In this document: positions 1 through 64,000 of the stretch, piece by piece
Position numbering within the stretch: the first letter of the stretch is position 1
How the letters are laid out: the number at the start of each line of letters is the position of its first letter
Assembly: GCF_000422565.1 (NCBI RefSeq)
Contig: NZ_AUMA01000011.1
Coordinates: 62,001-126,000, forward strand
From: Desulfovibrio aminophilus DSM 12254
Lineage (GTDB): Bacteria > Desulfobacterota > Desulfovibrionia > Desulfovibrionales > Desulfovibrionaceae
DNA: 64,000 bases
Direction: 5' to 3'
Notes under the pieces: model-generated
Databases searched by the model: none
The model's input: only the letters and a program-made list of their open reading frames with translations
Told to the model about the DNA's origin: nothing
Position numbers and translations under genes: made by a program

Positions 1-315
1 TCTGGATTTTTTCATGATAAAGTTCAGACTCGGCTGGTCAGCTCCGTCATCGCGTCATCTTCTGCTCGTTTTCAGGGCAGATCAGGGGGGAGAAGGCTGC
101 GGATGCGCGTCAATGAAGCACCGCCGACATTGCGAGATTATCACAAATAAAAACAATGAATTGTGTTGCGATCAAGCTCGGCTGAGGCTTTTCGGGCGGG
201 AACCGCTCAAGCGTTCCAGGGCAAGGCTCGTTACGGGTGAGGGGGCGGGCATCGTCTGCAACGGATTGAATTTACGTTGCTATCTGTCTTGCGAGATGGA
301 GGGAGACGGTCAGGT
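1..315. other. Non-coding stretch at left edge
   Basis: No convincing gene is seen. The short frames here have no good ribosome binding site and no recognisable protein features. The stretch ends at the terminator of the acyl-CoA ligase gene. Confidence 0.5.
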
Positions 316-347
316 TTGAAAAAGAAAGGCCGGGGTGTCCCGGCCTT
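316..347 (-). terminator. Rho-independent terminator of the acyl-CoA ligase gene
   Basis: A 9-bp perfect stem (AAGGCCGGG / CCCGGCCTT) with a 4-nt loop is followed, on the minus strand, by a T-rich tail (TTCTTTTTC). It lies about 40 nt past the ligase stop codon. Confidence 0.8.
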
Positions 348-385
348 GCGTGTCATGGGAGCGGATCGCTGGGCCCGCGCCGCGC

Positions 386-2110
386 TCATTCTTCGAGCTG
401 TTCCTCGGCGCCGCCGCTTTTCCGTCGCTGATCCTCCTCGCTGCGCAGGGCCCGGCGCAGCACCTTGCCGACCATGGTCTTGGGCAGGGAGGTGCGGAAT
501 TCCACCAGGCGCGGCACCTTGTAATTGGCCAGTTTGCCTCGGCAGAAGGCGATGACCTCGCTCTTGGTCATCTTTTCGCCGTCCTCCAGGACCACGAAGA
601 CCTTGACCACTTCGCCGCGTGTTCCATGGGGGATGCCAACGGCCACGGCTTCCTTGATTTTGGGATGGGAGTGCAGCACCTCGTCGATCTCGCGGGGGTA
701 GATGTTGTACCCGGCCGAGATGATGAGGTCTTTTTTTCGGTCCACGATGTAGAAGTAGCCGTCTTCATCCATGGTCGCGATGTCGCCGGTGTAGAGCCGG
801 CCATTGCGCAGGACGTCGGCTGTGGCGTCGGGGCGGTTGAAATACCCCATCATGACCTGCGGCCCGCGGATGACCAGTTCGCCCATTTTGCCGGGGGGCA
901 GGGTCACGGAGCCCACCTCCATGTCCACGATCCAGGCGTCGGTGTCCGGGAATGGCATGCCGATGGATCCGGGCTTGCGCTTGCCGGAGAGAGGGTTGAG
1001 GTGGGTCACGGGCGAGGCCTCGGTCAAGCCGAAGCCCTCAAGGATCTCGGCTCCGGTCATCTTCTTGAACTGGTCGATGTACTCCACCGGCATGGGAGCC
1101 GAGCCGGAGACGCAGAACTTGATGGATTTGAGGTCGTATTTGGCCACGTCTTTTTGTTGGAGCAGGGAGATATACAGGGCCGGGGCTCCGGGGAAGATGG
1201 TCGGCCGGATTTTGTGGATGGCCTTGAGCACGTCCTTGGGCGAGTACCGCGGGAAGGGCACCTGGGCCGCTCCGAGCATGGTCGCCAGATTCATGCAGAC
1301 CGTGAGTCCGTAGATGTGGAAATAGGGCAGGATGCCGATGAAGGTCTCCTGCTGGTCGCCCAGGGTGTGCAGCAGGGCCCGGCACTGCTGCACGTTGGCC
1401 CCGAGGTTGGCGTGGGAGAGCATGCAGCCCTTGGACACGCCGGTGGTGCCGCCGGTGTATTGCAGCACCGCCATGTCCTTCCTGGGGTCCACGCCCTGGA
1501 AGGTGAAGGTGTCCGTGCCCTTTGTGAGCGTGGTCCAAGGCAGCACGCCGGCGCCGTCAAAGGGCACGACCGGGCGGTGGCCGTCCCGGCGGGCCTTGAC
1601 CTTGTAAAGCAGGTTCAGGGGGAAGGCGAGGCAGTCGGCGATGCTGGTGACGAAGAATTTCTCGATGGGGATCTGGTCGCGGAGTTTCTCCACCTTGGGC
1701 CAGAGCAGATCCAGGATGACCAGGGCCCGGGCGCCGGAGTCGTTGAACTGGTGCAGGATCTCCGTCTCCATGTAGAGCGGGTTGGTCATGACCACCACGG
1801 CCCCGGCCCGCAGGACACCCCAGTAGGTGATGATGGCCTGGGGCGTGTTGGGCAGCATGACGGCCACACGGTCGCCGGGCCGCACTCCCTGGGCCCGCAG
1901 ATTGGCGGCCACCGTTTCCGTCATTTTTTTGAGCTTGGAGTAGGTCAGGCGGAAATTCTGGAAGATGACGGCCTTGCGTTTCGGCCAATTTTCGGCCGCG
2001 CGGTCCAGATACTCGAAGAGGGGGATGTATTCGTACGGCAGTTCCCAGGGAACCTCCGGGTCGTATTTGGCAAGCCAGGGGCGTTCGTTGTCCGGCGCGG
2101 TGCTCTTCAT
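386..2110 (-). CDS. Long-chain fatty acid--CoA ligase (AMP-binding)
   Basis: A 574-aa acyl-CoA synthetase of the ANL (adenylate-forming) superfamily. It activates fatty acids to acyl-AMP and then acyl-CoA at the membrane or in the cytoplasm. The P-loop YTGGTTGVSKG lies near residue 218. GFGLTEASP, the TGD...DGYFYIVDRKKDLI hinge region and the C-terminal PKTMVGKVLRR with the catalytic lysine are all present, and length is normal for FadD-like enzymes. The start at 2110 is chosen because GAGGAGACC precedes that ATG; a longer in-frame start at 2161 lacks such a site and adds a non-conserved leader. It is monocistronic, with its own terminator. Substrate chain length is not determined. Confidence 0.9.
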   Translation of the reverse strand: MKSTAPDNERPWLAKYDPEVPWELPYEYIPLFEYLDRAAENWPKRKAVIFQNFRLTYSKLKKMTETVAANLRAQGVRPGDRVAVMLPNTPQAIITYWGVLRAGAVVVMTNPLYMETEILHQFNDSGARALVILDLLWPKVEKLRDQIPIEKFFVTSIADCLAFPLNLLYKVKARRDGHRPVVPFDGAGVLPWTTLTKGTDTFTFQGVDPRKDMAVLQYTGGTTGVSKGCMLSHANLGANVQQCRALLHTLGDQQETFIGILPYFHIYGLTVCMNLATMLGAAQVPFPRYSPKDVLKAIHKIRPTIFPGAPALYISLLQQKDVAKYDLKSIKFCVSGSAPMPVEYIDQFKKMTGAEILEGFGLTEASPVTHLNPLSGKRKPGSIGMPFPDTDAWIVDMEVGSVTLPPGKMGELVIRGPQVMMGYFNRPDATADVLRNGRLYTGDIATMDEDGYFYIVDRKKDLIISAGYNIYPREIDEVLHSHPKIKEAVAVGIPHGTRGEVVKVFVVLEDGEKMTKSEVIAFCRGKLANYKVPRLVEFRTSLPKTMVGKVLRRALRSEEDQRRKSGGAEEQLEE

Positions 2111-2354
2111 GGTCTCCTCGTGAGTGGAAAGAATGGGGGCCGAGTATAGGGATGAAGGCACTTCCTGGCAAGGTGTGCGCGCTCACTTTCAAGAATCGCC
2201 TTGGTTTTCCAAGGAATTGCGCGGGAAACGCGGCGAAGGGGGCAAGCACTGCCGAGGAAGGAGGCTTTGGGTTAAAGAAAAGCGTCAAAATGGTCGATGT
2301 TTCATTGTGTGGGCGAATGAATGAATCGCCTCTGACAGGGGGATGCAAAAGCGT

Positions 2355-2386
2355 CTGACAAAAAAGGATTATAAATTCAGTATAAT
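2355..2386 (+). promoter_or_regulatory. Possible promoter of the wHTH regulator/neuB-like operon
   Basis: A perfect -10 TATAAT lies at 2381-2386 in an AT-rich patch, about 130 nt upstream of the regulator start. The best -35 candidate, CTGACA at 2355-2360, is 20 nt away, which is longer than ideal, so the -35 assignment is weak. Confidence 0.35.
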
Positions 2387-2518
2387 ATGAAAAACAAGGC
2401 GGACATTTTTGCCGTTGGACCGGATTTTGCTAAAACCAGTCTGCCGGGGAATGATCGTTGACTGAATGAACAGCCGCCCGGTATACCCTGAAAAGATGAG
2501 TTTGGATGGTCGGTTCCC

Positions 2519-3142
2519 ATGAATCAAATGCCGCTCGCTGATGGAAAGTACCTGAAGCCCAGCAAGGAAACCAGGGTTCTGGCGATCCTCGACTCCCTGG
2601 CCACGGAGAGCGATCTCTCCCAGTATGAGCTGGGGCGGAGGCTCAAACTCTCCGGCGCGATGATCAACCAGTATCTGAACACCCTCCAGTCCGAACGCCT
2701 GGTGGAGTTCCTGCCGGTCAACGGCAAGAGTTTCCGCTACGTGCTCACGCCCGATGGCGACGCCATGCGGCGGCGCATGTTCTCGGACTATTCCTCGGAA
2801 ACCATCCGCCTGTACTCCACGGTCAAGTCCTTCATTCAGAACCGCCTGCGTGGGCTCAAACCCCGGGGCGTCAAGCGACTGGCCTTGTTCGGCGCCTCGG
2901 AGACCTGCGAGGTGGTGCTTTCGGCCCTGCGCGAGAGTGATTTCATCGTCGTGGCGCTGTTGGACAACGACCCCGCCAAGCATGGCCGCAATTTCCACGG
3001 CCATGTGGTGGCGCACCCCCAGGTGCTCGAGTCGTTGCGCTGCGACGCCGTGGTCGTCACCTCCTTCGGCAAGCAGGACGAAATCTATGAGCAACTCAAG
3101 CCCCTCTGCGAGAGCCGGGGGATCGACATCATGAGATTCTGA
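2519..3142 (+). CDS. Winged-helix regulator with C-terminal nucleotide-binding (PglD-N/CoA-binding-like) domain
   Basis: A 207-aa protein. Residues about 17-75 read as a MarR-type winged helix (QYELGRRLKLSGAMINQYLNTL). Residues about 115-207 resemble a Rossmann-like sugar O-acyltransferase N-terminal domain (KRLALFGASETCEVVL, ALLDNDPAKHGRNFHGHVV). It is probably a cytoplasmic transcription factor sensing a nucleotide or sugar ligand. The stop is 1 nt before the NeuB-like start, so the two are co-transcribed and probably functionally coupled. The first ATG has only a weak ribosome binding site; a second ATG three codons later is possible. Domain architecture is seen; the ligand is unknown. Confidence 0.7.
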   Translation: MNQMPLADGKYLKPSKETRVLAILDSLATESDLSQYELGRRLKLSGAMINQYLNTLQSERLVEFLPVNGKSFRYVLTPDGDAMRRRMFSDYSSETIRLYSTVKSFIQNRLRGLKPRGVKRLALFGASETCEVVLSALRESDFIVVALLDNDPAKHGRNFHGHVVAHPQVLESLRCDAVVVTSFGKQDEIYEQLKPLCESRGIDIMRF

Positions 3143-3143
3143 C

Positions 3144-4238
3144 ATGAACAAGCACCAGCGGTCCGTCACCCTGCGTTCCGGTGTGAAGATCGGCCCCGGC
3201 CACCCCTGCTTCATCGTGGCCGAGGTCGGCAACAATCACCAGGGCGAGTTCGAACTCGCCAAGCGCATGATCGAGGAGGCCGCCAAGGCCGGAGTGCAGG
3301 CCGTCAAGTTCCAGAAGAGGGACGTGGAGGCTCTGCTCACCCGCGCCGGACGCGAGGCCGCCTATTCGGGCCGCAACAGCTTCGGGGCGACCTACGGCGA
3401 ACATCGTGAAGCCCTGGAGCTCTCCTTGGAGCAGATGGCCGACCTGAAGGTCTACACCGAATCCCTGGGACTGGTCTTTTTCGCCTCCTGCTGGGACGAG
3501 CCCAGCCTGTGCGGTATCCTGGACCTGGACGTCGAGCTCTTGAAGATCTGTTCCGCGGATCTGGTCAACGTGCCGCTTCTGCGCCGTTCCGCCGAGGCCG
3601 GAGTGCCCATCATTCTCTCCACGGGCATGAGCGCCTTTGAGGACATCGACATCGCCATGGCCGAACTGCGCCGCTCCCACGACGAAATCGTCCTGCTGCA
3701 CTGCAACAGCACCTATCCCTGCCCCGAGGAGTGCATCGGCCTGCCGGTCATGGACAGCCTGCGTGAGCGCTACGGCGTACCCGTCGGCTACTCCGGCCAC
3801 GAACGCGGCATCGCACCCAGCGTGGCGGCCGCGGCTCTGGGCGCCTGCGTGGTGGAGCGCCACTTCACCCTGGACAAGACCATGAAGGGCACCGACCATC
3901 AGGCCTCCCTGGAACCCGCCGAGCTGGCCCAGATGGTCGCCATGATCCGCGAAGTGGAAAAGGCCTTGATCATCAAGGGCAAGAAGGTCTTCCCCGAGGA
4001 GCAGGGCGCGGCCAAGAAGCTGCGCAAGAGCATTGTTTTCTCGCGCGACCTGCCCGCTGGGCATGTGCTCTGCGAGTCCGACCTGACGACCCGCAGCCCC
4101 TGGGTGGGCATCTCCCCGGTGCATTGGGACGAGGTCCTGGGTGCGACCCTGAAGCGGCCGGTCAAGCACGAAGAGCCCCTGCAGTGGGACATCCTCTCCC
4201 TGATTCCGGCCGTGGGCAGCAACGTGGCCACGTCCTGA
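3144..4238 (+). CDS. N-acetylneuraminate synthase family protein (NeuB-like)
   Basis: A 364-aa member of the sialic/legionaminic/pseudaminic acid synthase family. Such enzymes condense PEP with an N-acetylated amino sugar to make a nonulosonic acid. The N-terminal TIM barrel carries the family hallmarks FIVAEVGNNHQG, VKFQKRD, LLKICSADL, ILSTGM, LLHCNSTYPCP and GYSGHERG. The C-terminus (about 300-360, RKSIVFSRDLPAGHVLCESDLTTRSP) is an SAF antifreeze-like domain. No other nonulosonate genes (NeuC, NeuA) lie nearby; it sits between a regulator and an ACT protein. The exact sugar acid made is not predictable. It may serve glycosylation of flagella or surface polysaccharide (inference). Confidence 0.88.
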   Translation: MNKHQRSVTLRSGVKIGPGHPCFIVAEVGNNHQGEFELAKRMIEEAAKAGVQAVKFQKRDVEALLTRAGREAAYSGRNSFGATYGEHREALELSLEQMADLKVYTESLGLVFFASCWDEPSLCGILDLDVELLKICSADLVNVPLLRRSAEAGVPIILSTGMSAFEDIDIAMAELRRSHDEIVLLHCNSTYPCPEECIGLPVMDSLRERYGVPVGYSGHERGIAPSVAAAALGACVVERHFTLDKTMKGTDHQASLEPAELAQMVAMIREVEKALIIKGKKVFPEEQGAAKKLRKSIVFSRDLPAGHVLCESDLTTRSPWVGISPVHWDEVLGATLKRPVKHEEPLQWDILSLIPAVGSNVATS

Positions 4239-4297
4239 GGCCGTCGTCTTTCCGGCGGTTTTGCCCGAAAGCGGGGACCGGCGACGAGGAGCCCCGC

Positions 4298-4684
4298 GTG
4301 AAACAGCTCATACTGTCCCTGGCGCCCGGCCGCTTGGCCGTTTGCCGCCTCCCCGAGGGCACGCCCCCGGCCGAAGTCCTTTCCGGGCTCGGGCCGGGCT
4401 TCTGGGCTCTGGTCCGCACTCCCGCCGAATTGTCTCTGGTTTGTCCCGAGGAGTCCGCCCCGTCAGCCGCCGCGGTGGAAACCGGCTGGCGCGCCCTGGA
4501 GGTGATGGGCCCCCTGGACTTCGGCTTGACCGGGGTGCTGGCCTCCCTGGCCGCGCCCCTGGCCGAGGCCGGAGTGAGCATCTTCGCCGTGTCCACCTTC
4601 GATACGGACTACGTCCTGGTCCGCGAGCCCGCGCTGGAGACGGCCTTGGCCGTCCTGACCCGAGCCGGGCACCGCATCAGATAA
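4298..4684 (+). CDS. ACT-domain protein
   Basis: A 128-aa protein with a GTG start preceded by GAGGAG. The C-terminal half (about 65-128: LDFGLTGVLASLAAPLAEAGVSIFAVSTFDTDYVLV) is typical of ACT_7/CASTOR-like ACT domains, which bind amino acids or other small ligands in the cytoplasm. It lies 60 nt after the NeuB-like gene in the same direction and may share its transcript. No catalytic domain is present, so a ligand-sensing or regulatory role is inferred. A much longer reading frame starting inside the upstream gene was rejected because the GTG has the ribosome binding site. Confidence 0.72.
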   Translation: MKQLILSLAPGRLAVCRLPEGTPPAEVLSGLGPGFWALVRTPAELSLVCPEESAPSAAAVETGWRALEVMGPLDFGLTGVLASLAAPLAEAGVSIFAVSTFDTDYVLVREPALETALAVLTRAGHRIR

Positions 4685-4745
4685 TAAATGCCTTCGTCGG
4701 GGAGGCGGCTATAGTAGGCCCACACCTCTCACGCGGGAGCGCAGC

Positions 4746-5693
4746 ATGGCCGCCACGGACACGGGCATTCTCCTGGAAACCGGGACCAACGAACTGGAGA
4801 TCATCGAGTTCTTCGTGGACGAGCGGACGCCGGATGGGCCCTTGCGGCACCATTTCGGCGTGAACGTGGCCAAGGTCCTGGAGGTGGTCGAGGCCCCCGA
4901 GGGATTGGCGACGTCCCCGGCTGCGGGACATCCGAGCTTCCTCGGGGCCATCCCTCTGCGCGACCTCATCCTGCCCGTGGTGGACCTGGCCGTCTGGCTG
5001 GGCATGGAGCGGCAGCCGAACCGGAACGAGCCGATCATCGTCACCGAGTTCAACAACACCATCACCGGCTTTCTCGTCTCCGGCGTGACCATGATCCACC
5101 GCGTCAACTGGACCGCCGTGGAGCCGCCCAGCCATTTCATGGCCAACATGCGCGAGAACTGCATCACCGGCACCCTGGACCTGGAGGGTCATTTCGCCCT
5201 GCTGCTCGACCTGGAGCTGGCCCTGTCCGAACTGGACAAGACCTACGCGGTCCACGATCCGGCCGTCATTCCCAAGGCCGAGGAGCGGTTTCGGGCCCTG
5301 GTGGCCGACGACTCCACTTCGGTGCGCCAACTTCTGCGTCAGAACTTCGAGACCGCCAATTTCGAGGTCCGAGTGGTCAACGACGGCCAGGAGGCTTGGG
5401 AAGCCCTGGTGGAAATCCGCGGGCAGGCCGTACGTGATGGGCGACCGGTGACGGACTACCTGGACGTGCTCGTCTCCGATGTGGAGATGCCCCGCCTGGA
5501 CGGCTACACGCTGACCCGGCGCATCAAGGAGGACAAGGAGCTGTCCCGGCTGCCGGTGGTGCTTTTCTCCTCCCTCATCTCCAAGGGCTTGCGGCACAAG
5601 GGCGAGGCGGTCAAGGCCGACGACCAGGTGACCAAGCCGGAGTTCGCCACGCTCACGGAACGTGTGCTGGCGGTGATCCGTTCACGGCGCTGA
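4746..5693 (+). CDS. cheV: Chemotaxis protein CheV
   Basis: A 315-aa two-domain coupling protein. Residues about 15-165 form a CheW-like domain (GVNVAKVLEVVEA, GAIPLRDLILPVVDL) that links receptors to CheA. Residues about 183-315 form a response-regulator receiver with acidic pair D188/D189, phosphoacceptor D245 (VSDVEMPRLDGY) and a lysine near 297. Phosphorylation by CheA is thought to adjust receptor coupling during adaptation. Length and architecture match CheV. It is a single gene here with no other chemotaxis genes nearby, which is common where chemotaxis genes are scattered. Confidence 0.93.
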   Translation: MAATDTGILLETGTNELEIIEFFVDERTPDGPLRHHFGVNVAKVLEVVEAPEGLATSPAAGHPSFLGAIPLRDLILPVVDLAVWLGMERQPNRNEPIIVTEFNNTITGFLVSGVTMIHRVNWTAVEPPSHFMANMRENCITGTLDLEGHFALLLDLELALSELDKTYAVHDPAVIPKAEERFRALVADDSTSVRQLLRQNFETANFEVRVVNDGQEAWEALVEIRGQAVRDGRPVTDYLDVLVSDVEMPRLDGYTLTRRIKEDKELSRLPVVLFSSLISKGLRHKGEAVKADDQVTKPEFATLTERVLAVIRSRR

Positions 5694-5966
5694 CCGCGTT
5701 GCCCGCGGGCTGTGGCGGAATGTTTTTCCCTGCTTCCGGCAGTACCTTTTTCCCTCGAATGTCTGCTATGCTGGCTCCAGGTGCGCTGGAATTTCCGCAA
5801 AATCGCGCCACCGGCCCCGGGCTCATTCTTTGATGTAGATTGCAATATATCGTTTTTCTTTGAAAAGGATTGTTTCTCCAAGGGAAGTTTATGGACCCTC
5901 TTGTCGGGGGAGGGGAAAGAGCGTAAGCAGCGCTTCGCGCCCATCCCTTTCGGATGAGCCTACCTT

Positions 5967-6251
5967 ATGAGAACCACAACCCTCGCCCTGCTCCTTCTGC
6001 TCGTCGCCCTCTGTCGGGGGGCCGGGGCATGGTGCCTGCAACCCGACGACACCCCGCCCGCCTGCACGGATCAGAGCGAGAACCGCGAATTCACTTCCGA
6101 AGACGAGTACAACGCCTGCCGCGCCGAGGTGGAGCGCTATGTGAAGCGCATGCAGGACTGGGCCTCCTGCGTGCGTGACGAGTCTCTGACCCGATCCAAC
6201 GAAGTCATCGAAAAGTTCAACTGCAAGGTGCGGGGCGAATTCTGCCCCTGA
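5967..6251 (+). CDS. Small secreted cysteine-containing protein
   Basis: A 94-aa protein with a clear signal peptide (MRTTTLALLLLLVALCRGAGA) and a probable cleavage after the AGA motif. The mature part has five cysteines (C23, C33 and three later) and is acidic and helical. It is probably periplasmic and disulfide-bonded. No family is recognised. The ribosome binding site is weak, and the 273-nt region upstream contains AT-rich tracts but no promoter I can define. It converges on groEL, whose terminator lies between them. Confidence 0.6.
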   Translation: MRTTTLALLLLLVALCRGAGAWCLQPDDTPPACTDQSENREFTSEDEYNACRAEVERYVKRMQDWASCVRDESLTRSNEVIEKFNCKVRGEFCP

Positions 6252-6271
6252 TCCCGCCCTCCGCCCGGACG

Positions 6272-6302
6272 AAAAAAAGGCCGGGCGCGAACGCCCGGCC
6301 TT
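6272..6302 (-). terminator. Terminator of groES-groEL
   Basis: Stem GGCCGGGCG / CGCCCGGCC with loop CGAA, followed on the minus strand by a run of seven T. It sits 25 nt after the groEL stop. On the plus strand only two T follow, so it acts mainly on the chaperonin transcript. Confidence 0.85.
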
Positions 6303-6326
6303 GATCAACTGATTCTCTGTCGTCGT

Positions 6327-7937
<1,611 letters not shown>

Positions 7938-8213
7938 CTACTTCTCGATCACGGCGAGGATGTCCTCCTCGCGCAGGATGACCAGATCCTTGCCGTCGAC
8001 CTTGAACTCGTTGCCAGCGTACTTGCCGATGAGGACCATGTCGCCGGCCTTCACGGTCATCTTGGCCTTGCCCTTTCCGGGGCCGACGGCCACGACCTTG
8101 GCCTGCATGGGCTTCTCCTTGGCGGTGTCGGGGATGATGATGCCGCCCTTGGTCTTCTCTTCGCCTTCAAGGCGCTGAACGAGCACGCGATCGTGAAGCG
8201 GTTTCAGGGACAT
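7938..8213 (-). CDS. groS: Co-chaperonin GroES
   Basis: A 91-aa Hsp10 that caps the GroEL chamber. Family signatures are present: [29 protein letters not shown], the mobile loop, and the [16 protein letters not shown]-terminus. A strong site (AAGGAGGAA) precedes the ATG. It is the first gene of the two-gene operon, and a sigma-70-like promoter is visible about 65 nt upstream. The leader contains no CIRCE inverted repeat, so HrcA control is not indicated. Confidence 0.98.
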
Positions 8214-8278
8214 GTTTCCTCCTTATGGCAGATCAGGTGTTTTTTTCTGACGGTCGGCCGAACGGCCTGGCCGGGTGG

Positions 8279-8306
8279 AAAGTAAACAGCGGAGACGGGT
8301 TGTCAA
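8279..8306 (-). promoter_or_regulatory. Probable sigma-70-type promoter of groES-groEL
   Basis: On the minus strand, TTGACA (8306-8301) is separated by 16 nt from TACTTT (8284-8279), about 65 nt before the groES start. The -35 is perfect and the -10 is weak. No sigma-32-type CTTGAA/CCCCAT pair or CIRCE repeat was found. Confidence 0.5.
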
Positions 8307-8339
8307 TAGCGGCTGGCGGAAATTTTCCCGCCGCGCGGC

Positions 8340-8927
8340 TCAGTTGAGGACGCGGCGCGCGCCGATGTAGCGGCCGACCCAGTATGGCTGGAGGAAGGAT
8401 TCCTCGCGCACCCGGTCGCCCCGGTTGGGGCTGTGGATGAAGGTGCCGGGGCCGGTGACGATGCCCACGTGCAGGCCCTGGTTGCGGCGTCGGATGCGGA
8501 AGAAGACGAGGTCTCCGGGCTTGAGCGACTCGAAGCCCACGGGCTTGCCCATCTCGAACTGTTCCACCGAGGAGCGGGGCAGGTCCAGCCCATGCTGTTC
8601 GAAGACCCAGCGGGTGAAGCCGGAGCAGTCGAAGCCGGATTGCGGGGCGATGCCCCCGTATTTATAGCGGGTGCCCATCATGGTCCGGGCCGTGAGCACC
8701 AGTTCCGAGCCCGGAGCCGTGGAGGCGGAGGTCTTCCGGGCCGTTCCCTCCGGAGGGGGGCAGGGCTCCGTGCTCGTGGGCCTGCAGACCGGCGCGGAGG
8801 GCAGGGAACGCATCGGCTCCAGGCCGGAACACCCCGCCAGCAGCAGGGCCAGGGGCAGGGCCAGAACGAGGAAACCGACGCGCGTCAGGTCGCGGCGGGG
8901 GGAAAAACGGACCGGAAAACGCGCCAA
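8340..8927 (-). CDS. NlpC/P60 family lipoprotein (peptidoglycan endopeptidase)
   Basis: A 195-aa lipoprotein. Residues 1-33 are a lipoprotein signal with lipobox LAGC (C33). The C-terminal half is an NlpC/P60 (C40) cysteine peptidase that cleaves peptide crosslinks in peptidoglycan. Catalytic residues are visible: C101 in DCSGF, H153 in LHVGI and H165 in FIHSP. It resembles the Spr/MepS type. The start is a TTG with a weak upstream GAGG, and the exact start is uncertain. It is 17 nt downstream of the BON lipoprotein gene, so the two form an envelope operon. Confidence 0.85.
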   Translation of the reverse strand: MARFPVRFSPRRDLTRVGFLVLALPLALLLAGCSGLEPMRSLPSAPVCRPTSTEPCPPPEGTARKTSASTAPGSELVLTARTMMGTRYKYGGIAPQSGFDCSGFTRWVFEQHGLDLPRSSVEQFEMGKPVGFESLKPGDLVFFRIRRRNQGLHVGIVTGPGTFIHSPNRGDRVREESFLQPYWVGRYIGARRVLN

Positions 8928-8944
8928 CGACGCCTCGATCCAGT

Positions 8945-9496
8945 TCAGCGCGCGACGCGCAGGAAGGATTTCACGCTACGTACGCCGTCGACGCCCTTGG
9001 CGTGGTTCACGGCGCGGTCGGCCTCGGCCTGCGAGCCGACGATGCCCAGGAACACCACGTTGCACTGGATGACCTTGGTGTTCACGTTGGTGGATTTGAC
9101 GTCCTCGTCGGCGATGAGTTCCTTCTTGATCTTGCCGTAAAGAAGCAGGTTGTCGGTGGTGCCGCAGAGTTCGTCGTCCTTCTTGGGCAGCATGTAGGTG
9201 GTCACGGCCCGCACCCCGTCCACGGCCCGGGCGATCTGGACGCCGCGGGCGACCTGCTGCTGGGATTCATACTCGCCCAGGACATAGGCGTGGCCGTCGT
9301 ACACGGCGGCGTCGAAGTCCATATACTTGATCAACTCGTCCTGGAGGAAGTCGGCCTTGATCTCGGCGGTCATGATCTCGTCGTCGGTCTGGGTGCCGAT
9401 GCTCCGTTCGTCCACGGCGGCCTTGTAGGCCGTGGTGCAGCCGGTTGCGGAAAACAAGAGCGTGGCGCTCAGGAGAAGCAAGAGGAGGTGCTTCAA
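8945..9496 (-). CDS. BON-domain lipoprotein (OsmY/DolP-like)
   Basis: A 183-aa envelope lipoprotein with signal and lipobox (LLFSATGC, C20) and two BON domains. BON1 spans about 38-105 (IMTAEIKADFLQDELIKYMDFDAAVYDGHAYVLGEY) and BON2 about 115-180. BON domains bind phospholipid surfaces, and DolP-type proteins act at the outer membrane. The start is a TTG at 9496, chosen because AGGAGG lies 5 nt upstream and the predicted signal peptide begins there; an upstream in-frame extension is not signal-like. Co-transcribed with the NlpC/P60 lipoprotein. Confidence 0.85.
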   Translation of the reverse strand: MKHLLLLLLSATLLFSATGCTTAYKAAVDERSIGTQTDDEIMTAEIKADFLQDELIKYMDFDAAVYDGHAYVLGEYESQQQVARGVQIARAVDGVRAVTTYMLPKKDDELCGTTDNLLLYGKIKKELIADEDVKSTNVNTKVIQCNVVFLGIVGSQAEADRAVNHAKGVDGVRSVKSFLRVAR

Positions 9497-9597
9497 TGTA
9501 TCCTCCTGGATTGTTTTGATGTCGTTGGTCTTCACAGGGCGTTTCGCGGGCCCCAGTCTAGCCGAGGCCCGCCCGCGCGGGCAAGGGAAAAATGCTT

Positions 9598-10494
9598 TCA
9601 TTCCGGAAAGGCCCGCAGGGCAAGGGCCAGCGCCTCTCGCGACACGGCGCGCGCGCCGCGCCAGGGCGGCGCGCAGAGCAGGGTTCGCCCGGGCAGGGTC
9701 AGACGCCAGGCGTGCAGGTGCAGGCCGCCGGGATCGGGTTCGCCGTACTTGGGGTCGCCCACCACGGGATGGCCCCGAGTGGCCAGTTGGACGCGAATCT
9801 GGTGCGTGCGGCCGGTGCGCAGCCGCACGGCCAGGAGGCTTTCCGCCGCGCCGACGACCAGCGGCGCGGCCTCGGCCAGGGCAGGCTTGCCGCTTCCGGC
9901 GCGCACCCGTTCCCGCCCGGGCTCCCCGGATTTTTCCAGAAGATCCTCCAGGAGCGTGACCCCGGCATGGGGCCAGGAGCCGCGCACCCAGGCGAGGTAG
10001 GTCTTGCCCGTGAGCCCTTGGCGAAAAAGTTCGTTGAGGCGGCGCAGGGCCGTGTGAGTCTTGGCCGCCAGGAGCAGGCCCGAGGTGTCGCGGTCCAGGC
10101 GGTGGGCCAGGGCCGGGGCGAAGATCGCGTCCTCGAAGCGGGCCTTGAGCCGGGCGTCCACGGAATCGGCGTGGCCGGTTCCGGCGTGGGAGGGCAATCC
10201 GGCGGGCTTGGCCACGGCTATGATCTCTTCATCCTCGTGGATGATGTCCAGTTCGCCCGTGGGAGCGGGAAGGTCCGTGGCCTCGCCGGGATGGTGCGGG
10301 GGAACGCGCACGGTCTGCCCGGCCTCCACCCGGTCGAAGGGTTTGCGTCGTCCGCCGTCCACGCGCACCTGGCCGGTCCGGATCCAGCGCATGAGCGCCG
10401 GGCGCGGCACACCCTCCAGGCGGCGCTCCAGGAATTGCAGCAGCTTTTGTCCGGCCTCGGCGGCGCTCACGGGCAGATGGAGAACCTCGGGCAC
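9598..10494 (-). CDS. RluA-family pseudouridine synthase
   Basis: A 298-aa RNA-modifying enzyme. Residues about 13-65 form an S4 RNA-binding domain (RPALMRWIRTGQVRVDGGRRKPFDRVEAGQTV). The catalytic domain has the RluA-family motif HRLDRDTSG at 131-139 with nucleophile Asp134, and the later GRTHQIRVQLA motif. S4 plus this motif suggests RluC/RluD-type 23S rRNA modification; the exact uridine is not predictable. It is 10 nt downstream of dctM and may be read through from the TRAP operon. Confidence 0.9.
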   Translation of the reverse strand: MPEVLHLPVSAAEAGQKLLQFLERRLEGVPRPALMRWIRTGQVRVDGGRRKPFDRVEAGQTVRVPPHHPGEATDLPAPTGELDIIHEDEEIIAVAKPAGLPSHAGTGHADSVDARLKARFEDAIFAPALAHRLDRDTSGLLLAAKTHTALRRLNELFRQGLTGKTYLAWVRGSWPHAGVTLLEDLLEKSGEPGRERVRAGSGKPALAEAAPLVVGAAESLLAVRLRTGRTHQIRVQLATRGHPVVGDPKYGEPDPGGLHLHAWRLTLPGRTLLCAPPWRGARAVSREALALALRAFPE

Positions 10495-10504
10495 GGAGGC
10501 GTCC

Positions 10505-11809
10505 TCAGCCCACGAAGCGCGGAAGCCAGAGGGCCAGGTCCGGGAAGAACAGGAGCAGAAGCACGCAGACGAGGTAGGCCGACATGAACAGGGATACGCC
10601 CAGGAAGACCTTGGGCATGGGCACTTCCGGGGCCATGGAGGCCACGATGAAGGTGTTCACGCCCACGGGCGGGGTGATGGCTCCCATGGTGGTGACCACG
10701 GTGATGACCACCCCGAACCAGACCGGGTCGAAACCCAACGCCAGGGCCACGGGGTGAAAGATGGGCAGGGTCACCAGAAGCAGGGCCAGGGCGTCCATGA
10801 GCATGCCGCCCAAGGCGTAGATGGCGCAGATCACGAGCACCACCAAGGCCGGGGGGGCCTGGAGGGAGGAGACGAAGGCCGCCGCCTCGTAGGGCAGTCG
10901 AGTCACGGCCAGGAAGCGGCCCAGGATCACGGCTCCCAGGATGATGACCATGATCATGCTGGAGACCTTGATGGTGTCGGTGACGGCCCGGATGAAGTCG
11001 CGCGGGCTCAGGCGGCGGGTTCCGGCGGAGAGCAGCAGGGCCGCTGCGGCCCCGGCGGCCCCGGCCTCGGTGGGGGTGAAGAAGCCCGCGAACAGCCCGC
11101 CCATGACCAGGCCGAAGAGCACGAGCATTTCCAGAGCGCCGGGCAGGGCGCGCAACCGCCGGCCGAGGCTCGCGCGGGGGGCCGTGGGGCCCCACTGCGG
11201 CCGCAGACGGCAGGCCGCGGCCACCACGAGCAGGAAGAGCACCGCCAGGAGCAGGCCGGGCAGCAGGCTGGCCCAGAACAGGCGGGCGATGGAGGTGCCG
11301 GTCTGCAGGCCGATGATGAGCAGGACCACGCTGGGGGGGATGACCACGCCCAGGGTCGAGCCCGCGGCCACGGATCCGGTGGCGAGTACGGGGCTGTACT
11401 TGTACTTGCGCATCTGGGGCAGGGCCACGGTGCTCATGGTGGCCGCCGTGGCGGTGTTCGAGCCGCAGATGGCCGCGAAGCCCGCGCAGGCCAGAACCGT
11501 GGCCATGGCCAAGCCGCCCCGGATGTGGCCCATCCAGGCGTAGGCCGTGGTGTAGAGCCGCTCGTTGACCCCGGAGTAGAAGCAGATCTGGCCCATGAGG
11601 ATGAACAGCGGGATGACCGTGAGGCCATAGGACGAGAAGACGTTCCAGACCTCGGTGCCGAGCATGCCCAGGGCGGCCTTGGTTCCGAGCACGGCGGCGA
11701 AGCCCGCGAAGCCCACCATGCCCATGGCGAAGCCCACGGGCAGGCGGGTGAAGAGGAAGAGCGCCAGGAGGACGGCGATGCCCGTCAGGGCCATGGTTCC
11801 GAGTTCCAT
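10505..11809 (-). CDS. dctM: TRAP transporter large permease DctM
   Basis: A 434-aa inner-membrane protein of about 12 hydrophobic segments, the large subunit of a tripartite ATP-independent periplasmic transporter. Family features include GFAMGMVGFAG, FILMGQICFYSGVNERLY, CGSNTATAATMSTVALPQM and VIPPSVVLLIIGLQTGTSIARLFWASLLPGL. It couples sodium or proton flux to substrate import. It abuts dctQ directly. The substrate is unknown; TRAP systems mostly carry organic acids. Confidence 0.94.
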   Translation of the reverse strand: MELGTMALTGIAVLLALFLFTRLPVGFAMGMVGFAGFAAVLGTKAALGMLGTEVWNVFSSYGLTVIPLFILMGQICFYSGVNERLYTTAYAWMGHIRGGLAMATVLACAGFAAICGSNTATAATMSTVALPQMRKYKYSPVLATGSVAAGSTLGVVIPPSVVLLIIGLQTGTSIARLFWASLLPGLLLAVLFLLVVAAACRLRPQWGPTAPRASLGRRLRALPGALEMLVLFGLVMGGLFAGFFTPTEAGAAGAAAALLLSAGTRRLSPRDFIRAVTDTIKVSSMIMVIILGAVILGRFLAVTRLPYEAAAFVSSLQAPPALVVLVICAIYALGGMLMDALALLLVTLPIFHPVALALGFDPVWFGVVITVVTTMGAITPPVGVNTFIVASMAPEVPMPKVFLGVSLFMSAYLVCVLLLLFFPDLALWLPRFVG

Positions 11810-12298
11810 CTAGACCTTGGTCCGGCCCGAGGCCGTCAGGAGGAAGTCCAGGAAGAGCGCCAGGGCCATGACCAGGCAGCCCAAGGCCGAGGCCAGGACG
11901 AACGGGTGGAAGGGCCAATGCAGAGTTTCCGAGACCTCGCCGGTCTCCACGAGAAAGGCGGCCCAGCGGCGGACCTGCTCGGCCAGGAGCAGGAAGAAGA
12001 CGCAGGAGGCCAGGCTCGCGGCGGCGTCCAGGACGCGGCGGAGGGTTCGTGGCAGGCGGCCGAAGAGGATGCCCACGCTGATGTGGCTTTTGTTCAGCTG
12101 GGCCCAGGCCATGGAAAAGGCCGCCGACATGGCCCCGAGAAAGCCCATGACCTCGAAGGTTCCCTCCAGGGGAACCCAGACGGCCCGGGCGATCATGTTG
12201 GCGCAGGCCAGGGCCGTCATGGCCAGCAGCAGGACGCCGGAGAGCGCGGCCAGGGCCTTGGCGAGGCGGGACGTGAAGCGTGAGAGGGCGTCGGTCAT
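11810..12298 (-). CDS. dctQ: TRAP transporter small permease DctQ
   Basis: A 162-aa protein with four predicted membrane helices (LAALSGVLLLAMTALACANMIARA, MGFLGAMSAAFSMAWAQL, LASCVFFLLLAEQV, ALGCLVMALALFLDFLL). This matches the DctQ small subunit, which pairs with DctM and docks the solute-binding protein. It ends immediately before dctM and follows dctP by about 50 nt. Assignment is supported more by context and topology than by strict motifs. Confidence 0.88.
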   Translation of the reverse strand: MTDALSRFTSRLAKALAALSGVLLLAMTALACANMIARAVWVPLEGTFEVMGFLGAMSAAFSMAWAQLNKSHISVGILFGRLPRTLRRVLDAAASLASCVFFLLLAEQVRRWAAFLVETGEVSETLHWPFHPFVLASALGCLVMALALFLDFLLTASGRTKV

Positions 12299-12346
12299 GG
12301 CGTCCTGGAAAAACGCGGGCGCCCCTGGGAGACGCCCGTCGTGTCG

Positions 12347-13402
12347 TTATTTGGCTTCGGCCGCCTCGTGCTCGGCCTTGAGCCGGTTCAGGTCGGCCAG
12401 GATGGCGTCGGCGGGCAACCCCGCCGCCGCGGCCTGGGCCTTCCACTCCTCGATGAGCCCGGCGGTCTTGACCCGGGCCTCGGCCCGTTCGGCGTCGGAC
12501 AGTTCGAAGATCTGGATGTCGTAGGTGTTCTTGGACCAGGTCAGTGCCTCGCGCACGTGCCCGTCCATGTAGACCCCGGTCCATTCGGCCTGCTCCCGGG
12601 CGAGCCCGTCCAGCACGGCCTTCGCGTCGTCGGGCAGGGAGTCCCACTTGGCCCGGTTCATGACCACGGCGAAGGGGTAGACCGGGAAGTCGGTCACGGT
12701 CTCGTAGCGGCAGGACTCCGCGAAGTTGAAGTCCTTGAGCACCTCCAGGGAGGAGAGCAGGCCCTTGACGAGACCCTTCTGCAAGGCTTCCGGGGCCTGG
12801 GACATGGGCATGGACACCGGGGTCGCGCCCAGGGTCGAGAGCATCTTGGAGGGGGCGCCCGAGGCCCGCAGTTCCAAACCGGCGAGGTCGGCCAGGGATT
12901 TCACCGGAACCGTGCTCATGATGTTCGAGGGCGCGGAGGTGAACAGGGTGAGCACCTTCACGGCTTTGAACTCGGCCGGGTCGTATTTGGCGAAGAGGTC
13001 GAAGAGCGCGAGGCTGGCCGTCCGGGAGGAGCGGAAGCCCACGGGCTGCTCCACCACTGTGGTCAGGGGAAACACGCCGGGCTGATAGGACATGGACAGG
13101 CAGCCGATGTCGGCCTGTCCATCCTGCACGCCCTTGAACATGTTCTTGGCCTCCAGCAACGTGCCGCCGGGGTAGGTTTCGACCACGATCCGGCCCTGGG
13201 TGCGCCGCTCCACCTCCTGCTTCCACCGTTCCATCTGCACGCAGGGGAAGGTCGAGGCGGGCGGGAAGTTGGCGTAGGACAGACGGATCACGGCCGTCTT
13301 GCCCTGCTTGGGGGCATCGCCCTTGGGCTCGTCGCGGCCGCAGCCCGAGAGCAGGACGACGGCGGCCAGCAGGACGGCCGTCAAGCGGATCGTGGCGCGC
13401 AT
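12347..13402 (-). CDS. dctP: TRAP transporter solute-binding protein DctP, lipoprotein form
   Basis: A 351-aa extracytoplasmic solute receptor. The signal peptide ends in a lipobox (LLSGCGRDE, C21), so it is membrane-anchored rather than freely periplasmic. DctP family features follow: RLSYANFPPASTFPCVQMERWKQEVERRTQGRIVVETYPGGTLL and the substrate-site region near AGLELRASGAPSKMLSTLGATPVSMP. A good ribosome binding site (GGGAGG) precedes the ATG. First of the three transporter genes and 15 nt downstream of the FG-GAP gene, suggesting one transcript. Confidence 0.93.
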   Translation of the reverse strand: MRATIRLTAVLLAAVVLLSGCGRDEPKGDAPKQGKTAVIRLSYANFPPASTFPCVQMERWKQEVERRTQGRIVVETYPGGTLLEAKNMFKGVQDGQADIGCLSMSYQPGVFPLTTVVEQPVGFRSSRTASLALFDLFAKYDPAEFKAVKVLTLFTSAPSNIMSTVPVKSLADLAGLELRASGAPSKMLSTLGATPVSMPMSQAPEALQKGLVKGLLSSLEVLKDFNFAESCRYETVTDFPVYPFAVVMNRAKWDSLPDDAKAVLDGLAREQAEWTGVYMDGHVREALTWSKNTYDIQIFELSDAERAEARVKTAGLIEEWKAQAAAAGLPADAILADLNRLKAEHEAAEAK

Positions 13403-13417
13403 GCGTTCCCCTCCCGA

Positions 13418-15052
13418 CTACTTCTGGATCGCGTCGGTGTTCAGCTCGTAGCCGATGAGCACGGTCTTGCGGAACTCCAGCCCGATGGTGCCGGGGTAGG
13501 TGTTAACCAGGACACAGAGATCCTGCTTGCCGTCGTTGTTCGGGTCGGCCACCTGGAAGGCCACCACGGTGCCCTTGATGCGCCGGGTCTTCCAGGCCAG
13601 GTTCATGCCCACGCCGTCCCAGAACAGGGCGTGCAACTCGCCCTGGGTGAAGGTGCGGAAGCGGCCGAAGATCTGGGCGGCCACGGAGATGTCCTTGTTC
13701 ACCAGCAGTTCGTACTTGCCCTTGGCCGAGAAGGCCGTGATCTTCATCGGCATGGGCAGGTAGTAGCTCTGCTTGGTGAAGTCCGAGCCGCCGCCGGCCA
13801 TGCCGGGCAGGGCCGTGGTCACGTCCAGGTCGACGGCCGAGCTGTTGTAGGTGTCTTCGGTGGAGGTCTGGAGGTCCAGGGCCTGATTGTAGATTTGGAT
13901 GTGGTTGTCCTCGTCGATGAGCACGACCTTGTAGCCGGTCTGGTCCGGGAGGTAGGCGAAGTTGTAGACGTTGGCGAACTCGGGCAGGGCGATGCGCTTG
14001 CCTTCCACGAGGTTCTTGCCGTTCAGGTGATACTCATAGATGCTCTTGGAGTTGAACAGCTCGGTGGAGCCCTGCTTCTGGCCGATGAGGGTCGGCGCGT
14101 AGGTCGGGGGCATGGCCACGACGGACAGGAAGACGCGGGCGCCGTCCAGGATCTTCTCGAGTTTGTTGCCCACGAAGGTGAAGATCATGGAGTAGGGCTG
14201 GCCGTCGCGGAAGGCCCCGACCACGATGTCCTGGATGCCGTTGCCGTCGGCGTCCACCGCTCCGATGAAGAGCAGTTCATATTTCTGGGTGAAGTCTATG
14301 CTGTCCAGGGGATTCAGGCGGCCGTCCTTCAGGGTGTAGGCATGGAGGGCGTGCTGGCCGAGGATGAAGACCTCCTGGCGGCGGTCGCCGTTGGCGTCGC
14401 TGACGACCATGCCGCGCGAGGGGAACTTGAGGTTCTGGGTGCGCCACTGGCCCGGCGTGTCCGCGCCGCCTTCATAGCGGAACTGGGGGTTCACGGCGGC
14501 GATGGGGTCGTTGGCGTTCGCGCCCTCGGCGGCCAGGAAGGCGGGGTTGGAGGGCGCTGCGGCGCGCTGCTCGGACGACGGCGTGGGCTGGTTGGGTGCG
14601 CCGAAGAGTTCGGCCAGTTGTTCCTTGGCCAGGGCGTCCAGGCCGGGAACCAGACCCTCCATGGACATGTCCTTGGTGGCCGTCTTGGCCTGGCCCTTGG
14701 CGTCCATGCGTTGGAGTTCCAGCGTGACGTGGTCGCCCAGGATGTTCACGGCGCCCCAGAAAAGGTACTGGCCGTTTACCCGGGCGAGCATGGACTGTCC
14801 CTGGGTGCCCGTCGTCGGCGGGGTGGAGCCCAGCGAGACCGCGGCTTCCTTGGGCAGAGGTTCGAATTTGCCTGGCATGGTCAGGCGCGAGGTGAGCATG
14901 GACTGCACGGCCGGGCCGAGATAGAGGAACTTCTCCGGGCCGTTGACCTTGAAGGGCAGCACGGCGTAGGTCTTGGCCGTCTGGGCCAGGGCCGCGCCCG
15001 CCAGGGTCAGGGTCAGGACCAGGGCTATCGATATATTCCTTAAAAATTTCAT
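13418..15052 (-). CDS. Secreted FG-GAP/VCBS-repeat protein
   Basis: A 544-aa exported protein with a signal peptide (cleavage near AGAALAQ) and an N-terminal domain (about 25-150: KTYAVLPFKVNGPEKFLYLGPAVQSMLTSRL) resembling the TolB-N-like/GNA1162-type domain in putative outer-membrane proteins. The rest is a beta-propeller type region with Ca-binding-like DxNxDxxxD segments: SDANGDRRQE near 214, DADGNGIQD near 262 and DPNNDGKQD near 500. Function unknown; probably periplasmic. It is first in the operon with the TRAP transporter 15 nt away, which may mean a role in envelope or substrate handling (inference). Confidence 0.75.
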   Translation of the reverse strand: MKFLRNISIALVLTLTLAGAALAQTAKTYAVLPFKVNGPEKFLYLGPAVQSMLTSRLTMPGKFEPLPKEAAVSLGSTPPTTGTQGQSMLARVNGQYLFWGAVNILGDHVTLELQRMDAKGQAKTATKDMSMEGLVPGLDALAKEQLAELFGAPNQPTPSSEQRAAAPSNPAFLAAEGANANDPIAAVNPQFRYEGGADTPGQWRTQNLKFPSRGMVVSDANGDRRQEVFILGQHALHAYTLKDGRLNPLDSIDFTQKYELLFIGAVDADGNGIQDIVVGAFRDGQPYSMIFTFVGNKLEKILDGARVFLSVVAMPPTYAPTLIGQKQGSTELFNSKSIYEYHLNGKNLVEGKRIALPEFANVYNFAYLPDQTGYKVVLIDEDNHIQIYNQALDLQTSTEDTYNSSAVDLDVTTALPGMAGGGSDFTKQSYYLPMPMKITAFSAKGKYELLVNKDISVAAQIFGRFRTFTQGELHALFWDGVGMNLAWKTRRIKGTVVAFQVADPNNDGKQDLCVLVNTYPGTIGLEFRKTVLIGYELNTDAIQK

Positions 15053-15147
15053 GGTGTTCCTCCGGTGAGATGAACGCTGTGGAAGCAGAACGCGCGAGGC
15101 GGCACTCTAGCAGGCCCCCCCGTGTTCTGTAAAGCAAGGACGCCGGG

Positions 15148-16413
15148 ATGGGCCATTCGTTACGGAGCTTCCGCCTCGTGGGCGGCGCGGCCGAGGCCGG
15201 GGGCATCGAGGATCTGCTGCGGGCACAGGGCTTCGCCTTCGAGCCCGAGCCCTTCTGGTCGCTGGCGCGACGCCTGACCGGGGAACCCTTTCCCTTGGGT
15301 GGATCGCTGGCCGCCCGTTTCGGCCGGGTCTACATCCAGGACCGCTCCTCCATGCTCCCGCCCCTGCTCCTGGCGCCGCCTCCCGGGGCCGTGGTGCTGG
15401 ACATGTGCGCCAGCCCGGGGAGCAAGACCGGTCTCCTGTCCCAGATGGTGGGTTCTCAGGGCTTCGTGCTGGCGGTGGAGGCCTCGGCCGATCGTCTGGC
15501 CACCCTGCGCGCCAACCTGCGGCGCATGGGCGCGGCCAACACGGCCACGATAGGCCTCTCTTCGGAACGGCTGCCTCTGGCCGAGGGCTCCTTCGACCAC
15601 ATTCTGCTGGACCCGCCGTGCAGCGGCTGGGGCACGGCGGAGCGCAACCCCAAGGTTCTCGAACTCTGGTCCGGCGACAAGACCGCGCCCTTGGTGCGGC
15701 TTCAGCGCGTGCTCCTGGCCAAGGCCGCCGCGCTCCTGGCCCCCGGGGGGCGGCTTCTCTACTCGACCTGCACCACCAATGTGGAGGAGAACGAGGAGCA
15801 GACCGCCTGGGCCCTGTCCGAACTGGACCTGGAGCCCGCGCCCCTGTCGCCGCCCCCCGGTTTCGTCTTCGACGCCCCGCTGCTCGGGCTCGACGGCGTG
15901 CTGCGGGTGGCCGAGGAGTCTCAGGGACAGGGGTTCTATCTGGCGGCCTTCACCCGGCGGGGCGGAGGGCGAGCCGCCGCCTCGGAGCGCGCGGCCCTTC
16001 CCGGCAAGCGTCTGAACCCGGCCCGGCTGGCCACGGAGGCCCCGGTGGACTGGGAGGCCCTGCCGCCGGGTCAGATCCACGACTTCAACGGCAAGGTCTA
16101 TTTCCTTCATGAACGGGCGCTGGAGCTTCTGCCCCAGGGCCTTCGCTGGCAGGGCTTCGCCCTGGGCAAGACGGCGGCCGGAGTCTTTCGGCCCGATCCC
16201 CTGTGCCGCCCGCTGCTGCCGTCCCTGGCGAGCCTCCCGGTCGGGCGCGTGTTCGACGCCCAGGAGCCCGCCGAACTGGAGGCCTTGCTCTCGGGCCAGG
16301 CCGTGCCCTGCGGTGAAGGGAAAGGACCGGCCGCGTTGTATTACCGGGGGCTGAGCCTGGGCTTCGTCGGCCGCAAGGGAGGCCGTTTTCTCTGGACCGG
16401 CGCGGGTCTATAA
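15148..16413 (+). CDS. RsmB/RsmF (NOL1/NOP2/Sun) family rRNA cytosine-5 methyltransferase
   Basis: A 421-aa SAM-dependent RNA m5C methyltransferase. SAM-binding motif DMCASPGSKTGLLSQM is near residue 83. The two family cysteines are seen in LLDPPCSGWG (about 158) and YSTCTTN (about 207); the latter is the nucleophile and the former assists release. The C-terminal extension (about 285-421, including DFNGKVYFL and GKTAAGVFRPDP) resembles the RsmF/PUA-like tail. It is transcribed divergently from the FG-GAP gene. The precise rRNA position cannot be assigned from sequence alone. Confidence 0.9.
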   Translation: MGHSLRSFRLVGGAAEAGGIEDLLRAQGFAFEPEPFWSLARRLTGEPFPLGGSLAARFGRVYIQDRSSMLPPLLLAPPPGAVVLDMCASPGSKTGLLSQMVGSQGFVLAVEASADRLATLRANLRRMGAANTATIGLSSERLPLAEGSFDHILLDPPCSGWGTAERNPKVLELWSGDKTAPLVRLQRVLLAKAAALLAPGGRLLYSTCTTNVEENEEQTAWALSELDLEPAPLSPPPGFVFDAPLLGLDGVLRVAEESQGQGFYLAAFTRRGGGRAAASERAALPGKRLNPARLATEAPVDWEALPPGQIHDFNGKVYFLHERALELLPQGLRWQGFALGKTAAGVFRPDPLCRPLLPSLASLPVGRVFDAQEPAELEALLSGQAVPCGEGKGPAALYYRGLSLGFVGRKGGRFLWTGAGL

Positions 16414-16468
16414 TGAATATCCTTTCAATTCAATTTGTTGCGTCGAACGATTTTTTTGATGATTTCTT

Positions 16469-16497
16469 TTGACAACCCGGGCCGGGCTATGTCATAT
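16469..16497 (+). promoter_or_regulatory. Promoter of the tRNA-Val/tRNA-Asp operon
   Basis: A perfect TTGACA (16469-16474), a 17-nt spacer, and TCATAT (16492-16497) lie 67 nt upstream of mature tRNA-Val. The region between has a GC-rich stretch (CCCGGGCCGGG) that overlaps the spacer. Confidence 0.65.
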
Positions 16498-16563
16498 GAG
16501 CCTTCCGCCGGGGGTTCCGGGGTTCGTTGACAGAGCCTGCCCATGTGAGTAGCTCCTTCCCGG

Positions 16564-16639
16564 GGGCGGATAGCTCAGCTGGGAGAGCACCGGCCTTACA
16601 AGCCGGGGGTCGCAGGTTCGAGCCCTGTTCCGCCCACCA
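16564..16639 (+). tRNA. tRNA-Val (anticodon UAC)
   Basis: A complete cloverleaf of 76 nt including encoded CCA. Acceptor GGGCGGA pairs with TCCGCCC. Anticodon stem CCGGC/GCCGG encloses loop CTTACAA with anticodon TAC. The T arm contains GGTTCGAGCC. First gene of a two-tRNA operon. Confidence 0.97.
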
Positions 16640-16654
16640 GCGGATTCATAGCGC

Positions 16655-16733
<79 letters not shown>

Positions 16734-16739
16734 AAGATC

Positions 16740-16774
16740 CAGGGGATCGGGAAACACCCGGTCCCCTGTTTCAT
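16740..16774 (+). terminator. Phage-supplied terminator for the tRNA operon
   Basis: Stem CAGGGGATCGGG / CCCGGTCCCCTG (12 bp with one G-U pair), loop AAACA, then TTTCATT. It lies 8 nt after tRNA-Asp and inside the prophage. The host's own terminator now lies at 59271, beyond attR. Confidence 0.75.
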
Positions 16775-16841
16775 TCTAGAAGAAAGCCCAATCGCCATTG
16801 TTCGGGTTGTTTCCTTTCAGCGACGGTCGGAGGGCGCCACC

Positions 16842-17927
16842 TCAGGCCGTCGCTGTCTTGTGTTGGACCGCGTGTTGGACCTTTCGTCCGAGTCCCCCCT
16901 CCAGGAGCTGGAGGTGCGGGCGCAGGTGGTCCAGCCTCTTCACATATCGTTCGGTGGTCGAGAGCCTCTTGTGGCGGAGCACGCCCTGGATCACCACCAG
17001 AGGCACGCCCAGCTTGGCCAGGATGCTGGCGGTCAGGTGCCGGATGCCGTGGCAGTCGAACCGCCGCACCCCGGCCCGCTCGCAGAGATCCCGCAGGAAG
17101 CGCCGATACTCCTTGAACGCCTCGCCCTTGTGCCGGCCCTCCTGGTGCGTGAAGACCAATCCCTCGCCGGAAGTCCGCCCACGGTGCTCCAGGAGCACGT
17201 CGCGCAGGTCAGTGGTCATGGGGATCCAGTCGGCCTCCATGGAGCCGTCCTTGCGCTTGCGGGTGAACAGCCGGACGCTGCCGTCCTCGAAGTCCACGTC
17301 CTCCCAGCGCAGCCGGAAGAGCTCCCCGCGCCGGGCGGCCGTGTGCAGGAAGGTGAGCAGCATGGCCCTGTCCTGGCCCTGGGCCGCGTCCACCACGGCC
17401 CAGAAGTCGGCCTCGGGCGGCACGTAGCGGTCCACCCGGTGCTCCGGGAACTGGTCCACGGCCAGGAAGGGGTTGGCCTGGGGCAGGCCCAGGAACTTGC
17501 TTCCCCAGGCCCAGGCCGCGGCCAGGTTCTTGCGTTCCTTGTTGGCCGCGTTGCCGCCCCGGGCCTCGAACTGGCCCTGGAGGTGCTCCAAGGCCTGGCC
17601 CGGCGTGAGCCCGGCCGCGGGCAGGAGCGGGTCCACCGCCGCCAGGAGCCGCGCCAGGATGTTCTTTTTCTCGGAATAGGTCTTGGGAACGTAGCGCACG
17701 GCGTAGTCCATGTACCTATTGCCCCACTCCAGCAGCGAGACCGTGGCGGTCGATGCGCCGGATGGCGTCCTCGCGGGTCTCTCCAGCGCCCGCCGCGTGC
17801 GGGCCTCCCAGTCCATGGCCTCGGCCCTGGTCGGTAGCAGCGGGCTCCGGATCCTCCGGTTCCGATGCTTGACCTGACCGAACCAGCGCCCTGTCCATTT
17901 CCCGTTCCTCTTGTGCTTGTGCGGCAT
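16842..17927 (-). CDS. int: Phage integrase, tyrosine recombinase
   Basis: A 361-aa site-specific recombinase. The N-terminal part (about 1-50, basic, RNGKWTGRWFGQVKHRNRR) is an arm-binding type region, about 65-165 is a core-binding domain, and the rest is catalytic. Catalytic residues are visible: R in TAARRGELFRLRWEDV, HxxR in CHGIRHLTAS, H in VLRHKRLST and the nucleophile Y in TTERYVK. It would recombine attP with the tRNA-Asp attB. AAGGAAAACCC precedes the ATG. The start lies inside the HTH gene upstream, overlapping it by about 210 nt in another frame, so the two are translationally linked. Confidence 0.95.
   Translation of the reverse strand: MPHKHKRNGKWTGRWFGQVKHRNRRIRSPLLPTRAEAMDWEARTRRALERPARTPSGASTATVSLLEWGNRYMDYAVRYVPKTYSEKKNILARLLAAVDPLLPAAGLTPGQALEHLQGQFEARGGNAANKERKNLAAAWAWGSKFLGLPQANPFLAVDQFPEHRVDRYVPPEADFWAVVDAAQGQDRAMLLTFLHTAARRGELFRLRWEDVDFEDGSVRLFTRKRKDGSMEADWIPMTTDLRDVLLEHRGRTSGEGLVFTHQEGRHKGEAFKEYRRFLRDLCERAGVRRFDCHGIRHLTASILAKLGVPLVVIQGVLRHKRLSTTERYVKRLDHLRPHLQLLEGGLGRKVQHAVQHKTATA
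16862..16881. other. Candidate integrase arm-type sites, left end
   Basis: Two copies of GTTGGACC (16862-16869 and 16874-16881) separated by 4 nt. A near-identical pair lies close to the right attachment site (59113-59131). They overlap the last codons of the integrase gene. Confidence 0.35.
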
Positions 17928-18111
17928 GGGTTTTCCTTATGCTTTCGCCGATTAAGCTTTCAAAGAACACGGGACGGCGACCAAGCTTGACCCCGCCGTA
18001 GCGGGCAAAATACTTCAGAACCATTCCCTCGGAAACCCCGAAGATCGCGGCCACCTCGCCGGTTGTCAGCCGACGGCCCAATTCCTTGATGACGAGCGGA
18101 TTGTCCATCAC
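17716..18111 (-). CDS. Excisionase-like helix-turn-helix protein
   Basis: A 131-aa protein. Residues about 5-50 form a helix-turn-helix (LTTGEVAAIFGVSEGMVLKYFARYGGVKLGRRPVFFESLI) like the DNA-binding domain family that includes excisionases. The remaining about 70 residues are low-complexity and overlap the integrase N-terminus in a different frame, so only the first about 60 residues are likely under normal constraint. Its place immediately before int suggests control of excision direction (inference). It overlaps the HD-hydrolase pseudogene end by 4 nt. Confidence 0.6.
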   Translation of the reverse strand: MMDNPLVIKELGRRLTTGEVAAIFGVSEGMVLKYFARYGGVKLGRRPVFFESLIGESIRKTHAAQAQEEREMDRALVRSGQASEPEDPEPAATDQGRGHGLGGPHAAGAGETREDAIRRIDRHGLAAGVGQ

Positions 18112-18655
18112 GTCCCCCGCAGCTCCCTGAACCTCGCCAAAAACTCCTCCTCCGCCTGTTCCGGGGCCCAGCAGTGCAGGGTCACGGCCGCCGGGCGGAC
18201 GTACTCCGTGCCCCAGGGCGCGGGCGGATCGCCCAGGAGCTGGCCGCGCTCGGCCATGAGCAGGGCCATGTCGGCCTGCTTCACCGAGGGATGGGCCAGG
18301 GCCGGGACGCCGAAGGCCCGGGCCACCGCGGCCTGCACCCCGGCCTCCACGTCGCGCCAGTCCAGGATGCCCCGCTCCTGCCCGGCGTAGAGCATGGCCG
18401 CGTCCTTGAGCGGCCGGATCAGGTCGCCCATGTAGGCCTCGGCCGCGTCGTGCAGCAGGCCCTCCAGGGCGTGGCCCCGGGCGCCAGCCGCGAGACGAGC
18501 ACGCTGTGTTCGGCCACGGAATAGTAGCGCCGCACGTGGCCGTTGAAGCGGCACTGCATGGCCAGGGAACGGGCCACGTCCTCGATGACCACGGCCGCCG
18601 GGTCGGGCGCCAGGGGAAAGAACATCCGGCCGGTGTAGGTCTGCTTCCAGAGCAT
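18108..18655 (-). pseudogene. Frameshifted HD-domain phosphohydrolase
   Basis: The start at 18655 has AGGAGG five nt upstream. The first frame reads MLWKQTYTGRMFFPLAPDP ... YYSVAEHSVLVSRLAP, then the conserved continuation GHALEGLLHDAAEAYMGDLIRPLK is in the next frame. The break is in CCCGGGG at about 18479-18485; one extra C would restore LAPRGHALEGLLHD. The rejoined protein of about 180 aa matches the HD/YfbR-like metal-dependent phosphohydrolases common in prophages (H in EHSV, HD in LLHDAAEA). It could be a true mutation or a homopolymer sequencing error. Confidence 0.8.
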
Positions 18656-18663
18656 GGGGCCTC

Positions 18664-18975
18664 CTAGTCCACGTAGCAGCCGCGCTCGCAGCGGGTTTCG
18701 GGTTCCGCCGTCCGGGCCGCGCCGCGCGGCAGCAGGTCGCGCAGGCGCACGAGCTTCTGCCGGGCCAGGACCACGCAGGCTTGACCACCCTCGCGCCACT
18801 CCACGCCGCCCAGGGCGTCCACGGCCCGGATGGCCTCCTCCACCCGCCGGGTCAGCTCCGCCGGGCCCAGGTCCTCCCGCCCGCGCCGGGTGCGCTCCGC
18901 GCAGAGCCGGGCCGCGTCGGGATCGTTCAGGTCGAGCAGTAGGCCGGGCCTGCCGTTGATCACGACACCCCTCAT
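18664..18975 (-). CDS. Hypothetical phage protein, 103 aa
   Basis: A 103-aa charged cytoplasmic protein with no recognised domain. The middle (about 35-90) is predicted helical, and three cysteines occur (two in the C-terminal RCERGCYVD). It overlaps the upstream 36-aa membrane protein by ATGA, and its end is 8 nt from the next start, so it belongs to the leftward early operon. GGAGGAAGCC precedes the ATG. Confidence 0.6.
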   Translation of the reverse strand: MRGVVINGRPGLLLDLNDPDAARLCAERTRRGREDLGPAELTRRVEEAIRAVDALGGVEWREGGQACVVLARQKLVRLRDLLPRGAARTAEPETRCERGCYVD

Positions 18976-19082
18976 GGCTTCCTCCTTTTCCGCCCGCTCC
19001 GGGCGCGGACGGCGCAGAACACGATCAGGCCGATGAACGCGAACCCCAGGGCCTGGGACAGGATCGGGGGCTCAGCGGCCAT
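18972..19082 (-). CDS. 36-aa single-span membrane protein
   Basis: A very short ORF, start ATG at 19082 to TGA at 18972. It has one hydrophobic segment (ILSQALGFAFIGLIVFCAV) followed by a strongly basic tail (RARSGRKRRKP), so an N-out/C-in inner-membrane topology is expected. The start overlaps the CII-like stop, and the stop overlaps the next ATG (ATGA). Its own 3' end also provides the GGAGGAAG ribosome site for the following gene. Tight coupling at both ends supports it as a real gene. Confidence 0.55.
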   Translation of the reverse strand: MAAEPPILSQALGFAFIGLIVFCAVRARSGRKRRKP

Positions 19083-19530
19083 CGCCGCTCTCCACCTGGC
19101 GCAGCAGGGCCATGATGGCCGTGACCGCCTCGTGCCCCTCGCGCAGGATGTCCCGCCGGTCCCGTTCGGAAAGCTCGCCGTCGGCCAGTCCCCCGGCCGT
19201 GCGGGCCACCAGTTCGCCGAACTCCTTCACGGCCACGAGGCATTGCCGCTGCACGGGCTCCACGCCCGGCGCGGCCTCGGGCAGCCGGACGAAGGCCCCG
19301 CCCATCTCGCGGGCCAGGAAATGCAGGGCCGCGTCCGATCCGGCCGCCTCCATGAGGGGCAGGACCAGGTCCGCGCCGAGCTTGTGCCCGGGCTGGCTTG
19401 AAAGCTCGCTCATGAGCGTGGCGTAGGGCTTGCCCAGCATGTCCGCGATGGTCTCGGCCCGCAGGCCGCTGGGCGCGCGCTTGACCAACTGGTGCAAAAC
19501 CGCCGCGAGAGAGGGGAACGTGGGCCGCAT
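19072..19530 (-). CDS. Phage regulatory protein, CII/CP76-like
   Basis: A 152-aa protein resembling the phage CII/CP76 regulator family: LHQLVKRAPSGLRAETIADMLGKPYATLMSELSSQPGHKLGADLVLPLMEAAGSDAALHFLAREMGGAFVRL. These are DNA-binding regulators of lysogeny or early genes in P2-like and other phages. The start at 19530 is chosen because the conserved region begins directly after it; an in-frame extension to 19656 is not conserved-looking. It is upstream of the small membrane protein in the leftward operon. Confidence 0.75.
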   Translation of the reverse strand: MRPTFPSLAAVLHQLVKRAPSGLRAETIADMLGKPYATLMSELSSQPGHKLGADLVLPLMEAAGSDAALHFLAREMGGAFVRLPEAAPGVEPVQRQCLVAVKEFGELVARTAGGLADGELSERDRRDILREGHEAVTAIMALLRQVESGDGR

Positions 19531-19586
19531 CTGCGAAACCTCAGCCTGTTTTTGCGTGGACCAGGACGAAAAAATACCTGTATGGC

Positions 19587-19892
19587 CTACTTCATGAACT
19601 TCTTGGCACTCAGAAGCTCTTCCAAGGAACGGAGCCAGCGTCCAATGAGGAGACAAATCGCAGGGCCAGCAAGTCCAGATGACTGCAAGAAGTAATATGT
19701 CTCGTCCATTTTGTTGCCAACGATCACCACGGCTGCGATCCTGTTCTCCATCGCTGAGTTGATGTGGCGAAGAAAATTAGCACGATCATCAGAATATTGG
19801 ATTCTGTCCACGCGCTCCAGAATTGAGGATATTGCGTTGTTGCATTCCTCGCCGAACATTTCAGAGAACGGTGATTGCGATTGCTTGGGCAT
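19587..19892 (-). CDS. Hypothetical protein, 101 aa, low GC
   Basis: A 101-aa protein with GGAGG seven nt before its ATG. Residues about 50-62 (AAVVIVGNKMDE) and about 72-85 (GLAGPAICLLIGRWL) are hydrophobic. No family is recognised. GC content is clearly below the neighbouring genes, suggesting a later acquisition within the early region. It lies between the Cro-like and CII-like genes. Confidence 0.6.
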   Translation of the reverse strand: MPKQSQSPFSEMFGEECNNAISSILERVDRIQYSDDRANFLRHINSAMENRIAAVVIVGNKMDETYYFLQSSGLAGPAICLLIGRWLRSLEELLSAKKFMK

Positions 19893-19959
19893 GTTCGACC
19901 TCCATTCAGTCCTGCCGGTTCGTCACGGCGTTTCCGTTGATCCTGGGCTTGGGTCCGGC

Positions 19960-20247
19960 CTAGCCCCGGAAGGCCTGCATGAACTGCTCGTGCAGGTCGC
20001 GGGGCTTGGGCCCGGGCTTGATGTCCTGGGCCCGGGGCAGCAGCTGGGCGGGAATGCCCTGGTCCACCAGCTGGGCGTGGCGGCGGGTGGGCATGGTCTC
20101 CTGGTTGCAGAGCTTGGACACGCTGTTGGGCGTCACGCCCAGGCGGCGGCCGAGCTCGGAGAACGTGAGACCGTTACGGGAAAGCCAGAGACGGAGCGCC
20201 TCTTGCCGTGTCAATGAAGATAAGTTAGGGCTGATAGGCAATTGCAT
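19960..20247 (-). CDS. Cro/YdaS-like HTH regulator
   Basis: A 95-aa protein with a helix-turn-helix at about 15-52 (ALRLWLSRNGLTFSELGRRLGVTPNSVSKLCNQETMPTRRHAQLV). A short C-terminal tail has no peptidase domain. GGAGGTGACGT precedes the ATG. It is a leftward gene upstream of the CII-like regulator, consistent with a Cro-type early repressor that could oppose the rightward CI-like protein at 21222 (inference). Confidence 0.72.
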   Translation of the reverse strand: MQLPISPNLSSLTRQEALRLWLSRNGLTFSELGRRLGVTPNSVSKLCNQETMPTRRHAQLVDQGIPAQLLPRAQDIKPGPKPRDLHEQFMQAFRG

Positions 20248-20268
20248 ACGTCACCTCCGGGGATTGGA

Positions 20269-20667
20269 ATGAGCCAGGAAAAACTCACCGTCGGCAGGCT
20301 GCGCCGAACCCTGCGGGACCTGCCGCCCGACATGCCCGTGACCTTCGGCAGCACGTCGTATTCCCGTCTTCCATTGACCTTTGTGCGCACGAAGACTTGG
20401 GACGATGACGACAAGATCGTGATGATCGAGCTGTGCGAGCTCTTCGCGACCACCGAAGAGGAAGAAAGCATCGCGGAGCCCGAACACGACCTGCGGATCA
20501 CGGTTGAAGACCTGCTCTTGAGGTTGAAGCCCTACGAGGACGACTGGACCGTGGACTTCAGCTGCTCCCTGGAAGGAACGCCGCTGGAGTTCCAGCGCAT
20601 GGGGCCGGTGCTGGCCTTTGACCTCGTCCAGCCCCGGCCGCCGTTGGACTGGGACGAACTGGAATAG
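20269..20667 (+). CDS. Hypothetical acidic phage protein, 132 aa
   Basis: A 132-aa acidic protein encoded rightward inside the otherwise leftward early region. The start at 20269 (MSQEKLTVGRLRRTLRDLPPDMPV) is chosen over an upstream ATG at 20242 because that one overlaps the divergent HTH gene start. The N-terminal pattern LRRTLRDLPPDMPVTF resembles a family of small prophage proteins of unknown role. It is divergent from the Cro-like gene and convergent with the 145-aa gene, ending 5 nt from it. Confidence 0.55.
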   Translation: MSQEKLTVGRLRRTLRDLPPDMPVTFGSTSYSRLPLTFVRTKTWDDDDKIVMIELCELFATTEEEESIAEPEHDLRITVEDLLLRLKPYEDDWTVDFSCSLEGTPLEFQRMGPVLAFDLVQPRPPLDWDELE

Positions 20668-20672
20668 AAGGC

Positions 20673-21110
20673 TCACCGGTGCCTCCAGGAGGGAACGATC
20701 CTTGGTGGGAACGGCAACAAGGGCGGCGCGTGATGCTCCACGACGCGCAGCAGGGACTTGATGCTGCCGGCCGGGTAGAAGAGGTTCTCGCCGGGATAAC
20801 AGGGGTCCTGCTCCATGGTGCGGATGATGTACTTTGAGGAACGCCGCTCGATGATGAGGAGTTCAAGCTCGCGGTCGTACCTCAACTCCACCTCCAGGGC
20901 CAAACGGCGCAGCCATTCGGCCGTGATGGCCAACCGGGATTCGATGCGCTGGTCGGCCTTGGGCTGCGCCTCGGGACCGGCGGGGGCCGCCGCTGACGGC
21001 GACTGGCCGAGAAGACGGCCGAGGGTGCGCTGAAAGGTTTCCCGGTCGCGGGGATCGGGCAGGATTTGTGCGAGGAGCTTTTCGAATTCGGGAACGGCGT
21101 CGCTCGACAT
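20673..21110 (-). CDS. Hypothetical phage protein, 145 aa
   Basis: A 145-aa protein with GGAGG before its ATG. The N-terminus is helical (DRETFQRTLGRLLGQ), followed by an A/P-rich linker (about 37-50) and a conserved-looking region (ITAEWLRRLALEVELRYDRELELLIIERRSSKYIIRTM). No named family is recognised. Transcribed leftward from the operator region shared with the CI-like gene, so it is probably the first gene of the early operon under the repressor. Confidence 0.55.
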   Translation of the reverse strand: MSSDAVPEFEKLLAQILPDPRDRETFQRTLGRLLGQSPSAAAPAGPEAQPKADQRIESRLAITAEWLRRLALEVELRYDRELELLIIERRSSKYIIRTMEQDPCYPGENLFYPAGSIKSLLRVVEHHAPPLLPFPPRIVPSWRHR

Positions 21111-21173
21111 GGCTTCCTCCGGCTTGGCGTGAAAATGTTCGGTTCGCGTTTGGTGTTGATTCGGGGATATGGG

Positions 21174-21220
21174 TATTTTTTAACTGAGTCAAGATATTTT
21201 TCAACTAGGATTAAAAAATA
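21174..21220. promoter_or_regulatory. Candidate repressor operators before the CI-like gene
   Basis: Two direct copies of TATTTTTnAACT (21174-21185 and 21195-21206) have starts 21 bp apart, two helical turns. An inverted copy TTAAAAAATA (21211-21220) is the exact reverse complement of the first ten bases of copy one. The array ends one base before the repressor start codon and lies between divergent early genes. Confidence 0.6.
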
Positions 21221-21221
21221 G

Positions 21222-21629
21222 ATGTGCGACGAGCTAGGCGACCGCTTATCGGCGTTGGCTAAATCCCTTGGAAAGGAAGACCAAGAACTTGCACAACTTG
21301 GTGGAATTTCTAAGGAAACTTTATCAGGCTATAAGAGCGGGCGCGCGCAACCACGCTTTGGCGCACTCTTGGAGTGGTGCAAAAATACCGGAGTGAATGC
21401 CAACTGGCTGCTTCTGGGCGAAGGCCCCATGTTCCGCGACCAGATTCAGACCTTGGCCGATCCCATTGCCCAGCGCGTGGAGGCCGTGGGCCGGACCATG
21501 CGCGAGTCAGGCGCGGCCGAGGCCGACATCCTGAAGGCCATCCGGGCCATGATCGACGGCGAGATCGCCAAGGCCGGGCCCGCCACGGAGCCTGACCCTG
21601 CGCCCACCGTCGGCAGCGCTTCCGCGTGA
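21222..21629 (+). CDS. CI-like phage repressor, XRE HTH
   Basis: A 135-aa HTH protein. Residues about 9-60 match a CI-type DNA-binding domain (LSALAKSLGKEDQELAQLGGISKETLSGYKSGRAQPRFGALLEWCKNTGVNANWLLLGEGPMF); the NxxWLLxGEGP ending is characteristic of phage CI N-domains. There is no S24 peptidase domain, so any induction would not be RecA-dependent self-cleavage. The C-terminal helix (about 85-115) may dimerise. No clear ribosome binding site is present and the AT-rich operators end at the start codon, suggesting autoregulation and possibly leaderless or weak translation. Confidence 0.72.
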   Translation: MCDELGDRLSALAKSLGKEDQELAQLGGISKETLSGYKSGRAQPRFGALLEWCKNTGVNANWLLLGEGPMFRDQIQTLADPIAQRVEAVGRTMRESGAAEADILKAIRAMIDGEIAKAGPATEPDPAPTVGSASA

Positions 21630-21743
21630 TCCCTGGGGGAAAGGGACGACAGCGGACAACCGGCGGGGCGTGAGGTCGGGGGGAAAGAGGGTGGACGTCG
21701 GGGTTCGCCTCGGCGGCCAGGTCAAACATGAGGAGCAGACAGG

Positions 21744-23354
21744 GTGGCCAAGACCACTGACGCATACGCCAACGGAAACAACGGCGCGGAGACCGAACGC
21801 GCGGACCTGCACAAGATCATCTGGCGCATCGCCAACGACCTGCGCGGCAGCGTGGACGGCTGGGACTTCAAGGGCTATGTGCTGGGCTTTTTGTTCTACC
21901 GCTTCATCTCCGAGAACCTCGCCGCCTACCTCAACGAGCAGGAGCGCGCGGCCGGGGCTTCGGACTTCGACTACGCCGACCTGAGCGACGCGGACGCCGA
22001 ATCCGGCCGCGCCGAGACCGTGAGGGAAAAGGGATTCTACATCCTGCCCTCGCAGCTGTTCGCCAATGTGCGCGAACGCGCCCGGCAGGACGCGGACCTC
22101 AACGAGACCTTGAGCCGCGTCTTCACCGACATCGAGGCCTCGGCCAAGGGCGCGGACAGCGAGGACGACTTCAAGGGCCTGTTCGACGACATCGACGTCA
22201 ATTCCAGCAAGCTCGGCCCCACGGTGGCCAGACGCAACGAGAAGCTGGTCAAGCTGCTCGAGGCCATCGGCGACCTGCCCCTGAACAACGGCTCGGGAGC
22301 ATTCTCGGGCAACAGCATCGACCTCTTCGGCGACGCCTACGAATATCTGATGCAGATGTACGCCTCCACCGCGGGCAAGTCCGGCGGCGAGTTCTACACC
22401 CCGCAGGAGGTCTCCGAGCTCTTGGCCCGCATCACGGTGGTCGGCAAGGAAGAGGTGAACAAGGTCTATGACCCGGCCTGCGGCTCCGGCTCCCTGCTGC
22501 TGAAATTCGCCAAGGTGCTGGGGACGGACAAGGTGCGCCAAGGCTTCTTCGGCCAGGAGATCAACCTGACCACCTACAACCTGTGCCGGATCAACATGTT
22601 CCTGCACGACATCAACTTCGAGAAGTTCGACATCGCCCACGGCGACACGCTCACCGACCCCAAACACTGGGACGACGAGCCCTTCGAGGCCATCGTCTCC
22701 AATCCGCCGTACTCCATCAAATGGGACGGCGACGCCAACCCCCTGCTCATCAACGACCCGCGCTTCGCGCCCGCGGGCGTGCTCGCGCCCAAGAGCAAGG
22801 CCGACCTGGCCTTCACCATGCACATCCTTTCCTGGCTGGCGGTGAACGGCACGGCGGCCGTGGTCGAATTCCCCGGCGTGCTCTATCGCGGCGGGGCCGA
22901 GGCCAAGATCAGGCAATACCTCATCGACAACAACTACGTGGATGCGGTGATCCAACTGCCGCCCGACCTGTTCTTCGGCACCACCATCGCCACCTGCGTC
23001 ATCGTGCTCAAGAAGTCCAAGTTCGACAACGCCACCCTGTTCATCGACGCATCCAAGGAATTCACCCGCAACGGCAACAAGAACAAGCTCACCGAGCCGC
23101 ACCGGCAAAAAATCCTCGAGGCCTACACCGGCCGCCAGGACATCCCCCACTTCGCCCGCCTGGTGCGCAACGCCGACATCGCCGAAAACGGCTACAACAT
23201 CGCGGTGTCCTCGTACGTGGAGCAGGAGGACGTCCGCGAGGCAGTGGACATCAAGGCGCTCAACGCCGAGATCGGCCGCATCGTGGCCCGGCAGGCCGAA
23301 CTCCGGGAGCGGATCGACGCCATTGTCGCCGACCTGGAGGGGGGAGTCGCATGA
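21744..23354 (+). CDS. hsdM: Type I restriction-modification methylase subunit HsdM
   Basis: A 536-aa N6-adenine methyltransferase subunit. The N-terminal HsdM domain (about 12-130: IIWRIANDLRGSVDGWDFKGYVLGFLFYRFISENLAAYL) precedes the catalytic domain with SAM motif DPACGSGSLL near 242 and motif IV NPPYS near 320. The EcoR124-like sequence suggests a type IC-like system. GTG start with AGGAG upstream. First of the hsdM-hsdS-hsdR operon. It forms M2S1 with HsdS for modification and is carried by the prophage. Confidence 0.96.
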   Translation: MAKTTDAYANGNNGAETERADLHKIIWRIANDLRGSVDGWDFKGYVLGFLFYRFISENLAAYLNEQERAAGASDFDYADLSDADAESGRAETVREKGFYILPSQLFANVRERARQDADLNETLSRVFTDIEASAKGADSEDDFKGLFDDIDVNSSKLGPTVARRNEKLVKLLEAIGDLPLNNGSGAFSGNSIDLFGDAYEYLMQMYASTAGKSGGEFYTPQEVSELLARITVVGKEEVNKVYDPACGSGSLLLKFAKVLGTDKVRQGFFGQEINLTTYNLCRINMFLHDINFEKFDIAHGDTLTDPKHWDDEPFEAIVSNPPYSIKWDGDANPLLINDPRFAPAGVLAPKSKADLAFTMHILSWLAVNGTAAVVEFPGVLYRGGAEAKIRQYLIDNNYVDAVIQLPPDLFFGTTIATCVIVLKKSKFDNATLFIDASKEFTRNGNKNKLTEPHRQKILEAYTGRQDIPHFARLVRNADIAENGYNIAVSSYVEQEDVREAVDIKALNAEIGRIVARQAELRERIDAIVADLEGGVA

Positions 23355-23405
23355 GCGGGGGGAATTTGTGCAAGGGGTTGCTGCACAATTGCAGGGGGAC
23401 GAGAC

Positions 23406-24650
23406 ATGAGCCGCATCGATGACCTCATCGCCAAACTGTGCCCCAAGGGGGTGGAGTTCAAGGAACTGGGCGAGCTTGGTGAACTTGTGCGCGGCAATGG
23501 GATGCCGAAATCCGACTTCGGAGATTCCGGGGTCGGATGCATACATTATGGACAGGTTTACACCCATTACGGGGTTTGGGCGAAGGAGACGATTTCTTAT
23601 ATTTCGGAGGAGAAGGCACAGAAGCTGGCCAAAGTTGACCCTGGTGATCTTATCATCACAAATACCAGCGAAAATGTCGAAGACGTGTGCAAGGCGGTCG
23701 CATGGCTCGGAGAAGCTCCGATTGTTACAGGTGGCCATGCGACGGTGCTGAAGCACGATCAAGACCCGAAATACCTTTCGTACTATCTGTGCACCTCATA
23801 TTTCTTCGCAGAGAAAAAAAAATATGCGCTCGGCGCGAAAGTGGTTGACGTCTCGGCGAAAAATCTCGCAAAAATTAAGATTCCCGTCCCCCCTCTTGAG
23901 GTGCAGCGCGCGATCGTGAAGGTGCTGGACGCATTCACGGAGCTGGAGGCGGAGCTGGAGGCGGAGCTGGAGGCGCGTCGACGGCAGTACCAGTACTACC
24001 GCGACGCGCTCCTCAGCTTTGAGGGTGGCGAAGATGTGTTGGAGATGGCATTGGGTGACGTGATTACAGCGCTTAGAACAGGCCTGAATCCTCGTCAAAA
24101 CTTCAATCTTAATCCGAACGATGCAAAAAATTGGTATGTTACGGTTAGAGAGTTAGACGGTTTTAATGTGCGCATCAGCGATAGAACTGATCGCGTTAAT
24201 GATATTGGACTTGATTTGATACAGAATAGATCAAAACTTCAGATTGGTGATGTTTTATTTTCTGGAACAGGAACGATTGGTCGAACAGCGCTCATCACGG
24301 AAACTCCAACTAACTGGAACGTTAAAGAAGGTATCTATGTAATTACACCGAACGTTAATTATATAAATGCACGGTTTTTAGTGTATTTATTGCATTCAAG
24401 TAATACTCGTAATCAAATTCTTGCCCAAGCTGACGGGTCAACGGTAGTGAGCATCCCAATGGCAGCTTTGCGCAAGATTCGCATCCCAGTCCCGCCCCTG
24501 TCCGAGCAGGCCCGCATCGTGGCCATCCTCGATACATTCGACGCCCTGGTGAACGACTTGACCTCCGGTCTGCCCGCCGAGATCGCGGCCCGGCGCACGC
24601 AGTACGCGCACTATCGCGACCGTCTGCTCACCTTCAGGGAGGCCGCATGA
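23406..24650 (+). CDS. hsdS: Type I specificity subunit HsdS
   Basis: A 414-aa DNA-recognition subunit. There are two target recognition domains, TRD1 about 10-165 and TRD2 about 210-365. Each is followed by a conserved helical spacer: VQRAIVKVLDAFTELEAELEAELEARRRQYQYYRDALLSF and ARIVAILDTFDALVNDLTSGLPAEIAARRTQYAHYRDRLLTF. TRD2 DNA (about 24060-24470) is markedly AT-rich compared with the flanks, typical of TRD exchange. The central spacer contains three perfect 12-bp repeats encoding ELEA. It overlaps hsdR by 4 nt. The recognition sequence cannot be predicted here. Confidence 0.95.
   Translation: MSRIDDLIAKLCPKGVEFKELGELGELVRGNGMPKSDFGDSGVGCIHYGQVYTHYGVWAKETISYISEEKAQKLAKVDPGDLIITNTSENVEDVCKAVAWLGEAPIVTGGHATVLKHDQDPKYLSYYLCTSYFFAEKKKYALGAKVVDVSAKNLAKIKIPVPPLEVQRAIVKVLDAFTELEAELEAELEARRRQYQYYRDALLSFEGGEDVLEMALGDVITALRTGLNPRQNFNLNPNDAKNWYVTVRELDGFNVRISDRTDRVNDIGLDLIQNRSKLQIGDVLFSGTGTIGRTALITETPTNWNVKEGIYVITPNVNYINARFLVYLLHSSNTRNQILAQADGSTVVSIPMAALRKIRIPVPPLSEQARIVAILDTFDALVNDLTSGLPAEIAARRTQYAHYRDRLLTFREAA
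23940..23975 (+). repeat. Three tandem 12-bp repeats in the HsdS central spacer
   Basis: GAGCTGGAGGCG is present three times in perfect tandem, encoding ELEA-ELEA-ELEA between the two TRDs. This is the same place and unit length as the TAEL repeat of EcoR124-type HsdS, where copy number sets the spacer length in the recognition sequence. Confidence 0.9.
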
Positions 24651-27600
24651 GCGAGGGCCCCAAGCCGTTGCGCTACGAGCCCATCGCGCTCTCGGACGAG
24701 AGCACGGTGGTGGCGGAATTCGTGCCCGAGGCCGGGCGCGACGCGGCCTACCAGTCCGAGGCCGAGTTGGAGAAGGCCTTCATCCAGAGGCTGCGGGCGC
24801 AGGCCTACGAGCATCTGCGCATCGCCTCGGAGGCCGAGCTCGTCGACAATCTGCGCCGCCAGTTGGAGCGGCTCAACGCCATCGCCTTTTCCGACGCCGA
24901 ATGGGAGCGCTTCTTTCGGGACCGCATCGCGGGGGCCAACGACGGCATCGTGGAGAAGACCGCGCGCATCCAGGAGGACCACGTCCAGATCCTCAAGCGC
25001 GACGACGGCACGACCAAGAACATCTCCCTCATCGACAAGCGGGACATCCACAACAACAGCCTGCAGGTCATCAACCAGTACGAGGCGGAAGGCAGGCGGG
25101 CCAACCGCTACGACGTGACCATCCTGGTCAACGGCCTGCCCCTGGCGCATGTGGAGCTCAAACGCCGGGGCGTGGACATCCGCGAAGCCTTCAACCAGAT
25201 CGACCGCTACCAGCGGGACAGCTTTTGGGCGGGCTCGGGCCTGTTCGAGTACGTGCAGATCTTCGTCATCAGCAACGGCACGCTGACCAAGTACTACAGC
25301 AACACGGTGCGCGACGGGCATCTGGCCGAGCGGCGCGGCGGGCGCGGCGGCCAGAAGACCTCCAACAGCTTCGCCTTCACCAGCTGGTGGGCCGACGCCG
25401 CGAACCGGCCGATCACGGACCTGGACGGCTTCATCCGCACCTTCTTCGCCAAGCACACGCTGCTGCACATCCTGACCCGCTACTGCGTGTTCGACGTGGA
25501 CCGCAAGCTCCTGGTCATGCGGCCGTATCAGATCGTGGCCGCGGAGCGCATCCTGCAGCGCATCGTCACGAGCACCAACCAGCGGCGGCTAGGCTGCATG
25601 GAGGCGGGCGGCTACATCTGGCACACCACGGGCTCCGGCAAGACGCTGACCAGCTTCAAGGCCGCGCAGCTGGCGCGGAACCTCCCGGCCATCGACAAGG
25701 TGCTGTTCGTGGTGGACCGCAAGGACCTGGACTACCAGACCATGCGCGAATACGAGCGCTTCGAGAAGGGCGCGGCCAACTCCAACACCTCCACCAAGGT
25801 GCTGCAAAGGCAGCTGGAAGACCCCAACGCGCGCATCATCATCACCACGATCCAGAAGCTGTCCCGCTTCGTGGCCGTGAACCGGCAGCACCCGGTCTAT
25901 GACCAGCACGTGGTGGTCATCTTCGACGAGTGTCACCGCAGCCAGTTCGGGGACATGCACGCCGAGATCACCCGCATGTTCCGGCGCTATCACCTGTTCG
26001 GCTTCACCGGAACGCCGATCTTCGCCGACAACGCGGGCTCGGGCGGCGATCCGCTGCGGCGCACCACGGAACAGGCCTTCGGCGACAAGCTGCACACCTA
26101 CACCATCGTGGACGCCATCGGGGACAAGAACGTGCTGCCGTTCCGCATCGACTACATCAGCACGATCAGGACGCAGCCGAACATCACGGACAAGAAGGTG
26201 TCGGCCATCGACACCGAGCGGGCCCTGCTCGACTCGGAGCGCATCGCCCAGATCGTGGGCTACATCCGCGAGCACTTCGACCAGAAGACTAGGCGCGCCA
26301 CCAGCTACCGCCATGACGGCAAGCGCCTGAGCGGGTTCAATTCCCTGTTCGCCACCGCCTCCATCGAGGCCGCCAAGCGCTACTACGCGGAGTTCGCCGA
26401 GCAGCAGAAGGAGCTGCCTCCCGGCCGCCGCCTCAAGGTGGGCCTGATCTACAGCTTCGCCGCCAACGAGGGAGAGGGCGACACGCTGCCCGAAGAGGAA
26501 TTCGAAGCCGCGGGGCTGGACCAGGGCTCACGCGATTTCCTGGAGGCGGCCATCCAGGACTACAACGCCATGTTCGGCACGAGCTACGATACCTCGGCGG
26601 ACAGGTTCCAGAACTACTACAAGGACCTGTCGCTACGGCTGAAAAAACGGGAGCTGGATGTGGCCATCGTGGTCAACATGTTCCTGACCGGGTTCGACGC
26701 CACCACGCTCAACACCCTGTGGGCGGACAAGCCGTTGCGCGCGCACGGCCTGCTCCAGGCCTATTCGCGCACCAACCGCATCCTCAATTCCGTCAAGACC
26801 TACGGCAACATCGTCTCCTTCCGCGACCTGGAGCAGGAGACCAACGACGCCCTGGCGCTGTTCGGCAACAAGGACGCCAGGCGGACCGTGCTGCTCAAGC
26901 CCTACGCCGAGTATCACCAGGAGTACCGGGAGCTGGTCGCGGAGCTGGCCGGAACCTTCCCGCCGGACCGCCCCATCGTGGGAGAGGCGGCGCAAAAGGC
27001 GTTCATCAGGCTCTTCGGCGCCATCCTGCGCCTGCGGAACATCCTCGCGTCCTTCGATGAGTTCGTCGGCAACGAGCTCCTGACCGCGCGCGACTTCCAG
27101 GATTACCAGAGCCTGTACCTGAACCTGCACGCCGAGTTCCGCAACGTCTCGGAGGCGGAAAAGGAGTCCATCAACGACGACGTGGTCTTCGAGATCGAGT
27201 TGATCAAGCAGGTCGAGATCAACGTGGACTACATCCTCATGCTGGTGGAGCAATACCTGCGGGCCAAGGGGGCCGGAACGGACAAGGAAATCCGCGCGGC
27301 CATCGGGCGCGCGGTGGACTCCAGCCCCAGCCTGCGCAGCAAGAAGGATCTCATCGAGCAGTTCGTGGACGCCGTCTCCGCCTCCGCCAAGGTGGACGCC
27401 CAGTGGGTCGCCTTCGTCGCGGCCAAGAAGGCCGAGGAACTCGAGCGGATCATCGCCGACGAGGGGCTTCGCGCCGACGAGACCAGGGCGTTCGTGGAGA
27501 ACGCCTTCCGCGACGGCGGCATTCCGGCCACCGGCACCGCGATCACCAAAATCCTGCCGCCGGTTTCACGGTTCAACAAGACCAACGACCACGCGACCAA

Positions 27601-27661
27601 GAAGAGAACCGTGCTGGACAAGCTGGCCGCGTTCTTCGAACGGTTCTTCGGACTGGCCTGA
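24647..27661 (+). CDS. hsdR: Type I restriction endonuclease subunit HsdR
   Basis: A 1004-aa motor/nuclease subunit. The N-terminal nuclease domain has the ELK of the PD-(D/E)xK site (LAHVELKRRG, about 170). SF2 translocase follows with Walker A HTTGSGKT near 326, DECH box VVIFDECHRSQ near 427 and FTGTPIF. The C-terminal helical region (about 800-1000) binds HsdM. With HsdM and HsdS it cleaves DNA lacking modification after ATP-driven translocation, likely blocking superinfecting phages. All key motifs are intact, so the system appears functional. Start overlaps hsdS stop (ATGA). Confidence 0.96.
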   Translation: MSEGPKPLRYEPIALSDESTVVAEFVPEAGRDAAYQSEAELEKAFIQRLRAQAYEHLRIASEAELVDNLRRQLERLNAIAFSDAEWERFFRDRIAGANDGIVEKTARIQEDHVQILKRDDGTTKNISLIDKRDIHNNSLQVINQYEAEGRRANRYDVTILVNGLPLAHVELKRRGVDIREAFNQIDRYQRDSFWAGSGLFEYVQIFVISNGTLTKYYSNTVRDGHLAERRGGRGGQKTSNSFAFTSWWADAANRPITDLDGFIRTFFAKHTLLHILTRYCVFDVDRKLLVMRPYQIVAAERILQRIVTSTNQRRLGCMEAGGYIWHTTGSGKTLTSFKAAQLARNLPAIDKVLFVVDRKDLDYQTMREYERFEKGAANSNTSTKVLQRQLEDPNARIIITTIQKLSRFVAVNRQHPVYDQHVVVIFDECHRSQFGDMHAEITRMFRRYHLFGFTGTPIFADNAGSGGDPLRRTTEQAFGDKLHTYTIVDAIGDKNVLPFRIDYISTIRTQPNITDKKVSAIDTERALLDSERIAQIVGYIREHFDQKTRRATSYRHDGKRLSGFNSLFATASIEAAKRYYAEFAEQQKELPPGRRLKVGLIYSFAANEGEGDTLPEEEFEAAGLDQGSRDFLEAAIQDYNAMFGTSYDTSADRFQNYYKDLSLRLKKRELDVAIVVNMFLTGFDATTLNTLWADKPLRAHGLLQAYSRTNRILNSVKTYGNIVSFRDLEQETNDALALFGNKDARRTVLLKPYAEYHQEYRELVAELAGTFPPDRPIVGEAAQKAFIRLFGAILRLRNILASFDEFVGNELLTARDFQDYQSLYLNLHAEFRNVSEAEKESINDDVVFEIELIKQVEINVDYILMLVEQYLRAKGAGTDKEIRAAIGRAVDSSPSLRSKKDLIEQFVDAVSASAKVDAQWVAFVAAKKAEELERIIADEGLRADETRAFVENAFRDGGIPATGTAITKILPPVSRFNKTNDHATKKRTVLDKLAAFFERFFGLA

Positions 27662-27745
27662 GGAGGAGCTCCCTCGTCGTCGGCATCCGTTGCGGAGGCT
27701 GCCCCTTCAGCGTCAAGCGCGAGCCGCCGCACCTCCATGAAATTC

Positions 27746-27821
27746 GTTCCCAAAACGAACCGCTCTATTTTTTATTTTTTGGGAACCATCACTTGACTTC
27801 TTTTTGGGAACGCATTAGTTC
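27746..27821 (+). promoter_or_regulatory. Promoter and operators of the higB-higA-like operon
   Basis: Three copies of a 10-bp site: GTTCCCAAAA (27746-27755) and, inverted, TTTTGGGAAC at 27777-27786 and 27802-27811. A -35-like TTGACT (27793-27798), 17-nt spacer and TAGTTC (27816-27821) overlap the last copy, so binding there would block the promoter. The predicted transcription start is at or next to the toxin ATG. Confidence 0.55.
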
Positions 27822-27828
27822 TTCGCAC

Positions 27829-28131
27829 ATGCGTGTGATCGCCAAAAAAACCCTCCGAGTTTTTTGGGAGAACCACCCGGACGCGGAGGGGCCGCTTCAG
27901 GCCTGGCATCACGAGCTGACAAAGGCCACGTGGAAAGACTGGACGGAAATGAAGAGGCGCTTTCCATCGGCGGACGCAGTAGGAGGGGATCGCTATGTTT
28001 TCAACATCAAGGGGAATACATACCGACTGGTGGCGGAAATCGCCTTCGCCTTCGGCATCGTGTTTGTCAAGTTCATAGGCACACACGCCGAATACGACCG
28101 GATTACCGCCAGGGAGGTGGAGCCCAAATGA
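27829..28131 (+). CDS. higB: HigB-family mRNA interferase toxin
   Basis: A 100-aa toxin of the HigB/RelE-like family. Family pattern is evident: MRVIAKKTLRVFWENHPDAEGPLQAWHHELTKATWKDWTEMKRRFPSADAV, then RYVFNIKGNTYRLVAEIAF and VFVKFIGTHAEYDRI. Such toxins cleave mRNA on the ribosome. The start is placed at the family N-terminus; there is no visible ribosome binding site, and the promoter suggests a leaderless message. It overlaps the antitoxin gene by ATGA. Located directly after hsdR, perhaps to stabilise the RM block. Confidence 0.88.
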   Translation: MRVIAKKTLRVFWENHPDAEGPLQAWHHELTKATWKDWTEMKRRFPSADAVGGDRYVFNIKGNTYRLVAEIAFAFGIVFVKFIGTHAEYDRITAREVEPK

Positions 28132-29381
28132 CGAACACCATCAAGATCATCAAAACGGAGGCCGCGAACAACAAAGCGTTGAAGCGCATTGAGCATCTCA
28201 TGGGGACGGCGCGTCCCGGAACCCCGGAGGGCGATGAGCTCGAACTTTTGACCACGCTTGTGGAGCTGTATGAGAAGGAAAATGCTCCGATACTCCCGCC
28301 TTCGCCTGTTGAGGCCATCAGATTCCGCATGGATCAGATGGACCTGACCAACAGGGACTTGGTGCCGATTCTTGGCAGTAAGTCCCGGGTCTCCGAGGTG
28401 CTTTCCGGGAAGCGGCCTTTGACTTTGAGCATGATCCGGGCTCTCCGCAAGCATCTCGATATTCCCGCCGATGTGCTGGTGGATTCTCCCGAAGAACTGC
28501 CCCAAGAGCCCACGGGCATACAGTGGGAGAACTACCCTCTGAAAGAGCTTGTCCATCGAGGGTGGTTCCAGGGCCTCAAGCGTTGGAAAAAGGAGTTCTC
28601 CGCTCAAGCGGAAGAATGGATGCGGGATCTGCATGAACGTGCCGGGGGCGGCCCATTTTGCGCTCCTGCGGCCTGCTTCCGCAAGGGAAGCCGCAGAAAC
28701 GCCAAGGCCGACTCCTACGCCCTGCATGCCTGGATTCTCTGCGTGAAGGCTAAGGCGACGCAAATCCTGCGGGAGCATCGCAGCGAACTCGGGACGTTTG
28801 AGCGGAACCGGCTTGACGATGACTTCTTCCGTGAGATCGTCCGGTTGAGCGTCCAGGAAAACGGCCCCAAGGTGGCCCAGAATCTCTTGAAGGTGTATGG
28901 AATCCTGCTGGTCATCGTCCCGCATTTCGACAAGACTTATTTGGACGGCGCGGCCATGCTCCTGGAGGACGGCACGCCCGTCATCGGTCTGACCCTGCGC
29001 CATGACCGCATCGACAACTTTTGGTTTTGCCTTCTGCACGAGCTGGCCCACGTCCGGGAGCACCTGCATCCGGACAACACGGACCTGGTCCTCGACGACC
29101 TGGACATCCACGTCGATGATGACGGGATAGAAAAACAGGCCGACATGATCGCGCGCGAGGCTGAACTCCCTGCTGATGTCTGGAAGAAAAGCAAGGCCTA
29201 CCAGCTGCCGACGGCGCAAAACGTCCGGAGCTTGGCGAAAGCGCAGAAAATTCACCCGGCCATTGTGGCTGGACGGGCTCGTTTTGAGATAAAGAATTAC
29301 AGGATGTTGTCCAAGCTTGTCGGATTCAAAACCGTTCGCGAGCTTTTCGCGAAGGAAATGCAAGGCCCAAGCGGGCATTAA
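28128..29381 (+). CDS. HigA-type antitoxin fused to ImmA/IrrE-like metallopeptidase domain
   Basis: A 417-aa protein. Residues about 1-125 are a HigA-like antitoxin with an XRE helix-turn-helix (VEAIRFRMDQMDLTNRDLVPILGSKSRVSEVLSGKRPLTLSMIRALRKHLDIPADVLV). The C-terminal half contains the zinc-peptidase motif HELAHVREH near 304 with downstream acidic residues (EKQADMIAREA), as in ImmA/IrrE domains. It probably neutralises HigB and autoregulates; the peptidase may degrade a regulator or itself under stress (inference). Typical HigA is about 100-140 aa, so this is a four-fold longer fused form. Confidence 0.85.
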   Translation: MTNTIKIIKTEAANNKALKRIEHLMGTARPGTPEGDELELLTTLVELYEKENAPILPPSPVEAIRFRMDQMDLTNRDLVPILGSKSRVSEVLSGKRPLTLSMIRALRKHLDIPADVLVDSPEELPQEPTGIQWENYPLKELVHRGWFQGLKRWKKEFSAQAEEWMRDLHERAGGGPFCAPAACFRKGSRRNAKADSYALHAWILCVKAKATQILREHRSELGTFERNRLDDDFFREIVRLSVQENGPKVAQNLLKVYGILLVIVPHFDKTYLDGAAMLLEDGTPVIGLTLRHDRIDNFWFCLLHELAHVREHLHPDNTDLVLDDLDIHVDDDGIEKQADMIAREAELPADVWKKSKAYQLPTAQNVRSLAKAQKIHPAIVAGRARFEIKNYRMLSKLVGFKTVRELFAKEMQGPSGH

Positions 29382-29414
29382 TATATACAAAGGCGAAGGC
29401 CGCCGTCTCAACTA

Positions 29415-29510
29415 GGAGAGCAGCGGCCCTTGGCATACGCGGAAACCGCGCACACGATGTCTGGTACACATTCGTTATGCGGCCTCCCTTGATATGTCAA
29501 GCTGCTCTCC
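29415..29510 (+). ncRNA. Candidate structured RNA of unknown class
   Basis: A 96-nt element with at least five nested helices by eye. P1: GGAGAGCAGC (29415-29424) with GCTGCTCTCC (29501-29510), 10 perfect pairs. P2: GGCC...GCATA (29425-29437) with TATGCGGCC (29476-29484). Inside P2: hairpin CGCGG-AAA-CCGCG (29438-29450) and hairpin CGATGT/ACATTCG (29455-29474, one bulge). Beside P2: hairpin TTGA-TATG-TCAA (29489-29500). This makes two stacked three-way junctions. It lies between the HigA-like gene and the 82-aa gene (start 42 nt downstream). Strand is inferred from neighbours. No known class recognised. Confidence 0.55.
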
Positions 29511-29551
29511 CGCAAATGAAGACCCTCTGTGGGTCATGAAAGGAGCCCATC

Positions 29552-29800
29552 ATGGGCTACAATCCGAAGCGTTCCTCTGCGGCCGTGGCGAGCCTTGCGG
29601 CTCAAGTTCTGCAGGACGGCAACTCCTCTGGGGTTCAGAGGCGGTTGGCCGGTTCCGTGCTGTCGCAGACGAACACGGGCAACCAGACTGGGGCGGAATT
29701 GGAAGGCTTGGCTTCGCGGGTTCTCCAGAGCGAAAAGTACAATGACCTGACCCAGGCCTTGGCTGGGTCGGTGCTTTCGCAATCCAATAAGGCCCGGTAG
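29552..29800 (+). CDS. 82-aa two-repeat small protein
   Basis: An 82-aa protein built from two copies of a unit of about 29 residues (13-41 and 51-79). Each has a pattern LAxxVLQ...AGSVLSQ, and AGSVLSQ is identical in both. Predicted mostly helical, no membrane span. AAAGGAGC is 8 nt before the ATG. The gene follows the structured RNA element and is followed 13 nt later by a strong terminator, so RNA, protein and terminator look like one unit. I recall similar small repeat proteins in other bacteria but cannot name a function. Confidence 0.7.
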   Translation: MGYNPKRSSAAVASLAAQVLQDGNSSGVQRRLAGSVLSQTNTGNQTGAELEGLASRVLQSEKYNDLTQALAGSVLSQSNKAR

Positions 29801-29813
29801 TCTGATCGACAAC

Positions 29814-29846
29814 AAGGCCCCCGCTTCGGCGGGGGCCTTCCTTTTC
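29814..29846 (+). terminator. Terminator of the accessory block
   Basis: Stem AAGGCCCCCGC / GCGGGGGCCTT (11 bp) with loop TTCG, followed by CCTTTTC. It ends rightward transcription just where the leftward late operon finishes (29845). Confidence 0.85.
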
Positions 29847-30201
29847 ACATCCCCACCCCGGCGGACCAGCCGGAAGGCTTGAAGACCGCGAGCTTCTCCT
29901 CGTCCTCGATGTAGGCCAGCCAGCCCGCGCGGGGCATGGCCGAGGCCCAGGCCGAGCCGGTCCAGACCACCACCCGGCCCTCCAGCCCGGCCCAGTCGCC
30001 CGAGGCGGACGCGGCCACGATGTAGGAATCCCCGGCCGCCGGGCCGGCGGGCGGGGCGGCCAGGTCACGGTCCCTGACCGAGAGGTGGAAGCCGAAGCGG
30101 CCCAGGGTGAGCAGGTTGGCGTCCATGGCCACGTTCCAGCCGGACTCGCCCAGGCCCCAGCCGTAGTTCAGGCCGCTGCGCGGCTCGACGGAAGCAGGCA
30201 T
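29845..30201 (-). CDS. DUF2793-like tail accessory protein
   Basis: A 118-aa protein resembling the DUF2793 family found at the end of phage tail operons: GLNYGWGLGESGWNVAMDANLLTLGRFGFHLSVRDRDL, AAGDSYIVAASASGDWAG, RAGWLAYIEDEEKLAVFKPSGW. It is probably a virion tail-fibre or tail-tip accessory. It is the last gene of the leftward late operon and abuts the large tail-tip gene by 1 nt. Confidence 0.75.
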   Translation of the reverse strand: MPASVEPRSGLNYGWGLGESGWNVAMDANLLTLGRFGFHLSVRDRDLAAPPAGPAAGDSYIVAASASGDWAGLEGRVVVWTGSAWASAMPRAGWLAYIEDEEKLAVFKPSGWSAGVGM

Positions 30202-33200
30202 CAGATCCCTCCGTAGAAGTTCCCGTACTGGAAGCCGTAGCCCGCGCGCGGGATCACGCGGTCATGGCGCTGGAGGCTCGCGAGCCCGTCGCGCACGGAC
30301 TCCAGCTCGAAGCGCAGCCGCCCGTTGAGGCGGTAGGAACTCGCCGAGGGCTCGCGGGCGGCGTAATGGGCGGCCGCCTCCTCCGGGGTGAGCGCCCGGC
30401 CCACGTAGTAGGCCAGCTCGTCGAGGGTGCCCGCGACCCACTGGAGCGCCGGACGGCCCATGATGCAGATCGGATTCGCGGGCGCGTGGTCCAGGACCGA
30501 GGGCAGGGTCAGGCTCGTGTTCAGCACGCCGTTGATGAACATCTCCAGCTTCCAGACGTTGGGGCTCACCTGGCGGCGCTGGAACACGTAGTGCCGGTAG
30601 GCCCCGTCGTTGAGGCCGGTGGCGGCGGAGGTGAGCTCGTATCCGCCGCCCGACTGGTCCCGCATCTGGATGCGCCCGGCCGAGCTGTAGTTGGAGAAGA
30701 TCGTGGGGCCCTGGTAGGGCGAGGGGTCGTAGAACTTGCCGAAGACCATGCCGTAGGCCGTGCCGGTGAACTTCAGCCAGCACTCGATGGCGTATTCCCC
30801 GGTTCCGGGGTTGAGCGAGGCATGGTGCGCGGCCTGGGCGCGGGAGCTCGTGCCGTCGAAGCGCACGGCCGTGTTTCCGGGCACGGCTCCGGCCTCGCCG
30901 AAGACCGGGTTGTTGGAACAGGCGGCGTCGTGGCCGTGGCCGGTGGAGTCCGCGAGGGTCGGACCGGCCGCCTCGCCCATGCGCCAGTAGGCCGTGGGAC
31001 CGGCGGCCGCCACGACCTGGTCGTAGGTCCGGGTCTCCGGGTCCGGCAGGGCCAGCCCGCTGTCGGCCCGCTCCTCGGCCGGGGCGTAGTCCCAGCCCTC
31101 GGCATCGAGCCCCTGCACGGTGCGCAGGAGCGTGTCCGTCTCGCCGTAGATGCGCAGGGTGGAGGTGGTCCCCTGCTCCGGGGTGACGCCGTCCTCCTCC
31201 TGGGTCACCACGTAGGCGGTCTGCTGCACGCGGTTGCGGTGGGCCCAGGCCAGGGACAGCCCGACGGTTCCGGGGATGGCCGCGGGCCAGGCCTGGCCGT
31301 TCACGCGCAGCCGTCCCGGCGGATAGGGCCGGGCGAAGCGGCCCGCCAGGGTCACGGAGAGCTCCGGGGCCTCGGCCGGGGCCAGGGTCGCGCCCGGGGT
31401 CCGGGTCAGCACCCGGGCCTTCACGGTCTCGCCCGAGGCGTACTCCTCCCGGGGCAGGAGCGGCGAGGCGTCCAGCAGGGCCCGGGCCCCGGCCGGGTGC
31501 GGCGCGGGCAGGGTGTCCAGCACGCCCCGGGCCACGCCGAGCGCGCCGTTGTTCACGGACCGGACCAGGAGGATTTCGTTCTCCAGGAAGAGGAGCTGCC
31601 CGGGTTTGGCGGCCTCGAAGTCCGTCAGGTCCGCCAGCTGGATTTCGGTCTCCGCCGGGCCCACGGCCAGGGCCAGGACGCCGCCCGGGGTCCAGGCCCC
31701 GCCGAGGCCCTCGTCGGGGTCGTACCCCTGGCCCGCGTCGAACACGGCCTGGTACCCGGCGGAATCGGCCTGCGGCGCCGGGGCCAGGACCAGGAGCGCG
31801 GCCGAGTCCGGGCCGAATTCGTTGAGCAGGAACTGGTATTCGCCGGTGAGGTGCTTGATGACGTGCCAGTACGGGGCCTCCAGCAGGCGGGCCGCCGAGG
31901 CGGGCGCGGGCGCTCCGACCGGGCTGGTCCAGGGCACGGGCAGGGGCGGGGCCACGGTGGAGATCACGGGCTCGGCGAACACGTCCTGGGCGCAGGTGAG
32001 CCTGACCGTGCCGTCGGTGAGCGCGCCGTGGCTCACCGCCAACACGCGCAGGACCATGCGTTCGATGCAGTATTCCGGCCAGCGCCAGGCGAACACGTCG
32101 CCCGGCTTGAGGTTCCGGGCCGCGCGGGTGGCCACCAGGGTGGCCTGGCAGAGCGAGCCGGTGCGCTGGGCCAGCTCCCGGTCCGCCACGCGCTGGGCCA
32201 GCTCCGCGTGCCGGACGCCCGGGAAGTCCAGGGTCTCGGAGACCACGGAGCCCTGCATGTTCACGGCGGCCTGGTCGCGGGCGTAGACCGTGCGCTCCCG
32301 GTTCAGGTCGTCGCGCCAGAGCACCTTGACCTCGTTGGTGATCTCGCCCCAGCCCGGCCGGTAGTACTGCTCCACCCGGATGATCTCGTCCGGGCCCAGG
32401 AGCGCGAGCCCGGCCGGGTCGTAGTCCCCGCGCAGGAGCTTCAGGCCGATGCGGCCGCTGGACGGGATCTCGTAGAGCGTGGCGTCGATGTGTTCGAGCA
32501 CGGACTGGATGAAGTCCTCGACGCTCGACTGGGCGTCCCAGAGCAGGGAGAGCCCGAGGCGTTCGGCGAAGAGGGTCGCGGCGGCGGCCGCGAAGCTCGG
32601 CAGGTCCAGGCCGCCGGGGTCCAGGCCCCGGCCCCAGTCCGCGTTGGTCAGGCACTCGTAGATCATGTGCGCGGGGTTCATGTCGAAGTCGGCGGCGGTC
32701 TCGGCCATGCCCTCGTAGGGCACGGCGGACTCGCCGATCTCGTCCCAGCGGACGTCGGCCGGGGCGAAGAGGGAGTCGGGCCGGGTGCGCACGGCGCGCA
32801 CGCCCAGGGGCCGCATGTACGGGTTGTTGCCCCAGTAGGTCTGGCGGAAGACGAGCGAGGCCACGCCCCGGGCCGCGCTCATCAGGGGGGAGACCTTGGC
32901 CAGGAGGTACGGATGCCGGGGCTGGTAGGGGCCGCCGTTGAGGATGTTCACCACCCCGGAGACCCCGCCCTCGCTGTTGCTGAAGAGCGTGGGCGCGTCG
33001 AGCACGATGGAGCTGTCGCCGATGGACGGGTCGGGGCCGTCGGCGGTCCAGCGCCCGGTCTTCACGCCCTCCCAGCCGTACTTCTCGCCGAAGCGCAGGC
33101 CCAGGACCGCGTTGATCTCGTGGGCCAGGACCACGTGCAGGCCCCAGAAGTACTGGTAGCCGACGACGACGCTCTTGCCGCCCTTGCCGCCGCCGCTCAT
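30201..33200 (-). CDS. Tail tip/host-specificity protein with LamG-like insertion
   Basis: A 999-aa virion protein in the position of lambda J. The N-terminal about 450 residues contain hub-like regions (GYQYFWGLHVVLAHEINAVLGLRFGEK; a GTA-type tail protein pattern with Trp/Tyr-rich receptor hub, EITNEVKVLWRDDLNRERTV). Near residues 727-945 a LamG/concanavalin-like jelly roll is inserted (AYWRMGEAAGPTLADSTGHG, AVRFDGTSSRAQAAHH, YAIECWLKF, TLDELAYYVGRALTPEEAAAHY), likely for glycan binding. It starts with an ATGA overlap with the 66-aa gene. Receptor recognition is inferred. Confidence 0.8.
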   Translation of the reverse strand: MSGGGKGGKSVVVGYQYFWGLHVVLAHEINAVLGLRFGEKYGWEGVKTGRWTADGPDPSIGDSSIVLDAPTLFSNSEGGVSGVVNILNGGPYQPRHPYLLAKVSPLMSAARGVASLVFRQTYWGNNPYMRPLGVRAVRTRPDSLFAPADVRWDEIGESAVPYEGMAETAADFDMNPAHMIYECLTNADWGRGLDPGGLDLPSFAAAAATLFAERLGLSLLWDAQSSVEDFIQSVLEHIDATLYEIPSSGRIGLKLLRGDYDPAGLALLGPDEIIRVEQYYRPGWGEITNEVKVLWRDDLNRERTVYARDQAAVNMQGSVVSETLDFPGVRHAELAQRVADRELAQRTGSLCQATLVATRAARNLKPGDVFAWRWPEYCIERMVLRVLAVSHGALTDGTVRLTCAQDVFAEPVISTVAPPLPVPWTSPVGAPAPASAARLLEAPYWHVIKHLTGEYQFLLNEFGPDSAALLVLAPAPQADSAGYQAVFDAGQGYDPDEGLGGAWTPGGVLALAVGPAETEIQLADLTDFEAAKPGQLLFLENEILLVRSVNNGALGVARGVLDTLPAPHPAGARALLDASPLLPREEYASGETVKARVLTRTPGATLAPAEAPELSVTLAGRFARPYPPGRLRVNGQAWPAAIPGTVGLSLAWAHRNRVQQTAYVVTQEEDGVTPEQGTTSTLRIYGETDTLLRTVQGLDAEGWDYAPAEERADSGLALPDPETRTYDQVVAAAGPTAYWRMGEAAGPTLADSTGHGHDAACSNNPVFGEAGAVPGNTAVRFDGTSSRAQAAHHASLNPGTGEYAIECWLKFTGTAYGMVFGKFYDPSPYQGPTIFSNYSSAGRIQMRDQSGGGYELTSAATGLNDGAYRHYVFQRRQVSPNVWKLEMFINGVLNTSLTLPSVLDHAPANPICIMGRPALQWVAGTLDELAYYVGRALTPEEAAAHYAAREPSASSYRLNGRLRFELESVRDGLASLQRHDRVIPRAGYGFQYGNFYGGI

Positions 33201-33397
33201 CGCCCGGCCTCCCGGCGGGCCAGGTCCAGGAGCTTGAGGGCCATGGCGTCGCCCGTGGCGGCCAGCTGTTCGCCCGGGGTGCCCTCATGGAGACATTGAC
33301 GCCAGTCCAGGCCGTGGGCGGCGTAGAACGCGCGACAGCCCCGCAGGCAGTAGCCCAGGGCGCGCATGTGCCGGACGTGGACCCGGGGTTCGCTCAT
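33197..33397 (-). CDS. Small phage tail-region protein, 66 aa
   Basis: A 66-aa protein with a three-cysteine pattern (YCLRGCRAFYAAHGLDWRQCLHEG) and a helical C-terminus. Such small proteins recur next to tail-tip genes in related phages but their role is unknown. It overlaps both neighbours by ATGA, showing tight translational coupling within the tail-tip set. Confidence 0.65.
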   Translation of the reverse strand: MSEPRVHVRHMRALGYCLRGCRAFYAAHGLDWRQCLHEGTPGEQLAATGDAMALKLLDLARREAGR

Positions 33398-33639
33398 TTC
33401 TTGCCGCCTCCCTTGGATTTGATGGCCACGGTGCGCAGGTCGCCCCACCAGACCACGTTGGGGTTCTCGATGAGCCGGGAGCCGAAGAGCACGGGCACCG
33501 GGCGGCCCTCGGTGGCCGTGGGCACGTCGATGTCCGCCATGGTGGCGGGCTTGGCCCCCGGGTCGGACTTCGGCGAGCCGCGCAGAAAGGAGCCCAGGAC
33601 CGCCACGGCCACCCAGGCCACGAGCCACCAGAAACCCAC
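33394..33639 (-). CDS. Small tail-tip protein with N-terminal membrane segment, 81 aa
   Basis: An 81-aa protein with one N-terminal hydrophobic segment (FWWLVAWVAVAVLGSFL). It is followed by the pattern PVPVLFGSRLIENPNVVWWGDL, which also occurs in the N-termini of J-like tail proteins (VIFGT..ITGPNVVWYGD). It therefore looks like a separately encoded N-terminal piece of the tail-tip complex. It lies between the BR0599-type hub and the 66-aa gene. Confidence 0.7.
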   Translation of the reverse strand: MGFWWLVAWVAVAVLGSFLRGSPKSDPGAKPATMADIDVPTATEGRPVPVLFGSRLIENPNVVWWGDLRTVAIKSKGGGKK

Positions 33640-33648
33640 GGACGCCTC

Positions 33649-35691
33649 CTAGCAGACCGGATCGCCGGTCATGGGGTTTTTCCAGGGGATGAACGGCCAG
33701 CCCCCGAAGTTGGCGATGTTCCCGCGCGCGTCGCAGGTCTCCTTGGTCTTGTCGCAGCCCGCGCGCAGCGTGACGGGATCGCCCGCGCGGAGCCCGGGCA
33801 GGGCCCGGCGCAGCACGACGGCCTCCCCGGCGTGGGAGACGATCTCCCGGGCCCCGGCCGAGGTGGAGAGCAGCAGGCCCTTGGAGAAGAAGCCGTCGGG
33901 CTTGGACGAGAGCCCGCTCACGCGCAGGGTCGCGCCCTCCACGGCGAGCACGCTCCCGTCGAGTTCCCAGAGGCTGCCGTCCGGCCAGGAGGTGAAGGGG
34001 CGCGGCTCGTCCGGGCCCAGGCCCCGGCCCCGGAAGAAGAGCCGCCAGCCCGCGAGCCGGACCGCGCCGCCGACCCCGAGCACGGACCACCAGCGGTGGG
34101 CGCCGAAATCGGCGCAGGGGAGAAAGGTCTTCGCGTCGGCGAGGTTCGTGTCCAGGGCCACGTTCGTGACGCGCCAGAGCGCGCCGTCGTCGGACCAGTC
34201 GAGCTGCATCCGGCAGGGGGCCGCGCCGGCGGGCGCGACGAACAGGGCGGCGGCCACGTTGCGGGCCGGGCCCAGGTCGAGCACGAGGCGGCAGGCCTCG
34301 CCGGTGATCTCGCAGAAGGTGGACGGGTCCGCGTCGAGCACGTTCGAGGCCGGATGCCCGGCGGTCTCCGCCCCGGCCACGGAGAGGGTCCCGGCCAGAG
34401 GGGAGCAGTGGTGGTCCTGATACGGGCCGGGGGAGAAGAAGCGGAGCCCGGCCAGGCCGAAGGGCTCGGCCGAGGCCAAGGCCCAGCGGTCGTGCGCGCC
34501 CTGGCCCGGCCGGATGTGCAGGCCGAGCCAGGAGCCGCCCCAGGCGGGCAGTTCGGCGGCCAGGCCGCCGTCCAGGAGCTCCCCGCCCGGCGCGGCGGCC
34601 AGCATGGCCCGGGTCCAGGCCGCGCCGTCGTCGGAATGCTGGACAAAGAGCCGGATCGTCTCGCCGCTGACGCCCGCCCGCAGGGGAAAGACGGCCGCGA
34701 GGTCCAGCTCCGCCGGGGCCGCGAGGCGGATGCAGGCCCGGTAGACCCCGCCCTCGGGGGCGTACTGGACCGGGCCGAAGCCCTCCGCGTCCGGGTCGGG
34801 CAGCCCGGCCGGGTCCTCCCAGGCCGGGGCCGGAAGCCGCCCCGAGGGCGGGGTGTTGTTGAAGAGCGTCTCCGAGCCGGTGTAGTGGGCCACGCCGTCG
34901 GGGGTCTCAAAGCCCTGGATGACGATCCGGCGGCGCTGGAGGTCCGGGCACTCCCACCACTCCTCCTCCACGGACTGATAGCGGAGGACGCCCGCCTCGC
35001 CGCCCAGGGACTGCTCGCGGGTGAAGGTGTGGACGCAGCCGCCCGCGTCCTCGGTCCACTCCCCGCTCTTGTACCGGACCCAGTCCAGCTCCTCGGCGGG
35101 CGCGCTCACCTCGCCGTAGCTGCCGGTGTTCTCGTCCCAGATGTTCTCCGGCGGATATTCGGCGCTCGCCGCGCCGCTGTGGAAGTACTGGCCGGGCTCG
35201 AAGACGTGGCCGGACCCGGCGGCCACGGCGGTGTTCGGCTCGGAATAGTGGCCGTTGCTGTCCGGGGGCAGGCAGTGGCGGTCGCAGAAGTCGTGCGGGC
35301 AGGAGGGCGTGAACATGCGGCGCAGGCCCGGGGCCTTGATGGTCGTGAACACCGGCTCGCAGGTGAGCGTGGCGGTGATGCCCGCGAACTCGCAGCCGAG
35401 GATCCGGCCTTGCCAGACCACGTTCGCGCCGCCGTCCTCCAGGCGCAGGATCTTGAGGCGCACGACCCCGTCGGGCGTGCCCGTGGCGAAGAGCGCGGCC
35501 GGGCCGACGCCGATGGGCGCGGTGACCTTGTGCTCGGTGCGCGAGGCGTCGCCGGACTGCTCCGTGTCGCCCCGGGACAGGCCGGGCAGGACCGCGTAGA
35601 CCTCCCCGCCGTGCTCCTGGGGCGCATCCGCCGAGGTGTAGCGCCAGACCGTGGAATAGAAGGTGAATTCATACAGCTCCACGGCGCTCAT
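33649..35691 (-). CDS. DUF2163/BR0599-type tail hub protein with large internal insertion
   Basis: A 680-aa tail protein. Residues 1-140 match DUF2163 (VELYEFTF...WRYTSAD, YAVLPGLSRGDTEQSGDASRTEHKVTAPIG; CPHDFCDRHC near 134). The C-terminus (about 645-680, CDKTKETCDARGNIANFGGWPFIPWKNP) is the BR0599 signature. In usual family members these are close together in a protein of about 280 residues. Here they are separated by about 450 residues, part of which (about 450-560, VLDADPSTFCEITGEACRLVLDLGPARNVAAAL) resembles an F5/8-type C module. The start overlaps the upstream stop (ATGA). Confidence 0.82.
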   Translation of the reverse strand: MSAVELYEFTFYSTVWRYTSADAPQEHGGEVYAVLPGLSRGDTEQSGDASRTEHKVTAPIGVGPAALFATGTPDGVVRLKILRLEDGGANVVWQGRILGCEFAGITATLTCEPVFTTIKAPGLRRMFTPSCPHDFCDRHCLPPDSNGHYSEPNTAVAAGSGHVFEPGQYFHSGAASAEYPPENIWDENTGSYGEVSAPAEELDWVRYKSGEWTEDAGGCVHTFTREQSLGGEAGVLRYQSVEEEWWECPDLQRRRIVIQGFETPDGVAHYTGSETLFNNTPPSGRLPAPAWEDPAGLPDPDAEGFGPVQYAPEGGVYRACIRLAAPAELDLAAVFPLRAGVSGETIRLFVQHSDDGAAWTRAMLAAAPGGELLDGGLAAELPAWGGSWLGLHIRPGQGAHDRWALASAEPFGLAGLRFFSPGPYQDHHCSPLAGTLSVAGAETAGHPASNVLDADPSTFCEITGEACRLVLDLGPARNVAAALFVAPAGAAPCRMQLDWSDDGALWRVTNVALDTNLADAKTFLPCADFGAHRWWSVLGVGGAVRLAGWRLFFRGRGLGPDEPRPFTSWPDGSLWELDGSVLAVEGATLRVSGLSSKPDGFFSKGLLLSTSAGAREIVSHAGEAVVLRRALPGLRAGDPVTLRAGCDKTKETCDARGNIANFGGWPFIPWKNPMTGDPVC

Positions 35692-36836
35692 TGCCGGACC
35701 TCCCGCGCCCGGGTCTCCACCCGGCAGCAGCCCGCCCGCTCCCAGGAGAGCTCCACCCGGTCGGCGTCCAGCCGGGCCAGGGCGAGCCAGGAGACGCGCG
35801 CCGAAACAGGGATGGCGGGCAGGGCCTCGGTCACGGTCAGCTCCTCCAGGCCGCCGTCCAGGGCTCGGGCCGAGGACACCCGGCGGAGGACCGCGCCGTC
35901 CGGCGCGCGCAGGCAAAGCGCCCGGCGCGCGGGCGAGGCCAGGAGCTGGACGCAGGAGGCCGCCGCCACGGTGAGGACCGTGGCGCCCTGGGCCACGGGA
36001 GCGGCCAGGGCCAGGTCCGCCCGGCCCGTGGGCAGCCAGAACGCGGTGAGCCGCCCGGAGAGGCGGTGCAGGAAGCGGCGCAGCTCCAGGCTCTCCGCCG
36101 GGGTGTCCGCGCGCAGCCGCAGCGGGATGACGGAGGCCGTGGACTCGGAGTGGACCACCCGCCGCACGCCGCCGGTGCGGTTGTCCAGTTCCTCGGCCGC
36201 GCGCGAGCCCTGGCGCTCCATGCCCTCCGGGTCGCACCAGAGCCGTTGCGGGAAGAGCTCGGCGTGCTCCCAGACCGTCCAGGCCCGGCCCGGGTCCGGG
36301 GGCTCGGGGTCCAGGGCCGTGAACACGGCCGAGCCCAGGGAGCGCCCCGTGGGCAGGTCGCGACGGGTGAAGGCCAGGTCCATGCGGCAGGACAGCAGGG
36401 GCACGGCCTGGGCCCGGGGATAGCTCCCGGCCAGGGGCGCGGCCAGGGTCAGGCCGTCCGGGTCCACGGCCGCGATCTCCGCCTCTTCCCAGGATTCGGC
36501 GTGGCGGATCACCAGGGCCCGGCCGCCGGGCCGGAAGCCCGCCCCGGCCGTGTCGCAGTCCAGGCGCGAGACCCCGGCGGCCAGGGGGCCGAGGTCGCGC
36601 TGTCCCGGCCACCAGGGCAGGCCGCAGACCTGGTCCTGGGAGGTGTAGGACAGGGCCTCGAAGCGGGCGCGCTCGGCCGGGGTGCGCAGGTTGTATTCCA
36701 TCTCCAGGACCACGCGCGGGCCGGTGCGCAGGGCTGAGCGGAGCTCCAGGCCGGAGCGCGCGGTCTGCACGTCGGTGAGCCACTCCAGGGCCTCCAGGTG
36801 CGGGGCCAGGGGGCGGAAGGGCCAGATCGCGGACAT
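35688..36836 (-). CDS. Minor tail protein, distal-tail-like
   Basis: A 382-aa virion protein located directly after the tape measure gene, where the distal tail protein is normally encoded. The N-terminus (FRPLAPHLEALEWLTDVQTARSGLELRSALRTGPRVVLEMEYNLRTPAERARFEAL) resembles tail-tube-to-hub adaptor proteins in GTA-like phages. Later parts contain repeated beta-rich motifs. No firm family name is claimed; position and length support a tail-tip adaptor. It is 1 nt from the tape measure stop. Confidence 0.65.
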   Translation of the reverse strand: MSAIWPFRPLAPHLEALEWLTDVQTARSGLELRSALRTGPRVVLEMEYNLRTPAERARFEALSYTSQDQVCGLPWWPGQRDLGPLAAGVSRLDCDTAGAGFRPGGRALVIRHAESWEEAEIAAVDPDGLTLAAPLAGSYPRAQAVPLLSCRMDLAFTRRDLPTGRSLGSAVFTALDPEPPDPGRAWTVWEHAELFPQRLWCDPEGMERQGSRAAEELDNRTGGVRRVVHSESTASVIPLRLRADTPAESLELRRFLHRLSGRLTAFWLPTGRADLALAAPVAQGATVLTVAAASCVQLLASPARRALCLRAPDGAVLRRVSSARALDGGLEELTVTEALPAIPVSARVSWLALARLDADRVELSWERAGCCRVETRAREVRQ

Positions 36837-36837
36837 C

Positions 36838-39630
36838 CTACCTCCTCAGCACCTGGGGGTTCCGGCGGATGACGTTCAGGATGAGCTTCTCCCCGGAGGA
36901 CGAGGAGAGGTAGTCCGCCACGATGTCGGGGTCCAGGGAGTTGACGATGCGGGTGTTCCCCCCGCGCTCCACGGCCTGGGTGAGCCGGTTCAGGGCCTGG
37001 GACAGGCCCGGGTCCCGGCCGCCGTCCATGGCCTTGATGCCGAGCTTGCCGCTGCTGGTTCGGGCGATGGGGAAGATGCCCTCCAGCCCGGCCTCCCCGG
37101 CCAGGCCCACGCCGCCGTTGGCGAAGGCCGTGACGTGGCGCTGGAAGCCGAAGACCGTGGGCCCGCCGAGCAGGCTCCCGGACAGGGCCGAGAGCTCCGG
37201 GGCCTGGACCACGTCGCCCTTGGCCGAGAAGAGGTCGGCCACGAAGGAGAACACGCCCCCGGCCTGGGAGGCGGACTTGCCCGAGAGCATCGAGGCCAGC
37301 GGGCCCAGGAGGTTCATCTGGGTCAGCTGGGAGAACAGGCTCTTGGCCGCCGACTGGAGCGTGTTCATGCCGATCTCGCCGTCGAAGACGAACTCCGTGA
37401 GCGCGGCGTCGGCGGTCTCGAAGGCCGTGCCCAGGGCGGCCTCCACCTGCCTGGCCGTGTTCGCGGCCGAATCGGCGTACTCGCGCAGGAAGCGGGTCAT
37501 GCCGTCGGCGGCCTTGTGGGAGACGTCCAGCCGCTCCTGGGCGGCCCAGGTCTCCACGGCCACGGAGTCGGCCCCGGCGCGCCGGTAGGCCTCGGCCTGC
37601 CTGTCGATCTGCTCCAGCTTGGCGGCGGTCTCGCCCAGGACCACGGCGCGGAACTTCTCACTGAACTCGGTCTGAAGCTCCAGGTTCTCCTCGCCGGTCT
37701 TGCGGTCCAGGGCGCGGTCCAGCTCGCGGCGGCGCTTGCGGGCCGCGAACACGCCGTCCGGGTCGTAGGCCGAGGTCTCCTCGGGCTTGAGCCAGTGCCC
37801 GGCCTCCATGAACTTCGTGTGCGCGGCCTCCTTCTCCAGGCGGATGAGCTCGCGCAGGGCCGGATTGGCCGCCCCGACCTTCCGGGCCAGCTCGGCGTAC
37901 TTGTTCTCGATCTTCACGGACTCCAGCTCGGACTCCGAGGCGGTCAGCTCCCGGGTGCGGGCCGCGATGTCGGCCATGGTCTCGGCGTACTGGCGGGCGT
38001 TCTTGCCGGCCTTTTCGTCGATGGCCGCGAGCTTGCCGGAGCGGACCTGGTCCAGGTCGCCCTTGAGCCGGGCGAACTCACGGGCCGACACGCTCCCGGA
38101 CTCGCGGGCCCTGGTGAGCGTGCCCAGCACCGCCTGGTAGTCCTTCTCCACATCGGCGCGCAGGTTGTCGGCCAGGGTCTTGGTGTACTCCGAGGCCCGG
38201 GCCAGGGCGTCCTGGCGCACCCGCAGGGTCCGGTCGAACTCCCGCATGGCCTGCCCGCCGTCGCCCGCGTCCGCGCCGGTGAGCTTGCCGGAAGCGGCCA
38301 CCACGGGGAGCCGGATGGAGGAGCGGTCCGGGGCCTCGGGCGTCGCGCGCGCGGCCTGGATCACGGCCGCGAACCCGGCCCCGAGCAGGTCGCCGCCGCG
38401 CAGGTTGCGCCACCAGCCGTCCTCGGAGTGCCGGGCGGAGAAGGCGTTGATCTCGCGCAGCACGTCCCGGGCCTCCTTGAGGGCCGTGACCCAGTTGCGC
38501 GTGGAGTCCGCGAGGAAGTCCGTCTTCACGGCCTCGGCCTTGAAATCCTGCCAGGCCGTGTCCACCCGGTTCAGCTCGGCCTGGAGCCCGCGCGCGGCCG
38601 AGGCGGCCGGGCCGGAAAACTGCTGGTGGATGAGCCGGGCGGTCTTGAGCACCGCGTCCAGGCCCACCTCGCCGCGCTGGAGCATGGCGTCCAGCTCGCG
38701 CGTGGTCACGCCGACGGCCTTGGCCATGAGCTGGAAGGTTCCGGGCAGGCGCTCGGCCAGCTGGGTTCTGAGCTCCTCGGCGCTGACCTTGCCCTTGGAG
38801 AGCATCTGGCCCAGGGCCAGGAACACGCCGTTCATGTCCTGGCGGGAGAGCTTGAGGGCCGTGCCCATCTCCGAGAAGGCCGTGAAGATCTCGCCCGCCT
38901 GCTCCTCGACCTCGGTTCCCCGGGCCGAGGCGAAGAACCTCTTGGCCGTCTCGGCGGTGTCGTAGAACGAGAGGCCCAGGCGGTCGGACTCCTGGCGCAG
39001 GAAGGCGAGCCTGGCCCGGGCCTGCTCCGCGCCGCCCTCGATGGCCGCGAAGGCCACCTCGATGTTCTCCTTGCGCAGGCCGGCCCCGGCCGCTCCCTTC
39101 ACGGCCGCCTTCACGGCCGAGACAGCGGCGGCGACGCCGAACGCCCCGGCCAGCCCGGCCCCGCCGAGAGGCGGGAACGCGGAGAAGCCGCCCCGGCCGC
39201 CGTCCGCGCTGAAGCGCTTCATGGCCTCCCGGCTCACGTTCATCTGCGTGGCCAGGGCCCGGACTTCGGCGCGGGTCAGCCCGGCCGCGCGCTGGATGTT
39301 GCGCAGGGCCTGGACCGCCCGGTTGTCGGCGAATTTCTTTTGCAGGTCGGCGTAGACGGTTCCCGTGAGCCCGAGCTGCCGGGCCGCGTCGCCGGATCGC
39401 GCCGCCAGCTCACGCATGGTGTTCGCCTGGCCCAGGCCGCTGGCGCGGACCTGGGCCAGGCTGTTCAGCATGGAGCGGCCGGAGCGGAGGGAGCTCTTTT
39501 CCAGGTCCAGGAAGGCGCGGTCCACGTCCTGGAATCCGCGCATGAGGCGTTGCGACGACAGGTTCACCTGGCCGAAGACCTTGGAGGCCTCGTCCTTGGC
39601 GGTGACGATGATCCTGGTTTCAGCGGCCAT
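36838..39630 (-). CDS. Tail tape measure protein
   Basis: A 930-aa protein that sets tail length and helps DNA ejection. Features: N-terminal coiled coils (KDEASKVFGQVNLSSQRLMRGFQDVDRAF), a tape-measure core near 200-330 (FFASARGTEVEEQAGEIFTAFSEMGTALKLSRQDMNGVFLALGQMLSKGKVSAEELRTQLAERLPGTFQLMAKAVGV), a hydrophobic glycine-rich segment near 150-180, long helical repeats, and a C-terminal domain. The TMP_2-type core is clear. At about 1.5 A per residue the tail would be about 140 nm (estimate from a general rule). It begins 3 nt after the GT reading frame. Confidence 0.92.
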   Translation of the reverse strand: MAAETRIIVTAKDEASKVFGQVNLSSQRLMRGFQDVDRAFLDLEKSSLRSGRSMLNSLAQVRASGLGQANTMRELAARSGDAARQLGLTGTVYADLQKKFADNRAVQALRNIQRAAGLTRAEVRALATQMNVSREAMKRFSADGGRGGFSAFPPLGGAGLAGAFGVAAAVSAVKAAVKGAAGAGLRKENIEVAFAAIEGGAEQARARLAFLRQESDRLGLSFYDTAETAKRFFASARGTEVEEQAGEIFTAFSEMGTALKLSRQDMNGVFLALGQMLSKGKVSAEELRTQLAERLPGTFQLMAKAVGVTTRELDAMLQRGEVGLDAVLKTARLIHQQFSGPAASAARGLQAELNRVDTAWQDFKAEAVKTDFLADSTRNWVTALKEARDVLREINAFSARHSEDGWWRNLRGGDLLGAGFAAVIQAARATPEAPDRSSIRLPVVAASGKLTGADAGDGGQAMREFDRTLRVRQDALARASEYTKTLADNLRADVEKDYQAVLGTLTRARESGSVSAREFARLKGDLDQVRSGKLAAIDEKAGKNARQYAETMADIAARTRELTASESELESVKIENKYAELARKVGAANPALRELIRLEKEAAHTKFMEAGHWLKPEETSAYDPDGVFAARKRRRELDRALDRKTGEENLELQTEFSEKFRAVVLGETAAKLEQIDRQAEAYRRAGADSVAVETWAAQERLDVSHKAADGMTRFLREYADSAANTARQVEAALGTAFETADAALTEFVFDGEIGMNTLQSAAKSLFSQLTQMNLLGPLASMLSGKSASQAGGVFSFVADLFSAKGDVVQAPELSALSGSLLGGPTVFGFQRHVTAFANGGVGLAGEAGLEGIFPIARTSSGKLGIKAMDGGRDPGLSQALNRLTQAVERGGNTRIVNSLDPDIVADYLSSSSGEKLILNVIRRNPQVLRR

Positions 39631-39633
39631 GCC

Positions 39634-40250
39634 TCAGCTCCCCTTCCCTTTGGCGGCCCTGGCCAGCTCGAAGCGCTCCAGGGCCTGGATCTTGTCGAAG
39701 CAGTGCGGGTCCAGGTCCACCGGCGGCCGCAGCAGCCCGGCCACCAGGGCCAGGGCCGCGTAGTCCAGGCCGACGAGGCCGAAGCCGGCGGAACGCCACT
39801 GGGTTCCGGCGGCCAGCCAGAGCCGCATGGCGTCCCGGTTTTCCGGTTTGAGGTCCGGGCCCTTGGCGCAGGGGCACGTCGCGCAGGGAGGCGGATCGTC
39901 CGGGGCGCGTCCGGATGCGCACGTCCCGCAGTAGCCCAGCCGCTTGGGGTCCACGCTCCAGGCCCAGACCTCTAGGAGTTTTTTTCCTCCTCCTCGATCC
40001 TGTTGCCGTTGGAGAGGTCCATGGTGCCGTAATAGACCTGCATGACGTCCGCGCTGGAGCTCTTCAGAGCGGCGAAACCCTTCTCGCCGTAGTGCTCGGA
40101 GAGCAGCTTGCGGATCGCGGCGCGGCGCTTCACGGGATCGTTGAAGTCCGCCGTGAGCACCGTCTCGATGAACTCGCCGTGCACGTCCCAGGGCAGGGAC
40201 TTGAGCTTGAACTTCCTGCCCGACTCCTTGAGCGTGATCTCGTAGCCCAT
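39634..40250 (-). CDS. Tail assembly chaperone G-GT fusion made by -1 frameshift
   Basis: Translation starts as the 92-aa G-like protein. At A AAA AAC (minus strand 39984-39978) a -1 shift continues as LLEVWAWSVDPKRLGYCGTCASG ... ERFELARAAKGKGS, giving about 205 aa. The added T-like domain has a cysteine cluster (CGTC, CATCPC). This mirrors lambda gpG/gpGT, which load the tape measure during tail assembly. The second frame has no start of its own and ends 3 nt before the tape measure gene. A purine-rich GAGGAGGAGG lies just upstream of the slip site. Confidence 0.88.
39972..40250 (-). CDS. Tail assembly chaperone, G-like short form
   Basis: A 92-aa protein ending NRIEEEEKNS if no frameshift occurs. 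The N-terminus (MGYEITLKESGRKFKLKSLPWDVHGEFIETVLTADF) is that of small tail-assembly chaperones between the major tail protein and tape measure. It is produced in excess over the frameshifted form in known systems. It is 3 nt downstream of the major tail protein stop. Confidence 0.88.
   Translation of the reverse strand: MGYEITLKESGRKFKLKSLPWDVHGEFIETVLTADFNDPVKRRAAIRKLLSEHYGEKGFAALKSSSADVMQVYYGTMDLSNGNRIEEEEKNS
39978..39984 (-). promoter_or_regulatory. Slippery heptamer A AAA AAC for -1 frameshift
   Basis: In the frame of the G-like gene the codons read GAA AAA AAC TCC TAG. The X XXY YYZ heptamer is exact, the zero-frame stop follows one codon later, and the -1 frame is open into the T-like domain. 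An internal Shine-Dalgarno-like GAGGAGGAGG directly precedes it, as known to stimulate -1 slipping in dnaX. Confidence 0.85.
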
Positions 40251-40253
40251 GGC

Positions 40254-41657
40254 TCACTCCGTCCAGGTCTTGATCTCGTTGCGCTGGGTGATGACCAGCG
40301 AGGATTCGGCCGCGTTGACGTCCCGGAAACAGGTGATGGTGTAGGTCTCCTTGACCCCCTGGGGCCCCTCGATGGGCGGGGTGGCCCGGGACAGCTCGGC
40401 CTCGGGGAACAGCAGGCCGAGGGCGTAGCCGCCGTTGACCAGGCGCAGGCCCACGGCCAGGCGCGTCTGGAGCAGGGCCTTGTCCGCGTAGGACGTGTCC
40501 TTGAACAGCCCGGTGAGGGTGCCGCCGGACTCCATGGCGCCGCGGGAGATGTCGCCGAGCCGGCCCTGGTCGCCGATGGTGAACTCCCCGGCCTGGTTCA
40601 GGTTGAGGGTCAGGGCCAGCTCGGTGAACCGGCCCCTGACATCGACGCCGTCCACGCTCAGGGAGGCGTGGAACTGGCTGAACTTGTGCAGGGGGAAGCG
40701 CACGGGGGCCGGGTCCATGAGGGCCGGGGGCGCGCTCTCGCCCGCGCCCAGCTCGGTCATGGCGGCGATGATCTCGCCGGAGCCGCCGATGGTCAGCTTG
40801 CACTGGTTGGCCTTGACCCCGCCGTTGCGGAACACGGCCGGGATGCTGGGGAACTCCCGTTCAAAGGCCGCGCTCTGGGTCTGGGCGTTGGTCACCTTGT
40901 AGACGTGGTCCCAGAACCGGGCCGTGACGGTCTCGTCCCCGTTCAGGGCCTCGGCGGTGAAGGCCGCCGCGATGACGATCTCGGCCGCGCTCGTGCCGCG
41001 CTTGAGCGTGTATGTGCCGTCGTAGTTCGTGGTGCCCGCCACGGTGATCTCCGCGCCCACGGGCAGGCCGTGTCCGGCGCGGGGCAGGCCCACCAGGCCG
41101 CCGCCCTTGTCCGTCACGGCCCCGGCGTCCAGGGTGATCCGGCGGGCCAGGGTCACGGTGTCCGTGTCGGCCACGACCTCGGCCGTGTACGGGGCCAGGA
41201 TGACCAGCTCGTCGGGCCCGGTCTCGGGCTGGAGGATGTGGGCCCCGTCGTAGTGCGTGGTTCCCTCGATGACCACGGGCGCGCCCTTGGCCAGGCCGTG
41301 GGCCGGGCACGGGATGCCCACCTTGCCCGAGCCCTTGTCGGCCACGGCCCCGTTGGCCAGGGCCTTGGCCGCCACCACGGTGGAGACGGGGAGCAGGAAC
41401 ATGTGCCGCAGATGCAGGCCGAAGGAATGGGCGTCCACGGGCACGTTGATGTCGCCGGACACGTTCAGGTTGCCCCGGTCCGGGGCCGTGGCGTCCACAT
41501 GGCCGGAGAGCACCTTGGAGGCGCTCTGTTCCTGCTGCCCGGCCAGCTTGTTGTCCGTGACCGGGATGACGTAGCCCTTCACGACCGCCGGAAGCGCGTT
41601 GAAGGACTCCTCGAAGGCCATGTAGGTTCTGGTGAGACTGCCGCTTTCCTGGGTCAT
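40254..41657 (-). CDS. Major tail tube protein with two inserted repeat domains
   Basis: A 467-aa protein at the major tail protein position, directly before the chaperones. The N-terminus (GSLTRTYMAFEESFNALPAV...VIPVTDNKL) and C-terminus (FTELALTLNLNQAGEFTIGDQGRLG, VKETYTITCFRDVNAAESSLVITQRNEIKTW) resemble tail tube subunits. Residues 104-171 and 179-247 are two copies of a beta-rich domain (DKGxGxVGxPxxxHGLxxGAxxxxxGTTxYDGxxxL...). These are likely surface decorations on the tail (inference). The size exceeds that of a typical tube protein because of the insertions. Confidence 0.8.
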   Translation of the reverse strand: MTQESGSLTRTYMAFEESFNALPAVVKGYVIPVTDNKLAGQQEQSASKVLSGHVDATAPDRGNLNVSGDINVPVDAHSFGLHLRHMFLLPVSTVVAAKALANGAVADKGSGKVGIPCPAHGLAKGAPVVIEGTTHYDGAHILQPETGPDELVILAPYTAEVVADTDTVTLARRITLDAGAVTDKGGGLVGLPRAGHGLPVGAEITVAGTTNYDGTYTLKRGTSAAEIVIAAAFTAEALNGDETVTARFWDHVYKVTNAQTQSAAFEREFPSIPAVFRNGGVKANQCKLTIGGSGEIIAAMTELGAGESAPPALMDPAPVRFPLHKFSQFHASLSVDGVDVRGRFTELALTLNLNQAGEFTIGDQGRLGDISRGAMESGGTLTGLFKDTSYADKALLQTRLAVGLRLVNGGYALGLLFPEAELSRATPPIEGPQGVKETYTITCFRDVNAAESSLVITQRNEIKTWTE

Positions 41658-41666
41658 GGATTCCTC

Positions 41667-42140
41667 CTAGAAGCCGCCGATGGTGTTCTCGGCGGTCACG
41701 GTGATGAAGACGTGCCTCTCGAAGTAGTTCTCGCCCGGCTGGGCGGTCTCGGATTCCCAGACCGCCGGACGGTAGGCGCTGTCCATGAGGACCTGGAGCG
41801 CGCGGGCCTCGAACTCCGCCGCGCTGCGGTAGCCCCGGAACACCCGGCCGCGCCCGCCCACGCTCTCCACCGCCCCGTCCTCCAGGCCCAGGGCCAGCAT
41901 GAGCCGGTACTCGATGCGCTCGCCCTCGGCGGCGGACAGGTCCGGGCCGTCCTTGGTCTGCATGGGGACCACGACCACGAAGGGCGCGTCGGGCTCGCCC
42001 TGGAGGTTGAAGGGATCGGTGCCGAGCTGGATCGAGGGCTCCCTGCCGAAACGCTCCAGGCAGAAGGCGTTGAGCGCCACGCCGGAGAGCAGGGCCTCGA
42101 ACCAGGCCTCGGCCACGGTCTGGGCTTCGGCGCGGATCAT
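41667..42140 (-). CDS. Tail terminator-like protein
   Basis: A 157-aa protein between the connector-type proteins and the major tail protein, where tail terminators (lambda U) are found. It starts MIRAEAQTVAEAWFEALLSG and has alternating beta segments (FVVVVPMQTKD, IEYRLMLALGLE, HVFITVTAENTI). No strict motif supports the name; it is based on position, size and the alpha-beta pattern. Overlaps the upstream gene by 4 nt. Confidence 0.6.
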   Translation of the reverse strand: MIRAEAQTVAEAWFEALLSGVALNAFCLERFGREPSIQLGTDPFNLQGEPDAPFVVVVPMQTKDGPDLSAAEGERIEYRLMLALGLEDGAVESVGGRGRVFRGYRSAAEFEARALQVLMDSAYRPAVWESETAQPGENYFERHVFITVTAENTIGGF

Positions 42141-42772
42141 GCGGCCAGCCTCCTTTCGCGCATGTACTTTTGGATCCGGGCCTCGATGCGCGGGCCGAAC
42201 TTCTGTTTCAAGGCGTCGTAGACCGGCCGGATCACGGGCCGGGCCGGGGCCGCGATCTCGCCCTTGCCGCCCAGGCGGTAGCCCTCGCGGATGAACTTGC
42301 GGCGCATGGAGGCCGTGACCCTGGTGCGGAAGCCCGCCTGGAGCTTTCCGGCCAGGCGCGCGGCCGCCTTGGACAGCCAGCCCGTGCTGACCTGGAACTT
42401 GTAGTCCTCGGCCAGGTAGCCCACGGCCCGCTCCAGGTCCCCGAAGGGCTGCTCCGGCAAGGCGGACCGGGCCCAGGAGCCGGACTTCTCCCGCCGGGAC
42501 AGGGTCAGGGGGACGCGCGGCGGCCAGCCCGCGTAGGGCCGCCCGCCGTGGCGCAGCGCGCCCTTGACCGCGGCCCGCAGCCAGTAGCCCAGGGAGCTCA
42601 GGGCCTTGTTCAGCTCCTCCGGGAAATCACGCACGAGCGCCGCCAGCGCCGGGACCGAGGCGTCCGTGACCTGGAACCGGGTGCCGAAGCGCGAGGCCCG
42701 GTCCAGCACCACGGGATAGGAGCGGCCCTTGGCCGTGCGGATGCGGCCGATGACGGTGAACTCTTCGGACAT
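42137..42772 (-). CDS. Minor tail protein Z-like / virion connector protein
   Basis: A 211-aa basic protein (MSEEFTVIGRIRTAKGRSYPVVLDRASRF ... LSSLGYWLRAAVKGALRHGG ... FGPRIEARIQKYMRERRLAA). Size, basic C-terminus and position between the attachment-like and terminator-like proteins fit lambda Z-type or HK97 gp10-type connectors. The start ATG overlaps the previous stop (TGATG). A longer in-frame extension exists but has no better start signal. Family assignment is tentative. Confidence 0.6.
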   Translation of the reverse strand: MSEEFTVIGRIRTAKGRSYPVVLDRASRFGTRFQVTDASVPALAALVRDFPEELNKALSSLGYWLRAAVKGALRHGGRPYAGWPPRVPLTLSRREKSGSWARSALPEQPFGDLERAVGYLAEDYKFQVSTGWLSKAAARLAGKLQAGFRTRVTASMRRKFIREGYRLGGKGEIAAPARPVIRPVYDALKQKFGPRIEARIQKYMRERRLAA

Positions 42773-43110
42773 CAGTACTTCCCTCGCTGCTGGGCGGCGG
42801 CGCGGCAGACCCGCCACAGGGGCGCGGACGGCAGGGAGCGCGGCTCGGGCAGGACCTGCCGCACGCCGTACTCCCGGCCGGACCAGAGGATGAGATCGCC
42901 CCGGGCCGGGTCGGCCTGGGAGGCGTCGAACCGGAACTCCGCGTGCTCGGCCACGTGGTTGAAGACAGGCCCGGGCCAGCCGGGCGGCGGCGGGCAGAGC
43001 CCGTGGTCCGTGACCACGGCCCGCAACGGGGTCTCCGCCCCGCCGCGCCTGAGGACCACCGCCTCGCCCTGCGCGGCCAGGATGGCCGCGGCCGCGCCGC
43101 CGAAGTTCAT
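42772..43110 (-). CDS. Head-tail joining protein (gpFII-like)
   Basis: A 112-aa protein resembling phage attachment/FII-like proteins. The N-terminus is FGGAAAAILAAQGEAVVLRRGGAETPLRAVVTDHG, followed by a beta-rich part (AEFRFDASQADPARGDLILWSGREYGVRQVLPE), like the FII pattern of a short helix then a barrel that prepares the head for tail docking. Translationally coupled to the next gene by TGATG. Confidence 0.7.
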   Translation of the reverse strand: MNFGGAAAAILAAQGEAVVLRRGGAETPLRAVVTDHGLCPPPPGWPGPVFNHVAEHAEFRFDASQADPARGDLILWSGREYGVRQVLPEPRSLPSAPLWRVCRAAAQQRGKY

Positions 43111-43120
43111 CTGGCGGCCC

Positions 43121-43360
43121 CTACTTCCCGTTGAACAGGGGTACGAATTTGGCGATGATCCCGCCCATGGTGGCCGCCGCGCCCATCATGAGGGCGAGCA
43201 CGGCCGCGCCGCCCTTGCGGCGCTGTTCCAGGGCCTGGAGCGCATCCACGTCCTCTTCCAGGGCCTTGATCCGTTCGCTGCGCTCGTCGTCCCGGGCGAA
43301 ATGCGCCTTGAGCATCTCCTCCAGCCTGGCCAGCGTGACTTCCACGGATTCCCTGCTCAC
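43121..43360 (-). CDS. Small coiled-coil/membrane lysis protein, 79 aa
   Basis: A 79-aa protein with an N-terminal coiled coil (VEVTLARLEEMLKAHFARDDERSERIKALEEDVDALQALEQ) and a single C-terminal membrane span (GGAAVLALMMGAAATMGGIIAKFVPLF). This topology resembles XhlA-type or tail-anchored lysis/holin accessory proteins. The GTG start overlaps the holin stop (GTGA). It is the last gene of the lysis cassette. Confidence 0.68.
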   Translation of the reverse strand: MSRESVEVTLARLEEMLKAHFARDDERSERIKALEEDVDALQALEQRRKGGAAVLALMMGAAATMGGIIAKFVPLFNGK

Positions 43361-43818
43361 CGCGCCACCCCCTCCTTCTTTTCCCAGCTCCGCGTGACCG
43401 CGAGGCCGAGCATGCCGAGGATGAGCTCCATGATCGTGCCCGACAGCTCCACGGGATAGGCGGGCAGGACCACGGCCTGGATGTCCGGGGCGTTGGCCAT
43501 GATGGCGATGCACTGCCAGGACCAGAGCACCGCGCCCATGACGTGCTTGGGCAGGTAGTAGGAGGCCAGGGCCAGCCCGCCGATCCAGCCCAGGAAGGGC
43601 CGCCAACCGGCAACGAACACGGACTTGTGCGCGGCCTCGGCCAGGTTCGTCATGATCTGCATGACGTAGGGCTTCTGCCTGAGCTCCTCGAGCTCCGCCT
43701 GCGCCTTGGCCCGTTCCTCGTCCGAGGTGAACAGCTTGTCGGCGGCCGAGCCGACGGCGTTCACCACGGAGGACGCTCCGCCCGTGAAGATCCTGCCGAT
43801 GACGGACATGAGACCCAT
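43357..43818 (-). CDS. Holin, three-transmembrane GTA-type
   Basis: A 153-aa membrane protein similar to the GTA_holin_3TM group. An N-terminal amphipathic/coiled part (SAADKLFTSDEERAKAQAELEELRQ) precedes a conserved KSVFVAGWRPFLGWIGGLALASYYLP and further hydrophobic segments. It would permeabilise the inner membrane to release or time the endolysin. An ATG at 43818 overlaps the upstream stop (TGATG) and is preferred; a GTG one codon upstream is possible. Confidence 0.82.
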   Translation of the reverse strand: MGLMSVIGRIFTGGASSVVNAVGSAADKLFTSDEERAKAQAELEELRQKPYVMQIMTNLAEAAHKSVFVAGWRPFLGWIGGLALASYYLPKHVMGAVLWSWQCIAIMANAPDIQAVVLPAYPVELSGTIMELILGMLGLAVTRSWEKKEGVAR

Positions 43819-44024
43819 CACGCCACCCCGTTGCGCAGGAAGACCCAGGCCGCGGCCGCCAGGACGAAGAGCAGGGCCACGCCCGCGCCGGTCACGGCCC
43901 CGAACCAGAACCTGTCGAAGAGCAGCCAGCCGCAGAGCCCGCCGAGGCCGGAACAGACGAACGTCACCGCCGCCAGGGCCAGGGCGAAGGCCAGAAGCAG
44001 GGCGTTGCCGAAGCCCGCGTCCAT
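43818..44024 (-). CDS. Small two-span membrane protein of the lysis cassette
   Basis: A 68-aa very hydrophobic protein with two predicted spans (ALLLAFALALAAVTFVCSGLGGLCGWLLF and FGAVTGAGVALLFVLAAAAWVFL). It sits between endolysin and holin, 2 nt after the endolysin stop. It may be a second holin or antiholin (inference). Confidence 0.65.
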   Translation of the reverse strand: MDAGFGNALLLAFALALAAVTFVCSGLGGLCGWLLFDRFWFGAVTGAGVALLFVLAAAAWVFLRNGVA

Positions 44025-44026
44025 GT

Positions 44027-44521
44027 TCAGCCCTCCCAGCGGTTGTCGGCCATCTGCCGGGCCAGACGCCGGGCCCGGCCGCCCACCTGCTTGGCCCAGA
44101 GCGAGTCGAGCATCTCGTCGGCGGCGCGGGGATAGTCGCCCGTGCGCATGGCGTGCAGGGCCCGGGCGAAACCGGCCACCTTGGCCGCGCCCATGTTGAA
44201 GACCATGTCCCAGAGCACGGCCTGGCGCGGCGGGTCCAGGTGCGCGGCCCAGGGCCAGCGCCGGAGCATGTCGGAACGGGCGTCCAGGAGGTCCGCGACG
44301 AGCAGGCGGTCGGCCTGCTCGCGGGTGATGGCCGCGCCGACCTCGCAGGGGATGCCGGGCACGGGCCGGGCCTCCAGGTTGTGGCCCCAGCCGATGGTCA
44401 CGTGTCCCGTGGGGCAGCGGTAGGCCTGGAGGCGCAGGCCCTCGGATGCGGTGATCTGGTCCACCAGCCCGGCCGGGATGCCTTCGGCTTCCGCCCTGGC
44501 GTGGAGGCTCGACTTGTCCAT
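44027..44521 (-). CDS. Phage lysozyme (endolysin), T4-lysozyme-like GH24
   Basis: A 164-aa muramidase cleaving the glycan strands of peptidoglycan. The catalytic pattern E-x8-C-x5-T is visible in SEGLRLQAYRCPTGHVTIGWGH; cysteine replaces the T4 Asp20, as in P22- and phage-21-type lysozymes. No signal peptide or SAR segment is seen, so export depends on the holin. The start at 44521 is chosen because the homologous N-terminus begins there and AAGGAC lies upstream. First gene of the lysis cassette embedded between head and tail genes. Confidence 0.9.
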   Translation of the reverse strand: MDKSSLHARAEAEGIPAGLVDQITASEGLRLQAYRCPTGHVTIGWGHNLEARPVPGIPCEVGAAITREQADRLLVADLLDARSDMLRRWPWAAHLDPPRQAVLWDMVFNMGAAKVAGFARALHAMRTGDYPRAADEMLDSLWAKQVGGRARRLARQMADNRWEG

Positions 44522-44620
44522 GCTCGGCCGTCCTTCGCGGTTGGCTCCTCCCTGTTCGCGGGGGCCCGGCCCGACCGCCGGACCGGACCCCCGCCGCACA
44601 AGGGAGGAGGGGTTGGGGGA

Positions 44621-44974
44621 TCAGACGTTGAGCTTGATCTGAACCGTGGGCGCGTTGTCGGCGGCCCCGGCGAAGGCCGCTCCGGCGGCGAGGTTGTCCG
44701 TGGCCGTGGTGGTCAGGGCCCCGCTTCCGGCCGCGCCGGAAACCGGGCTGCCGTCCGCGTCCCAGTAGAGCTTCGCGCCCTGGGGCACGGCTCCGGCGGC
44801 CTTGCGGACCTCGAAGACCTCGCTGATGGCCACGCTTCCGGAACCGCCGTCCGGGATCTCCCGCACGGCCAGGCCGAACAGCGCGCCGATCACCACGGGC
44901 TCACCCGAGGGGATGGCCTTGCCCGTGGCGTTCTCGTACTTGAGCACCTTTCCTTCGCAGACGTGGTTGAGCAT
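44621..44974 (-). CDS. DUF2190-type capsid decoration/head protein
   Basis: A 117-aa protein of the DUF2190 family, beta-rich: GKVLKYENATGKAIPSGEPVVIGALFGLAVREI, QGAKLYWDADGSPVS, TVQIKLNV. In phages it is encoded next to the capsid gene and probably forms a decoration or head-fibre trimer. It lies 24 nt after the capsid fusion stop with GGAGAGAGCCC before its ATG. Confidence 0.85.
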   Translation of the reverse strand: MLNHVCEGKVLKYENATGKAIPSGEPVVIGALFGLAVREIPDGGSGSVAISEVFEVRKAAGAVPQGAKLYWDADGSPVSGAAGSGALTTTATDNLAAGAAFAGAADNAPTVQIKLNV

Positions 44975-44998
44975 GGGCTCTCTCCTTCGCGCTCCGGC

Positions 44999-47095
44999 CT
45001 ATTCGCCGGGGTTCTTCTGCAGGCCGCGGAAGTCCATGACGCCCGCGCCGAACACGTGGCGCACCTTCCAGAACAGGGAGTCGTTCCGGGCCTCCTCGAT
45101 CTCCTCCAGGTAGGGCTGCTCGCTGCCGTCCAGGAAGGCCACCTCCACGGTGTCCACCTGGGCCGGATCGGCCGCGCCGAACCAGGCCTTCTCGCTCACG
45201 TCGTCCAGGCGGGGCTCCACGATGGGCGTGATGCCCTTGGTGGACCAGGGGTTGAGGGTGCCGGCGGGCATGTTCTCCTTGGGCAGGGTGGCCGAGCGCA
45301 GGACGATGTCCGCGTCGGTCTCCTGGATGGCCGGGACGATGATGTACTTGAGGGCCAGGTTGAGCTTGGCGCCCTGGATGCCCTTCTGGCGACGCATGGC
45401 GGTCTGCATGGCCTTGAGGGTGTCCGGGGACACCGGGCCGAGCGCCGCGCCGGAGGCCAGGTTGCGGTGGTCGCCGTGGAAGAGGAGCTTGTTGTCCTCC
45501 TTCAGGCGCAGGGTGTCGCTGAGCAGCAGGCCGTAGACCACGTCCGACTCCTTGCGCCGGGCGGCCTGGCCCAGAAGCCGGGGCATCCGGGCGAAGGCCC
45601 GCAGGTCGTCGTTGACGATCATCTCGTAGGTCAGGGGGACCATGCGGCCGTACTTGCCCACGCTGTAGGACTCCTGCTTGTCCCGGAGCGTGCCGGTCCT
45701 GTACTCCTCGCCCTCCAGGGTGAGCACGAGGTCCGGGGCCTCGGACAGGGCGATGCCGTGGATCTCCTTGAAGTCCGTGGCCGGAACCACGTTGACCCAG
45801 GGCCGCCAGGTGGAGGGGGTCTCGGCGTAGGCCTTGAGCAGGGTCTTGTGCACCGCGTCCTTGAACACGGCCGCGAAGTCCGAGGTGCTCATGGGCCCTG
45901 CCGAGAGGGCCAGGACCTTGGAGGCCACCTGGTTGCGGGACAGGCCCCGGGTGTCGACGCCCGCGCGTTCCAGGCAGAGGCGGGCCAGCTCGTAGGTGGT
46001 CAGGCCCCGGAACTCCTCGTGGCCCGGAGCGGGCTTGTCCACCCCGAGGCCCAGGCGCAGGAGCACGCCGTGGCGCGCGGCCAGACGGAACTTGTCGCGC
46101 TCGTCCGCGCCCGTCTCCAGCCGGGCCCCGGCCAGAGGCGGGTTGGCCTGTCCGGCCAGTTCGAAGAGCCGGGCCGTGGCCGTGTCCAGGGGCAGGCCCT
46201 GGCCCACCACCTCGGTGACCTGGGCCGCGCTCAGGTTGAGCTGCAGGCCCCGCTGATAGAGCTCGGCGGTGTCCCGGCGGGCCGTCTCGGCGACCTCCCG
46301 GCGCGCGGCGGCCAGCTCGGCCTCCTGGGCCGGAGCCTCCAGGCGGCCGTCGCCCGGGGCCGGGGCGGCCGGGGTCATCAAGTCCTTTTTCTCGGGCATC
46401 TCGTCTTCCTCCTGGGAAAGGTTGGCGTCCGCGCTCAGGGCGACGGCCGCGGTATCGTCGTCCGCCCCGAACGGGACGAAGCTGACCTCGAAGACTTCCG
46501 ACTCCAGCCAGACATCGATGGGGCCCTCGACGGTCCGGCCGTTCACCATGTGGGTTTTGCCCTTCTCCACCCGCAGGAGCTTCCGGCCCTCCACGCCGAT
46601 GGAGGCCTGCCAGGGGAAGCCCTCGCGGGCCAGGCCGAGCACCTCCCGGGCCCTGCCGGTGACCTGGGAGAACTGGCCCAGGACATAGAAGCCGTTGGCG
46701 TCCGTCCTGGCGCCGTCGATGGTGCCGACCACCTCGTGGGGATCGTGGAAGTAGAAGCTGGGGGCCTTTTCCTTGCGGAGCTTCAGGCCCTTGAGGTCGA
46801 TGATGAAGCGGCCGAGCCAGCCCCAGTCCACTTCCTTGCCGGTGTAGGCCAGGATGGCGAAGCGGGACGGCCCGCCTTCCTCTTCCGGAGTCTGTTCGCC
46901 GGACATGGCGACCTCGGCCGCGAGCATGGCCGTGTTCCGGTCGCGCAGCTCGGCCAGACGGGCCATGCGGCCCTGGTTCCAGTCCGCCGTGCAGGCGGCC
47001 AGGGCGTCGGCCTCGGACTCTCCGGCCTCGCGGCGCTCGGCCAGACAGCGGCCGAGGAAGTCCTGCTTGGCCTCATTCCTCCTGGGCTTGGGCAT
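44999..47095 (-). CDS. Prohead protease-scaffold-major capsid fusion protein
   Basis: A 698-aa fused head protein. Residues about 60-225 are a prohead-protease-like region (SFYFHDPHEVVGTIDGARTDANGFYVLGQFSQVT...ASIGVEGRKLLRVEKG...VFEVSFVPFG). Residues about 226-370 are helical, scaffold-like. Residues about 370-698 are a Mu-type/HK97-like capsid (STWRPWVNVVPATDFKEIHGIALSEAPDLVLTLEGEEYRTG, MIVNDDLRAFARMPRLLGQAA). An internal ATG at 46399 has AGGAGG 8 nt upstream and could yield a separate 466-aa scaffold-capsid product. Overlaps the portal gene end by about 20 nt. Confidence 0.85.
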   Translation of the reverse strand: MPKPRRNEAKQDFLGRCLAERREAGESEADALAACTADWNQGRMARLAELRDRNTAMLAAEVAMSGEQTPEEEGGPSRFAILAYTGKEVDWGWLGRFIIDLKGLKLRKEKAPSFYFHDPHEVVGTIDGARTDANGFYVLGQFSQVTGRAREVLGLAREGFPWQASIGVEGRKLLRVEKGKTHMVNGRTVEGPIDVWLESEVFEVSFVPFGADDDTAAVALSADANLSQEEDEMPEKKDLMTPAAPAPGDGRLEAPAQEAELAAARREVAETARRDTAELYQRGLQLNLSAAQVTEVVGQGLPLDTATARLFELAGQANPPLAGARLETGADERDKFRLAARHGVLLRLGLGVDKPAPGHEEFRGLTTYELARLCLERAGVDTRGLSRNQVASKVLALSAGPMSTSDFAAVFKDAVHKTLLKAYAETPSTWRPWVNVVPATDFKEIHGIALSEAPDLVLTLEGEEYRTGTLRDKQESYSVGKYGRMVPLTYEMIVNDDLRAFARMPRLLGQAARRKESDVVYGLLLSDTLRLKEDNKLLFHGDHRNLASGAALGPVSPDTLKAMQTAMRRQKGIQGAKLNLALKYIIVPAIQETDADIVLRSATLPKENMPAGTLNPWSTKGITPIVEPRLDDVSEKAWFGAADPAQVDTVEVAFLDGSEQPYLEEIEEARNDSLFWKVRHVFGAGVMDFRGLQKNPGE

Positions 47096-48569
47096 TGCCG
47101 TTCTCCTTGGCTTGCAGCCCGCCGAAGAACGTCTGCTCCTCGGCCAGCTCGTCCATGATCTCGTCCAGGTCCTGGCCCCGCGAGGCCGCGATGCGCCGCC
47201 GGGAGGTGGAGCCCAGGGCCAGCTCCAGCTTGGCCGCGCTGGCGTCCTTGTACGGGTCCACCCAGGGCCAGCCCGGGGTCTGCCAGGTGACGGGGATCTC
47301 CGGGCCCAGGTCCTCCAGGCCGGAGAGGAAGAGAAAGCGGGACCAGAGGTCCCAGACCGGACGGTTGAAGGCCCGGTTCAGGAAGATCTGCTGCTTCTGG
47401 TAGCCCCGGCGCTCCTCCAGGGCCGCCGAGCGGGCCGAGGAGTAGGAGGCGTCGGTGTAGTCGTTGGAATAGGCCTCGTAGCTCATGCCCAGGCCCGCCG
47501 ACGCGCCGCGCAGCTGGACCTTGCTGAACGGCTCGTAGGTCATGCCGGGCCGGGTGAAGCCCGCGGCGTTGATCTTGGTGCCCGCGGGCATGATCTGGAT
47601 CCGGCCGGGCTCCACGAAGTCCGGGAGCCGGACCTCGCCGCCCTCGTGTCCGCCGGGCAGGGCCCCGCCGAAGTGGGCCGGGTCCATGGCCTCGGGATAG
47701 GGGGTCTCCACGAAGAAGCCGAAGGCGGCCGTGAGCCGGGCCGCGATACGCTCGGCGTCCTGGTACTCGTCGAAGTCGTGCATCTCCATGATCACGGCCG
47801 CCAGCCAGGACATGCCGCGCGTCTGGGAGGCGCGCTTGGGCGCGAAGACGTGGGCCACGCGCTCGGCCGGAACGCGCGCCGAGGCTCGGGCCGAGCGGCC
47901 CATGGGCCCCAGGCCGCCGGGGTGTTCGCTGAACAGGTGGTAGGCCACGGGCGCGCCCTCGGCGTCGAACTCCACGCCGCGCACCGCCCTGTTGCCGTTC
48001 GCCAGCTCCCCGTGCACCGAGGCGTCCAGGTGGTCCGCCTCCAGGATCTCCAGGCCCAGGGGCACGACGCCCTCGCGCAGGAGCCGGGCGGACTCGTAGA
48101 AGTGCACGAGCGCCTCGCCGTCCACCCAACAGTGGCGCAGGGCCAGTTCCTGCTTGCCGTAGAAGTCCACGCGCCGGTGCTCGGCCCAGCGCCGGAAATG
48201 ATCCTCGGCCCGGGTGTTGCGCGCCCGGTCCAGGCGGCCCTGGGCCGTGCGCAGCTGGGCCTGGGGCCGGATGCCGGTGAAGATCACGTTGTTGCAGATC
48301 TTCTCCAGCGCACCGGAGACGTGGGCGGAGTTGCGGGCCAGGTCGCGGGCCCGGGCCGTGACCCAGGCCCAGTCGCGGCGGATGTGCTCGTCGGCGGTCT
48401 TGTTGGCCGGACGCCAGTTGCGGTTGGCGCCCTTGCGCGAGGCCGCGGCGTAGGACAGCAGGGCCCGGCGCTGGCGCATGTACTCCACGGCCCGGGCCGG
48501 GCGGCGCAGGCCGATGAGGTGGGCCATGCCCAGGGTCCAGATGTCGTAGAGGCCGCGCGCGAGGTTCAC
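47073..48569 (-). CDS. Phage portal protein (lambda gpB family)
   Basis: A 498-aa portal subunit forming the dodecameric DNA gate of the capsid. Lambda-type features: YAAASRKGANRNWRPANKTADEHIRRDWAWVTARARDLARNSAHVSGALEKICNNVIFTGIRPQA, HCWVDGEALVHFYE, VAHVFAPKRASQTRGMSWLAAVI, LRGASAGLGMSYEAYSNDYTDASYSSARSA. Start overlaps gpW by 4 nt. Confidence 0.95.
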   Translation of the reverse strand: MNLARGLYDIWTLGMAHLIGLRRPARAVEYMRQRRALLSYAAASRKGANRNWRPANKTADEHIRRDWAWVTARARDLARNSAHVSGALEKICNNVIFTGIRPQAQLRTAQGRLDRARNTRAEDHFRRWAEHRRVDFYGKQELALRHCWVDGEALVHFYESARLLREGVVPLGLEILEADHLDASVHGELANGNRAVRGVEFDAEGAPVAYHLFSEHPGGLGPMGRSARASARVPAERVAHVFAPKRASQTRGMSWLAAVIMEMHDFDEYQDAERIAARLTAAFGFFVETPYPEAMDPAHFGGALPGGHEGGEVRLPDFVEPGRIQIMPAGTKINAAGFTRPGMTYEPFSKVQLRGASAGLGMSYEAYSNDYTDASYSSARSAALEERRGYQKQQIFLNRAFNRPVWDLWSRFLFLSGLEDLGPEIPVTWQTPGWPWVDPYKDASAAKLELALGSTSRRRIAASRGQDLDEIMDELAEEQTFFGGLQAKENGNAQAQEE

Positions 48570-48781
48570 CGGCGGCCTCCGAACACGGCCTGACCGTGCA
48601 GGGAGCCGGACAGGCAGGCCAGGCGGGCCTCCAGCTTCTCGATCTGCTGCTGGAGCGCGGGCAGGTTCGCCCGGGAGAAGACGGTGTCCCCGGCGGTGAA
48701 GGACTGGGCCCCGCCGAGGATCGCCTCCTCGGCGGCCAGATACCGGTTCAGCCGGGCTTGCAGTTCGTCGCGCGTGGCCAT
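48566..48781 (-). CDS. gpW/DUF6148-like head-tail connector
   Basis: A 71-aa protein with the gpW-like plan: a helix (DELQARLNRYLAAEEAILGG), a beta hairpin (AQSFTAGDTVFSRANL) and a second helix (PALQQQIEKLEARLACL). It plugs or extends the portal. It is the first structural gene after the flavodiiron cargo. Its ribosome binding site GGAG lies in the 3' arm of a 9-bp hairpin. Confidence 0.82.
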   Translation of the reverse strand: MATRDELQARLNRYLAAEEAILGGAQSFTAGDTVFSRANLPALQQQIEKLEARLACLSGSLHGQAVFGGRR

Positions 48782-48784
48782 GTC

Positions 48785-48809
48785 CGCTCCAAAGGGGTCT
48801 TTTGGAGCG
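48785..48809 (-). promoter_or_regulatory. Hairpin sequestering the gpW ribosome binding site
   Basis: A perfect 9-bp inverted repeat, CGCTCCAAA (48785-48793) and TTTGGAGCG (48801-48809), with a 7-nt loop. In the leftward mRNA the 3' arm holds GGAG, followed by GAC and the gpW ATG. Confidence 0.55.
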
Positions 48810-48847
48810 AACCTACAGCGCGGTTCATTTCGGGGGGAAGGGAGTCG

Positions 48848-48936
48848 TTACCAGGGCTGGTAAATTACCAGGGCCGGGAAAGAAGCCGCAGACTGTCCCG
48901 ATGTCCTCCCCCAAGATGTTTTTTACCGAAAAACAT
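48848..48936. promoter_or_regulatory. Palindromic candidate operators upstream of the flavodiiron gene
   Basis: Two palindromes: TTACCAG-GG-CTGGTAA (48848-48863), followed by a third half site TTACCAG (48865-48871); and ATGTTTTT-TACCG-AAAAACAT (48916-48936). They lie between divergent genes gpW (leftward) and the flavodiiron gene (rightward). No named regulator consensus is matched. Confidence 0.4.
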
Positions 48937-49112
48937 GATACATCTTCAGTATCCAGGCATGGAAGGAAAAGCGCCATCCTTGCCGGGGATCGGTCCGGCG
49001 CGCTGGAGTCCTTGGGGTGTTCGTCTTCAAACGCCACCAAGGCGATGGGGAGGCCCCCGTCTCCAGTCGCCGTCTGTCCTGAACGCGACCATGCAACAAC
49101 GGAGGAGCCTCC

Positions 49113-50333
49113 ATGAGCTTGAAAATAACCGATGCCGTGACCTGGGTTGGCAAGAAGGACTGGGAACTGCGTCGCTTCCACGGCGAGGAGTATTCCACCC
49201 ACAAGGGCAGCACCTACAACTCCTATCTGGTGCGGGACGAAAAGACCGCGCTGATCGACACGGTCTGGGGCCCCTACGCCAAGGAGTTCGTGCAGCAGCT
49301 GGCCGCCACCGTGGAGCTGGCGGGCATCGACTACGTCATCGTCAACCACGCCGAACCCGACCACAGCGGCGCACTGCCCGAACTCATGCGACATATCCCG
49401 GGCGTACCCGTGTACTGCACCGCCAACGCGGTGAAGTCCATCACCGGCCAGCACCACATCGACCTGAACTTCCAGGTGGTGAAGACCGGCCGGCGTCTGA
49501 GCCTGGGCAAGCGCGAGCTCATCTTCATCGAGGCGCCCATGCTGCACTGGCCGGACACCATGTTCTGCTACCTCACCGGCGAGGACATCCTCTTCAGCAA
49601 CGACGCCTTCGGCCACCACCTGGCCACCGAGGGCATGTACAACGATCTGGCCGACCCCTGCGCCCTGGAGGCGGAGTGTCTGAAATACTACGCCAACATC
49701 CTCACGCCCTTCAGCCCGTTGGTGAAGCGCAAGATCGAGGAGTTCGCCGGTCTGAACCTGCCGCTCAAGATGATCTGCCCCAGCCACGGCACCATCTGGC
49801 GCACCGACCCCATGAGCATCGTGTCCAGGTACCTGGAGTGGGCGGCGGACTACCAGGAGAACCAGGTGACCATTGCCTACGACACCATGTGGAACAACAC
49901 CCGGCGCATGGCCGAGGCCATCGCCGAGGGCCTGGGCGAGGCTGCGCCCGCCACCACGGTGAAGCTCTTCAACGCCGCCCGCACGGACAAGAACGACATC
50001 ATCACCGAGGTCTTCCGTTCCAGGGCCGTGCTTCTGGGTTCTCCGACCATCAATCGGGGCTATCTGTCCTCCCTGGGCGGCCTGCTGGAAATGATGCGCG
50101 GCCTGGGCTTCAAGAAAAAGAAGGCTGCGGCCTTCGGCTCCTACGGCTGGAGCGGCGAGAGCGTGAAGATGCTGAACGAGCACCTGCGGGGATGCGGATT
50201 CGAGGTGCCCGACGAGGGGCTGCGCGAACTGTGGGCGCCGGACGGGGAGGGACTGCACCGCTGCCGTGAGTTCGGGAGGCGGTTTGCCTTGGTCCTTGCC
50301 CCCGACACGACGCGGGAACCTCTCAAAAAGTAG
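49113..50333 (+). CDS. roo: Flavodiiron protein, rubredoxin:oxygen oxidoreductase (ROO)
   Basis: A 406-aa soluble enzyme reducing O2 (or NO) with electrons from rubredoxin, detoxifying oxygen in anaerobes. The N-terminal metallo-beta-lactamase-like domain carries the di-iron ligands: HAEPDH (about 79-84), LHWPDTM (about 147), NDAFGHH (about 165) and CPSHGTIW (about 228). The C-terminal flavodoxin domain (about 250-400) has AYDTMWNNTRRMAEAI and FGSYGWSGESV for FMN. The gene is on the plus strand inside the leftward phage head module, with GGAGGAG before its ATG and its own terminator. No rubredoxin gene is beside it, so it would use a host rubredoxin. Confidence 0.95.
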   Translation: MSLKITDAVTWVGKKDWELRRFHGEEYSTHKGSTYNSYLVRDEKTALIDTVWGPYAKEFVQQLAATVELAGIDYVIVNHAEPDHSGALPELMRHIPGVPVYCTANAVKSITGQHHIDLNFQVVKTGRRLSLGKRELIFIEAPMLHWPDTMFCYLTGEDILFSNDAFGHHLATEGMYNDLADPCALEAECLKYYANILTPFSPLVKRKIEEFAGLNLPLKMICPSHGTIWRTDPMSIVSRYLEWAADYQENQVTIAYDTMWNNTRRMAEAIAEGLGEAAPATTVKLFNAARTDKNDIITEVFRSRAVLLGSPTINRGYLSSLGGLLEMMRGLGFKKKKAAAFGSYGWSGESVKMLNEHLRGCGFEVPDEGLRELWAPDGEGLHRCREFGRRFALVLAPDTTREPLKK

Positions 50334-50377
50334 TGCATGCCGGTCACAGTCTGCAAGAGGCTCAATTTCAACAATCG

Positions 50378-50416
50378 AACGGGGAGGGAACAGGGGTTTC
50401 CTCCCCGTTTCTTTTC
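50378..50416 (+). terminator. Terminator of the flavodiiron gene
   Basis: Stem AACGGGGAGG / CCTCCCCGTT (10 bp) with a 12-nt loop, followed by TCTTTTCT. It lies 45 nt after the stop codon. It isolates the cargo gene from the phage late operon. Confidence 0.8.
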
Positions 50417-50606
50417 TGTCTCCGCTGCCGCTTCCATCCTTCCCGCCTGGCTTCCACGATCACGCCCAAGCCTGTCCAACTGTCAGGCAGGGCGGGACGG
50501 TTGCGGCAGTGTGGGCATTCCCAGGCGGGGGGTGATCAGGGGCGGCCTGGGCCGAGGTGTTTCCCGGGCCAGTTGAAGGGACCGTGTCCGCGGCGGCCGG
50601 CAGCGA

Positions 50607-50873
50607 TCAGTAATGGTAGCGGCACTGCACGATGACCAGGGCGTCGGCCTCGCCATCAAAGGCGTAGACGAGCCGGTGTTCCTGGTTGATGCGGCGGGAC
50701 CAGTAGCCGGAGAGGTCGAAGCGCAGCGGTTCGGGCTTGCCCAGGCCCTCGAAGGGCGTGCGCAGGGCGTCCCGGATCAGGGCGTTCAGACGCTTGAGCA
50801 CGGCCTTGTCGGTCTTCTGCCAGTAGAGGTAGTCCTCCCAGGCCTGCTCGGTCCAGGTGAGCCGGGGCATCAC
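50607..50873 (-). CDS. yoeB: YoeB-type ribosome-dependent mRNase toxin
   Basis: An 88-aa RelE-superfamily toxin with YoeB features: LTWTEQAWEDYLYWQKTDKAVLKRLNALIRDALRTPFEGLGKPEPLRFDLSGYWSRRINQEHRLVYAF ... CRYHY. The catalytic pattern seen in E. coli YoeB is present (Glu near 50, Arg in SRRIN, the terminal H-Y pair). It overlaps yefM by 4 nt. In the leftward direction it is the last gene before the plus-strand flavodiiron gene and converges on it. Confidence 0.95.
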   Translation of the reverse strand: MMPRLTWTEQAWEDYLYWQKTDKAVLKRLNALIRDALRTPFEGLGKPEPLRFDLSGYWSRRINQEHRLVYAFDGEADALVIVQCRYHY

Positions 50874-51127
50874 TCGTCCCGCAGGTCGTGTTCGAAGCTC
50901 TTGCCGCTCTCGGCCGCGCGGATGCTCTCGCGCAGCCGGGCCGCGTTGGCCGGGCTCTTGAGCAGGTAGGCCGTCTCGGCGATGCTGTTGTAGTCCGCCA
51001 GGGACATCATGACCACGGCCGGGGACTTGCGGCGGGTGATGATCACCGGTTCGTGGGAGTCGCAGACCGCCTCCATGGTGGCCGCGAGGTTCTTCCGGGC
51101 GTCGGTGTAGGTGATGGCTTCGGGCAT
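50870..51127 (-). CDS. yefM: YefM/Phd-type antitoxin
   Basis: An 85-aa antitoxin and autorepressor. YefM motif: AITYTDARKNLAATMEAVCDSHEPVIITRRKSPAVVMMSLADYNSIAETAYLLKSPANAARLRESI. The C-terminal acidic part binds YoeB. AGGAGG precedes its ATG. Its promoter and operators lie at 51145-51180. The pair lies between terminase-linked genes and the flavodiiron gene as part of the prophage cargo. Confidence 0.95.
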   Translation of the reverse strand: MPEAITYTDARKNLAATMEAVCDSHEPVIITRRKSPAVVMMSLADYNSIAETAYLLKSPANAARLRESIRAAESGKSFEHDLRDE

Positions 51128-51144
51128 GTTCGCGCCTCCTGTTC

Positions 51145-51180
51145 TGTACAGTAAATAGTACAGGATCAGGAGGAGGTCAA
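51145..51180 (-). promoter_or_regulatory. yefM-yoeB promoter and YefM operator
   Basis: Minus-strand -35 TTGACC (51180-51175), 17-nt spacer, -10 TATTTA (51157-51152). Motifs TGTACA (51145-51150) and AGTACA (51157-51162) have starts 12 bp apart, the arrangement of the E. coli yefM operator (TGTACA cores 12 bp apart). The operator overlaps the -10, and the -35 is inside the end of the zinc-protein gene. Confidence 0.75.
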
Positions 51181-51420
51181 GTGAAGCGTCTCATGCTCCA
51201 CCTCGATCGACTTCACGCTCCGTCCCAGCTTTCCCAGCAGGCAGGCCGGGTTGGGGCATTTGTGGTAGCGCACGCGCGCGTTCCCGCTCCAGGGCATGGT
51301 CTTGTACACCGGCAGATGCTCGGTCCCGCACACCGGGCACACGGCCCCGAGCCGGGGCGAGTAGTCCACGCCGTTCTGCGCCCGGGCCAGGGCGGCCACC
51401 ACGGCTTCCTCCGCGCTCAT
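51166..51420 (-). CDS. Ogr/Delta-like zinc-binding protein
   Basis: An 84-aa protein with four cysteines in two pairs (CPVC, and CPNPAC) within the pattern CPVCGTEHLPVYKTMPWSGNARVRYHKCPNPACLLGKLGRSVKSIE. The spacing and RYHxCxNxxC match Ogr/Delta-type phage late-gene activators. It is encoded by the leftward late operon immediately after the large terminase (ATGA overlap), so it could activate promoters of the downstream structural genes (inference). It could also be an uncharacterised zinc ribbon. Confidence 0.62.
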   Translation of the reverse strand: MSAEEAVVAALARAQNGVDYSPRLGAVCPVCGTEHLPVYKTMPWSGNARVRYHKCPNPACLLGKLGRSVKSIEVEHETLHLTSS

Positions 51421-53306
51421 CGCTCCTCTCCGGTGTAAGGGTTGATCCCGCCTGTCCGCTCGGGCTGGGGCCGGGCCTGCCGGGTCTCCAGCTCCCTGTC
51501 CCGCCGGATCACGTACTGCAGGCTCGGGGACCAGGAGCCGTCGGCGCAGGCGTGGGCCAGCACCGTGGCGTCCAGGTAGTGGTTGTCCTTGTGCAGCCGC
51601 TCCCAGCGCATTTTGCCGTCGCGGCCGCGCACCAGGCGTTCGGCGGTCATCTGGCGGATGAACTCCTCGTGTTCGTCCGGCTCCCAGACCCCGTCCCGCT
51701 CGGTGAGCTCGTAGAGCCGGGCGGGCTGGCGCGCGTCCTGGCTCAGGCGGCCGAAGACCAGGGCCTTGAGGTAGGAGACGTCCAGGAGGTAGAGCGTCAG
51801 GCCGCCCGGGATGGGCCGCTTGGACTTGGGCATCTTGTCGACCACGGTGAAGCGCACCGGCGTCTGGCTCGGCCTGGACAGGCCCTTGGTTCCGAAAAGA
51901 CGGGGCCCGCCGCTCGCGCGCAGGAAGGCGTAGGCCTCCTCCGTGCGGGTGAGCAGACCCGGGTCCGTGCGGCCGCCGCCGGTGTCCAGGGCCGCGCGCC
52001 AGATGGAGAGCTCCCCCCCGCCCTCGCGGGGATAGGCGGTCTCGTGGACCAGGGCCAGGACGTCCTCGAAGTCCCGCAGCCTGCCGTAGTCGATGAGCCA
52101 GGAGCGCAGGCCCTCGGCCCAGGCCCAGACCGTGAAGAAGAAGCTCCGCTTCTGCATGTCGATGCCGCAGGTGAGCGCCACGGCCTCGCGCGGCGCGATG
52201 CGGGCCTTCAGGTCCGGCTCGCGCAGCTCCAGCAGGGCGTTTTTCTCGGGTGCGATCTCGGCGGCCAGATAGGGTTCGGCCCAGTAGCCGTTGGCGTAGG
52301 CCTGCTTCATGTCCGGAGAGTCGGTGGCCTCGGCCCGCAGCTTGGCGGCCAGGATCTGCGACAGGCTCACGTTGCGGGAGAGGATGGCCGGGAGGTGGAA
52401 GGCGATCTTGCGCGGCCGCTCCACGGGCTCCTCGGCGGCCCAGCGTCCGGCGGACACGGCCACGTCGCGGGCATGGTCGGTCCAGAGATAGCCGCAGAGG
52501 CCGCACTTGTAGCGCGCCAGCCGCTTGCGCTCGATCTCGGCCGGGTCCTTGGACTCCCGGCAGACGAGCCCGGACTCGTTCAGGACCTGGAAGCGCATGC
52601 ACGAGGGACAGCGGGCCTCGAAGCGCCGCAGCTCGTCCACGTACTCGTAGCCGCCGTCCTCGCGCCGGGCCATGGCGAAGCAGATCGAGCTGCCCTCGTC
52701 GCCCACGGGCTTGCTGACCCGCAGGACCTTGCTCTTGTGCGAATAGGAACGGGTGCGTTCGAGGAAGTCCAGGACCGGCACGCCCTGGCCCGCCACCTGC
52801 CGGTAGAGGTCCTCCTCGTCCAGGAAGAGATCCTGCACCGAGATCGAGGCCCGCTGGGCTGGGCTCTGGGCGCTGGAGAGATAGAGGGCCGAGCCGTCGC
52901 GGAAACGCACCTGGCCGCCGGAGATCTTGCCCAGGAGTTCGCGCACCGGGCGGCAGGCCCGGAACATGGGCTTGAGCTTGGCGTCCGTGACCTTGCGCAG
53001 GGTCTCGTCGTCGGGCATGCCGAGCATGCGCGGCCCGGGGCGCATGTCCACGGCGTAGGACAGGCAGGCGTACATGGCCAGGGTCTTGCCGGTCTGGGGC
53101 GCGCCGCGAACGAGCACCTCCTCCACCCCGGGTTCGCCCCAGGTGTCCATGATGCCCGGCAGATAGGGGTTCACGTCCAGGCGGAAGCGGCCGCCGCGAA
53201 AGGGGCCGTCCGGGATCACGAGGTGCGCGGCGGCCCAGCGCGAAACCGGGATGCGCGGCCTGCGCCGGAACACGTGGCGCTCGCCCGGGGTGAAGCTGAA
53301 GATCAC
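51417..53306 (-). CDS. Terminase large subunit (GpA family)
   Basis: A 629-aa DNA packaging ATPase/nuclease. Walker A GAPQTGKT at 68-75, Walker B-like LFLDEED near 160-166, a zinc-ribbon-like Cys set (C233, C236, C268, C271) and the nuclease Asp of CGIDMQKR (about 383) are visible. It is homologous to lambda gpA. The start is the GTG at 53306, overlapping the small subunit stop (GTGA); a longer in-frame extension upstream only shadows the small subunit gene. Confidence 0.94.
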   Translation of the reverse strand: MIFSFTPGERHVFRRRPRIPVSRWAAAHLVIPDGPFRGGRFRLDVNPYLPGIMDTWGEPGVEEVLVRGAPQTGKTLAMYACLSYAVDMRPGPRMLGMPDDETLRKVTDAKLKPMFRACRPVRELLGKISGGQVRFRDGSALYLSSAQSPAQRASISVQDLFLDEEDLYRQVAGQGVPVLDFLERTRSYSHKSKVLRVSKPVGDEGSSICFAMARREDGGYEYVDELRRFEARCPSCMRFQVLNESGLVCRESKDPAEIERKRLARYKCGLCGYLWTDHARDVAVSAGRWAAEEPVERPRKIAFHLPAILSRNVSLSQILAAKLRAEATDSPDMKQAYANGYWAEPYLAAEIAPEKNALLELREPDLKARIAPREAVALTCGIDMQKRSFFFTVWAWAEGLRSWLIDYGRLRDFEDVLALVHETAYPREGGGELSIWRAALDTGGGRTDPGLLTRTEEAYAFLRASGGPRLFGTKGLSRPSQTPVRFTVVDKMPKSKRPIPGGLTLYLLDVSYLKALVFGRLSQDARQPARLYELTERDGVWEPDEHEEFIRQMTAERLVRGRDGKMRWERLHKDNHYLDATVLAHACADGSWSPSLQYVIRRDRELETRQARPQPERTGGINPYTGEER

Positions 53307-54049
53307 GGCCGCGTCTCCTCCTCCGCCGGGGCGGGCTCTTCCTGGTCCGGCGCCGTGAACTCGCGGTCCTGGCTCCAGGCGTCCATCCAGTCGGCGGTCC
53401 GCTCGTTCCACCACTGGACCAGCTCGGGCAGGCGGCCCTCATCGCCGGCCACCAGGGCGATGATCTCGCCGCCCAGGCGGTGGATGAAGCCCTCCACCTC
53501 GGACTTGAAGAACATGGCCCGGGCCGCCAGCTCCTGTTCGTGCTCCGCGCGGGGCATGAGCAGGCCTTGTTCGCGTTGGAGCTTGAGGCGCTGGCGCTCG
53601 GCCTGCACGACCTTGAGGTCCGCGTCGGCGGCCAGCTTCTGGGCCGCGGCCTGGTTCCCGGCGCGGTCCCCGGCACGGGCCAGGGGGGTGAGGTGCGTGG
53701 CCGCGTAGGCCAGCAAAACCCCGGCCTCGAACACGCCCTCGGTGTTGGGCGTGACCCGGCCCGCGCGCGCGTCCTTGTTGAACTTGGACTTGCCGATCTT
53801 GAAGCCCTGGGCCGTGAGGAAATCCACGGCGTCGAGCTGGGTCTTGAACACGCGGCCGGAATTCGTGGGGGCCTGCAGGCGCGCGGTCTCGGTCTCCACC
53901 GCCGCCCGCGCCCGGTTGAAGGCGCTGATGTTCTCCTGCGAGGGGTCTTCCTTCATGCGGCGCTTGGCCTCCTCCTTGGCCCTGAGCAGAAAGGCCAGGT
54001 CGTTTTCCGCGCTCTTCTCGGCCAGGGCCAGGAGATTCTGCTCAGGCAT
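53303..54049 (-). CDS. Terminase small subunit (Nu1-like)
   Basis: A 248-aa DNA-recognition subunit for packaging. It contains a winged-helix-like segment near 65-115 (FKTQLDAVDFLTAQGFKIGKSKFNKDARAGRVTPNTEGVFEAGVLLAYAATHL), typical of Nu1/gp3-like proteins. A helical part follows (VQAERQRLKLQREQGLLMPRAEHEQELAARAMFFKSEVEGFIHRL). GGGAGG precedes the ATG at 54049, which overlaps the methylase end by 8 nt. Next gene is the large subunit. Confidence 0.85.
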   Translation of the reverse strand: MPEQNLLALAEKSAENDLAFLLRAKEEAKRRMKEDPSQENISAFNRARAAVETETARLQAPTNSGRVFKTQLDAVDFLTAQGFKIGKSKFNKDARAGRVTPNTEGVFEAGVLLAYAATHLTPLARAGDRAGNQAAAQKLAADADLKVVQAERQRLKLQREQGLLMPRAEHEQELAARAMFFKSEVEGFIHRLGGEIIALVAGDEGRLPELVQWWNERTADWMDAWSQDREFTAPDQEEPAPAEEETRP

Positions 54050-55406
54050 GGGCCACCTCCCCGAGGCGCTCGGCCCCGATCTCGTCGAAGGCCGCCCCGC
54101 CCTCAAGCGCGGCGGTTCCTCCCGAGTATTCCTGCCAGCGCCGCACGATGACGTCGGCGAAGCGCGGATCCAGTTCCATGGTGTCGCACCTGCGGCCTAG
54201 CCGCTCGCAGGCCATGAGCGTGGTCCCCGAACCGCCGCAGGGGTCCAGCACGAGCCCGCCGCGCGGGCTGCTGTTGGCCACCTGGCGTTCCACCAGGGCC
54301 ACGGGTTTCATGGTCGGGTGCAGCTCGGACCGGGCGGGCTTGGGCACGCTCAGCACGGTTCCGGGGATCTCCTCGACCACCACGTCCCGGCCCCGGATGA
54401 GCAGCACGGCGTCGCCGGTGGCCACCTGCCAGACTCCGTCCCCGGCCGGGAGCACGGTGTCCCCCGCGAAGCGCTCCAGAAGCGTGGTCTGCTTGCGGTC
54501 CCCGTACCAGCGGTGCCGGGCCGTGGGTTTCCAGCCGTAGAGAATGGGCTCGTGCTGCCAATGGTAGTCGCCCCGGCCAAGAACCATCTGGTGCTTGCGC
54601 CAGATGAGGCAGGCGGACAGACGGAACCCGGCCCGCTCGAAGGCCCGCCGGAAGGCCAGCCCGCCCCCGGCCTCTGAATGCGCGACGTAGACGGCCCCGC
54701 CGTCCGCGAGGGCCTCCCAGGCGCGAGAGAAGAGCGCGTCGAGAAAGGCCTCGAAGGCCGGCTCGCCCATGCTGTCGTTCCTGATCTTCCCGGCCTTGCC
54801 CGTGTAGTCCACGTTGTAGGGCGGATCGGTCCAGACCATGTCCGCGCGCTCGCCGTCCAGCAGGCGGGCCAGGTCCACGGTTCGGGTGGAGTCGCCGCAG
54901 AGCAGCCGGTGCCGTCCGAGGATCCAGAGGTCGCCAGGGCGGCTCACCGGATCCACTGGAACCTCGGGAGCGGCGTCCGGGTCAGCGCCGTCTTCCGGGG
55001 CCAGGCCCAGGAGGAAGGCGTCCAGCTCGCGGTCCTCGAAGCCGGTGAGCCGCAGATCGGCCCCCAGGTCGCGCAGCCCGGCCAGCTCCACCCGCAGGCC
55101 GTCCTCGTCCCATTCGGCCCAGGTGGCGGAGCGGTTGACCAGGATCCGGAAGGTGCGCACCTGGGTCGGCGTGAGATCGTCGGCAGGAATCACCGGCACC
55201 TGGGACAGGCCCAGGGCCAGGGCGGCCTTGAGCCGCAGGTGGCCGTCCACGATCTCGCCGTCGCCCCGGATCAGGAGCGGCACGCGGAAGCCGAAGGTCC
55301 GCAGGGTCTCGGCCATGCGCGGCACGGCCGCATCGTTGCGGCGCAGTTCTCGATCCACGGGGCGCAGTCGTTCCACGGGCCAGTACTCGATCTTGAGGTT
55401 TTCCAT
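54042..55406 (-). CDS. ParB-nuclease-like/DNA methyltransferase fusion
   Basis: A 454-aa protein. Residues about 1-110 are a ParB/sulfiredoxin-like domain (KIEYWPVERLRPVDRELRRNDAAVPRMAETLRTFGFRVPLLIRGDGEIVDGHLRLKAALALG). The C-terminal part is a beta-class amino-methyltransferase with motif IV DPPYN near 194 and SAM motif DPCGGSGTT near 386 (IV before I). It would methylate adenine N6 or cytosine N4 in phage DNA, possibly against host restriction or to mark packaging sites. It lies just upstream of the terminase genes in the same operon. Target site unknown. Confidence 0.88.
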   Translation of the reverse strand: MENLKIEYWPVERLRPVDRELRRNDAAVPRMAETLRTFGFRVPLLIRGDGEIVDGHLRLKAALALGLSQVPVIPADDLTPTQVRTFRILVNRSATWAEWDEDGLRVELAGLRDLGADLRLTGFEDRELDAFLLGLAPEDGADPDAAPEVPVDPVSRPGDLWILGRHRLLCGDSTRTVDLARLLDGERADMVWTDPPYNVDYTGKAGKIRNDSMGEPAFEAFLDALFSRAWEALADGGAVYVAHSEAGGGLAFRRAFERAGFRLSACLIWRKHQMVLGRGDYHWQHEPILYGWKPTARHRWYGDRKQTTLLERFAGDTVLPAGDGVWQVATGDAVLLIRGRDVVVEEIPGTVLSVPKPARSELHPTMKPVALVERQVANSSPRGGLVLDPCGGSGTTLMACERLGRRCDTMELDPRFADVIVRRWQEYSGGTAALEGGAAFDEIGAERLGEVAHA

Positions 55407-55530
55407 CCGCCAGCTTCCTGTTATTCCTCGGCTCTCTCATGCGAGGGTTGGGATTCGTCCTGGTCGGATGCGCATTCATCCGGTCGCCCTCGGGAGCGGC
55501 AACTCCCGGGGGCAGCCCTCACCCCTGCCG

Positions 55531-56947
55531 CTAGAAATTCCACCAGTGCAGCACCGCGTCCGGGTGGCTCGCGATGTATTCCCGGATTTCGGTGCAGATG
55601 TAGGTCAGCTCCCAGGCGCGCCGGTACGGCTCGGCGTTGGCCCGCTGCCATTCCTCCGGGGCCCGCAGCCGGGTCTGGCGGCCGCGCTTGTCGATGCGCA
55701 GGGAACCGGCGCGCAGCAGGCCCCGCAGTTCGTCCACCAGGCTCCGCAGCGCCAGGATTTCCGGCGCGATCTCGACCCTGGGCTCCGGCTCCCGGGCCGC
55801 CTGGGGCGGCTCCTTCGAAATCCTCGGCCCAGATTCGGAGGTTCCCAGGGTCAGGGCCGGAGGCAGACCCGCCCGGACCCACTGGCGCAGGTCGCAGCCG
55901 AGCTTGACCGCGTCGCCGGGGTCCTTGCCCTCGGGCACGGGCCAGCGCCGGGCCTGGGGGTACGTCTCCCGCCACCAGGACCAGCCCCGAGCCCCGGCCT
56001 CGTCGAAGTCCAGGGCCACCAGGATGCGCAGGGCCCGGGACAGGACCGCGTGCGCCGCGGCGTCCGGCCGCCCGGCATTGGTCAGCACGGCGCAGGCCGT
56101 GACCAGGTCGCCGGCGGCAAAGGCCACGGCCAGGGCGTCCAGTTCGGCCTCCACCACGACCACGGCCCGGGGATCGTCTCCGGCCAGGAGCGCGGGCATG
56201 GCCGAGCCCTCCACGACCATGTACTTGTCGCCCCAGGCGGCCGCGTCCTCGTCGGAGCGCCGCACCCGCAGGCGCAGGGGCGCGCCCTGGGCGTCGAAGG
56301 CCGGAATGAGGATCCCGCGCGGCAGGAACAGGGTGCGCTTGAGCGTGACGGTCCCGTCCTGGGCGGTCTTTTTCCGGGGTTCCAGGGCCCCAGGCCGAGC
56401 GGGCTCGGATCAGGCCCATGCGTCCCGGCTCGCCCTCCAGGAAGCCCAGGGAGAAGCGCGCGGCGGCCTCCGGCGGCAGGCCCCGGGCCGTGAGCCAGGC
56501 CTGGGCCTCGGGATGGGCCGGTAGCGCGGCCGCGGCCTTTTCCACCAGGGCGGCGGCACGCCGCCGCCAGAGGTCCGCCGGGCCCTCCGTGGCGCGGGGC
56601 TCGAAGGCCGGACGCCGGGGGGCTCGGGGCGGCGTCGGCAAGCCGCCGGAGCGCCGGGCGGGCGGTTCCAGCCGCAGGGCCTTGCAGGCCTCGGCGAAGC
56701 CCAGACCCTCCACGTCCTGCAGGTACTGGAGCGCGTCCCCTCCCTGGCCGCAGCGGCGGCAGTACCAGGTGCCGGGGATCCCGGCCTTGGCGCAGGCCGG
56801 GCCGCCCTCCTGGACAGGCCAGACCAGGAAGCGGTCCCGGCCGCCGCACAAGGGGCAGGGACCGGCGTATTCGCCGCCGTGGGTGGCCGCCCTGTAGCGG
56901 GGCTCCAGTCCACGGGAACGGAGACGCTCGATCAGCCCGAATGACAT
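55531..56947 (-). pseudogene. Frameshifted zinc-finger/TOPRIM DNA primase
   Basis: The start at 56947 (GGGAGG 6 nt upstream) gives a CHC2-type zinc finger (CPLCGG...WYCRRCG, about 30-66) and a helical region, then the frame breaks. The continuation with the TOPRIM domain (RTLFLPRGILIPAFDAQGAPLRLRVRR...VVVVEAELDALAVAF...ILVALDFDEAG) is in the next frame, ending at 55531. The break is at about 56385-56391 in GGGGCCC; removing one C joins SAWG to LEPRKKTAQDG. The rejoined primase is about 470 aa. Sequencing error or real loss cannot be told apart here. Confidence 0.85.
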
Positions 56948-57194
56948 GCCGAACCTCCCAAAAGCTCCCTTTTCATTTTTTCTTATTTATTTGTTTTTAT
57001 TATTAAAATATTAATATTGGGATAATGGACAATCGCATGTCGTTATGACGTACAGGGTAAAATGCTCTCAACGCGTCCGCGAAAAGAACTACCGCGAAAG
57101 GTCCCACCGTCCCATTTTGACGCGAAACGCAACTTTTCCAGGATGTTGAACCATCCGCAGGGCGGCAAAACATGGGAACTTCCGGGACCTTCGC
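56948..57194. promoter_or_regulatory. Intergenic region with AT-rich tract and CGCGAAA repeats: candidate promoter/origin
   Basis: Between the primase start and the helicase stop. The AT-rich part (56970-57020) is very A/T-dense in a GC-rich genome. A weak leftward promoter is possible (TTGTCC 57033-57028, TATTTT 57011-57006). Three CGCGAAA repeats at 57078, 57093 and 57121 resemble iterons. The combination beside two replication genes suggests a phage origin. Confidence 0.4.
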
Positions 57195-58826
57195 CTAGTC
57201 AAAGAGCTTCCTCCGCTTCTTGCCCTCGGGCTTGGACTCCTTTTCCTTCTCCGCGTCCTCGGCCATCTCGGCCTCCACCGACTCCAGAAGGCGGACGCCC
57301 AGATAGACCATGGAACCGGACTTCTTCCTGGGGACGCCCTTCCTGGTCATCACGTCCCCGAAGCGCCTGGGGCTGTAGGAGTAGGAGGAGTCCACGTTCT
57401 TGTGCAGCCACCAGTTGAAGGCCTGCAGCAGCGCGCTGGCCCCGATCCGCAGCTCCGACTCCTCGCCCTCGGGAACCCGCTCCACCTCGCAGCACTCGCG
57501 CAGGAACCGGCCCACGTCGTCGAAGGCGTCGCGCCGCTCCCGGGTGCAGGCCAGCACGGATTCCGGCGGGTTGAGGCCCTCGCGCTGGTAGGCCAGACAG
57601 CCGCGCACGAGCCAGGCCAGGATGCCCGGCAGCTCGGCCAGGAGCTTGTATTCCATCTGCGGGTCGCGTTTCCGCTCGTCCGGGGTCGTGGGCTCGTCCA
57701 CGAAGCGGATCTTCCAGGGCACGGCCAGAAGCCGGGACCAGAAGGCGTCGTCGTCGGCCTTGGCGCGCGGAATCTCGTTGGTCATCAAAAAGAGAAGATG
57801 CGTCTGCTTCCAGGTCGTGTAGAGCTTGTCCTGGAGCCCACGGGCCTGCAGATAGCCGCCGCCGGTCAGGGTCTTGATCTTCGACATGGCGAAGCGTTGG
57901 CCGTCCTCGGACTCGTTGGCGAAGGCGATGCGCTTGCCGCGCAGGGAGAGCACGTCCGGAGTCGGAGCCGAGCTGTTGCGCGGCACCCTGGAATCCAGGA
58001 GCAACTCCGTGGGAATGATGTTGGCCAGGTCCCCGCCCAGCACGGCCATGAGGGTCTTGAGCAGGGTGTCCTTCCCATTGCGGCCGCGCGTCCCATAGAA
58101 CACAAACCAGACGTGATCGTCCCGCGCTCCCAGAACCGCATAGCCGAAGACCCGCTGCAGGAAGGCCACCATGTCCCGATCCCCGTCGTGGCAGGAGAGG
58201 AGGAATTGCTCCCACTGCGGACAGGGCACGTCGATTCCCTGCCAGTCGATGGGGCTGGCGTTGAGGATGTAGTCCTCGGGCCTGCCGGGCCGGGAATCAC
58301 CGGTGCGCAGGTCAACCACGCAGTTGTTCGTGGCCAGCAGATAGGGCTGCTGGTCCAGTTCCTCACCGGTGATCGCGAGGGGGTTGCGATTGGTGTGCGC
58401 GCAGTTGAGGAGGTTCTCGCGGCCGGAGGTGTCGCGCAGAAGCGCCACCCGTCCCAGAAGGGCCTTGCGCAACCCTTCGTTGGCCTTCTTCTCGGCGTCG
58501 GTCAGCTCCTCGGCCTGCTTGGCGAGCTTGGCCACCAGGCGGAGATACTCCTCGCAGACCGTCTCGATCTCGGCCAGGACCGTTTTCTGTTGCAGGTCTT
58601 CAGCCCAATGGTGTCCTGCCCACTTCAGATACCTCCCCCAGATGTCGACGTAGATGAAGCTGCCCCGATTGAGCGTGTTGAAGAGCAGAGCGTCGCCCAC
58701 GCGGTTGGCGCGGAAACACTGGAGGATGAACTCGTCGGACAGCGGCTCCGGAGCCTTCGCGGGCTCCTTTTCCGCCTCTTCCTTCACCCGGGCCTCGACT
58801 TTCTTTTTGATCTCGTCAGACGACAT
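57195..58826 (-). CDS. Phage P4-type helicase/primase C-terminal (D5/DUF5906-like ATPase)
   Basis: A 543-aa SF3-type helicase used in phage or plasmid replication. Residues about 45-220 form a D5-like N-terminal domain. The ATPase domain has Walker A GTRGRNGKDTLL near 244 and downstream motifs (LRGKRIAFANESEDGQRFAMSKIKTLTGG, HLLFLMTNEIPRAKADDDAFWSRLLAVPWKIRF). The C-terminus (about 430-500) contains a small winged-helix-like region. It is the first leftward gene from the right prophage end and acts with the separately encoded primase. Confidence 0.88.
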   Translation of the reverse strand: MSSDEIKKKVEARVKEEAEKEPAKAPEPLSDEFILQCFRANRVGDALLFNTLNRGSFIYVDIWGRYLKWAGHHWAEDLQQKTVLAEIETVCEEYLRLVAKLAKQAEELTDAEKKANEGLRKALLGRVALLRDTSGRENLLNCAHTNRNPLAITGEELDQQPYLLATNNCVVDLRTGDSRPGRPEDYILNASPIDWQGIDVPCPQWEQFLLSCHDGDRDMVAFLQRVFGYAVLGARDDHVWFVFYGTRGRNGKDTLLKTLMAVLGGDLANIIPTELLLDSRVPRNSSAPTPDVLSLRGKRIAFANESEDGQRFAMSKIKTLTGGGYLQARGLQDKLYTTWKQTHLLFLMTNEIPRAKADDDAFWSRLLAVPWKIRFVDEPTTPDERKRDPQMEYKLLAELPGILAWLVRGCLAYQREGLNPPESVLACTRERRDAFDDVGRFLRECCEVERVPEGEESELRIGASALLQAFNWWLHKNVDSSYSYSPRRFGDVMTRKGVPRKKSGSMVYLGVRLLESVEAEMAEDAEKEKESKPEGKKRRKLFD

Positions 58827-59215
58827 GGGTCACTCCCTGGGCTTCCGTTTTTCCACTGAATAATTTCCGCAAAAATCCGCGACCCCTCGCGGTGTTGTCG
58901 ACCCCTGCGCCAAAGGCCCCGGGAAGGACCCGTCGCCAGGCGTCGGGCCGTGGGACCTTCTGGATAGATTCCGAGAGGAAGGGGGGACGGGGAACGCGGA
59001 GGCGCCACCCCTGGGGCACCGCGCCTCTGCGCGGCGCATCGGATGCGGGCGCTGGTGCGCCCGCTCGTTGAAGACAGGATGCAGTCCAGGGTCTGGGAGG
59101 CGGCCCTCTGGCGTTGGACCGATGTTGGACCTTCTGGTCCAAATGCCCCCGGAAAAGGGAGAGGGCAGAAGGGAAAAAGTCAATGAGACGGCGGGGTCAG
59201 AGCTGTCCCAGTGTT
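58827..59215. other. Non-coding right prophage end
   Basis: About 390 nt between the helicase start and attR. No gene is supported on either strand. It holds the paired GTTGGACC sites at 59113-59131. Presumably it holds the leftward replication promoter, but none can be defined by eye. Confidence 0.4.
59113..59131. other. Candidate integrase arm-type sites, right end
   Basis: Two copies of GTTGGACC (59113-59120, 59124-59131) separated by 3 nt, matching the pair at 16862-16881 (separated by 4 nt); the context GTTGGACCTT is shared. Located about 90 nt inside attR. Confidence 0.35.
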
Positions 59216-59262
59216 CTGTCACGTCGGAGGTCGCGAGTTCGAGTCTCGTCGGCTCCGCCAGC
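59216..59262. repeat. attR: 47-bp prophage attachment core
   Basis: Perfect copy of 16687-16733. It holds only the 3' half of tRNA-Asp (from the anticodon loop) and cannot form a tRNA. The sequence just left of it is phage DNA and the sequence right of it is host DNA, including the old tRNA terminator. Confidence 0.95.
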
Positions 59263-59270
59263 CAGAAATG

Positions 59271-59305
59271 AGCCCTTGCAATTCACTGCAAGGGCTCTTT
59301 TCTTT
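59271..59305 (+). terminator. Original host terminator of the tRNA operon
   Basis: Perfect stem AGCCCTTGCA / TGCAAGGGCT, loop ATTCAC, then CTTTTCTTT. It lies 8 nt after attR, so in the unintegrated chromosome it would directly follow tRNA-Asp. Confidence 0.85.
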
Positions 59306-59420
59306 GGTTTCCGGTTCTGGTCATTTCCCAATATATCGCATAATAATTAGAAAAAATGAGATTCATGCCGCCAAATGATTTATCTCGATTGGTGATGCCG
59401 GCGGTTGCGCGGGCGGTGAG

Positions 59421-60200
59421 ATGGTGCTCGAAATAAAAGAAGAAATACGACGGCGCTTGGCCGAAATCGAAGCGGAAGAAGATGTTAGGATTCTTTATGC
59501 TTGCGAATCCGGGAGTCGCGCCTGGGGATTCGCCTCGCGCGACAGCGACTGGGATGTTCGTTTCATCTATGCGCACAGGAACGATTGGTATTTGAGTATT
59601 GATGTGGAGAAAAAGCGCGATGTGATTGAACTGCCTATTTCCGATGACCTGGATGTCAACGGATGGGATGTCCGCAAAGCGCTTTGGCTCTACAGAAAGT
59701 CAAACCCTCCGTTGCTCGAGTGGATCGATTCTCCGATCGTCTACCAGAAACGCACGAATTTCATCGATCGATTGCGAATGCTTCTGGCAGATTATTATAC
59801 GCCTAAAACATGCCATTATCATTATATAAGCATGGCAAAAAAGAACTATCGCGAATACCTGCGCGGTGAAAATGTGAGGCTTAAGAAATATCTTTACGTA
59901 TTGCGGCCATTACTCGCTGTGAGATGGATGGAGCAAGAAAGATGTCCAGCTCCTGTCGAGTTTTCAAAGCTGTTGAAGTGTATTGAACTGTATGATGCAA
60001 AGAAAGAAATTGAAAAGCTTGTCGAACGGAAAATCAATGGCGATGAGCTGGATCATGGAAAGAGGATTGATATTATAAATCAATTTATTGAAAGTGAATT
60101 AGTCCGAATGGATTCTCTTGTTCCAAATGGACCGTTACACGCGGATGTCGGTCCGCTTAATAGATTGTTCCGCGAGACGCTTGTGGAAGTCTGGAGTTGA
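59421..60200 (+). CDS. RlaP/YcgL-like nucleotidyltransferase family protein
   Basis: A 259-aa protein of the predicted nucleotidyltransferase superfamily (Pol-beta-like, PF10127/RlaP type). The active site is visible: ESGSRAWGFASRDSDWDVRFIY near 29-50, with the GS motif and DxDxD acidic pair. The C-terminal region (about 100-250) is helical with KSNPPLLEWIDSPIVY and KTCHYHYISMAKKNYREYLRG. RlaP relatives associate with RNA repair. GC content is well below the flanks, suggesting transfer. It lies outside attR, so it is not part of the prophage. Confidence 0.85.
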   Translation: MVLEIKEEIRRRLAEIEAEEDVRILYACESGSRAWGFASRDSDWDVRFIYAHRNDWYLSIDVEKKRDVIELPISDDLDVNGWDVRKALWLYRKSNPPLLEWIDSPIVYQKRTNFIDRLRMLLADYYTPKTCHYHYISMAKKNYREYLRGENVRLKKYLYVLRPLLAVRWMEQERCPAPVEFSKLLKCIELYDAKKEIEKLVERKINGDELDHGKRIDIINQFIESELVRMDSLVPNGPLHADVGPLNRLFRETLVEVWS

Positions 60201-60309
60201 CCGCGTTTTTAACACAATTGCAAACAGCGTCGTTTTAAAGAATAACAATCAGAATTTTTTATTATTTTGTGTTGATATGCCAACGTGTGCGGCCGTTGCC
60301 GTGCAAAAG

Positions 60310-60341
60310 AAGAGGCCCGGCTTACGCCGGGCCTCTTTTGC
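60310..60341. terminator. Bidirectional terminator between convergent genes
   Basis: Stem AAGAGGCCCGGC / GCCGGGCCTCTT (12 bp) with loop TTAC. TTTTG follows on the plus strand and TTTTG on the minus strand. It serves the nucleotidyltransferase gene and the three-lipoprotein operon. Confidence 0.85.
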
Positions 60342-60359
60342 TTTCGGCCGTATGCCGGG

Positions 60360-60782
60360 CTAGTCATCCAGGTTGGCGGTCAGGAACATGGCCTTTTCCA
60401 GGGACTGGAAGAACTGCTGGTAGGGCAGGGGGGCTTCCACTGCCTGGAGGCCGAGCTGGGCGTTGGCCCGCACCCGGGTCTGGGTCGTGCCCTTGGGCTG
60501 CACCGTGACGGTCATGCGCATCTGGTAGCCGCTGAGCTTGGTGGCGCTCACCGTGCCCAGGGTGCCGTCGGCCTTGTCGATGACGAAGCCGAGATCCTGC
60601 AGGGTGGCGATGACCGTGCGCAGAGTCTTCTCCTTGTCCGTGGTGTCGAAGGCCCGGGACTGGATGCTGCGCAACTGGACTTGCGACTCGGAGGTGGCCA
60701 GGGCCTGCTTGTTCGGGTTCACGCAGGCGGACGCGAGCAGGGCGGCGGCGAGAACGAGGAAGAGGGCGCGCGTGGATTTCAT
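60360..60782 (-). CDS. Putative lipoprotein, paralogue of upstream gene
   Basis: A 140-aa lipoprotein with signal and lipobox LLASAC (C20). The mature part has RSIQSRAFDTTDKEKTLRTVIATLQDLGFVIDKADGTLGTVSATK and a C-terminal PYQQFFQSLEKAMFLTANL. Both regions are shared with the preceding gene (LQTRRFDTSDEPAMLSASAAVLQDLGFTIDESNHELG; YQEFFEKLSKSVFLEA), so the two are paralogues. The overlap with the upstream stop is 4 nt. Function unknown; envelope location is expected. Confidence 0.75.
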   Translation of the reverse strand: MKSTRALFLVLAAALLASACVNPNKQALATSESQVQLRSIQSRAFDTTDKEKTLRTVIATLQDLGFVIDKADGTLGTVSATKLSGYQMRMTVTVQPKGTTQTRVRANAQLGLQAVEAPLPYQQFFQSLEKAMFLTANLDD

Positions 60783-61540
60783 ATCTCTTGAGCCTCCAGG
60801 AAGACGGACTTGGAGAGTTTTTCGAAGAACTCCTGATACATCAGCGGATCGGTCAGGGCCTCCAGGCGTGTGGCCTGTCCGTGGGTGTTGACGACCACGC
60901 GCTGGAAGGTCACGCGCACGCTGGTGGCCCCGAAGTCCACGCTGTTCATGCGCAAGGTCAGATCCTTGCGCAGTTCCGCCAGATTGTCGGCCGTCAGCTC
61001 CGCGCTCATGACCTTGGCGGTCTTCGGGTCGAAGAGCGGCGACAGCTCCTCGTAATAGCTCCGGTCCAGCTTCGCTTGCAGCTTGGCGCAGGCGAGGTCG
61101 ATGTTCCCCTTGGTCAGAACGTGCGGCTTCCCGCCGGACGCGGCGTCCTCGGCCTTGCGGGCCACCGGTCGGGTCACCAGGGAGACGCGGATGGTCTGGG
61201 CCGAGTCCACGGGCATGGCTCCGCCGCCCAGGGCGGCGACGACGATGGCCGCGGCCACCTGACCCGCGTTGGTGGCGTCGCGCTGCTTGGAGCAGACCAG
61301 CACCCCCAATTCGTGGTTCGACTCGTCGATGGTGAAGCCGAGATCCTGCAGCACGGCGGCGGAGGCCGACAGCATGGCGGGTTCGTCGCTCGTGTCGAAG
61401 CGGCGGGTCTGCAACTGGCGCATCTGCATGCTTTCCGGAGCCAGGGTCAGGGCCTCGGTTGCGACCTTGGTGTGGTTGGCGCAGCCGCAAAGGGCCAGGA
61501 CGGCGAAGGCCGCGAGGCACGGGAAGGGTCTGATTTTCAT
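60779..61540 (-). CDS. Putative lipoprotein, 253 aa
   Basis: A 253-aa lipoprotein (lipobox ALCGC, C20) with the same conserved N- and C-terminal blocks as the next gene and a longer middle. The middle includes a hydrophobic glycine-rich stretch (GQVAAAIVVAALGGGAMPVD) and a helical part. It is 9 nt after the OmlA/SmpA-like lipoprotein gene. All three are probably co-expressed as an envelope complex (inference). Confidence 0.75.
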   Translation of the reverse strand: MKIRPFPCLAAFAVLALCGCANHTKVATEALTLAPESMQMRQLQTRRFDTSDEPAMLSASAAVLQDLGFTIDESNHELGVLVCSKQRDATNAGQVAAAIVVAALGGGAMPVDSAQTIRVSLVTRPVARKAEDAASGGKPHVLTKGNIDLACAKLQAKLDRSYYEELSPLFDPKTAKVMSAELTADNLAELRKDLTLRMNSVDFGATSVRVTFQRVVVNTHGQATRLEALTDPLMYQEFFEKLSKSVFLEAQEI

Positions 61541-61549
61541 GACGCCCTC

Positions 61550-62008
61550 CTAGAAGCTGGACTGGCGATAGGCGAAGTCCCGGACCTTGCCCGCCGTGTC
61601 GAACTTGACGATGATGGTCAGGGTGCGCTGGGTCGTGGACGCGGCTCCGGCCGAGCGGTTGCCGCTCGCGCCGCCAAGGCCGCCGCCGATGCCGTCGCCG
61701 ATGCCCGCGCCGCCGAGGATCAAAGCCGAAACTCCGCCTGAACTGGTGGAGTAGGCCGTCTCGGTGGAGACCTTGTCGTAGGCCCAGACCTCCCGGCGTT
61801 GCTCGTCGGTGGTCACGACGTTGGGCGATCCGAGCACCTCGATGACCTGGGCGTTGCTCATGCCCACGCGGATTTCGCGTTGCACCTTGCCGACCGTGAG
61901 TCGGTCGCCGGAGTCGTCCCGGAGTTCGGCCCTGTGTTGCGAGACGGACATGCACCCGGAGACGGCGAGAACGAGAAAGAACAGGAGTGTCGCGAGCAGG
62001 CGGTTCAT
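61550..62008 (-). CDS. SmpA/OmlA-like (BamE-type) lipoprotein
   Basis: A 152-aa lipoprotein with lipobox AVSGC (C19). The fold-defining segment LTVGKVQREIRVGMSNAQVIEVLGSPNVVTTDEQRREVWAYDKV matches the SmpA/OmlA (BamE-like) domain. A Gly/Ala-rich linker with a hydrophobic patch (SALILGGAGIGDGIGGGLGGASG) separates it from the last beta strands. First gene of the three-lipoprotein operon. A GGAGG-like site precedes its ATG. Confidence 0.82.
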   Translation of the reverse strand: MNRLLATLLFFLVLAVSGCMSVSQHRAELRDDSGDRLTVGKVQREIRVGMSNAQVIEVLGSPNVVTTDEQRREVWAYDKVSTETAYSTSSGGVSALILGGAGIGDGIGGGLGGASGNRSAGAASTTQRTLTIIVKFDTAGKVRDFAYRQSSF

Positions 62009-62227
62009 TTTTCCTCCCCGAATGGTGGTTTGTTGCGATGGCTTATATAGAATATTCGCCTAATGCAAGCAGTCTATATTTTATTTTTTATGCACGCGTG
62101 TCTGTTGTCGAGGCTTGTTTCTCGGCCTTTCCCGAGCCCCTCGGTGGGGCTTGACTTGCGGGGCGTTGCGCGAAAGACTGCGACCGTGACGGTTTCCGTC
62201 GTCGGCACCAATCGGAGGCGTCGTCTC

Positions 62228-62893
62228 ATGAAGCGTTGGCTTGCGTGCACCTTGTGCCTGATCGTCTGCGCGACCTTCGCGGCCGAGGCCCTGGCCGCGC
62301 CGGTGTCCACCGTGGGCCGGAGGAATTTCGAAAGGGCCCGCCGGGCCGAGCAGCGCGGCGCGTTCGACGAGGCCCGTGCGGCCTACGCCTCGGCCGCGGA
62401 CGCGCTCGGGGAGTATGTCGCGGCCATCGACGGCCATGACGGCGTCCCCTTTTCCTCGGACCTGATCATGCTCGGCATGTCGCTTTACAAGGCGGGCCGA
62501 TATGAGCAGGCCGCCCGGGTCTGCGACCGCGTCGCCGAAAAGGATCCCGACGTCTTCGAGGCCTTCGTCTACGGCGGCTTGGCTTGGCTGCGGCTGGGCC
62601 GGACCGGCAAGGCGCTGGACATGTGGAAGCGCTTTCCCCTGACCCGGCGGCAGATGTTCCTCACCGACGCCATGCATGCCCAGTCTCGGGCGCTGGAACA
62701 GGGCGCCGGCGACGTGGCGACCGCCATCCGCGAGGTGGAGGATGCGCTGCTTCGCCAGGACGCCTGGAACCTCTCCCACGCCAAGGGCGTGAATCTTCCC
62801 TGGCCGGACATGTGCAGCGGCGCGTTCTGGTGGCGCTCCTCTGATTCCCCCTGCGACGCTTCGCCGGACCCCGCGGGCGCGGCCGCGTGGTAG
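62228..62893 (+). CDS. Secreted TPR-repeat protein
   Basis: A 221-aa protein with a signal peptide (MKRWLACTLCLIVCATFAAEALA). Residues about 30-150 are TPR-like helical repeats (FERARRAEQRGAFDEARAAYASAADALGEY, MLGMSLYKAGRYEQAARVCDRVAEKDPDVFEAFVYGGLAWLRLGRTGKALDMW). Probably a periplasmic scaffold protein. The start at 62228 has GGAGG upstream; an upstream in-frame extension is not signal-like. 2 nt separate it from the amidohydrolase gene, so the two are co-transcribed. Confidence 0.72.
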   Translation: MKRWLACTLCLIVCATFAAEALAAPVSTVGRRNFERARRAEQRGAFDEARAAYASAADALGEYVAAIDGHDGVPFSSDLIMLGMSLYKAGRYEQAARVCDRVAEKDPDVFEAFVYGGLAWLRLGRTGKALDMWKRFPLTRRQMFLTDAMHAQSRALEQGAGDVATAIREVEDALLRQDAWNLSHAKGVNLPWPDMCSGAFWWRSSDSPCDASPDPAGAAAW

Positions 62894-62895
62894 TC

Positions 62896-64000
62896 ATGCC
62901 GGAACGGAAGGCCCTGCTTCGTGACGCGGCCGCTCTCGGGCTCATGCTTTCGGCCTGGCGGCGCGATCTGCACCGGCGGCCGGAATTGGGCTTGAGCTGC
63001 CCGCGCGCGGCGGCCCTGGTGGCGGGCGAACTGCGCGGCCTGGGCCTGGAGGTGCGCGAGGGGCTGGCCCACAGCGGAGTGCTCGGCATCCTGCGTGGCG
63101 GCTCCGGCCCCACGGCGGCTCTGCGCGTGGACATGGACGCCCTGCCGCTGGAGGAACAGACCGGCCTGGACTTCGCCTCGGAGATCCCTGACCGGATGCA
63201 CGCCTGCGGCCATGACGGGCACACGGCCCTGGGCCTGGGCGCGGCCCGGCTTTTGGCCGCCCGGCGCGACGCGCTTCCGGGCACACTGTTGTTCCTCTTC
63301 CAACCCGGCGAGGAGTATCCGGGCGGAGCCCGGCTCATGATCGCCGACGGCGCGTTGGACGACCCGAACCCGGACGTGATCCTCGGCTGCCACCTCTTTC
63401 CGGCGCTGGAGCGTGGCCGGGTGGGAGTCTGCTCGGGCCCGGCCACGGCGGGCAACGAGGAGTTCACCCTGATCGTCACGGGCCGGGGCGGACACGCGGC
63501 CCGGCCGCATGAATGCGCCAATCCGATCCAGGCCGCGTCCCGTCTCGTACTTGATCTTCAGGGCATCGCGGCCGGACGGGTGGACGCGCGGGAGCCCTTG
63601 GTGCTCACTGTGGCCGAATTCCAGGCCGGTTCGGGCCACAACGTCATTCCCGAGGGCGCGGTGCTCCGGGGGACGCTCCGCTTTCTGAGCGAAACGGCCC
63701 GGGAGGCTGCCATGCGCGAGGTTCGCCGCCTCATCCGGGGCGTGGAGGCCGCCTGGGGCGTGCACGTGGCCCTGGAGAGCCGGGTGGACGGGCCGCCCAT
63801 GCGCCTGCCCGAGGATCTGGCCGGACTGGTGCGCGGCTGGTGCGCCGATCTCCTGAGCCCGGAACGGGTGGAGCTGCTGACCCGGCCCTCCATGGGCGCG
63901 GAGGACTTCGCCTACTTCGCGGAGGCCCGCCCGGCGGCCTATCTGCGCCTGGGCTGCCGCGACGCGGCCCGATCCGCCGGACTGCACACGCCGTTCTTCG
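62896..64000 (+). CDS. M20-family amidohydrolase (partial, cut by window end)
   Basis: At least 368 aa of a peptidase M20/amidohydrolase (HipO/IAL-type), hydrolysing N-acyl amino acids or related amides with two metals. Motifs: LRVDMDALPLEE, MHACGHDGHTALGLGAARLL near 101, FLFQPGEEYPGGARLMI, dimerisation-domain GRGGHAARPHECANPI, AGSGHNVIPEGAVLRGTLR and SMGAEDFAYF. No signal peptide. The C-terminus lies beyond the window. Confidence 0.92.
   Translation, partial: MPERKALLRDAAALGLMLSAWRRDLHRRPELGLSCPRAAALVAGELRGLGLEVREGLAHSGVLGILRGGSGPTAALRVDMDALPLEEQTGLDFASEIPDRMHACGHDGHTALGLGAARLLAARRDALPGTLLFLFQPGEEYPGGARLMIADGALDDPNPDVILGCHLFPALERGRVGVCSGPATAGNEEFTLIVTGRGGHAARPHECANPIQAASRLVLDLQGIAAGRVDAREPLVLTVAEFQAGSGHNVIPEGAVLRGTLRFLSETAREAAMREVRRLIRGVEAAWGVHVALESRVDGPPMRLPEDLAGLVRGWCADLLSPERVELLTRPSMGAEDFAYFAEARPAAYLRLGCRDAARSAGLHTPFF

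Follow-up and report, generated by a model that had tools for sequence, protein, structure and literature searches.

The element considered here lies in a prophage of Desulfovibrio aminophilus DSM 12254, with an integrase beside tRNA-Asp, tail genes and terminase, that occupies positions 16842-53414 of the window (the whole 64,000-nt stretch of DNA analysed). Restriction-modification-like genes and a HigBA pair are carried as cargo between the lysogeny region of the prophage and its tail operon. (A tRNA-Leu called by ARAGORN at 21946-22022, antisense within a methyltransferase gene, is without Rfam support and is probably a false positive.) An intergenic stretch of 96 nt, 29415-29510, flanked by the end of a HigA-type gene (29381) and the start of an 82-aa ORF (29552), had been picked out in a preliminary description as a structured RNA candidate. 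Its sequence and position were given correctly, its placement outside genes and about 42 nt ahead of the 82-aa ORF is borne out by the coordinates, and the terminator proposed for the end of the small gene corresponds to a GC-rich terminator-like hairpin. The neighbouring features are as follows.

27829 to 28131, + strand: HigB toxin, upstream neighbour (PF09907, 1.4e-30)
28128 to 29381, + strand: HTH plus M78-like (HigA-type) protein, directly upstream of the RNA (HTH and M78 scores below Pfam cut-offs)
29521 to 29535, + strand: small hairpin GACCC-UCUGU-GGGUC between the pseudoknot described below and the ribosome-binding site (computed folds)
29540 to 29545, + strand: Shine-Dalgarno (SD) sequence AAGGAG of the 82-aa gene (from the sequence)
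29552 to 29800, + strand: 82-aa ORF, phrog_5079-related, of no Pfam or NCBIfam family
29814 to 29839, + strand: GC-rich terminator-like hairpin closing the leader-ORF unit (sequence and scan)

The 82-aa family is widespread, with 53 plasmid records, mostly from Rhizobium and Acinetobacter; a search for a useful solved structure of this protein, or of a DUF2188 protein, found none. Records filed as 'Acinetobacter phage MD-2021a' (L014, CAKLQH020000001.1) contain paa catabolic genes and look like contigs of a bacterial chromosome.

Folded computationally, the 96 nt reach -40.3 kcal/mol (z = -3.8 against dinucleotide shuffles, none of 200 of which equals it). The preliminary description envisaged five helices, with two nested three-way junctions, and of these P1 and, in part, a tip hairpin have stood. 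P1, of 10 perfect pairs (29415-29424 with 29501-29510), is present and is kept in 25 of 27 cells of homologues in A5, a MAFFT alignment of four sequences that was not fitted to any structure. The junctions did not hold up: the structure as drawn lies 3.7 kcal/mol above the minimum free energy (MFE) fold, with a probability of about 1% for the inner helices, CGATGT/ACATTCG at the tip excepted. None of those inner helices is conserved, with GGCC/GGCC, GCATA/TATGC, CGCGG/CCGCG, CGATGT/ACATTCG and TTGA/TCAA being kept in 6/12, 10/15, 5/10, 12/18 and 3/12 cells of A5, respectively. The MFE fold is a 10-bp P1 around one long arm, the stem of which (UUGGCAUA/UAUGUCAA) is kept in 22 of 23 cells of the same alignment. 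Further, the element is longer than earlier drawn. Its start is upstream, in a GGCCGC at 29398-29403 whose partner is the GCGGCC at 29423-29428, and with this pairing (S1) P1 becomes the second stem, S2, of a pseudoknot.

Among 288 genomes of the same GTDB family, searched at the DNA level, there was one clear leader homologue, L016, and the small ORF that follows it is a different one. A covariance model of two sequences (R1) led to L026 and BLAST with L026 to L170; a four-sequence model (R2) returned L189 as well as L188 and L191, which share a genome, and a seven-sequence model (R3) returned L198 (E = 1.1e-7 for one genome). L198 was absent from the R3 training set, had been returned by no earlier search, and has a perfect 9-bp S2, GGCGGACUC/GAGUCCGCC. 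With the window, the seven homologues in six other genomes bring the total to eight loci, spread over seven genomes and all within one GTDB family. Candidates L027-L032, L190 and L199-L201, which were short, without the arm stem or low-scoring, were treated as noise, the last three as a group. No leader outside the family came from an order-level search of 297 genomes with R1, an insensitive model, and blastn gave no real phage or plasmid homologue. In viral contigs the exact pattern had no match, with otherwise chance hits only and one weak site without S2 (L196, 11.8 bits). A second copy in its own genome was not found and, the element being single-copy, a repeat or MITE there was rejected. 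Homologues of the RNA had been anticipated upstream of the same 82-aa family; the 82-aa homologues in relatives and elsewhere (L008-L014) are without it, and the RNA homologues precede five other small-gene families. The RNA is therefore not tied to the 82-aa protein, and the proposal of a phage small RNA acting with that protein is not supported.

Comparison of the eight loci reveals at every one of them a conserved H-type pseudoknot, presumably transcribed as a leader, in which S1 crosses a covarying S2. In the window it is about 113 nt long (29398-29510) and is laid out as follows.

29398 to 29403, + strand: S1 5' arm GGCCGC, start of the conserved RNA, pairing with 29423-29428 (S1 of 6-7 bp in 8/8 loci)
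29404 to 29414, + strand: loop L1, CGTCTCAACTA, with a partly conserved CUCAA-like stretch (alignments A5 and A7)
29415 to 29422, + strand: S2 5' arm, GGAGAGCA, the 5' strand of the former P1 (double compensatory changes in 8/9 modelled P1/S2 pairs)
29423 to 29428, + strand: S1 3' arm GCGGCC, directly abutting S2 (linker L2 of 0 nt, eight loci)
29429 to 29437, + strand: 5' strand of the arm stem ('stem B'), CUUGGCAUA (double changes in 3/9 pairs, 95.8% of cells paired)
29438 to 29492, + strand: variable apical part of the arm, neither sequence nor pairing being conserved among loci
29493 to 29501, + strand: 3' strand of the arm stem, UAUGUCAAG, pairing with its 5' strand
29503 to 29510, + strand: S2 3' arm, UGCUCUCC, candidate anti-Shine-Dalgarno strand (perfect S2 of 7-10 pairs in 7/8 loci)

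S1 and S2 cross and abut throughout, with no linker nucleotide at any of the eight loci; L1 is 9-15 nt, and L3, of 70-77 nt, holds the arm closed by its conserved stem (CUUGGC../..GUCAAG). S1 is nearly invariant among loci and so has little covariation of its own, though in L189 it is GGCCUCC/GGAGGCC, a G-C to U-A change. L016 has a bulged S2, and there the nested MFE fold forms an S1 hairpin in place of S2.

The letters of P1 vary widely: GGAGAGCA/UGCUCUCC in the window, GGAGUGGGU/ACCCACUCC in L188, ACACGAGCA/UGCUCGUGU in L189 and, as above, another pair in L198. In A5, 95.8% of the cells of S2 and the arm stem together are paired and five pairs are double-changed, and the covariation score is one that 1 of 500 shuffles reaches; slid registers on that alignment pair in 32-52% of cells. 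When all eight sequences are aligned (A7, which was fitted to the S2 model and holds the whole family of only eight), 96.5% of cells pair, 11 of 18 pairs are double-changed and none of 500 shuffles is as good. This covariation in homologues rules out chance structure, and the earlier expectation of compensatory changes is realized for P1 but not for the helices then drawn as P2, which are not conserved.

Which strand folds? Of 142 cells, 137 pair on the + strand and 120 on the - strand, the former folding better because 18 of the pairs are G-U; this G-U usage marks + as the folded strand and argues for RNA and against a DNA palindrome. It is pertinent to the thought that the conserved entity is DNA, whether an attC-like folded-strand recombination site, the terminus of a mobile element or a palindromic operator. 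That would explain why the cargo differs where the same leader is found on different small genes, and the S1 arm sequence does recur in the terminators of L170, L191 and L198. However, the strand of an attC site that recombines is the bottom one, on which the 18 G-U pairs are impossible, neither an R-box pair nor any GTTGAGA-type partner box (R-box GTTRRRY/RYYYAAC) is seen in the sequence, and the element is present once in its own genome. We consider a DNA element very unlikely.

Every copy of the RNA (8/8) is followed on its own strand, after 18-41 nt, by a small ORF; these ORFs are of 42-103 aa and belong to six unrelated families. The neighbours, with L026 and L170 operon gene names assigned by eye from sequence, are these.

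Window: 82-aa repeat protein downstream; HigB/HTH-M78 upstream
L016: YjzC-family protein downstream, identified via annotated relatives; caspase-Sel1 protein upstream
L026 and L170: 54-55-aa Cys-rich protein downstream, then cas5 of a type I-C operon; cas3 upstream
L188: HNH protein downstream; SecB-like protein upstream
L189: 42-44-aa family downstream; nrdD upstream
L191: 42-44-aa family downstream; XRE-ImmA upstream
L198: DUF2188 protein downstream; homologue 39% identical to the HTH-M78 protein of the window upstream

The 42-44-aa ORFs of L189 and L191 match each other at 1e-11, and ORFs related to the Cys-rich protein are found on Thermus and haloarchaeal plasmids. The neighbourhoods often contain toxin-antitoxin, CRISPR or prophage genes, and the leader-ORF units are closed by terminator-like hairpins. 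In L170, L191 and L198 the S1 arm sequence (GGCCGC/GCGGCC) recurs in the hairpin behind the ORF, which gives the unit two similar ends (L195 3765-4200, L193 3839-4040, L202 5000-5990). That one type of leader precedes several unrelated small genes reads as a common control cassette recombined between loci. The same-strand small ORF close by in all eight cases speaks against a trans-acting small RNA lying beside small genes by chance, as does a scan of the window, in which RNA and ORF are not separated by any + strand terminator. The large stable fold would suit such an RNA and a promoter of its own is possible. On balance we think a trans-acting RNA very unlikely. The structure of the family and its association with small genes are well supported by the sequence comparisons.

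What sort of RNA is it? Rfam 15 has no match at gathering threshold, whether for 29398-29510 or for the seven homologues, in keeping with the first impression of no recognizable class, and a relaxed search of 29300-29900 gave chance-level matches only. In the part of the literature on new bacterial RNA motifs that was covered, there was no match by term. The SAM-II, SAM-V, SAM/SAH and preQ1 classes are translational riboswitches built on H-type pseudoknots (PMC6061858, PMC7367207, PMC11625349). Like them, the present RNA would be an mRNA leader with an H-type pseudoknot of coaxial stems and an expected effect at the ribosome-binding site. Unlike them, it has its Shine-Dalgarno sequence outside the knot, with the 3' strand of S2 as the candidate anti-Shine-Dalgarno, which would make the knotted form the ON state; its loop 3 of 70-77 nt holds an arm; it matches no Rfam model; and it precedes unrelated small accessory proteins rather than the genes of one pathway. 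Another parallel is with orphan riboswitch candidates, rare motifs known from comparative genomics such as the gcsH motif of Desulfobacteraceae (PMC11109978), which it resembles in being rare, taxon-restricted, intergenic, upstream of ORFs and supported by covariation, and from which it differs in its six unrelated small-gene families. The initial suspicion of a genuine, unclassified structured RNA is supported by eight homologous leaders with strong covariation: this is a real and new structured-RNA family of the orphan-riboswitch kind, absent from Rfam 15.

That the RNA is a leader controlling the small gene, one of the possibilities first raised, gains from all eight leaders preceding a small ORF and from the covariation. 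How might it act? We envisage S1 and S2 stacking as one rod, and the 3' strand of S2 having two possible partners, its own 5' arm within the pseudoknot or the ribosome-binding site. With the pseudoknot formed, the site would be free and protein made; with S2 opened, its 3' strand could cover the site and translation would fall. The trigger might be a metabolite, an ion, temperature, a protein or the ribosome. A -10-like signal ahead of S1 is not significant (p = 0.12) and was rejected as a conserved box, so that a start of transcription at S1 is conjectural. Pertinent to this, complementarity of the S2 3' strand to the Shine-Dalgarno region, judged against shuffles of the same 18 nt, has a Fisher p of 1e-4 over the eight loci and is individually below 0.05 in five of them. 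It is weak in the window (p = 0.16), L026 and L170, three loci in which additional hairpins lie close to the site instead. A second competing helix, an inner hairpin of L1 with the S2 5' arm, is suggestive by eye and was rejected as a conserved feature (Fisher p = 0.30 over loci).

The same pseudoknot could be a constitutive 5' structure of the mRNA, protecting it from degradation or offering a standby platform for the ribosome, with neither switching nor ligand. The stability of S2 (-9.5 to -17.4 kcal/mol), which in seven of eight loci exceeds that of the pairing of tail to Shine-Dalgarno, would fit, as would the terminator-like hairpins that follow the leader-ORF units and the further hairpin that some leaders have near the ribosome-binding site. 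Yet the complementarity of tail to Shine-Dalgarno is non-random over the set, and sequence conservation of the arm stem and S1 exceeds what stability alone would need, so that we consider a purely constitutive role rather unlikely. Cis-acting translational control by the leader is moderately supported; that the element is specifically a 5' leader pseudoknot serving as a cis-acting translational switch for small accessory genes we put at about even chances. Going a step further, to a new riboswitch class that senses a ligand and governs mobile small proteins, most of them uncharacterised, of prophages and defence islands, is possible though doubtful; if true, a single signal, physiological or related to infection, would be common to these unrelated genes.

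The RNA might alternatively bind a protein, be it a regulator belonging to a phage or a defence island or, in the manner of type III antitoxin pseudoknots, a toxin, and either control the small gene or itself be controlled. Toxin-antitoxin or defence neighbours are upstream in the window, L198, L191, L188, L016, L026 and L170, but the upstream genes differ and there is no one protein family common to the surroundings of all eight RNAs. ToxI of type III toxin-antitoxin systems is an RNA pseudoknot close to defence genes, and in that respect the present pseudoknot is similar. It is, however, a single element and not a tandem repeat array, its downstream ORFs are mutually unrelated and match no toxin family, and there is no ToxN-like toxin. 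We take protein binding to be unlikely; an earlier suggestion of a toxin-regulating RNA is unsupported as such, for all that toxin-antitoxin or defence genes are often the upstream neighbours. No reverse transcriptase gene of a retron or DGR was present among the neighbours examined.

Irrespective of how the leader acts, an RNA family absent from Rfam 15 is now represented by eight sequences, with a pseudoknot model that can be tested. The family further provides a handle on several widespread and uncharacterised small-protein families: DUF2188, YjzC, the 82-aa repeat and the Cys-rich proteins within type I-C CRISPR operons. A leader common to these suggests that the proteins are needed under the same condition, and once the signal to which the leader responds has been identified, their role could be tested directly.

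Two of the settings merit mention in their own right. The leader and Cys-rich ORF are between cas3 and cas5 in the type I-C CRISPR operons of two genera (L046 3343-3700, L195 3758-4300), and directly before that cas5 is a lone CRISPR-repeat-like sequence, GTGGATTGAAAC, perhaps a degenerate repeat serving an autoregulatory guide. Downstream of nrdD in two genomes (L202 5324-9697, L194 3360-6128) there is a leader-small ORF unit, one region having HTH-M78 with DUF2188 and the other the 42-44-aa family with DUF2188, and the place looks like an insertion hot spot.
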